From positions 1-34,826 of the forward strand of contig WHSM01000007.1 in the NCBI GenBank assembly GCA_009380105.1: DNA of 34,826 nucleotides, written 5' to 3'. Made by a program: the position numbers and the translations under genes. Each line of letters starts with the position of its first letter. Position 1 is the stretch's first letter. The notes beneath the pieces were generated by a model. It had not been told where the DNA came from and made no database searches. It saw only the letters and a list, made by a program, of their open reading frames with translations. Of this stretch, positions 1 to 34,826 are shown piece by piece. This DNA comes from Micromonosporaceae bacterium. Lineage in GTDB: Bacteria; Actinomycetota; Actinomycetes; Mycobacteriales; Micromonosporaceae.

Positions 1-412
1 ACTGCCGCTTCACCCCGCACGTCGCCTTGCCCTGCTTGGGCTGACCCGTCTCGTCCAACACCGCAATCACCAACCCACGGCGCCGCGTGCGGCGCGCCGC
101 CGCGTCCAGGCCGGCGGCCACGAACCGTCGGACCTGGCTCATCGCGGCCAAGGTGTCCCAAACCGCCCGGTTCAGCAGCCGCTGCGTTCGGTCCGGCGTC
201 CGGTCCCCGACATGCTCAGCGATGGTCCATCCGTTGCGCTTTGGCACCTGGCTGACCAGCGCCGATATGTATCTGCCCGCGTGCTGCCACGTCTGCGTCC
301 GCGCAAAGCACGACCGCAGCCGCCCCAGCATCTCGGCTCTTGCCCGCACCGCGTGCCCAGCCCCTATCCTGGCAGCAGCAGCCGCCTTCGATTCTGTTGT
401 CCTCACAAACAC
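1..412 (-). mobile_element. N-terminal part of an IS701/IS4-like DDE transposase, truncated by the window edge
   Basis: Minus strand is open from GTG at 412: VFVRTTESKAAAAARIGAGHAV...RYISALVSQVPKRNGWTIAEHVGDRTPDRTQRLLNRAVWDTLAAMSQVRRFVAAGLDAAARRTRRRGLVIAVLDETGQPKQGKATCGVKRQ. The 'KRNGWTIAE..GD.TPD..Q.LL..A.WD' and 'VLDETG..K.G' blocks are typical of this transposase group. Not in the ORF track, presumably because it has no stop in the window. Confidence 0.72.
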
Positions 413-492
413 ATGATCGTCAGGCGGCTGCGCCCACCTCGCACGACCCCACCGCATCCCGCGAGGTCAGACCGCCAATGGCGGCTGCCGTA

Positions 493-963
493 CTAGTAGG
501 CACCGGCGAGTTTCCAATGGTCCCAGCTGGCCGTTTTCTTGGCGTGAAAGGTGACCGCGACGCGCTTTGCGGCCTGCATTGCCACGCCGGCTTCGAAGGA
601 CTCACGGGCGGAGGACTCCAGCGGGCCCAGGTAGCGCTCCAGGATCGCGATCCCGGCCCGCCGGACCGCTGACGGGTCGTCGACGATCGTTCCGGCGCCC
701 TGCATGGAGACGCCGCGTAGCTGGTCGTAGCTCTCACCATCTTCGAGCAGACACGTCAGCCGGGGATCGCGGCGCAGGTTCGCCACCTTCTGCGACGACC
801 GGTACGTCCAGAACACGATCGACCCGTCGAGCACCGCGAACCACATCGGCGCCAGGTGCGGCTGGCCGTCGCGATCCAGGCTCGCCACCATCAGCGTCTT
901 CTGCTCGTCGATGAACGCCTCGATCTCCTCGGGCGACATCCGGATCTGGTCCCGGCGCGACAT
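493..963 (-). CDS. Pyridoxamine 5'-phosphate oxidase-family / F420-dependent split-barrel protein
   Basis: 156 aa; FIDEQKTLMVASLDRDGQPHLAPMWFAVLDGSIVFWTYRSSQKVANLRRDPRLTCLLEDG is a typical PPOX split-barrel pattern. Confidence 0.8.
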   Translation of the reverse strand: MSRRDQIRMSPEEIEAFIDEQKTLMVASLDRDGQPHLAPMWFAVLDGSIVFWTYRSSQKVANLRRDPRLTCLLEDGESYDQLRGVSMQGAGTIVDDPSAVRRAGIAILERYLGPLESSARESFEAGVAMQAAKRVAVTFHAKKTASWDHWKLAGAY

Positions 964-1044
964 GCGAACCTCCGGCGTCAGGCGAACATCTCGGGATTCG
1001 CGGCGAGGGCGCGGAGCCGCTCGGCCGGGTCGGACGAGCGCAGC

Positions 1045-2616
1045 CTAGATCGCACGGTCGCGCCCCTCCCAGTACGGGTCGCGGAGCCGGCGTTTGTAGA
1101 GCTTGCCGTTCGGATCGCGGGGCAGCTCGTCGAGGTAGTCGATGCTGCGCGGCAGCTTGAAGCGCGCCAGCCGACTGCCCGCGTACCCGAGAAGCTCGGC
1201 CGTCAGCTCGTCACCAGGCGTGACGCCCGGGACGGGCTGGACCACCGCTTTGATCTCTTCGCCCCAGTCCTGGTGCGGCACTCCGAACACCGCGACGTCG
1301 GCGACCTTCGGGTGGCCGGCCAGCTCGGCTTCGATCTCGGCGGGGTAGATGTTCACCCCACCCGAGATGATCATGTCGCTCTTGCGGTCGCAGAGGTAGA
1401 GGTAGCCGTCCTCGTCCAGGTAGCCGACGTCGCCGAGCGTGAAGAGGTCCCCCCGCCGCGACTGCGACGTCTTCGCGGGGTCTTTGTGGTACTCGAAGTT
1501 CGACGTGCCCATCCGCATGTACACCAGACCGGGCTCACGGGCCGGCGCCTCGGATCCGTCCTCGGACAGCACGGTCACGACGGAGCCGGGCCAGGCCCGA
1601 CCGACCGAGCCGGGCTGCTTCAGCCACTCCTCGGCCGTGATCAGGGCGCCGCCGCCTTCGGTGGCCGCGTAGTACTCGATCACCACCGGCCCCCACCAGT
1701 CGAGCATCCGCCGCTTCACCTCGTCCGGACACGGCGCGGCGCCGTGGATCATCGCGCGCAGCGACGACATGTCATAGGCCGCGCGCGTGGCCTCGGGCAG
1801 CCCCAGCAGCCGATGGAACTGCGTCGGCACCATGTGGCTGTGCGTCACCCGGTGCTCGGCGATCAGCCGGAGCGTCTGCTCCGGATCGAAGTGGTCCATC
1901 ACCACGGCAGTGTGGCCAAGCTGAATGGAGATGCTGACGAAGTTCAGCACGGCCGCGTGGTAGAGCGGGGAGCCGCACAGATGCACATGGCCGTCGTACG
2001 GCTTCAGCCCGAACAGCCCGAAGAACCACAGCGCCATCGGCGACGGCTCGTCCGGGTCGGCGCCGGTGAGCGGGCGCCGCACCCCCTTGGGCCGGCCGGT
2101 GGTGCCGGACGTGTAGAGCATCGGAGCGCCGAGGGTGCGCTCAGCGGGACGCCCCTCCGAGCCCGCGCCAAGGTCGGCGAGTGGCTGGAAGCCTGCGATC
2201 TCGCCCACGGCGCGCAACACGCCGGGCTGAGCTTCCGCCGCCGCGTCCCGCGCGACTGACGCGAACTTCTCGTGGGCAATGAAGGCTTTCGCCTCGCTGT
2301 CTCTCACGATGTACGCCACCTCGGGCCCCACGAGGCGCCAGTTGGCCGGCACCACGTAGAGGCCGGTCTGCAGCGCCGCGAAGTAGAGCGCGAGCAACTC
2401 GATGCCGTTCGGGAGCAGCAGCGCCACGGTGTCGCCGGGTTTCAGGCCGGCCGCTTGCAGGCCCCGCCCGCACCGGTCCACGGCGGCGGCCAGTTCGGCG
2501 TAAGTGATCTTTTCTTGGTACGGGTCGACCACAGCGACGCGATCCGGTTGCTCCCGCGCGATGTGCCACAGTCCCAGGGCGGCCACGGTTGACCTCCGTT
2601 CCTCCGCATTGACCAC
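1045..2616 (-). CDS. Acyl-CoA synthetase (AMP-binding, FadD family)
   Basis: 523 aa; AMP-binding motif LYTSGTTGRPKGV, YAATEGGG, C-terminal DRKSDMIISGGVNIYPAEIE and PRDPNGKLYKRRLRDPYW. KstR-like operator upstream. Confidence 0.9.
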   Translation of the reverse strand: MVNAEERRSTVAALGLWHIAREQPDRVAVVDPYQEKITYAELAAAVDRCGRGLQAAGLKPGDTVALLLPNGIELLALYFAALQTGLYVVPANWRLVGPEVAYIVRDSEAKAFIAHEKFASVARDAAAEAQPGVLRAVGEIAGFQPLADLGAGSEGRPAERTLGAPMLYTSGTTGRPKGVRRPLTGADPDEPSPMALWFFGLFGLKPYDGHVHLCGSPLYHAAVLNFVSISIQLGHTAVVMDHFDPEQTLRLIAEHRVTHSHMVPTQFHRLLGLPEATRAAYDMSSLRAMIHGAAPCPDEVKRRMLDWWGPVVIEYYAATEGGGALITAEEWLKQPGSVGRAWPGSVVTVLSEDGSEAPAREPGLVYMRMGTSNFEYHKDPAKTSQSRRGDLFTLGDVGYLDEDGYLYLCDRKSDMIISGGVNIYPAEIEAELAGHPKVADVAVFGVPHQDWGEEIKAVVQPVPGVTPGDELTAELLGYAGSRLARFKLPRSIDYLDELPRDPNGKLYKRRLRDPYWEGRDRAI

Positions 2617-2620
2617 AACC

Positions 2621-2634
2621 TAGAACGCGTTACA
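2621..2634. promoter_or_regulatory. KstR-like operator
   Basis: tagaacgcgttaca matches TNNAACNNGTTNNA exactly; lies in the divergent fadD/DUF35 intergenic region. Confidence 0.75.
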
Positions 2635-2666
2635 TCTCGGACACAAGCTCTCTTGCCTGCCGATTC

Positions 2667-2680
2667 GAGAACATGTTCTA
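2667..2680. promoter_or_regulatory. Second KstR-like operator, one mismatch
   Basis: gagaacatgttcta has G for T at position 1 of TNNAACNNGTTNNA. Confidence 0.6.
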
Positions 2681-2688
2681 CTGCATCC

Positions 2689-3672
2689 GTGACAACGCCA
2701 CTGGAAGCTCCGCTGGAGCTGAGCTTCGACTACACCCGGTCGCTGGGGCCGGTGCTGGGCCGCTTCATGGCCGGCCTGGCCGAGCGCCGGATCACCGGGG
2801 TGCGCGGCTCCGACGGGCGGGTGCACGTGCCGCCGATCGAGTACGACCCGGTGACGTACGCGCCGCTCTCCGAGCTGGCGCCCGTCGCCGACGAAGGCGC
2901 CGTGGTGAGCTGGACCTGGCAGGCGACGCCGCTGGAAGGGCAGCCGCTGGACCGGCCGTTCGCGTGGGCGCTGATCCGACTCGACGGAGCCGACACCCCG
3001 ATGCTGCACGCGGTCGACTGCGGCGCCCCGGAGGCGATCGGCGCCGGAACGCGAGTGCGCGTGCGCTGGGCACAGCAGCCCGTCGGGCACATCAAAGACA
3101 TCGCCTGCTTCGAACCGACGTCGGCGCCAGCCTCGCCCACGCCGCCCGCATCGGCCGCCACGCCCTCGCCAACGGCTGCGTCACCCGCCGAGCCGGTCGA
3201 GATCATGACGACGCCGATTCGGCTGCGTTACACGCACTCCGCGTCGCCGGAGGAGAGCCGCTATCTGCGGGGGCTCGCCGAAGGCCGGCTGCTCGGCCAG
3301 CGCTGCCCGGAGTGCGACCAGGTGTACATCCCGCCGCGCGGCGCGTGCCCGGTCGACGGCCTGCCCACCACAGACGAGGTGGACCTGCCGGACCGGGGAA
3401 TCCTCACGACGTTCTGCGTCGTCAACGTGCCGTTCCCCGGACAGCGGATCAAACCCCCGTACGTCACCGGCTACATCCTGCTCGACGGCGCCGACATCGG
3501 GTTCCTGCACCAGGTGCTGGAGTGCGCGCCCGAGGAGGTGCGCATGGGAATGTGGGTCGAGGCCGTGTGGAAACCCCGCGAAGAGTGGGGCCACACGCTG
3601 CGCAACATCGACCACTTCCGCCCGACCGGCGAGCCCGACGCGCCGTACGAGACCTACCAGAGGCACCTATGA
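2689..3672 (+). CDS. Tandem DUF35 / Zn-ribbon OB-fold protein (Rv3521-like)
   Basis: GTG start at 2689 (VTTPLEAPLELSFDYTRS...). Two OB-fold modules joined by a Pro/Ala/Thr linker; the second has zinc-ribbon cysteines (GQRCPECDQVYIPPRGACP). Directly upstream of two thiolase-like genes. Confidence 0.78.
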   Translation: MTTPLEAPLELSFDYTRSLGPVLGRFMAGLAERRITGVRGSDGRVHVPPIEYDPVTYAPLSELAPVADEGAVVSWTWQATPLEGQPLDRPFAWALIRLDGADTPMLHAVDCGAPEAIGAGTRVRVRWAQQPVGHIKDIACFEPTSAPASPTPPASAATPSPTAASPAEPVEIMTTPIRLRYTHSASPEESRYLRGLAEGRLLGQRCPECDQVYIPPRGACPVDGLPTTDEVDLPDRGILTTFCVVNVPFPGQRIKPPYVTGYILLDGADIGFLHQVLECAPEEVRMGMWVEAVWKPREEWGHTLRNIDHFRPTGEPDAPYETYQRHL

Positions 3673-4703
3673 CCGAGATCGCTGTGGTCGGGTTCGCGCA
3701 CTCCGTGGAGCCGAAGACGAGCGGCGCCACCAACGGCGTCGAGCTGCTGGTCCCGCTCTTCCAACGCCTGTACGCCGACCTCGGTATCACCAAGGGCGAC
3801 ATCGGCTTCTGGTGCTCCGGCTCGTCGGACTACCTCGCGGGGCGCGCGTTCTCGTTCATCTCGGCCATCGACGCGATCGGGGCGTGCCCGCCGATCATGG
3901 AGTCGCATGTGGAGGCCGACGCCGCCTGGGCGCTGTACGAGGCGTGGGTGAAGCTGCGCATGGGCGAGGTCGACACAGCCCTGGTGTACGGGTTCGGCAA
4001 GTCGACGGCCGGCGAGCTGCGGCGGGTGCTGGCGATGCAGTTGGACCCGTACACGACGGCGCCGCTATGGCCGGACGCAACCGCGCTCGCGGCGCTGCAG
4101 GCGCGCCTCGGCATCGAGGCCGGCCTGTGGACGGAGAAGGAGATGGCCGAGGTCGCGGCGCGCTCCACCCGCGCCGAGGCGGCGGCGCTGCTGGAAGCGT
4201 CCTATGTGGCCGATCCCCTGCGGGAGCACGACTGCGCGCCGTACGCCGACGGCGCGACCGCCGTGGTGCTCGCGGCCGGCGATCGGGCCCGGGAACTCTG
4301 CGACCGGCCGGCCTGGATCACCGGGATCGCGCACCGGATCGACTCCCCGTCGCTGGGCGCCCGCGACCTGACACGAGCTCCCTCGGCGAGGACAGCCGCC
4401 GAGGCCGCTGGGACGGACAGTGTCGAGGTGGCCGAGCTTCATACTCCGTACACCCATCAGGAGCTGGTGCTGCGACGCGAGCTGGACCTCGCCGACGGCG
4501 TCCGAGTGAATCCGGCCGGGGGCGTCCTCGGAGGGCATGCGATGTTCGCCGCTGGGCTGGCCCGGATCGGCGAGGCCGCGCGGCACATCATGTCCGGCGC
4601 AGCCGACCGGGTGCTGGCCCACGCGACCAATGGCCCACTGCTGCAACAGAACCTGGTGTGCGCGATGTCGGCCTCACCCTCGCGATCTGGGCCGGCGCGA
4701 TGA
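3669..4703 (+). CDS. ltp4: Lipid-transfer protein/thiolase-like protein (Ltp4/Rv3522-like)
   Basis: MTEIAVVGFAHSVEPKTSGATNGVELL...; C-terminal LADGVRVNPAGGVLGGHAMFAAGLARIGEAARHI; ATGA-type overlaps on both sides. Assigned partly by gene order. Confidence 0.7.
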   Translation: MTEIAVVGFAHSVEPKTSGATNGVELLVPLFQRLYADLGITKGDIGFWCSGSSDYLAGRAFSFISAIDAIGACPPIMESHVEADAAWALYEAWVKLRMGEVDTALVYGFGKSTAGELRRVLAMQLDPYTTAPLWPDATALAALQARLGIEAGLWTEKEMAEVAARSTRAEAAALLEASYVADPLREHDCAPYADGATAVVLAAGDRARELCDRPAWITGIAHRIDSPSLGARDLTRAPSARTAAEAAGTDSVEVAELHTPYTHQELVLRRELDLADGVRVNPAGGVLGGHAMFAAGLARIGEAARHIMSGAADRVLAHATNGPLLQQNLVCAMSASPSRSGPAR

Positions 4704-5857
4704 AGCGGGCTGCGGCTGTTGTGGGGTGTGGGCAGACGCATCACGCGACGCGGCGTGCCGACGTGTCGATGGCCGGGCTGTGTCGGGAGGCGATCGACCG
4801 CGCGCTGGCCGACGCCGGCCTGGACTGGCCGGACATCGACGCCGTGGTGCTGGGCAAGGCTCCGGACCTGTTCGAGGGCGTGATGATGCCGGAGCTGATG
4901 CTCGCTGACGCGATCGGCGCCACGGGCAAGCCGTTGCTGCGCGTGCACACGGCCGGATCGGTGGGCGGCTCCACCGGGATCGTGGCGGCGAGCCTGGTGC
5001 AGGCCGGGGTGCACGACAGAGTGCTTGCGGTGGCGTTCGAGAAGCAGTCCGAGTCGAACGCGATGTGGGCGCTGTCGATCCCGATCCCGTTCCAGATGCC
5101 GGTGGGCGCGGGGGCGGGCGGCTACTTCGCGCCGCATGTCCGCTCGTACATCCGGCGTTCGAGAGCGCCGGCCCACATCGGCGCGATCGTCGCGGCAAAG
5201 GACCGCCGCAACGGGGCCCGCAACCCCTACGCCCACCTCAAGCAGGCCGACATCACGGTCGAGAAGGTCCAGGCCTCACGCATGTTGTGGGATCCGATTC
5301 GGTACGACGAGACCTGCCCCTCCTCCGACGGCGCGTGCGCCGTGGTCATCAGCGCGGCGCCGACCAGCGGGCCGGCCGCGTGGATCCACGCCACGGCGAT
5401 GCGCACCGAGCCGACCACGTTCGCCGGCCGGGACCAGGTGAACGCGCGCGCCGGGGCCGAAGCCGCACAAGCGCTGTGGCGGGACGCCGGCATCACCGAC
5501 CCGCTGCACCAGGTGGACGTCGCGGAGATCTACGTGCCGTTCTCATGGTTCGAGCCGATGTGGCTGGAGAACCTCGGCTTCACGCCGGCCGGCGACGGCT
5601 GGCGGCTCACCGAAGCCGGCGAGACCGACATCGGAGGGCGGCTGCCGGTCAACCCGTCCGGCGGGGTGCTCTCTTCCAACCCGATCGGCGCGTCCGGCCT
5701 GTTGCGGTTCGCGGAGGCGGCTTTGCAGGTACGCGGTCGCGCCGGCGACCACCAGGTGGACGGCGCGCGCACAGCACTCGGCCACGCCTACGGTGGCGGC
5801 TCGCAGTTCTTCTCGCTCTGGCTGGTCGGGGCCGACAAGCCGGGAGGCGCCGCATGA
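4700..5857 (+). CDS. ltp3: Lipid-transfer protein/thiolase-like protein (Ltp3/Rv3523-like)
   Basis: MKRAAAVVGCGQTHHATRRADVSMAGLCREAIDRALADAGLDWPDIDAVVLGKAPDLFEGVMMPE...; NPSGGVLSSNPIGASGLLRFAEAALQVRG; starts in an ATGA overlap. Confidence 0.75.
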   Translation: MKRAAAVVGCGQTHHATRRADVSMAGLCREAIDRALADAGLDWPDIDAVVLGKAPDLFEGVMMPELMLADAIGATGKPLLRVHTAGSVGGSTGIVAASLVQAGVHDRVLAVAFEKQSESNAMWALSIPIPFQMPVGAGAGGYFAPHVRSYIRRSRAPAHIGAIVAAKDRRNGARNPYAHLKQADITVEKVQASRMLWDPIRYDETCPSSDGACAVVISAAPTSGPAAWIHATAMRTEPTTFAGRDQVNARAGAEAAQALWRDAGITDPLHQVDVAEIYVPFSWFEPMWLENLGFTPAGDGWRLTEAGETDIGGRLPVNPSGGVLSSNPIGASGLLRFAEAALQVRGRAGDHQVDGARTALGHAYGGGSQFFSLWLVGADKPGGAA

Positions 5858-6723
5858 AGTTCACGTGTTCGATCGCGCTGAGTCCGCTGGAGCAGCTCGT
5901 GCCGCTGGCACAGACCGCCGAGGAGTGCGGCTTCACCTCCATCGCACTGCCGGACTCGCTGTTCTACTCCGAGACGGTGTCGGCTTCGTACCCGTACACG
6001 CCGGACGGCTCCCGCTTCTGGGACGCCGACACGCCGTGGCCGGATCCGCTGGTCGCCGCGGCCGCGATGGGCGCCGCGACGAGCCGGATCCGCTGCTACA
6101 CCCAGGTGTTGAAGCTCGGCCCGCGCAGCCCGCTGCTGCTGGCGCGGCAGGTGGGGTCGGTCGCGGTGCTGACCGGAAACCGTTTCGGCCTCGGCGTCGG
6201 GCTGGGCTGGTCGCCGGAGGAGTCGCTGTGGTGCGGCGCGCCGTTCGACCATCGGGGCGCCCGGGCCGGCGAGGCGATCGAGATCCTGCGGCTCGTGCTC
6301 GGCGGCGGCATGGTGTCCTACGACGGCGACTTCTACCGTTTCGGGAAGCTCCAGATGAGCCCGGCGCCGTCGCAGCCGGTGCCGATCTACGTCGGCGACC
6401 ACAGCGACGCCGGGTTGCGGCGGGCGGCTCGCGTCGGCGACGGCTGGACGTCGGCGATGATGCCGTTCTCCGAGCTGCGCGACACGATCGCGCGGCTGGC
6501 CGCGCTGCGGGCTTCCTACGGCCGGGCAGACGAGCCGTTCGAGATCCAGGCCGTATGCGTGGACCGGTTCGGGCTGGACGGCTACCGGCGGCAGGCCGAG
6601 ATCGGGGTGACCGACGCGGTGGTGATGCCGTGGCTGTTCTACGGCGTCGGCTTCGACGGCTCACTGGAAGCGAAGCGGGACGGTGTCAAACGGTTCGCCG
6701 ACGAGATCATCGCCAAGCTCTGA
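5854..6723 (+). CDS. LLM-class F420-dependent oxidoreductase (Rv3520c-like)
   Basis: MKFTCSIALSPLEQLVPLAQTAEECGFTSIALPDSLFYSE... with ...GNRFGLGVGLGWSPEE... and PVPIYVGDHSDAGLRRAARVGDGWTSA, typical of luciferase-like monooxygenases. Confidence 0.85.
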   Translation: MKFTCSIALSPLEQLVPLAQTAEECGFTSIALPDSLFYSETVSASYPYTPDGSRFWDADTPWPDPLVAAAAMGAATSRIRCYTQVLKLGPRSPLLLARQVGSVAVLTGNRFGLGVGLGWSPEESLWCGAPFDHRGARAGEAIEILRLVLGGGMVSYDGDFYRFGKLQMSPAPSQPVPIYVGDHSDAGLRRAARVGDGWTSAMMPFSELRDTIARLAALRASYGRADEPFEIQAVCVDRFGLDGYRRQAEIGVTDAVVMPWLFYGVGFDGSLEAKRDGVKRFADEIIAKL

Positions 6724-6757
6724 GCCCCTGTCCCTCCCCACCGCGAGGAGACGCAGC

Positions 6758-7195
6758 ATGACAGTGACGTGGCAAGCGAGTGAGGCGGCGCACCCGGCAC
6801 GGGACGCGGCGCGGCGCTCCATGGACGCGGTGTCGCGGGGCGCCAAGGACGAGTGGCTGGCGCTGTTCGCCGACGACGCGATCGTGGAGGACCCGATCGG
6901 CCCGGGCCCGTTCGACGAATCCGGGAAAGGGCATCGCGGCCGTACGGCGATCTCGGCCTTCTGGGACGCGTCGATAGCCATGGTGGAGCGGTTCGAGTTC
7001 GTGGTGCGCGACTCGTTCGCCTGCGGGGACGAGGTCGCCAACGTCGGCACGATCACCTCGCACCTGCCGGGCGGCATGGTCATCGACGCCGACGGGGTGT
7101 TCACGTACCGAGTGGACGAGGCCGGCCGGATCACGGCGCTACGCGCGTACTGGGAGATCAAGCGCGCCGCCACCACCCTCCACAAAACGACCTGA
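6758..7195 (+). CDS. SnoaL-like / NTF2-fold (ketosteroid-isomerase-like) protein
   Basis: 145 aa; WLALFADDAIVEDPIGPGPFDESGKGHRGRTAISAFWD... is characteristic of SnoaL/NTF2 proteins. Confidence 0.75.
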   Translation: MTVTWQASEAAHPARDAARRSMDAVSRGAKDEWLALFADDAIVEDPIGPGPFDESGKGHRGRTAISAFWDASIAMVERFEFVVRDSFACGDEVANVGTITSHLPGGMVIDADGVFTYRVDEAGRITALRAYWEIKRAATTLHKTT

Positions 7196-7210
7196 CCCCG
7201 CCCGACCCTC

Positions 7211-7287
7211 TCCACGTGGTTGGGCAAGTGGCCGTTCGGGCGTCTGGTTTGTCCGCATTGCAAGCACCATGTGCCCAACCAAGTGGA
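7211..7287. repeat. Palindromic element copy 1: 16-bp inverted arms around a 45-bp centre
   Basis: Left arm 7211-7226 tccacgtggttgggca; right arm 7272-7287 tgcccaaccaagtgga (15/16 complementary). Centre holds cgttcgggcgtctggtttg, which recurs at 11848-11866. Confidence 0.85.
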
Positions 7288-7292
7288 GGCAC

Positions 7293-10200
7293 TCAGCGGG
7301 GCGGAGGCTTGTATGTGAACAGATAGAGCCCGTGATCTCCGGTGCAGCAGATGGTGCGGCCATCCGTCTGCCAGCAGCAGTCCCGCAGCGCCCCGTCCAC
7401 CTGGATCGCGGTCGTGCACTCGCCGGTGGCGGCGTCCCACACTCGTGCGGTGCCGTCCGAGCCGCAGGTCACGATGGCGGATCCGTCCGGCGACACGGCG
7501 CACCCGTACACCCAGTCCTTGTGGCCGCGCAGGACCAGCCGTTGCCGGCCGGTCCGCGGATCCCAGACCCGCGCGGTCCCGTCCCGACCGCAGGTGACAA
7601 TCCAGCTCCCGTCGGGCGCCACGGCGCGTCCCTCCACCGCGCCGTCGTGGCCCCGGAAGACGAGTCGCTGCCGTCCGGTCTCCGGGTCCCAGATCCGCGC
7701 GGTCCCGTCCCAGCCGCAGGTCACTATCCAGCTCCCGTCAGGCGCCACCCTGCACCGGGACACCGCGCCGTGGTGGCCCGCCAACACGCGCAACTGTCTT
7801 CCCGACGCCGTGTCCCAGATCCGCGCTGTCTCGTCGGACCCGCCGGTCACGATCCAGGCGCCGTCGGGCGCGACCGCGCATCCCAGCACCCAGCCGTCGT
7901 GGCCGGCGAGCACCCGAAGCTCCTCGCCGGTGGCGGTGTCCCACACGCGCGCCGTCCGGTCCCAGCCGCAGGTGACCGCGAACGACCCGTCCCGCGCCAC
8001 CGCGCAGCATGAGGCGCCGCCGCGATGTTCTCCCAGGACCCGGCGCAACTCCCCGGTAGTGGGATCGAACATCCGGACCGACCCGTCCCGGCCGCAGGTC
8101 ACGATGAACGACCTGTCCCGTGCGACCGCGCATCCTTCGACCGCGCCGTTGCGGCGGTCGTCCGGCGCCCATTGCGGTTGCTCACCAGGGGCATCCCAGA
8201 TCCGCACGGTTCCGTCCCAGCCGCAGGTGACGATCTGGGAGCCGTCAGGGGCGACCGCGCACCGCAACACCGCTCCCCGGTGCCCTTTGAGCACCCGCCG
8301 TCGAGCGCCGGTCGCGACGTCCCAGATCCGCGCCGTGCCATCGGCGCCCCCGGTCACAACCCAGCTCCCGTCCGGCGACACCGCGCATCCCTCCACGGCG
8401 CCGTCGTGGCCTTCCCAGGTCAGCCGCTGCTCGCCGGTGGCGGCGTCCCACACTCGTACGGTCCCGTCCCGGCCGCCGGTGACGACGAACGATCCGTCCG
8501 GCGCGGCCGCGCAGGCCGACACCCAGCCATCGTGGCCGCCCAGCAGGAGCCTCTGCCTGCCGGTCGCCGTCTCCCAGATTCTCGCGGTCCCGTCGCGCCC
8601 GCAGGTCACCAGCCACGAGCCGTCCGGGCTCACCGCACAGCCCAACACGACATCGTCATGCCCCTCCAGAACCCGCCAGCACTGTCCCGTCGCCGCGCAC
8701 CACACCCGTACGGTTCCGTCGCGACCACCGGTGACGACGAAGGCCCCGTCGGGCGACACCGCGCACGCCGACACCCAGCCTTTGTGGCCGCGGAGCTCGA
8801 CCCGCTGCTGGCCGGTCGCGGCGTCCCACACCCGCGCCGTCCCGTCCCAGCCGCAGCTCACCAGCCACGAGCCGTCCGGGCTCACCGCGCAGCCCAACAC
8901 GACGTTGTCGTCGCCTTTCAGAACCCGCCTGTGCTGACCGGTTGCCACGTCCCACAGCTGCACCGTGGCGTCCCAGCCGGATGTGGCGATCCACGTCCCG
9001 TCCGGCGCGACGGCACACCCCGAGACCCAGCCATCGTGGCCGCGGAGGACACGGCAGAGAGCCGCGTCCGGCTGATCCGGCAAGGGCAACTTGCTGATCA
9101 GCGCCGGGCCCGGCGCGGCCGAGGCGTACGCCTGGCCGAGCGAGCGCAGCGTGACGTCGTTGTCGAGGCGGCTGAGCAGCGTGTTCGTCAACGCGTTGGC
9201 CGGCTGAATCGGGCCCAGCAGATGCGCGGCCCGGCCGATCACACGTCGCAGCGCGTTGGAGATGTGGGAGTCGACTCTGGCGAGATCGGCCTCCACCGCG
9301 CCCGGACCCAGCCGGTGGAGCTTGGCGCTGACCCACCGCAGGTCGCACGCCAGCGTGGCCAGCTCCTTGCCCAGAGCGGCTTCGGCCAGGTGGTAACCGA
9401 GGTGCTGCCAGAGGTAACCGGCGCCGCCTGGCAGCCGCCACCATGGCCTCGGCCCCTCATCGACTGGCTGCAGCACCGCTGTCTGCGTCACGTCGGCCGC
9501 TGTCCGCCCCACCTCGACCGCGGCCCGCGCCAGGCCACCCGCCTTCGAAGCCCCGGCACTCGCGGAGGCGAGCAGCCCTGTGAACGCGGCATCCAGCAAC
9601 CGGCCGTTTGTGCTGGTCAACTGGTGCGGCCCGGACTCGCGGCGGAGGTACGCGCGAATGACGTCGTGCAGCCGGATCGCGCCAGTGTCCGGCAGGTGCT
9701 CGACGATCAACGACATGTCGGCCAGCCGTTCGCACAGCCGAGCGACCTCCAGCTCGGCCAGGCCGCCTGTGGCGCCCCACAGCAGCGTCAACACGTCGCG
9801 GGGGATCTCGGCGCCGCTGGGGAAGATTCCCAACTCCGCGAATCGAGTCTGGGCATCGCTGTCCAGAAGGTCGATGCTGGCGCGCACCGACGCCCGCACC
9901 GCCCGGTCTCTGCTGTCTTCGTCGGCGAGGTCCAAGGTGGCCGGGCCGTCATCGGCGAGGCGTTGGACCATACGGCGCGCCGCTGTCACCGGCGCCACCC
10001 CGCTGGCGACGTCCGCGCGCAGTCGGCGGTTGGCCAGGCTCAGCAGCAGCGGCCACTGGCCGGTCAACTCCAGCAGCCGACCGACCTCGGGACACGGCAG
10101 CCCCTTGATGCCGGTGGTGAGCACCGCACTGCCCTGCTCGGGCCTCATCTGATCGACCCACACCCGCGCGGCTCCGGTCGGCAGGACACTGGGCCGGCGG

Positions 10201-11066
10201 GTCGTCACGAGTCGCGTGCAGTGCGGGCCGTCGAGCAGGAAGGGACGCAACTGGTCCGACGACCACACGTCATCGATCACCAACAGCACGTCTGGTCGCT
10301 TCTCGAGCAGCCCTCCCAGAGTCAGGCCAGCCTGGTAGGGGTCGGTGTCGGTGGGGCGGCGTCCGCACAGCTGCTCGCTGAGGTCGTTCACCTTCTCCGC
10401 CAGGTCCGCGTCGGTGAGGTTCTCGCCGATCTCCACGGACAGACAGCCGCCGGGAAACCGCTCCTGGACTTCCTGCCGGCTGGCGACCTGCCGCACCAGA
10501 GTGGTCTTGCCGAAGCCGCCCGCTCCGAAGAGCGCCGTGGTCACACCCACGATCCCGTTGCACCGGCGGGCCAGTAGTTCCACCAGCTTCCCGGCCAGAT
10601 CGGGACGCTCGACGACGCCTTCCTCCGGCTCGGGGACTCGCCACAGCCGCTCGTCCGCGGTCGCGGTCGGGGTCGGGGTCGGCTCAGACTTGTCCGGATG
10701 GGGCTGGTCCGGCGGGTCCGGCACTGGCTCCCCGCTCGCCGGGATCCCGCTCGGGGCAGTCTTCATTGCGACGGCGCCGGCCAGAATCGTGGCGACGACC
10801 GCCGCCGCAGCCAGCCACCACCGCCATTCCTGCACGTCGAACGCATCGGCGGTGAGGCCGAGGATCATGGCGTAAAGGGCCGCCAACACCGCGCCGCAAA
10901 ATGCCGTCACGGTGCCCCACGAGACTCGTTTCCGGTTATCCCCCGGACTGATCACTGCAACCCCCCTGATGTCGCTGGCGTCCAGAAGACTCCAGCCCGT
11001 TGTCCGCCTCCCCCGAGGCCGAGTTGATCGAATTCGATTTCCCCGAAGAATCCCCATCAGCCGCAC
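7293..11066 (-). CDS. NB-ARC/STAND NTPase with N-terminal TM pair and 14 WD40 blades
   Basis: Walker A GAGGFGKTTL, Walker B VLLVIDDVW, helical linker AGYLWQHLGYHLAEAALGKELATLACDLRWVSAKL, then 14 WD-type repeats. Hydrophobic stretches TVTAFCGAVLAALYAMILGL and WWLAAAAVVATILAGAVAM near the N-terminus. GTG at 10955 preceded by GGGGGG may be the true start. Confidence 0.9.
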   Translation of the reverse strand: MRLMGILRGNRIRSTRPRGRRTTGWSLLDASDIRGVAVISPGDNRKRVSWGTVTAFCGAVLAALYAMILGLTADAFDVQEWRWWLAAAAVVATILAGAVAMKTAPSGIPASGEPVPDPPDQPHPDKSEPTPTPTATADERLWRVPEPEEGVVERPDLAGKLVELLARRCNGIVGVTTALFGAGGFGKTTLVRQVASRQEVQERFPGGCLSVEIGENLTDADLAEKVNDLSEQLCGRRPTDTDPYQAGLTLGGLLEKRPDVLLVIDDVWSSDQLRPFLLDGPHCTRLVTTRRPSVLPTGAARVWVDQMRPEQGSAVLTTGIKGLPCPEVGRLLELTGQWPLLLSLANRRLRADVASGVAPVTAARRMVQRLADDGPATLDLADEDSRDRAVRASVRASIDLLDSDAQTRFAELGIFPSGAEIPRDVLTLLWGATGGLAELEVARLCERLADMSLIVEHLPDTGAIRLHDVIRAYLRRESGPHQLTSTNGRLLDAAFTGLLASASAGASKAGGLARAAVEVGRTAADVTQTAVLQPVDEGPRPWWRLPGGAGYLWQHLGYHLAEAALGKELATLACDLRWVSAKLHRLGPGAVEADLARVDSHISNALRRVIGRAAHLLGPIQPANALTNTLLSRLDNDVTLRSLGQAYASAAPGPALISKLPLPDQPDAALCRVLRGHDGWVSGCAVAPDGTWIATSGWDATVQLWDVATGQHRRVLKGDDNVVLGCAVSPDGSWLVSCGWDGTARVWDAATGQQRVELRGHKGWVSACAVSPDGAFVVTGGRDGTVRVWCAATGQCWRVLEGHDDVVLGCAVSPDGSWLVTCGRDGTARIWETATGRQRLLLGGHDGWVSACAAAPDGSFVVTGGRDGTVRVWDAATGEQRLTWEGHDGAVEGCAVSPDGSWVVTGGADGTARIWDVATGARRRVLKGHRGAVLRCAVAPDGSQIVTCGWDGTVRIWDAPGEQPQWAPDDRRNGAVEGCAVARDRSFIVTCGRDGSVRMFDPTTGELRRVLGEHRGGASCCAVARDGSFAVTCGWDRTARVWDTATGEELRVLAGHDGWVLGCAVAPDGAWIVTGGSDETARIWDTASGRQLRVLAGHHGAVSRCRVAPDGSWIVTCGWDGTARIWDPETGRQRLVFRGHDGAVEGRAVAPDGSWIVTCGRDGTARVWDPRTGRQRLVLRGHKDWVYGCAVSPDGSAIVTCGSDGTARVWDAATGECTTAIQVDGALRDCCWQTDGRTICCTGDHGLYLFTYKPPPR
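7296..9056 (-). repeat. WD40 tandem array: 14 blades, mostly 42 codons (126 bp) each
   Basis: Counted in the translation, e.g. RVELRGHKGWVSACAVSPDGAFVVTGGRDGTVRVWCAATGQC. Blade 8 (WAPDDRRNGAVEG...) and blade 14 are degenerate, consistent with two 7-bladed propellers. Confidence 0.9.
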
Positions 11067-11827
11067 GGCTACGTGCGCGATTGCCGCTGGAGCCTGCTCA
11101 CCTCGCTAACGGGCCAGCGTCTCGCGTCAAACCGCGATTGGAGAGTGGTGAAGTCTCGGCACGCGGCCTTCCGTCGGTCGATCAAAGAGTTCCCGAGCAC
11201 GGCCAGGTCTCGGGGAACTCGCCGCCGTCGCGGTATCGTCTGAGCGCAGATCAGCGGCTTTGAGGGCTTGCTCGCGCTAAGGATCTCGACGCGGCGACGC
11301 ATCGGCACACGCCAGGCGACGCATTGGGCCCGGCCGCCCGCGAGACGCGGATCATTCAGACAAATATGAAAGCGCGAGGCGACGCGCACGCGTCAGCGAA
11401 ACCTGGCAGGAGGAGGTTTCCACCTCCGCCCCCACCAGGTCACCGACAGCCAGCCACACGGACAGTGCTCCGCTGAAATCGAGAACATCCCCACACCCGG
11501 AAACCGAGGCCACCATTGTTGGCTAATACTCGTACTACGTTCGGTCCGCCGTGTCAATGCCCGCGGGCACCGTGGATCCGCGGCGCGTCACATGAGGCGT
11601 CACCAATCCGGGACCGGGCAAGGGAAATCCCTAGCTTTGCCGAAACCAGGCCAAAACGAATATCGCGCCAGATCCTGCGCACGGAAATTCGGTGGCATAA
11701 CGTAAAACACTAATCGCCGTACGTAGGGTAACCATTCCACATTGCGGAAAACCCCTAGTCAATGCGCATGCCCGACAGGGCACCACCTCGAGAACAACGC
11801 TGTCTGGTCCGCCGTGCTGAGCGCGCC

Positions 11828-11902
11828 GACCCGGTGGGGCACATGGTCGTTCGGGCGTCTGGTTTGCCCACGTTTCGAAACCGTTTGCGCAACCAGGTCG
11901 GA
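11828..11902. repeat. Palindromic element copy 2 (degenerate)
   Basis: Aligns to copy 1 in the same orientation: tgg(c/t)cgttcgggcgtctggtttg(t/c)cc is 24/26 identical (7229-7254 vs 11844-11869); flanking arms are partly conserved. Confidence 0.75.
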
Positions 11903-11930
11903 CGGACGCAAGACTCGAGCGCAAGGCCGG

Positions 11931-13169
11931 TCAGCCGTAGCGGACCGGGAGTTCCTTGATCGCGTGCAGCCACCCCGACCGCAGGCGGCGGGGCTCGCCG
12001 GCCATCCGGATGCCGGGCAGGTGGTCGGCGATCGCGTTGAACATGAGGTCGATCTCCAGCCGTGCCAGGTTCGCGCCGAGGCAGAAGTGCGCGCCGCTGC
12101 CGCCGAACCCCAGGTGCGGGTTGGGGCTGCGGTTGATGTCGAAGCGCTCCGGCTCGTCGAACACGTCAGTGTCGAAGTTCGCCGAGGCGTAGAACAGCCC
12201 GAGCCGGTCCCCGGCCTTGATCTCCTGGCCGCCGAGCGTGGTGTCGACCATCGCGGTGCGCTGGAAGACGCTCACCGGGGTGGCGAACCGCACGATCTCG
12301 TCCGCGGCCGTCGCGGGCCGGGTCGACTTGAACAGCTCCCACTGGTCCGGGTGGTCCAGCATCGCCATCATGCCGTGGGTGATGGCGTTGCGGGTGGTCT
12401 CGTTGCCTGCCACCGCGAGCAGGATCACGAAGAAGCCGAACTCGTCGGACGAAAGGTGACCGCCGTCCACATCGGCGTGGACCAGCTTGGTGACGATGTC
12501 GTCCTGCGGGTGCTTCTTGCGGTCCTCGGCCATGTCCATGAAGTAGCCGAGCATCTGCGCGGCGGCCGCCTCGGGCTCGATCTCGTAGTCCGGGTCGTCG
12601 TACGCGATCATCTGGTTGGACCAGTCGAAGATCTTGATCCGGTCCTCCTGCGGCACCCCGAGCAGCTCCGCGATGGCCTGCAACGGCAGCTCACACGCCA
12701 CGTCGACGACGAAGTCGCCCGCGTCCTTCGAGGCCGCCGCCTTCACGATCCGCTCGGCACGCATGGCGAGCACGGTCTTCAGGCTGTTGATCGCGCGCGG
12801 TGTGAAGCCCCGGGAGACGATGCCGCGCAGCGTGGTGTGATGCGGCGGGTCGATGTTGAGCATGATGAACCGCTGCAACTCGATCTGCTGCCGGGTGATG
12901 CCCTGCTGGAACCGGATGATCGCTGTGTTCTCGTACGAAGAAAAAGTCTCGCTGTCCTTCGACACGTCCTTGACCTCGGCGTGCCGGCTCACCGCCCAGT
13001 AACCCTCGTCGTCGAAGCCGGAGGCGCCGCGTCGCTGCGGGATCCACGTCACCGGCGCGGCGCGCCGCAGCTCGGCGAACTCTGCCATCGGCCGGCCGTG
13101 CGCGTACAGGTCGGGATCGGTGAAGTCGAATCCTCGGGGGATGCTGGGCGCAGCCACGGCGACCTCCAT
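11931..13169 (-). CDS. cyp125: Cytochrome P450 CYP125 family (steroid C26/27 monooxygenase)
   Basis: Heme-binding FGGSGAHFCLGANLAR, I-helix AVAGNETTRNAITHGMMA, and CYP125-like FSSYENTAIIRFQQGITRQQIELQRFIMLNIDPPHHTTLRGIVSRGFTPRAI. ATG at 13169 (MEVAVAAPSIPRGFDF) preferred to the longer ORF. Confidence 0.92.
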   Translation of the reverse strand: MEVAVAAPSIPRGFDFTDPDLYAHGRPMAEFAELRRAAPVTWIPQRRGASGFDDEGYWAVSRHAEVKDVSKDSETFSSYENTAIIRFQQGITRQQIELQRFIMLNIDPPHHTTLRGIVSRGFTPRAINSLKTVLAMRAERIVKAAASKDAGDFVVDVACELPLQAIAELLGVPQEDRIKIFDWSNQMIAYDDPDYEIEPEAAAAQMLGYFMDMAEDRKKHPQDDIVTKLVHADVDGGHLSSDEFGFFVILLAVAGNETTRNAITHGMMAMLDHPDQWELFKSTRPATAADEIVRFATPVSVFQRTAMVDTTLGGQEIKAGDRLGLFYASANFDTDVFDEPERFDINRSPNPHLGFGGSGAHFCLGANLARLEIDLMFNAIADHLPGIRMAGEPRRLRSGWLHAIKELPVRYG

Positions 13170-13172
13170 TCG

Positions 13173-13186
13173 TGAAACGTGTTCTA
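13173..13186. promoter_or_regulatory. KstR-like operator upstream of cyp125
   Basis: tgaaacgtgttcta matches TNNAACNNGTTNNA exactly. Confidence 0.75.
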
Positions 13187-13273
13187 GTCCGATTGAAACA
13201 CACCCCACGGAGCGCGGGAAGAGCCAAAACATCATGTGGTACGCGGTTCGGCCGCCCACCAGCCTTGTCTTGA

Positions 13274-15383
<2,110 letters not shown>

Positions 15384-15407
15384 TCCTCTGATCTCGCGGC
15401 CACGCTG

Positions 15408-15472
15408 GCGATGATCATGGCGTGAGCAGCAGATTTCCGGAGTGTCGCCGCTGCCAAGGTCATGATCATCGC
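15408..15472. repeat. Inverted repeat between the two SDR genes
   Basis: gcgatgatcatg (15408-15419) and catgatcatcgc (15461-15472) are perfectly complementary 12-mers; inner gcagc...gctgc could extend the stem. Confidence 0.75.
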
Positions 15473-16233
15473 GATCGGGGCGCCACGTTGCTTGCCGACA
15501 GGAACGCCGGGATCTCGCCGCCGCCGTGGACCGGCAGGGTCGCGCCGGTGACGTATGACGCCAGTGGCGAGGCTAGGAAGAGCGCGCAGTTGCCGATCTC
15601 GTCCGGCTCCGCCAGCCGACCCAGCGGCACCGTCTTGCCGACGGCCGCGATCCCGGCCTCGTGGCCGTAGTGCAGCTCGGACAGCTCGGTGCGCACCATG
15701 CCGACCCCGAGCGCGTTCACCCGCACCTTCGGCGCCCACTCGACGGCGAGGCTCGCGGTCAGGTTGTTCAGGCCGGCCTTGGCCGCCCCGTACGCCGCGG
15801 TGCCGGGCGACGGGCGGGCGGCGCTCACGCTGGAGATCATCACGATGGAGCCGCCGTCAGGCTGGCGCTGCATCTGCGCGTTGGCCGCCTGGGAGACCAG
15901 CAGCGGGGCGAGCAGGTTCAGCTCCACGATCTTGGAGTGGAACCGCGGCGAGGCGTCGGCGGCGCTGGCCGGCGGGGCGCCGCCCGCGTTGTTGACCAGC
16001 ACGTCGAGCCGGCCGTGGCGGTCGAGGACATCGTCGATCAGGCGCGCCACAGCCTCGGGGTCGCGTACGTCGCAGCGCACGTGGACGACCCCGTCGATCG
16101 CCGTCTCGGGCTCACGGCGGCCGCAGGTGACGACACGCGCGCCGACGCGGAGGAACGCTCTGGTGACGCCGGCGCCGACTCCGCGCGCCCCTCCGGTCAC
16201 CAGCACTGTGGCTCCGTCGAGTCCGAACGTCAC
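15466..16233 (-). CDS. Short-chain dehydrogenase/reductase (Rv3549c-like)
   Basis: VLVTGGARGVGAGVTRAFLRVGARVVTCGRR, VNNAGGAPPASAADASPRFHSKIVELNLLAP, YGAAKAGLNNLT. Confidence 0.88.
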   Translation of the reverse strand: MTFGLDGATVLVTGGARGVGAGVTRAFLRVGARVVTCGRREPETAIDGVVHVRCDVRDPEAVARLIDDVLDRHGRLDVLVNNAGGAPPASAADASPRFHSKIVELNLLAPLLVSQAANAQMQRQPDGGSIVMISSVSAARPSPGTAAYGAAKAGLNNLTASLAVEWAPKVRVNALGVGMVRTELSELHYGHEAGIAAVGKTVPLGRLAEPDEIGNCALFLASPLASYVTGATLPVHGGGEIPAFLSASNVAPRSR

Positions 16234-16285
16234 GGACGCCTCCCCGGGTCTGCCTCTGGCTCTTGGGATCGGGCGCTGCTACCGT

Positions 16286-16303
16286 ACCAAGCAATCGCTT
16301 GGT
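16286..16303. promoter_or_regulatory. KstR2-like palindrome upstream of echA20-ipdABC
   Basis: accaagcaatcgcttggt, 16/18 self-complementary; 15/18 identical to 23505-23522. Confidence 0.65.
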
Positions 16304-16386
16304 TAGGCCACGCTCGACTGGTTCATTCGCCGAAGCTCATGCTCGGCTGTTTTTCATTCGCTGACGCTCGTGAAGTGATGAGGCCG

Positions 16387-17130
16387 ATGGGGATCTCCAC
16401 AAGCCGTACCGACAACGGGGTTCTGGTCGTCACCATCGACTGCCCGCCGGTGAACGCGCTGCCGGTGCGGGGATGGTTCGACCTCGCCGCCGCGCTCCGC
16501 GACCTGGACGCCGGCGCCCGCGTGGTCGTGCTGCGCGCCGAAGGGCGCGGCTTCTGCGCCGGCATCGACATCAAAGAAGTGCAGCGCGACGACGGCTACA
16601 CCGCGCTCGTCAACGTCAACCACGGCTGCGCCGCCGCGTTCTCCGCGGTGTACGAGTGCGCGGTGCCCGTGATCGCGGCGGTGCACGGCTTCTGCCTCGG
16701 CGGCGGGATCGGCCTGGTCGGCAACGCCGACATCGTCGTGGCCTCCGACGACGCGACGTTCGCGCTGCCCGAGGTGGATCGAGGGGCGCTCGGCGCCGCT
16801 ACGCACCTGGCGCGACTGGTGCCGCAGCACCTGATGCGCGCCCTGTACTACACCGCCGGCAGCATCACCGCGGACGAGTTGCGCCACCACGGCTCCGTCC
16901 ACCGGGTGACACCACGCGCGGAGCTGGACGACGCGGCGCTGGAGGTGGCTTCCTAGATCGCCGCGAAGGACCCGCGCGTGATCCGGGCCGCGAAGCAGGC
17001 CCTCAACGGCATCGACACCCAGCCGGTGCACCGTAGCTACCGGTACGAGCAGGGCTTCACGTACGAGCTGAACCTGCTCGGCGTCGCCGACGAGGCCCGG
17101 CAAACGTTCCTGGACAGGTCCAATGCGTGA
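16387..17130 (+). pseudogene. echA20: EchA20-like enoyl-CoA hydratase/hydrolase interrupted by in-frame TAG (16954-16956)
   Basis: MGISTSRTDNGVLVVTIDCPPVNALP...LEVAS*IAAKDPRVIRAAKQALNGIDTQPVHRSYRYEQGFTYELNLLGVADEARQTFLDRSNA*. Both halves read in the same frame. Confidence 0.82.
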
Positions 17131-17962
17131 GCACCCCACGGGACTCCGCGACAAGCGGATGACCGCCGACGAGGTCGTCGGCGAGCTGGACGACGGGATG
17201 ACGATCGGGATCGGCGGCTGGGGCTCCCGCCGCAAGCCGATGTCCCTGGTGAAGGCACTGCTCCGATCCCCCGCCAAGGATCTCACCGTGGTGTCGTTCG
17301 GCGGGCCCGATGTGGGGCTGCTCTGCGCCGCGGGCATGGTGCGCCGGGTGGTGTGCGGGTTCGTGTCGCTGGACTCGATCCCGTACGACCCGTGGTTTCA
17401 GCGCGCCCGCCAGGACGGGCTGGTCGAGGCTCGCGAGTACGACGAAGGCATGGTGGTGGCCGGGCTGCGCGCCGCCGGACAGCGGCTGCCGTTCCTGCCG
17501 ATCCGGGCCGGACTCGGCTCCGACGTGATGCGCTGGAACCCGGACCTGCGCACGGTGCGATCGCCTTATGGGAACGCTGAGGAACTGGTCGCGATGCCGG
17601 CGCTGCGACTCGACGCGGCGCTGGTGCATCTCAACCGCGCCGATCCTCACGGCAACGCCGCCTACCTCGGACCGGACCCGTACTTCGACGACCTGTTCTG
17701 CCTGGCCGCCGCGCGCCGGTACGTCTCCTGCGAGCGGATCGTCTCCACGGAGGAGCTGCGGAAGGAGGCTCCGGCGCAGGCGCTGCTGCTGAACCGGATG
17801 ATGGTCGACGGCGTGGTCGAGGCCCCTGGAGGCGCCCGGTTCACCTCCTGCGCCCCCGACTACGGCCGGGACGAAGAGCTCCAGAAGGAGTATGCGGCCG
17901 CCGCGAAAGACCCGGACGGCGCGTGGCCGGCCTTCTACGAGCGGTTCCTGGAGGCTGCATGA
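17123..17962 (+). CDS. ipdA: CoA-transferase-like alpha subunit IpdA
   Basis: RMTADEVVGELDDGMTIGIGGWGSRRKPMSLVKALLRSPAKDLTVVSFGGPDVGLLCAAG; CoA-transferase family I pattern; followed by ipdB/ipdC-like genes. Confidence 0.9.
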   Translation: MREHPTGLRDKRMTADEVVGELDDGMTIGIGGWGSRRKPMSLVKALLRSPAKDLTVVSFGGPDVGLLCAAGMVRRVVCGFVSLDSIPYDPWFQRARQDGLVEAREYDEGMVVAGLRAAGQRLPFLPIRAGLGSDVMRWNPDLRTVRSPYGNAEELVAMPALRLDAALVHLNRADPHGNAAYLGPDPYFDDLFCLAAARRYVSCERIVSTEELRKEAPAQALLLNRMMVDGVVEAPGGARFTSCAPDYGRDEELQKEYAAAAKDPDGAWPAFYERFLEAA

Positions 17963-18666
17963 GCGCGCCGCCCGCCACCAGGGCAGAGGTCTGCGTCGCC
18001 GCCTGTGCGGCCCTGTTCGCTGGGGACGGTGAGATCCTGGCCAGCCCGATGGGCCTGATCCCCTCGCTCGGCGCCCGGCTGGCCCGGCTCACCGGCGAAC
18101 CCGACCTGCTGCTGTCCGACGGCGAGGCCCACCTGCTGGGCACGGACGGCGAGGTCGAGGGGTGGCTGCCGTACCGGCGGGTGTTCGACGTGGTGGCCAG
18201 CGGGCGGCGCCATGTGGTGATGGGCGCCAACCAACTCGACCGGCACGGCAACCAGAACATCTCCTGCATCGGCCCACACGACCGCCCTACGCGGCAGCTT
18301 CTCGGGGTGCGGGGCGCTCCCGGGAACACCGTCAACCACCGCACCAGCTACTGGGTCCCGCGGCACAGCCCCCGGGTCTTCGTGCCGGCGGTGGACGCGG
18401 TCTCCGGAGTCGGGCACGACCGAGGGTTCCACCACGTGCACCGGGTCGTCACCAACCTGGCCGTGCTGGACTTCGGCGGCCCTGATCACACCATGCGGCT
18501 GCTCTCGACCCACCCCGGGGTTGCCGTCGAGGAGGTCCGGGCCCAGACGGGATTCGAGCTCGTCGTCGAGGGGGCGGGCGTCACCCGCGTACCCACGGAA
18601 AGAGAGCTGGGGCTGCTCCGAGCGGAACTGGACCCGCAAGCCCGGCGTGACCGCGAGGTCCCCTGA
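17959..18666 (+). CDS. ipdB: CoA-transferase-like beta subunit IpdB
   Basis: MSAPPATRAEVCVAACAALFAGDGEILASPMGLIPSLGARLARL; ATGA overlap with ipdA. Confidence 0.88.
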   Translation: MSAPPATRAEVCVAACAALFAGDGEILASPMGLIPSLGARLARLTGEPDLLLSDGEAHLLGTDGEVEGWLPYRRVFDVVASGRRHVVMGANQLDRHGNQNISCIGPHDRPTRQLLGVRGAPGNTVNHRTSYWVPRHSPRVFVPAVDAVSGVGHDRGFHHVHRVVTNLAVLDFGGPDHTMRLLSTHPGVAVEEVRAQTGFELVVEGAGVTRVPTERELGLLRAELDPQARRDREVP

Positions 18667-19712
18667 TGGAGACCGCGCTCACCAGGCTCACCGGGGTGCG
18701 CCACCCCGTGGTCCAGACCGGCATGGGCTGGGTCGCGGGGCCGCGGCTCGTCGCCGCGGTCGCGAACGCCGGCGGGCTCGGCATCCTGGCGTCGGCGACC
18801 ATGACGTTCTCCGAGCTCGCGGCGGCGCTCGCGGAGGTGCGGGAGCGGACGGACGCGCCGTTCGGGGTGAACCTGCGGGCCGACGCAGTCGACGCCGGAA
18901 GCCGGGTCGACCTGCTGATCACCGAAGGGGTGCGGGTGGCGTCGTTCGCGTTGGCGCCCCGGCCTGAGCTGATCGCGCGACTGAAGGACGCGGGCGTCGT
19001 GGTGATCCCGTCGGTCGGGGCCGCGCGGCACGCCGAGAAGGTCGCCGCGTGGGGCGCGGACGCGGTGCTGGTGCAGGGCGGCGAAGGCGGCGGGCACACC
19101 GGCGGCGTCGCCACCACGCTGCTGCTGCCGACCGTGGTCGACGCGGTGGACATCCCGGTGATCGCGGCGGGCGGGTTCTTCGACGGGCGAGGGCTCGCGG
19201 CGGCGCTGTGCTACGGCGCGGCCGGGATCGCGATGGGCACGCGGTTCCTGCTGACTCGGGAAAGCACGGTGCCGGAGTCCGTGAAGCAGGCGTACCTGTC
19301 GCGGGGCCTGGACGGCACCGTGGTCACCACGTGCGTGGACGGGCTGCCGCATCGGGTCCTGCGCACTGAGCTGGTGTCCCAATTGGAGCGTGCCGGGCCT
19401 GTCCGCGGTTTCCTGGCCGCCGTCCGCAACGCCGCGCACTTTCGAGCGCTCACCGGACTGTCGTGGGGCGCGATGGTGCGCGAGGGCCTGGCGATGCGGC
19501 ACGGCCGGGACCTCACCTGGGCCCAGGTGATCATGGCGGCCAATACGCCCATGCTGCTGCGCGCCGGCCTGGTCGAGGGCCGCACCGACGCAGGAGTGCT
19601 GGCCGCCGGCCAGGTGGTAGGCGTGCTGGACAACCTCCCCACCTGCGAAGAAGTGATCACGGCGGTCGTGGGCGACGCCACAACCACCCTGCAACACCTA
19701 AACCCACCCTGA
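18666..19712 (+). CDS. ipdC: Nitronate monooxygenase-family flavoprotein, IpdC-like
   Basis: HPVVQTGMGWVAGPRLVAAVANAGGLGILASATMT, QGGEGGGHTG, IPVIAAGGFFDGRGLAAALCYGAAGIAMGTRFLLT. Confidence 0.88.
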   Translation: METALTRLTGVRHPVVQTGMGWVAGPRLVAAVANAGGLGILASATMTFSELAAALAEVRERTDAPFGVNLRADAVDAGSRVDLLITEGVRVASFALAPRPELIARLKDAGVVVIPSVGAARHAEKVAAWGADAVLVQGGEGGGHTGGVATTLLLPTVVDAVDIPVIAAGGFFDGRGLAAALCYGAAGIAMGTRFLLTRESTVPESVKQAYLSRGLDGTVVTTCVDGLPHRVLRTELVSQLERAGPVRGFLAAVRNAAHFRALTGLSWGAMVREGLAMRHGRDLTWAQVIMAANTPMLLRAGLVEGRTDAGVLAAGQVVGVLDNLPTCEEVITAVVGDATTTLQHLNPP

Positions 19713-19729
19713 CCCGATCCCAATCCCAG

Positions 19730-20881
19730 TTAGACGCGTTCGATGATGGTCACGTTGGCTTGGCCGCCGCCTTCGCACATTGCCTGCAGGCCGTAGCGGG
19801 CGCCTCCGCGTTCCAGTTCGTGGAGGAGGGTGGTGAGGAGTTTTGTGCCGGTGGCGCCGATGGGGTGGCCCAGGGCTATTCCGCCGCCGTTGACGTTGAC
19901 TCGCTCCGAGTCCGCGCCGGTCTCCTTCAGCCACGCGAGCACCACGCTGGCGAAGGCCTCGTTCACCTCGTACCGGTCGATGTCGTCGACGCTCAGGCCG
20001 GCCCGCCGCAACGCGTGGCGGGTCGCGGCGATCGGCGCCGTGAGCATGAAGACCGGATCGTCGCCGCGCGCCGACAGGTGGTGAATCCTGGCCCGCGGCG
20101 TCAGCCCGTGCGCGCGCACCGCGGCCTCCGACGCCACCAGCACCGCGCTGGCGCCGTCCGAGAGCTGGCTCGCCATCGCCGCGGTCGTCACCCCGCCCTC
20201 CCGCAGCGGCTTCAGCGCCGCCATCTTCTCGACACTGGTGTCCTGGCGCGGCCCTTCGTCGGCGGTGAAAGAGCCGACTGGCGCCAGCTCGCGGTCGAAG
20301 CGCCCCTCACGGCCCGCGTCGATCGCCCTTTTATGCGATGTGTACGAGTAATGCGCCATCTCTTCGCGGGAGAGATCCCAGCGTGAGGCGATCAGATCGG
20401 CGGCCCGGAACTGGGAGATCTCCTCGTCCCCGTACCGCTTCTGCCAGCCGACGGAGCCGGCGAACGGGGTCGGGAAGCCGAACTGCTCCCCCACAGCCAT
20501 CGCCGACGCGATCGGGATCTGGCTCATGTTCTGCACACCGCCCGCGACCACGAGCTCCGCCGTGCCGCTCATCACCGCCTGCGCCGCGAAGTGCACCGCC
20601 TGCTGGCTGGAGCCGCACTGCCGGTCCACCGTGACCCCCGGCACGTGCTGCGGGAAGCCGGCCGCCAGCCACGCCGTGCGCGCGATGTCGCCGGCCTGCG
20701 GCCCGACCGTGTCGACGCACCCGACGATCACGTCGTCCACGGCGCCCGGGTCCACACCGGCCCGCCCGATCAGCGCGGTCAGCACGTGTGCCCCCAGGTC
20801 AGCGGGATGCACGCCGCTCAGGGCGCCGCCGCGCCGGCCGACCGGAGTCCGCACCGCTTCGATCAGGTACGCCTCAGCCAT
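19730..20881 (-). CDS. fadA6: Thiolase, FadA6-like
   Basis: AYLIEAVRTPVGRRGGALSGVHPADLG, CGSSQQAVHFAAQAVMSG, NVNGGGIALGHPIGATGTKLLTTLLHELER. Confidence 0.87.
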   Translation of the reverse strand: MAEAYLIEAVRTPVGRRGGALSGVHPADLGAHVLTALIGRAGVDPGAVDDVIVGCVDTVGPQAGDIARTAWLAAGFPQHVPGVTVDRQCGSSQQAVHFAAQAVMSGTAELVVAGGVQNMSQIPIASAMAVGEQFGFPTPFAGSVGWQKRYGDEEISQFRAADLIASRWDLSREEMAHYSYTSHKRAIDAGREGRFDRELAPVGSFTADEGPRQDTSVEKMAALKPLREGGVTTAAMASQLSDGASAVLVASEAAVRAHGLTPRARIHHLSARGDDPVFMLTAPIAATRHALRRAGLSVDDIDRYEVNEAFASVVLAWLKETGADSERVNVNGGGIALGHPIGATGTKLLTTLLHELERGGARYGLQAMCEGGGQANVTIIERV

Positions 20882-21479
20882 CGCCCCTCCTGGATATGCC
20901 GTCGAGCAGGATGCCGAGGTACTGCTCGGCCACCTCGCGCGCCGAGAGCGGGCCGCCGGGCCGGTACCAGTGCGCCGCGACCCAGACGGTGTCGCGCACG
21001 AACCGGTAGACCAGGTCCACGTCCAGGTCCCCCCGGAACACCCCGTCGGCGATGCCGTCCTCCAGCAGGCCGACCCAGAGCTTGCGGAACTCGACGTTGC
21101 GCTCTTCCAGGTAGCCGAACCGCTCGAAGCGGCTGAGGTGCTTGCTGTCGTTCTGGAAGATCGCGACCTCGGCCCGGTGCTTGTCGATGGCCTCGAACGA
21201 CGCGACCACTATCGCTTCCAGGGTGTTCCTCGGCCCCAGATCCGCCTCTGTGATCGACTGGTAGCGGCCCCAGAGCTCGTCCAGGAAGCGCGTCAGGATC
21301 TCGTCCACCATGGACTCTTTGGACTCGAAGTGGTGGTAGAGGCTGCCGGAGAGGATGTTCGCGGCGTCGGCGATGTCGCGTACGGTCGTCTGCTTCACCC
21401 CCCGGTCGGCGAACAGCTCCGCTGCGATCCGCAGCACCTCGGCGCGTCGCTCCGAGTCGGTCTTCTTCGGTCGTGGCAC
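20874..21479 (-). CDS. kstR2: TetR-family regulator, KstR2-like
   Basis: GTG start at 21479: VPRPKKTDSERRAEVLRIAAELFADRGVKQTTVRDIADAANILSGSLYHHFESKESMVDEIL (TetR HTH); placed between fadA6 and ipdF. Confidence 0.85.
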   Translation of the reverse strand: MPRPKKTDSERRAEVLRIAAELFADRGVKQTTVRDIADAANILSGSLYHHFESKESMVDEILTRFLDELWGRYQSITEADLGPRNTLEAIVVASFEAIDKHRAEVAIFQNDSKHLSRFERFGYLEERNVEFRKLWVGLLEDGIADGVFRGDLDVDLVYRFVRDTVWVAAHWYRPGGPLSAREVAEQYLGILLDGISRRGDG

Positions 21480-21487
21480 CGCCCCTC

Positions 21488-22285
21488 CTACGGGTGCTGG
21501 CTGCTCACCGAGATCACTTCTCCGGTGAGGTACGTCGAGTAGTCGCTGGCGAGGAACACCATCACATTCGCCACTTCCCACGGCTCGGCGGCTCGCCCGA
21601 ACGCCTCCCGCCGGGTCAGCTCGGCGAGCAGGTCGTCCGTGGTGGTCTTGGCGAGGAACGGGTGCATCGCGAGACTGGGCGCGACCGCGTTGACCCGGAT
21701 GCCGTGCTCAGCCACGTCCATCGCGGCGCAGCGCGTCAACGCCATGATCCCGGCCTTCGCGGCGGCGTAGTGCGCCTGCCCGGCCTGCGCCCGCCACCCG
21801 ACCACGGAAGCGTTGTTCACCACCACGCCCGGGGCGCCGCCGTCGCCGGTTCCGGCCTGCGCGACCATCTGGCGTAGCGCCGCGCGGGTGCAGCGGAACG
21901 TGCCGTTGAGGGTCACGTCGAGCACCCGCGACCACTCCTCGTCGGTCATGTCGACCACGGACCGCGTGCCGCCCAGCCCCGCGTTGTTGATCATCACGTC
22001 GAGCCGGCCGAACCGCTCCACAACGGTCGAGACCAGGGCCTGGACCTGCTCCTCGGACGTCACGTCGCAGGCCGCTGAGGCCACCCGGTCGCCGTGTTCT
22101 GCGGCCAGCTTCGCCGCCGTCTCGCCGAGCCGGCGCTCGTGGTGGTCGCTGACCAGGACCCGGGCGCCCTCCTCCAGGCAGCGTCGCGCCACGGCTGATC
22201 CGATGCCGGTCCCGGCCGCCGCGGTGACCACGACGGACTTGCCGGCGAGCAGGCTCCGCCCGGCCGGGTAAGCCGGCACTGTCAT
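21488..22285 (-). CDS. ipdF: Short-chain dehydrogenase, IpdF-like
   Basis: ATG at 22285 (MTVPAYPAGRSLLAGKSVVVTAAAGTGIGSAVARRCLEEGARVLVSD); YAAAKAGIMALTRC; overlaps the fadE30 stop. Confidence 0.83.
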   Translation of the reverse strand: MTVPAYPAGRSLLAGKSVVVTAAAGTGIGSAVARRCLEEGARVLVSDHHERRLGETAAKLAAEHGDRVASAACDVTSEEQVQALVSTVVERFGRLDVMINNAGLGGTRSVVDMTDEEWSRVLDVTLNGTFRCTRAALRQMVAQAGTGDGGAPGVVVNNASVVGWRAQAGQAHYAAAKAGIMALTRCAAMDVAEHGIRVNAVAPSLAMHPFLAKTTTDDLLAELTRREAFGRAAEPWEVANVMVFLASDYSTYLTGEVISVSSQHP

Positions 22286-23487
22286 GGCCGGGCCTGTCTC
22301 GGCAGGCCGAGCACCCGCTCGGCGATGATGTTGCGCTGCACCTCGTCTGACCCTCCGTAGATGGTGTCGGCGCGACTGAACAGGAACAGTCGCTGCCACT
22401 CGTCCAACTCACCGCCTTCGGCGACCATCGAGGACGCGCCGCGCACCTCCATCGCCAGCTCGCCCAACTTCTTGTGCCAGCCGGCCCACAGCAACTTCGC
22501 CACCGACGCGGCCCCGCCGTCAGACCCCACGGACGTGCCGGACCCGCGGCCGCCAAGCGTGCGCAGCGCGTGCGCCCGCATCACCCGCAGCCCGACCCAG
22601 GCGCGGGTGAGCTGGTCGCGCAGCACCGGGTCGTCGAGGGCGCCGTTGCGCCGGGCCAGCTCCACGATCCCGGCCAGCTCGCGCCGGAACCCGACCTGCT
22701 GGCCGAGGGTCGCCACCCCGCGCTCGAAGCCCAGTGTGGCCATCGCGACCTTCCAGCCGTCGCCCGGCTCGCCGACGACGTTGCCGGCCGCCGTCCGCGC
22801 CCCGTCGAAGAACACCTCGTTGAACTCGGAGTCGCCCGTGAGCTGCCGGATCGGCCGCACGGTCACGCCGTCCTGACGCATCGGCACCAGCAGGTACGAC
22901 AGCCCTTCGTGACGCCGCGACCCGGCGGTGCTGCGCGCCAGCACGAAGCACCAGTCGGCGACGTGGGCGAGCGAGGTCCAGATCTTCTGCCCGGTGACGA
23001 CCCACTCGCCGGCGCCGGAGTCGCCCGACCCGCCCGAGCCGCCCGAGTCGTCCAGTCGGGCGGACGTGACGACGGCGGCGAGGTCGGAGCCGGCCCCCGG
23101 CTCGGAGTAGCCCTGGCACCACAGTTCCTCGACCGAGGCGATCTTCGGCAGGAACCGTTCCCGCTGCTCGCGACTGCCGAACGCGAGCAGCGTCGGGCCG
23201 AGCAACTCCTCGCCGACGTGGCTGACCTTCGCGGGGGCGGAGGCTCGGGCGTACTCCTCGTGGAAGATCACCTGCTGTGCGAGCGTGGCGTCGCGGCCGC
23301 CGTGTTCGGCCGGCCAGCCGAGGCAGGTCCAACCCGCTGCGGCGAGGTGACGGTTCCAGGCGAGCCTTTCGGAGTACGCCTCGTGCTCCCGGCCCGGGCC
23401 GCCGAGCCCGCGCAGCTTCGCGAACTCGCCGACGAGGTTGTCGGCGAGCCATTCGCGCAGCTCGCGGCGGAAGGTTGAGTCGGTCAC
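22282..23487 (-). CDS. fadE30: Acyl-CoA dehydrogenase, FadE30-like
   Basis: WCQGYSEPGAGSDLAAV, VVTGQKIWTSLAHVADW, YGGSDEVQRNIIAERVLGLPRQ. Confidence 0.87.
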   Translation of the reverse strand: MTDSTFRRELREWLADNLVGEFAKLRGLGGPGREHEAYSERLAWNRHLAAAGWTCLGWPAEHGGRDATLAQQVIFHEEYARASAPAKVSHVGEELLGPTLLAFGSREQRERFLPKIASVEELWCQGYSEPGAGSDLAAVVTSARLDDSGGSGGSGDSGAGEWVVTGQKIWTSLAHVADWCFVLARSTAGSRRHEGLSYLLVPMRQDGVTVRPIRQLTGDSEFNEVFFDGARTAAGNVVGEPGDGWKVAMATLGFERGVATLGQQVGFRRELAGIVELARRNGALDDPVLRDQLTRAWVGLRVMRAHALRTLGGRGSGTSVGSDGGAASVAKLLWAGWHKKLGELAMEVRGASSMVAEGGELDEWQRLFLFSRADTIYGGSDEVQRNIIAERVLGLPRQARP

Positions 23488-23504
23488 GTGGGTTACGTTA
23501 GCCT

Positions 23505-23518
23505 ACCAAGCACTTGCT
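23505..23518. promoter_or_regulatory. KstR2-like operator between fadE30 and fadD3
   Basis: accaagcacttgct matches AnCAAGnnCTTGnT exactly; lies in the divergent promoter region. Confidence 0.8.
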
Positions 23519-23568
23519 AGGTAGATGCGGCGACGGTGAGCGGCAGAGCGAAACCGGGAGGAGGCGCG

Positions 23569-25113
23569 GTGACCACGGACCCGGTGACCACGGAGCCGCA
23601 GACCATCCCGGCCGCCCTGCGAGCCGCTGCCGAACGGCACGACGCCGAGGCGCTGGCCGACGGCGACGTCCGCCTCACCTGGCGCGAGCTCCACGACGCG
23701 GTCCGCGCCACGGCGGCCGCGCTCATCGGGCACGGCGTCGAGCCGGGCGACCGGGTCGCGATCTGGTCGCCGAACACCCATCACTGGGTACGGATCGCGC
23801 TCGGCGCCCTCTACGCCGGCGCCACACTCGTCCCGATCAACACCCGCTTCACCGCAGCCGAGGCGCTCGACATCCTGGAACGCACCGGGGCCAGAGCGCT
23901 CTTCGTCGCGGGCACGTTCCTCGGCGCCGACCGGCTCGCGGCCCTCCACGAGACGGCGCCCGGCGGCGTGCCGGGGATCGCAGTGCGAATCCCCGTCGAG
24001 ACCGACGAGCCGGAGTGGGACTCGTTCCTGGGGCGGGCTGACTCCGTACCCACAGAAAGGGTTGAAGCCAGGGCAGACGCGGTGACGCCCGATCAGGTCA
24101 GCGACATCCTCTTCACCTCGGGCACCACGGGCCGCAGCAAGGGAGCGATGAGCGCGCACCGGCAGGTGCTCGCCGTGGCGCGGGCCTGGGCCGCATGCGG
24201 CGAGGTAACCGCTGAGGACCGCTACCTGGTGATCAACCCGTTCTTCCACAGCTTCGGCTACAAGGCCGGCATCGCGGCGTGCCTGGTCACCGGGGCGACC
24301 CTCGTGCCGCAGCGGGTGTTCGACGTGGCGGAGGCGATGCGCCTGGTCGCGGCCGAGAAGATCACCGTGCTGCCGGGGCCGCCGACGATCTACTCCTCGA
24401 TGCTCGACGCGCCGGACCGCGACGCCCGAGACCTGACCAGCCTCCGCCTGGCCGTCACCGGCGCCGCGACGGTGCCGGTCGCGCTGGTGGAGCGGATGCA
24501 GCGGGAGTTGAGCTTCGACACGGTGCTGACGGCGTACGGGCTGACCGAAGCGGTCGTCGCCACCATGTGCCGGCCGGACGACGACCCCGAGACCGTCGCG
24601 AACACCTGCGGCCGCGCGACCGCCGACTTCGAGGTCCGCCTCGACGCCTGGACCGGCGAGGTCCTGCTGCGCGGGCCGAACACAATGCTGGGCTACCTCG
24701 ACGACCCCGACGCCACAGCGACCGCTATCGACAGCGACGGCTGGCTGCGCACCGGCGACGTCGGCACGCTGGACGAGCGCGGCTACCTGAAGCTCACCGA
24801 CCGGCTCAAGGACATGTACATCTGCGGCGGCTTCAACGTCTACCCGGCCGAGGTGGAGCAGGCACTCGCGCGGCTGGACGGGGTCGCGGAGTCGGCGGTG
24901 ATCGGCGTGCCGGACACGCGGCTCGGCGAGGTCGGGAAGGCCTACATCATCGCCAGGCCGGGCGCGGCGCTGTCCGAGGACCGCGTCATCGAGCACTGCC
25001 GGGAGCGGCTCGCGAACTACAAGGCCCCCCGGCACGTCGAGTTCGTCGCCGAACTGCCGCGCAACGCCACCGGGAAGATCCTCAAACGAGTGCTCCGGGA
25101 GGGCGCGGCATGA
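23569..25113 (+). CDS. fadD3: Acyl-CoA synthetase, FadD3-like (HIP-CoA ligase)
   Basis: LFTSGTTGRSKGAMSAHRQ, TAYGLTEAVVATMC, DRLKDMYICGGFNVYPAEVE, PRNATGKILKRVL; position matches Mtb Rv3561. ORF opens at 23536; GTG at 23569 is a likely start. Confidence 0.87.
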   Translation: MTTDPVTTEPQTIPAALRAAAERHDAEALADGDVRLTWRELHDAVRATAAALIGHGVEPGDRVAIWSPNTHHWVRIALGALYAGATLVPINTRFTAAEALDILERTGARALFVAGTFLGADRLAALHETAPGGVPGIAVRIPVETDEPEWDSFLGRADSVPTERVEARADAVTPDQVSDILFTSGTTGRSKGAMSAHRQVLAVARAWAACGEVTAEDRYLVINPFFHSFGYKAGIAACLVTGATLVPQRVFDVAEAMRLVAAEKITVLPGPPTIYSSMLDAPDRDARDLTSLRLAVTGAATVPVALVERMQRELSFDTVLTAYGLTEAVVATMCRPDDDPETVANTCGRATADFEVRLDAWTGEVLLRGPNTMLGYLDDPDATATAIDSDGWLRTGDVGTLDERGYLKLTDRLKDMYICGGFNVYPAEVEQALARLDGVAESAVIGVPDTRLGEVGKAYIIARPGAALSEDRVIEHCRERLANYKAPRHVEFVAELPRNATGKILKRVLREGAA

Positions 25114-25964
25114 CGGTGACGTACCAACGAAAAGGGCCGGTCGCGATCGTGACGATGAACCGCCCCGAGTACCGCAACGCGCAGAACTCCGAGATGACCT
25201 ACGCGCTGGACGCCGCATTCGCGCGGGCCGTGGACGACGACGAGGTGAAGGTGATCGTGCTCGCCGGCGCCGGCAAGCACTTCTCGGCCGGGCACGACAT
25301 CGGCACCCCGGGCCGGGACGTCGACGTCGCGTACGACCGCAGAGCCGTCATGTGGTGGACGCACGTCGACAAGCCCGGCGGCGACCAACGGTACGCCCGC
25401 GAGCTGGAGGTATACCTCGGGATGTGCCGCCGCTGGCGTGAGATCCCGAAGCCGGCCATCGCGATGGTGCAGGGCGCGTGCATCGCCGGCGGCCTGATGC
25501 TGGCCTGGGTCTGCGACCTGATCGTCGCCTCGGACGACGCGTTCTTCTCCGACCCGGTGGTGCGGATGGGCATCCCGGGCGTGGAGTACTTCGCCCACCC
25601 GTGGGTGCTCGGGCCGCGGGCGGCGAAGGAGTTCCTGTTCACCGGCGAGCGCTTCTCCGCCGAATGGGCGCTGGAGCACGGCATGGTCAACCGGGTCGTG
25701 CCGCGCTCTTCGCTCGAAGAGTCGACGCTCGCCCTGGCGAACCGCATCGCCGACATGCCCCGGTTCGGGCTGGCGCTCACCAAGCGCGCGGTGAACCAGG
25801 CCGAGGACCAGATGGGCCTGCGCGCCGGCATGGACTCGGTGTTCGGGCTACACCACTTCGCGCACTCCCACAACGCCGAGGTGGGCGAGGACTCGCTCGC
25901 CGGGATGGACGCCCGCGCCATGAGGGACGCCGCCGCTTCCAGGGACGCCACCGGTGGATCTTGA
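25110..25964 (+). CDS. Enoyl-CoA hydratase/isomerase family protein (EchA13-like)
   Basis: MTVTYQRKGPVAIVTMNRPEYRNAQNSEM, VLAGAGKHFSAGHDIGTPGRD, AMVQGACIAGGLMLAWVCDLIVASDDAFFSDP. Confidence 0.88.
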   Translation: MTVTYQRKGPVAIVTMNRPEYRNAQNSEMTYALDAAFARAVDDDEVKVIVLAGAGKHFSAGHDIGTPGRDVDVAYDRRAVMWWTHVDKPGGDQRYARELEVYLGMCRRWREIPKPAIAMVQGACIAGGLMLAWVCDLIVASDDAFFSDPVVRMGIPGVEYFAHPWVLGPRAAKEFLFTGERFSAEWALEHGMVNRVVPRSSLEESTLALANRIADMPRFGLALTKRAVNQAEDQMGLRAGMDSVFGLHHFAHSHNAEVGEDSLAGMDARAMRDAAASRDATGGS

Positions 25965-27129
25965 CCTCGACGCCGAGACCGTCGCGTTCCGCGACGAGGT
26001 CCGTGCCTGGCTCGCCGATCACCTGCCGCGCGCGCCGTTGCCCTCCATGGACACTCCTGAGGGGTACGAAGCGCACCGCGCCTGGGAGCGTCAGCTATGT
26101 CACGCGCGGCTGTCGGTCGTGGCGTGGCCCTCGGAGTTCGGCGGCCGTGACGCGGGGCTGGTGGAGTGGCTGATCTTCGAAGAGGAGTACCACGCGGCCG
26201 GCGCTCCGGGCCGGGTGAGCCAGAACGGCATCTTCCTGCTCGCGCCGACGCTGTTCGCGCACGGCACTCCGGCGCAACGGGACCGGTACCTGGCGCCGAT
26301 GGCGCGCGCCGACGAGGTGTGGGCGCAGGCGTGGTCGGAGCCGGAGGCCGGCAGCGACCTCGCGGCGCTCCGCAGCCGGGCGGCGCCGGTCGACGGGGGT
26401 TGGCTGTTGAGCGGCCAGAAGACCTGGAGCAGCCGGGCTGTGCACGCCGACCGGGGGTTCGGGCTGTTCCGCACGGATCCTTCCGCGTCGCGGCACCGTG
26501 GGCTGACGTACTTCCTCTTCGACCTGCGGGCGCCCGGTGTGACGGTGCGGCCGATTCCGCAGTTGGACGGTGAGCCAGGGTTCGCGGAGATCTTCCTGGA
26601 CGAGGTGTTCGTGCCGGACGCCGACGTGCTGGGCGCGGTAGGGGACGGCTGGCGGGTCGCGATGAGCACCGCGAGCAACGAGCGCGGATTGTCGCTGCGC
26701 AGCCCTGGCCGGTTCCTGGCGGCGGCGTCGCGGCTGGTGTCGCTGTGGCGGTCCGCCTCGGGCGACGCGCCGGCGTCGTGCAAGGCGCCGGCGGACCGTC
26801 CGGACGACGCGCTCGCCGATCGGGTGGTCGACGCGTGGATCGGGGCGCGGGCGTACCAACTGCACACCTTCTCCACCGTGAGCCGACTGCTGGCAGGAGG
26901 CTCGCTGGGGGCGGAGTCGAGCGTCGGGAAGCTGTTCTGGTCCGAGTTGGACATGTCGCTGCACGAGACCGCGCTCGACCTGCTGGGCGCCGACGGCGAG
27001 CTGGCGTCGCCGTGGCTGGACGGCTACCTGTTCGCGCTCGCCGGCCCGATCTACGCGGGCACGAACGAGATCCAGCGCAACATCGTCGCCGAGCGACTGC
27101 TGGGCCTGCCGAAGGAGGCGCGGGGGTGA
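25954..27129 (+). CDS. fadE31: Acyl-CoA dehydrogenase, FadE31-like
   Basis: GTG start; LVEWLIFEEEYHAAGAPGRVSQNGIFLLAPTLFAHGT, QAWSEPEAGSDLAAL, YAGTNEIQRNIVAERLLGLPKE. Confidence 0.82.
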   Translation: MDLDLDAETVAFRDEVRAWLADHLPRAPLPSMDTPEGYEAHRAWERQLCHARLSVVAWPSEFGGRDAGLVEWLIFEEEYHAAGAPGRVSQNGIFLLAPTLFAHGTPAQRDRYLAPMARADEVWAQAWSEPEAGSDLAALRSRAAPVDGGWLLSGQKTWSSRAVHADRGFGLFRTDPSASRHRGLTYFLFDLRAPGVTVRPIPQLDGEPGFAEIFLDEVFVPDADVLGAVGDGWRVAMSTASNERGLSLRSPGRFLAAASRLVSLWRSASGDAPASCKAPADRPDDALADRVVDAWIGARAYQLHTFSTVSRLLAGGSLGAESSVGKLFWSELDMSLHETALDLLGADGELASPWLDGYLFALAGPIYAGTNEIQRNIVAERLLGLPKEARG

Positions 27130-28136
27130 GGTTCGCGCTGTCATCCGAGCAGGAGCAGTTTGGGGCGACCGTGGACGCCCTGCTCACGGAGGCCGACACG
27201 CCTCGGGCAGCGCGGGCGTGGGCAGCCGGCGACCACGGCCCGGGCCTGGCGCTGTGGCGGCGGCTCGCCGACGTCGGGGTGACCGGGTTGACGGCGCCGG
27301 AGGCGTACGACGGCCTGGGAGCCGGGCTGGTCGAAGTGACGGTGGCGTTCGAGCAGCTCGGCCGGCACGCTGTGCCGGGGCCATTGGTCGAGTCCCTGGT
27401 CGTCGTGCCGACACTGCTGGCCGGCGCTCAGGCGGCCGGCTCGGGCGCAGCTGACTCGGGGTTGGCCGGGCGCTGGCTGGCTGGGATCGCGGCCGGGAAG
27501 ACCCTGGCGAGTCTGGTGCTGCCGCCTCATGTGCCGTACGCGCTGGACGCCGACCTCGCCGACCCGGTCCTGGTGGTCGACGGTGACTCGCTTCGGTCGG
27601 GGCACGTCGGGCGTCCGCTGACCTCTGTGGACCCGGCTCGGCGGCTGTTCGTCGTCACGGCAGCCCAGCCGCTCGCCACTAACGTCGGCGCGGCACGCGG
27701 CCTCGATGCCGGCGCGCTCGCCTGCGCCGCGCAACTGGTCGGCGCCGGCCGGTCGCTGCTCGACACCACTGTGGCGTACGCGCGACAGCGGCGCCAGTTT
27801 GGACGGCCGATCGGAGCGTTCCAGGCGGTCAAGCACCAGCTCGCGGACGTGCTCGTCGGCCTGGAGATGGCGCGCCCACTGGTGTACGGAGCCGCGGTCG
27901 CGCTCGCCAGCGACTCTGCGACAGCGGCGCGGGACATCTCGGCGGCGAAGGTAGCGGCGGGCGATGCGGCGTACCGGGCGGCGCGGGTCGCGCTGCAGGT
28001 CCACGGGGCGATCGGCTACACCGCCGAGCACGATCTCAGCCTCTGGCTGACGAAGGTGCGGGCGCTGGTCTCGGCGTGGGGCACTTCGCGCTGGCACCGG
28101 ACCCGGGTGCGGGAGGCGCTGTGCGCGGCGGGTTGA
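27126..28136 (+). CDS. fadE32: Acyl-CoA dehydrogenase, FadE32-like
   Basis: [97 protein letters not shown]. Confidence 0.83.
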   Translation: MRFALSSEQEQFGATVDALLTEADTPRAARAWAAGDHGPGLALWRRLADVGVTGLTAPEAYDGLGAGLVEVTVAFEQLGRHAVPGPLVESLVVVPTLLAGAQAAGSGAADSGLAGRWLAGIAAGKTLASLVLPPHVPYALDADLADPVLVVDGDSLRSGHVGRPLTSVDPARRLFVVTAAQPLATNVGAARGLDAGALACAAQLVGAGRSLLDTTVAYARQRRQFGRPIGAFQAVKHQLADVLVGLEMARPLVYGAAVALASDSATAARDISAAKVAAGDAAYRAARVALQVHGAIGYTAEHDLSLWLTKVRALVSAWGTSRWHRTRVREALCAAG

Positions 28137-29256
28137 GCAGCGGGCGGCCCGGGGGCTTGAGCGGCGGGCTGACTGACGAGCAGCGGGCGCTCCAGGAGAC
28201 GGTGCGCAGCCTGCTGACCCGCCACGCGACCAGTGCGGCGGTGCGCGCGTCCTGACGGAGCCGCGGGGGTTCGACGAGAGGCTCTGGGACCTGCTGTGCG
28301 GGCAGGTCGGGGTCGCCGGGCTGAGCATCCCCGAGCGGTACGGCGGCGCCGGGGCGACCCTGGTCGAGACGGCGCTCGTGCTCGAAGAGCTCGGCCGCCC
28401 GCTGGCGCCGAGCCCAATGCTCGGATCCGGAGTGCTCGCCGCGCAAGGGCTGCTGAGCGCGGGAAACGACGAGGCGTGTGCCCGGCTGCTTCCCGGGATC
28501 GCGGACGGCTCCCGGGTCGCGGCGCTCGCCTGGACTGGCGCCGCCGGCGACTGGGGCGCCCCGGTGGTCACTGCGGCCAAGCCCCCCGACGGCTGGCGCC
28601 TGGATGGCCAGGTGCACTACGTCCTCGACGGCAATGTCGCCGACATCCTGCTGGTCGCGGCGCGCTCCGGCGACCCGGGCGTGGCGGGCGGCGCCTTTGC
28701 CGATCACGTCGCACTGTTCGAGGTGGAGCCGAGCGCGGCGCGGTGTGAGGCGACCCCGACGATGGACCCCACGCGCCGGCTCGCGCGGGTGCGGCTGGAC
28801 GGGACGCCGGCGCGACGCCTCGGCGCTCCCGACCTCGACCGGGTACGTGACATCGCCTGCGCCGCGCTCGCCGCCGAGCAGGTCGGCGCCGCGGCCCGCG
28901 CCTTGGAGCTGACGGTCGAGCACGCCAGGACCCGGGTGCAGTTCGGGCAGCCGATCGGGACGTTCCAGGCGCTCAAGCACCGGATGGCCGACATGCACGT
29001 GCTGGTCGAGACGGCGCGCTCAGCGGCGTACGCGGCGGCAGGGGACCCCGGCGACTACGCGGCCGTCGCGAAGGTGTGGTGCTCGGAAGCGCTGCAGCAG
29101 GTGGCCGCTGAGATGATCCAGCTGCACGGCGGGATCGCGATCACGGCCGAGCACGACGCGCACCTGTACTTCAAGCGCGCCCACGGCAGCACGAGGCTCT
29201 TCGGCGCCCCAGGCGACCACGTGGCTCGGCTGTCGGCCCAACTCACCAGACTGTGA
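28121..29256 (+). pseudogene. fadE33: Acyl-CoA dehydrogenase, FadE33-like, with a frameshift near 28247-28252
   Basis: Frame A from GTG 28121: ...SGGLTDEQRALQETVRSLLTRHATSAAVRAS* (TGA 28253-28255). Frame B continues LTEPRGFDERLWDLLCGQVGVAGLSIPERYGGAGATLVETALVLEELGRPLAPSPMLGSGVLA... to 29256. Confidence 0.82.
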
Positions 29257-29295
29257 CCGTTGACGCGCCCATGCGGCGAGACCGACGGACGTCTG

Positions 29296-29328
29296 TATAA
29301 CTCCAATTAGACTAACTGTAGTTATACT
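29296..29328 (+). promoter_or_regulatory. AT-rich promoter with inverted repeat and TATACT -10-like box
   Basis: tataact (29296-29302) and agttata (29320-29326) are complementary; TATACT at 29323-29328, 6 nt before GTG 29335. Confidence 0.5.
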
Positions 29329-29334
29329 AGTTTG

Positions 29335-30831
29335 GTGATCAAGCCCAGAGGCGTGTTCGATCGCGATCAGGAATGGTCGGACCTGGGGAGATTCCTCCAG
29401 GCTCCCGGCCCAGGCATGCGCCTTGGTGTCGTGTACGGCCGAAGGCGGCAAGGGAAGTCGTTCCTACTACGCCGGTTGGTCGAGGCCACCGGTGGCTTGT
29501 ACTTCATGGCCGTGCAGGAGGAGCGCCGTCTGGCACTCGAGCGTTTCGCTGCCGCCGCCGCTCGAGGACTGTTCGGCCTGCCCGCCGGAAGCATGACATT
29601 CGACAGCTGGGACGCGGCGTTGCGCGGGGTGTTGACCGCCATGCCACAGGCGGCTCGACTGGCCGGCACGCCACCAGTGTTGGTCATCGACGAACTGCCG
29701 CATGTGCTTGGACATTCACCAGAGTTGCCGTCGGTGCTTCAACTGCTCTACGACGAGTCTCGGGACGACTCGGCGGCGCCGCCGGTGCGAGTGATCGTGT
29801 GTGGGTCGGCGTTGGCCGTGATGTCCGAGCTGCTGTCGGGAGCGAAGGCGCTGCGCGGTCGAGCGATGTTGGACATGTGCCTGCAGCCGTTCTCGTTCTC
29901 TGACGCGGGAGCCTTCTGGGGGGTCAGCGACCCGGACCTGGCGTTCCACCTCAACGCCGTGCTGGGCGGCACGCCAGGATACAAAGATCTGATCGCCGAG
30001 CCGCCGCCGGGATCGGTCGCTGAACTCGGTGGTTGGCTCGCTCACAGCGTGCTCGACCCGTCGCACGCGCTGTTCGACGAGACGGATTATCTGTTACGCG
30101 AAGACCCGCGTATCACCGACCGCGCCCTGTACCAGTCGGTGCTCACGGCCATCAGCCGCGGCGCCACCACGCCCTCCAAGATCGGGGCGATCGTCGGACG
30201 GCCCGCCCAGGCGTTGGCGCATCCGCTGGCCGTGCTGGAGAAGGCCGGGTTCGTCAACCGCGTGGAGGACGTCCTCCTGCATCGGCGGGCCCAGTTGCGC
30301 CTGGCGGATCCCATAGTCCGCTTTCAACAGGCCATCAGCCGGCCGCGCATCGCCATGCTGGAAGAACGACGGGCCGCCGAGGTGTGGCGGGCTTCGGCGA
30401 ACACCTTCGCCTCCGGCGTGCTCGGGCCGCATTTCGAACACCTGGCGCGCGCCTGGTGCGCCAGCCGTGCCGCGACCGAGTTCTTCGGAGAACAATTCGG
30501 CCCGGTCGGCCCCACAGTGATCAACGACGCGCGGGGACACGCCAGGCATGAGTTGGACGTCGTCGCGCTCGCAGACGGCGAACTGGCCCGCAGCCAAGGC
30601 GCCGTCGTGAGACTCCTCGGAGAGGTGAAACACTCACAGCAGCCGCGCACTGTCAGGGATCTGGAGCGACTCGACCACATCCGCCGCGTGCTCCTCGAGC
30701 GGGGAGTGCGCGCGGACCGAGCCCACTTGGTGATCTTCGCGCGTCGCGGAGCGGACGCCCAGCTACGCGCCGCCTGCGACGACCGCGCCGACGCGGCCCT
30801 CGTCGACCTTTCCACGATGTACGCGCCGTAG
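29335..30831 (+). CDS. AAA ATPase with DUF234-like C-terminal domain (archaeal-type ATPase family)
   Basis: Walker A YGRRRQGKSFLLRRL, Walker B PPVLVIDELPHVL, then winged-helix-like region TDRALYQSVLTAISRGATTPSKIGAIVGRPAQALAHPLAVLEKAGFVNR, then HELDVVALADGE...VVRLLGEVKHSQQP (D...ExK nuclease-fold-like). Confidence 0.78.
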   Translation: MIKPRGVFDRDQEWSDLGRFLQAPGPGMRLGVVYGRRRQGKSFLLRRLVEATGGLYFMAVQEERRLALERFAAAAARGLFGLPAGSMTFDSWDAALRGVLTAMPQAARLAGTPPVLVIDELPHVLGHSPELPSVLQLLYDESRDDSAAPPVRVIVCGSALAVMSELLSGAKALRGRAMLDMCLQPFSFSDAGAFWGVSDPDLAFHLNAVLGGTPGYKDLIAEPPPGSVAELGGWLAHSVLDPSHALFDETDYLLREDPRITDRALYQSVLTAISRGATTPSKIGAIVGRPAQALAHPLAVLEKAGFVNRVEDVLLHRRAQLRLADPIVRFQQAISRPRIAMLEERRAAEVWRASANTFASGVLGPHFEHLARAWCASRAATEFFGEQFGPVGPTVINDARGHARHELDVVALADGELARSQGAVVRLLGEVKHSQQPRTVRDLERLDHIRRVLLERGVRADRAHLVIFARRGADAQLRAACDDRADAALVDLSTMYAP

Positions 30832-30857
30832 CCCACGTTCTTGCGCGATCGGCGCCC

Positions 30858-34382
<3,525 letters not shown>

Positions 34383-34408
34383 GCGCCCGCCTCGCTTCGC
34401 TCATAGAC

Positions 34409-34422
34409 TGAAACGTGTTCTA
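34409..34422. promoter_or_regulatory. KstR-like operator upstream of hsaA
   Basis: tgaaacgtgttcta matches TNNAACNNGTTNNA exactly. Confidence 0.75.
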
Positions 34423-34465
34423 AAATCTATACCACGACGGCGCTTCCATGAGACTAGACGAAAAC

Positions 34466-34479
34466 TGTAACGTGTTCCA
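34466..34479. promoter_or_regulatory. KstR-like operator upstream of kshA
   Basis: tgtaacgtgttcca matches TNNAACNNGTTNNA exactly. Confidence 0.75.
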
Positions 34480-34515
34480 GTATTGGAGGCCCGAGAGCAG
34501 CTCCAGGAGGGCGCG

Positions 34516-34826
34516 ATGACTCAGACGAACCACAAGGCCCCGGGCAACGCGGAGCCTGCGGTGCGGGTCATCGACGTCGGCGCGCCTCCCGCCCGGTACG
34601 CCCGCGGCTGGCACTGCCTGGGTCTCGCGGAATCCTTCCGGGACGGCAAGCCGCACGCGATCGAGGCGTTCGGCGCCAAGCTCGTGGTCTTCGCCGACTC
34701 GCACGGAGAGCTGCACGTGCTCGACGGTCACTGCCGCCACATGGGCGGCGACCTGACCCAGGGCAGCGTCAAAGGCGACGAGGTGGCCTGCCCGTTCCAC
34801 GACTGGCGGTGGGGCGGCGACGGCAG
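34516..34826 (+). CDS. kshA: Rieske oxygenase, 3-ketosteroid 9-alpha-hydroxylase KshA, truncated by window end
   Basis: MTQTNHKAPGNAEPAVRVIDVGAPPARYARGWHCLGLAESFRDGKPHAIEAFGAKLVVFADSHGELHVLDGHCRHMGGDLTQGSVKGDEVACPFHDWRW; Rieske CxH...CxxH. Confidence 0.9.
   Translation, partial: MTQTNHKAPGNAEPAVRVIDVGAPPARYARGWHCLGLAESFRDGKPHAIEAFGAKLVVFADSHGELHVLDGHCRHMGGDLTQGSVKGDEVACPFHDWRWGGDG

Follow-up and report, generated by a model that had tools for sequence, protein, structure and literature searches.

Several described systems lie close to the gene reported here. The anti-phage STAND proteins of the bNACHT and Avs type follow a tripartite plan, with an N-terminal effector, a central NTPase and a C-terminal sensor (PMC12169576), and the WRAP-type STAND proteins of cyanobacteria carry 14 WD40 blades, arranged as two 7-bladed propellers, C-terminal to the STAND ATPase (PMC9218822). 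In the BASS/BELL arrangement of bacterial NLRs, the membrane is the presumed target of the partner protein (PMC7889193), and small TM effectors are also present in Pycsar/CBASS-type systems (PycTM and 2TM). A module found at the N-termini of some relatives discussed below, DUF4062, has been reported as a TIR-like NADase of bacterial immunity (PMC13174449). Apaf-1 joins an NB-ARC domain, a winged helix, an APAF-1 helical domain and twin WD40 propellers, and fly Dark belongs to the same layout class. We describe a gene with this layout over its full length, located in the window (i.e., the whole 34,826-nucleotide stretch of DNA, from a soil actinomycete of the Micromonosporaceae, that was analyzed). 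Judged from its sequence, it most likely encodes a single-gene defense or self-destruct receptor and not a component of the surrounding pathway, a reading that follows from the exchange, among its relatives, of the hairpin part for other killing modules.

Position within the steroid-catabolism locus

The window is a steroid-catabolism locus of the FadA5/Ipd/KstR2/FadD3 type, with genes for AMP-binding, ChsH2-like OB/zinc-ribbon, thiolase, luciferase-like, SnoaL, P450 and FadA5-like proteins; enzyme names beyond the Pfam families were assigned by position and similarity. A second P-loop gene in the locus (29332-30831; ATPase_2, archaeal-type AAA) is likewise not an obvious pathway gene. As originally noted, the STAND gene lies between a SnoaL-like gene (6683-7195) and cyp125 (the P450 gene at 11931-13283). 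The position was compared with 20 cyp125 loci from the window's own family, their place in the Micromonosporaceae being judged by matching contigs to named relatives. The gene was missing at all of them, in keeping with the original view that a non-pathway gene had come to occupy it; in 11 of these loci, thiolase directly abuts cyp125. Across the 20 loci (L158-L177), what lies between thiolase and cyp125 varies: where the two do not abut, a cholesterol-oxidase-like gene, a permease, ABC genes or others separate them. The junction accepts different inserts in this family, and the STAND gene is cargo there. Close homologs of the steroid genes were found beside none of the 80 named relatives of the STAND gene that were checked.

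The window was also scanned for operators, using patterns that we take to be those of KstR and KstR2 and permitting at most one mismatch in the KstR-type box. Eight KstR-type boxes were present, compared with 1.65 expected, and matches stand before pathway genes at 2621, 2667, 13173, 13276, 34409 and 34466; a KstR2-type box precedes a pathway gene at 23505. With the same assumed patterns, neither box was found in the 975 nt upstream of the STAND gene. On the strength of synteny (0/20 cyp125 loci) and the operator scans, we rejected the reading of the STAND gene as a pathway gene.

A palindromic repeat of about 75-80 nt, with arms TTGGTTGGGCA and TGCCCAACCA, has a strong hairpin and is REP- or MITE-like. 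Two like-oriented copies, at 7210-7288 and 11833-11898, flank the STAND gene, and each follows the 3' end of a gene. The repeat occurs in at least seven places in the draft genome (including contigs C4, C56, C179, C383 and C499 of G000), and was not detected in 39 sampled relatives. We considered, and rejected, these two copies as the insertion ends of the STAND gene: both belong to a dispersed repeat that lies behind gene 3' ends, and therefore say nothing about how the gene arrived.

Domain architecture and structural model

The open reading frame (7293..11066, minus strand, 1257 aa) begins with GTG and contains no internal stops. Its GC content per codon position (0.71/0.57/0.86) indicates a real gene. 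A GTG at 10955 (residue 38) has a strong Shine-Dalgarno-like AGGGGGG just upstream, at 10961-10967, and no such sequence was found before the GTG at 11066; the internal GTG is therefore the likelier start, and the protein probably comprises 1220 aa, beginning just ahead of the first hydrophobic segment. Residues are numbered here from GTG 11066 (Table 1).

Table 1. Coordinates of the STAND gene, its encoded domains and its upstream region in the window
Feature	Position	Strand	Evidence
STAND/NLR gene (TM hairpin-NB-ARC-winged helix-APAF-1 helical domain-14 WD40 blades)	7293..10955	-	ORF, codon composition, Shine-Dalgarno
WD40 propeller 2, 7 blades, residues 976-1257	7296..8141	-	Pfam, blade comparison, model
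WD40 propeller 1, 7 blades, residues 670-958	8193..9059	-	Pfam, blade comparison, model
APAF-1 helical domain (PF17908), residues 550-617	9216..9419	-	Pfam
MHD-like motif LHDV, residues 466-469, end of winged helix	9660..9671	-	H and D invariant, 39 sequences
NB-ARC domain match (PF00931), P-loop GAGGFGKT at 10503-10526	10185..10586	-	Pfam, sequence
Proline-rich linker, residues 103-150	10617..10760	-	Sequence; low pLDDT
TM helix 2, residues 82-102	10761..10823	-	Hydropathy 2.01; helix in model
TM helix 1, residues 51-73	10848..10916	-	Hydropathy 2.18; helix in model
Upstream region (975 nt) without KstR or KstR2 box	10956..11930	-	Motif scan

The architecture first read from the sequence (i.e., two N-terminal hydrophobic segments, an NB-ARC domain, an Apaf-1-like helical linker and 14 WD40 blades) was confirmed by hydropathy, Pfam and an AlphaFold2 model. 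The NB-ARC match, at residues 161-294, scored 46.5 bits (Pfam cut-off 23.5), and the APAF1_C helical domain, between the winged helix and the WD40 region, 39.9 bits (cut-off 22.8). The Walker A, Walker B, TTR and MHD-like motifs are all intact, the winged helix is present, and the top PDB sequence match of the NB-ARC/helical part was Apaf-1 (E 3e-13). Thirteen WD40 stretches were recognized by Pfam, plus a weak 14th blade; in the model, two sets of strands, 28 before and 27 after an interruption at residues 959-975, make up 7+7 blades. The propellers of Apaf-1 have 7+8. When the model (1200 residues, built on an alignment of 39 sequences; mean pLDDT 87.6, pTM 0.82) was compared with the PDB by Foldseek, full-length murine Apaf-1 (3sfz) ranked first, with an E of 6.8e-59 over 1149 columns, followed by a highly repetitive propeller and then the human apoptosome; Dark (8y6p) also matched. 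The repetitive-propeller structures 2ymu and nvWRAP-T were among the best matches of the protein. Median blade identity within the two propellers is 59.5%, suggesting that the blades were not freshly amplified. Variation between blades falls at the surface positions where it would be expected, a pattern that we do not read as positive selection on the blade faces.

Kyte-Doolittle averages over 19 residues peaked at the two N-terminal segments and did not exceed 1.11 at any later point in the protein. AlphaFold2 made both segments helical (52-74 and 82-103), at a low local pLDDT of about 45-60, so that hydropathy and model alike predict the pair of TM helices that had been expected. The tail ahead of them is short, with three basic residues and one acidic, and the turn between them is acidic; by the positive-inside rule, the tail and linker ends of the hairpin would both be cytosolic. 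In 33 of 42 TM-type relatives, the region between the helices carries N-x-x-[TSAFG] with a W at most ten residues further on, a motif present in 4 of 31 non-TM N-termini. The window hairpin has Leu in the Asn column common to most TM-type relatives and keeps a W-x-W turn, as in relative L015.

We found no Pfam or PADLOC family that covers the hairpins, the best being weak PycTM and holin matches. PycTM matched 4 of 31 hairpins (best E 2.8e-5) and the window hairpin with an E of 0.045; both identities were rejected, as these weak matches probably reflect shared hydrophobicity. The original prediction had seen no TIR, nuclease or protease effector, and Pfam indeed detected none of these, nor a caspase domain; searches of Pfam, NCBIfam, PADLOC and PHROGs also gave no enzymatic effector hidden in the N-terminus. 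The caspase-recruiting CARD of Apaf-1 was sought with Pfam and not found, the TM hairpin standing in its place. In a defense-model search of the kind that had been proposed as a check, PADLOC returned only a WD40-driven HEAT-ARM match, due to generic repeats, and nothing for the NB-ARC core; it contains no model for this protein. Nor does the protein resemble the NB-ARC regulators of the AfsR/SARP type, the AfsR model scoring 41 bits against a cut-off of 1430 and Pfam finding neither the N-terminal DNA-binding nor the BTAD domain of that type. The draft genome has ten NB-ARC matches, and the six paralogs with readable N-termini resemble SARP- or HTH-type regulators, differing in architecture from the STAND gene.

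Relatives, the effector slot and sensor evolution

A search of one genome per species (85,462 species) yielded 223 relatives, the best 80 loci of which are from actinomycetes; the hosts are mostly filamentous members of this group. Distribution is patchy within the window's own family, a relative being present in 55 of 250 genomes and 17 of 44 genera. Plasmids carry relatives as well: those of Streptomyces, in some cases close to a gene for a recombinase, transposase or integrase, and one of Rhizobium. None was found in phage records. Comparison of flanking ORFs showed lineage synteny alone, with no conserved partner gene beside the relatives. In two of these (L048 and L126), the frame breaks within or soon after NB-ARC and the remaining core lies in a separate ORF, which suggests gene turnover or assembly errors.

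The relatives have the NB-ARC core in common but not the N-terminal part that precedes it. At least one TM segment was present in 42 of 79; the others include, by Pfam, DUF4062, TIR_2, SEFIR, trypsin and HTH domains and, by eye, caspase-like (L066) and nuclease-like (L105) regions and, in about 13, amyloid-like motifs. On the NB-ARC tree, in which many inner branches are weak, N-terminal type requires 19 changes, against a minimum possible of 6; the starred branches alone already require 5 changes for TM, 6 for amyloid and 6 for TIR/DUF4062. The supported group of four to which the window belongs contains one TIR/SEFIR-type and two four-TM members. These changes amount to an exchange of effectors and put the hairpin in the effector position, lending support to the earlier suggestion that the TM pair could serve there.

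Next to each of two relatives without TM segments, L052 and L056, a small protein is encoded (6453-6890 and 6060-6533, respectively). It has a hydrophobic helix at its N-terminus and, at its C-terminus, a motif (MYNAPGGSITV and QYNAPGGTITV) resembling the receptor's own N-terminus. At L111:709-1653, two neighbors of a further TM-less relative carry a C-terminal motif matching the receptor N-terminus. The motifs suggest that the neighbors at these three loci are likely BASS/BELL amyloid pairs.

In five Lentzea species (L064, L065, L067, L071 and L103), a TM-type receptor occupies one site behind the sdh operon. The data on sensor divergence concern these relatives, about 41-42% identical, and not the window's own gene. 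Identity among the five is 98.3-99.8% for SdhA, 77-99% for the hairpin plus NB-ARC, 79-99% for the engine and 51-84% for the WD40 sensor, the drop starting at the propellers, and pN/pS is 0.38-0.65 in the WD40 region vs 0.07-0.29 in NB-ARC. The L067 receptor is nearer to L064 in its engine and nearer to L065 in its sensor. Synonymous difference is also raised in the sensor, a sign that segments of it have been exchanged in addition to relaxed or diversifying change, and the overall pattern is what a recognition domain engaged in conflict would be expected to show. Exchangeable N-termini, together with fast-evolving sensors in the TM-type relatives, support the NLR-like STAND architecture originally proposed.

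Interpretation and comparison with known systems

We consider it probable that the gene encodes a solitary, single-gene conflict receptor of the NLR type, whose NB-ARC ring clusters the hairpins and so damages the cell's own membrane, and that it has no role in steroid catabolism. At rest, by analogy with the autoinhibited Apaf-1 monomer, the double WD40 propeller would be folded back on an ADP-bound NB-ARC. A trigger, most likely a phage product, would act on the propellers, upon which NB-ARC would open and oligomerize into an Apaf-1-like ring; the ring would gather the N-terminal TM hairpins, and the membrane would be permeabilized or depolarized, leading to growth stop or death. More tentatively, the hairpin may represent a membrane effector in its own right, so far uncatalogued, of actinomycete NLRs, with N-x-x-T/S/A closing TM1, followed by a W-rich turn and TM2. 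On ring assembly it would form a pore, the sensor being exchanged and diversified between species and the hairpin and engine kept near constant. Such a built-in hairpin effector may be undescribed, and we make no claim of novelty for it.

A receptor of the same kind could instead use the hairpin as a mere anchor, the membrane-bound ring signaling through another protein and the hairpin being harmless. The shortness of the hairpin, which carries no catalytic or pore signature, fits this alternative, as does the capacity of related, amyloid-type STAND proteins to recruit partners; however, the relatives share no partner gene and the hairpin stands where others hold complete effectors, making a simple anchor rather unlikely. 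Fungal incompatibility proteins also have twin, diversifying WD40 sensors, and the mostly filamentous hosts would likewise suit a receptor that discriminates kin, or self from non-self, or that serves developmental cell death, like the fungal HET type, rather than one for phage. Nothing specific speaks against such a function, which anatomy does not separate from phage defense, but effectors like those of the relatives (TIR, DUF4062 and nuclease) typically occur in anti-phage systems that have been reported, and we regard it as quite doubtful. A regulator or membrane sensor of steroid catabolism seems highly improbable: the location between SnoaL and cyp125 and the regulator-like character of the genome's other NB-ARC proteins favor it, but the gene is absent from all 20 cyp125 loci compared within the family, 11 of which have thiolase directly against cyp125, no relative lies beside steroid genes, Pfam found no DNA-binding domain and the upstream region has no KstR/KstR2 box, though the KstR type is enriched in the window.

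If the gene indeed encodes a conflict receptor, its product is a bacterial protein with a near-full Apaf-1 plan, in whose effector slot membrane hairpins, NADases, proteases and amyloid adaptors freely replace one another, and the apoptosome layout would be tied to bacterial conflict. It would also provide (i) a one-gene system in which the signals sensed by twin WD40 propellers could be identified, and (ii) an effector type missed by current defense-annotation models. Should the hairpins form a pore, the apoptosome would be its own executioner. The Lentzea receptors, with near-constant hairpin and engine and different sensors at one chromosomal site, are ready experimental material.

Set against the described systems, the window protein is about 22% identical to Apaf-1 and bears a TM hairpin where Apaf-1 has its CARD. 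It has the 14-blade, two-propeller layout of the WRAP type, with a blade identity borderline under the 60% threshold for highly repetitive propellers (PMC9218822), but differs in having the hairpin and no coupled TIR-STAND gene. The BASS/BELL arrangement (PMC7889193), seen in the closely related L052 and L056, shares the membrane as presumed target; here, by contrast, the receptor contains its own membrane part and has neither partner nor amyloid motif. The tripartite plan of bNACHT/Avs proteins (PMC12169576) is matched in a protein known here from sequence, with NB-ARC instead of NACHT, a WD40 sensor and the TM hairpin. With the PycTM and 2TM effectors it has in common a small TM module, but lacks a nucleotide-sensing partner. 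The window protein thus belongs to a known kind, the bacterial NLR/STAND receptors with exchangeable N-termini, and stands close to the WRAP type.
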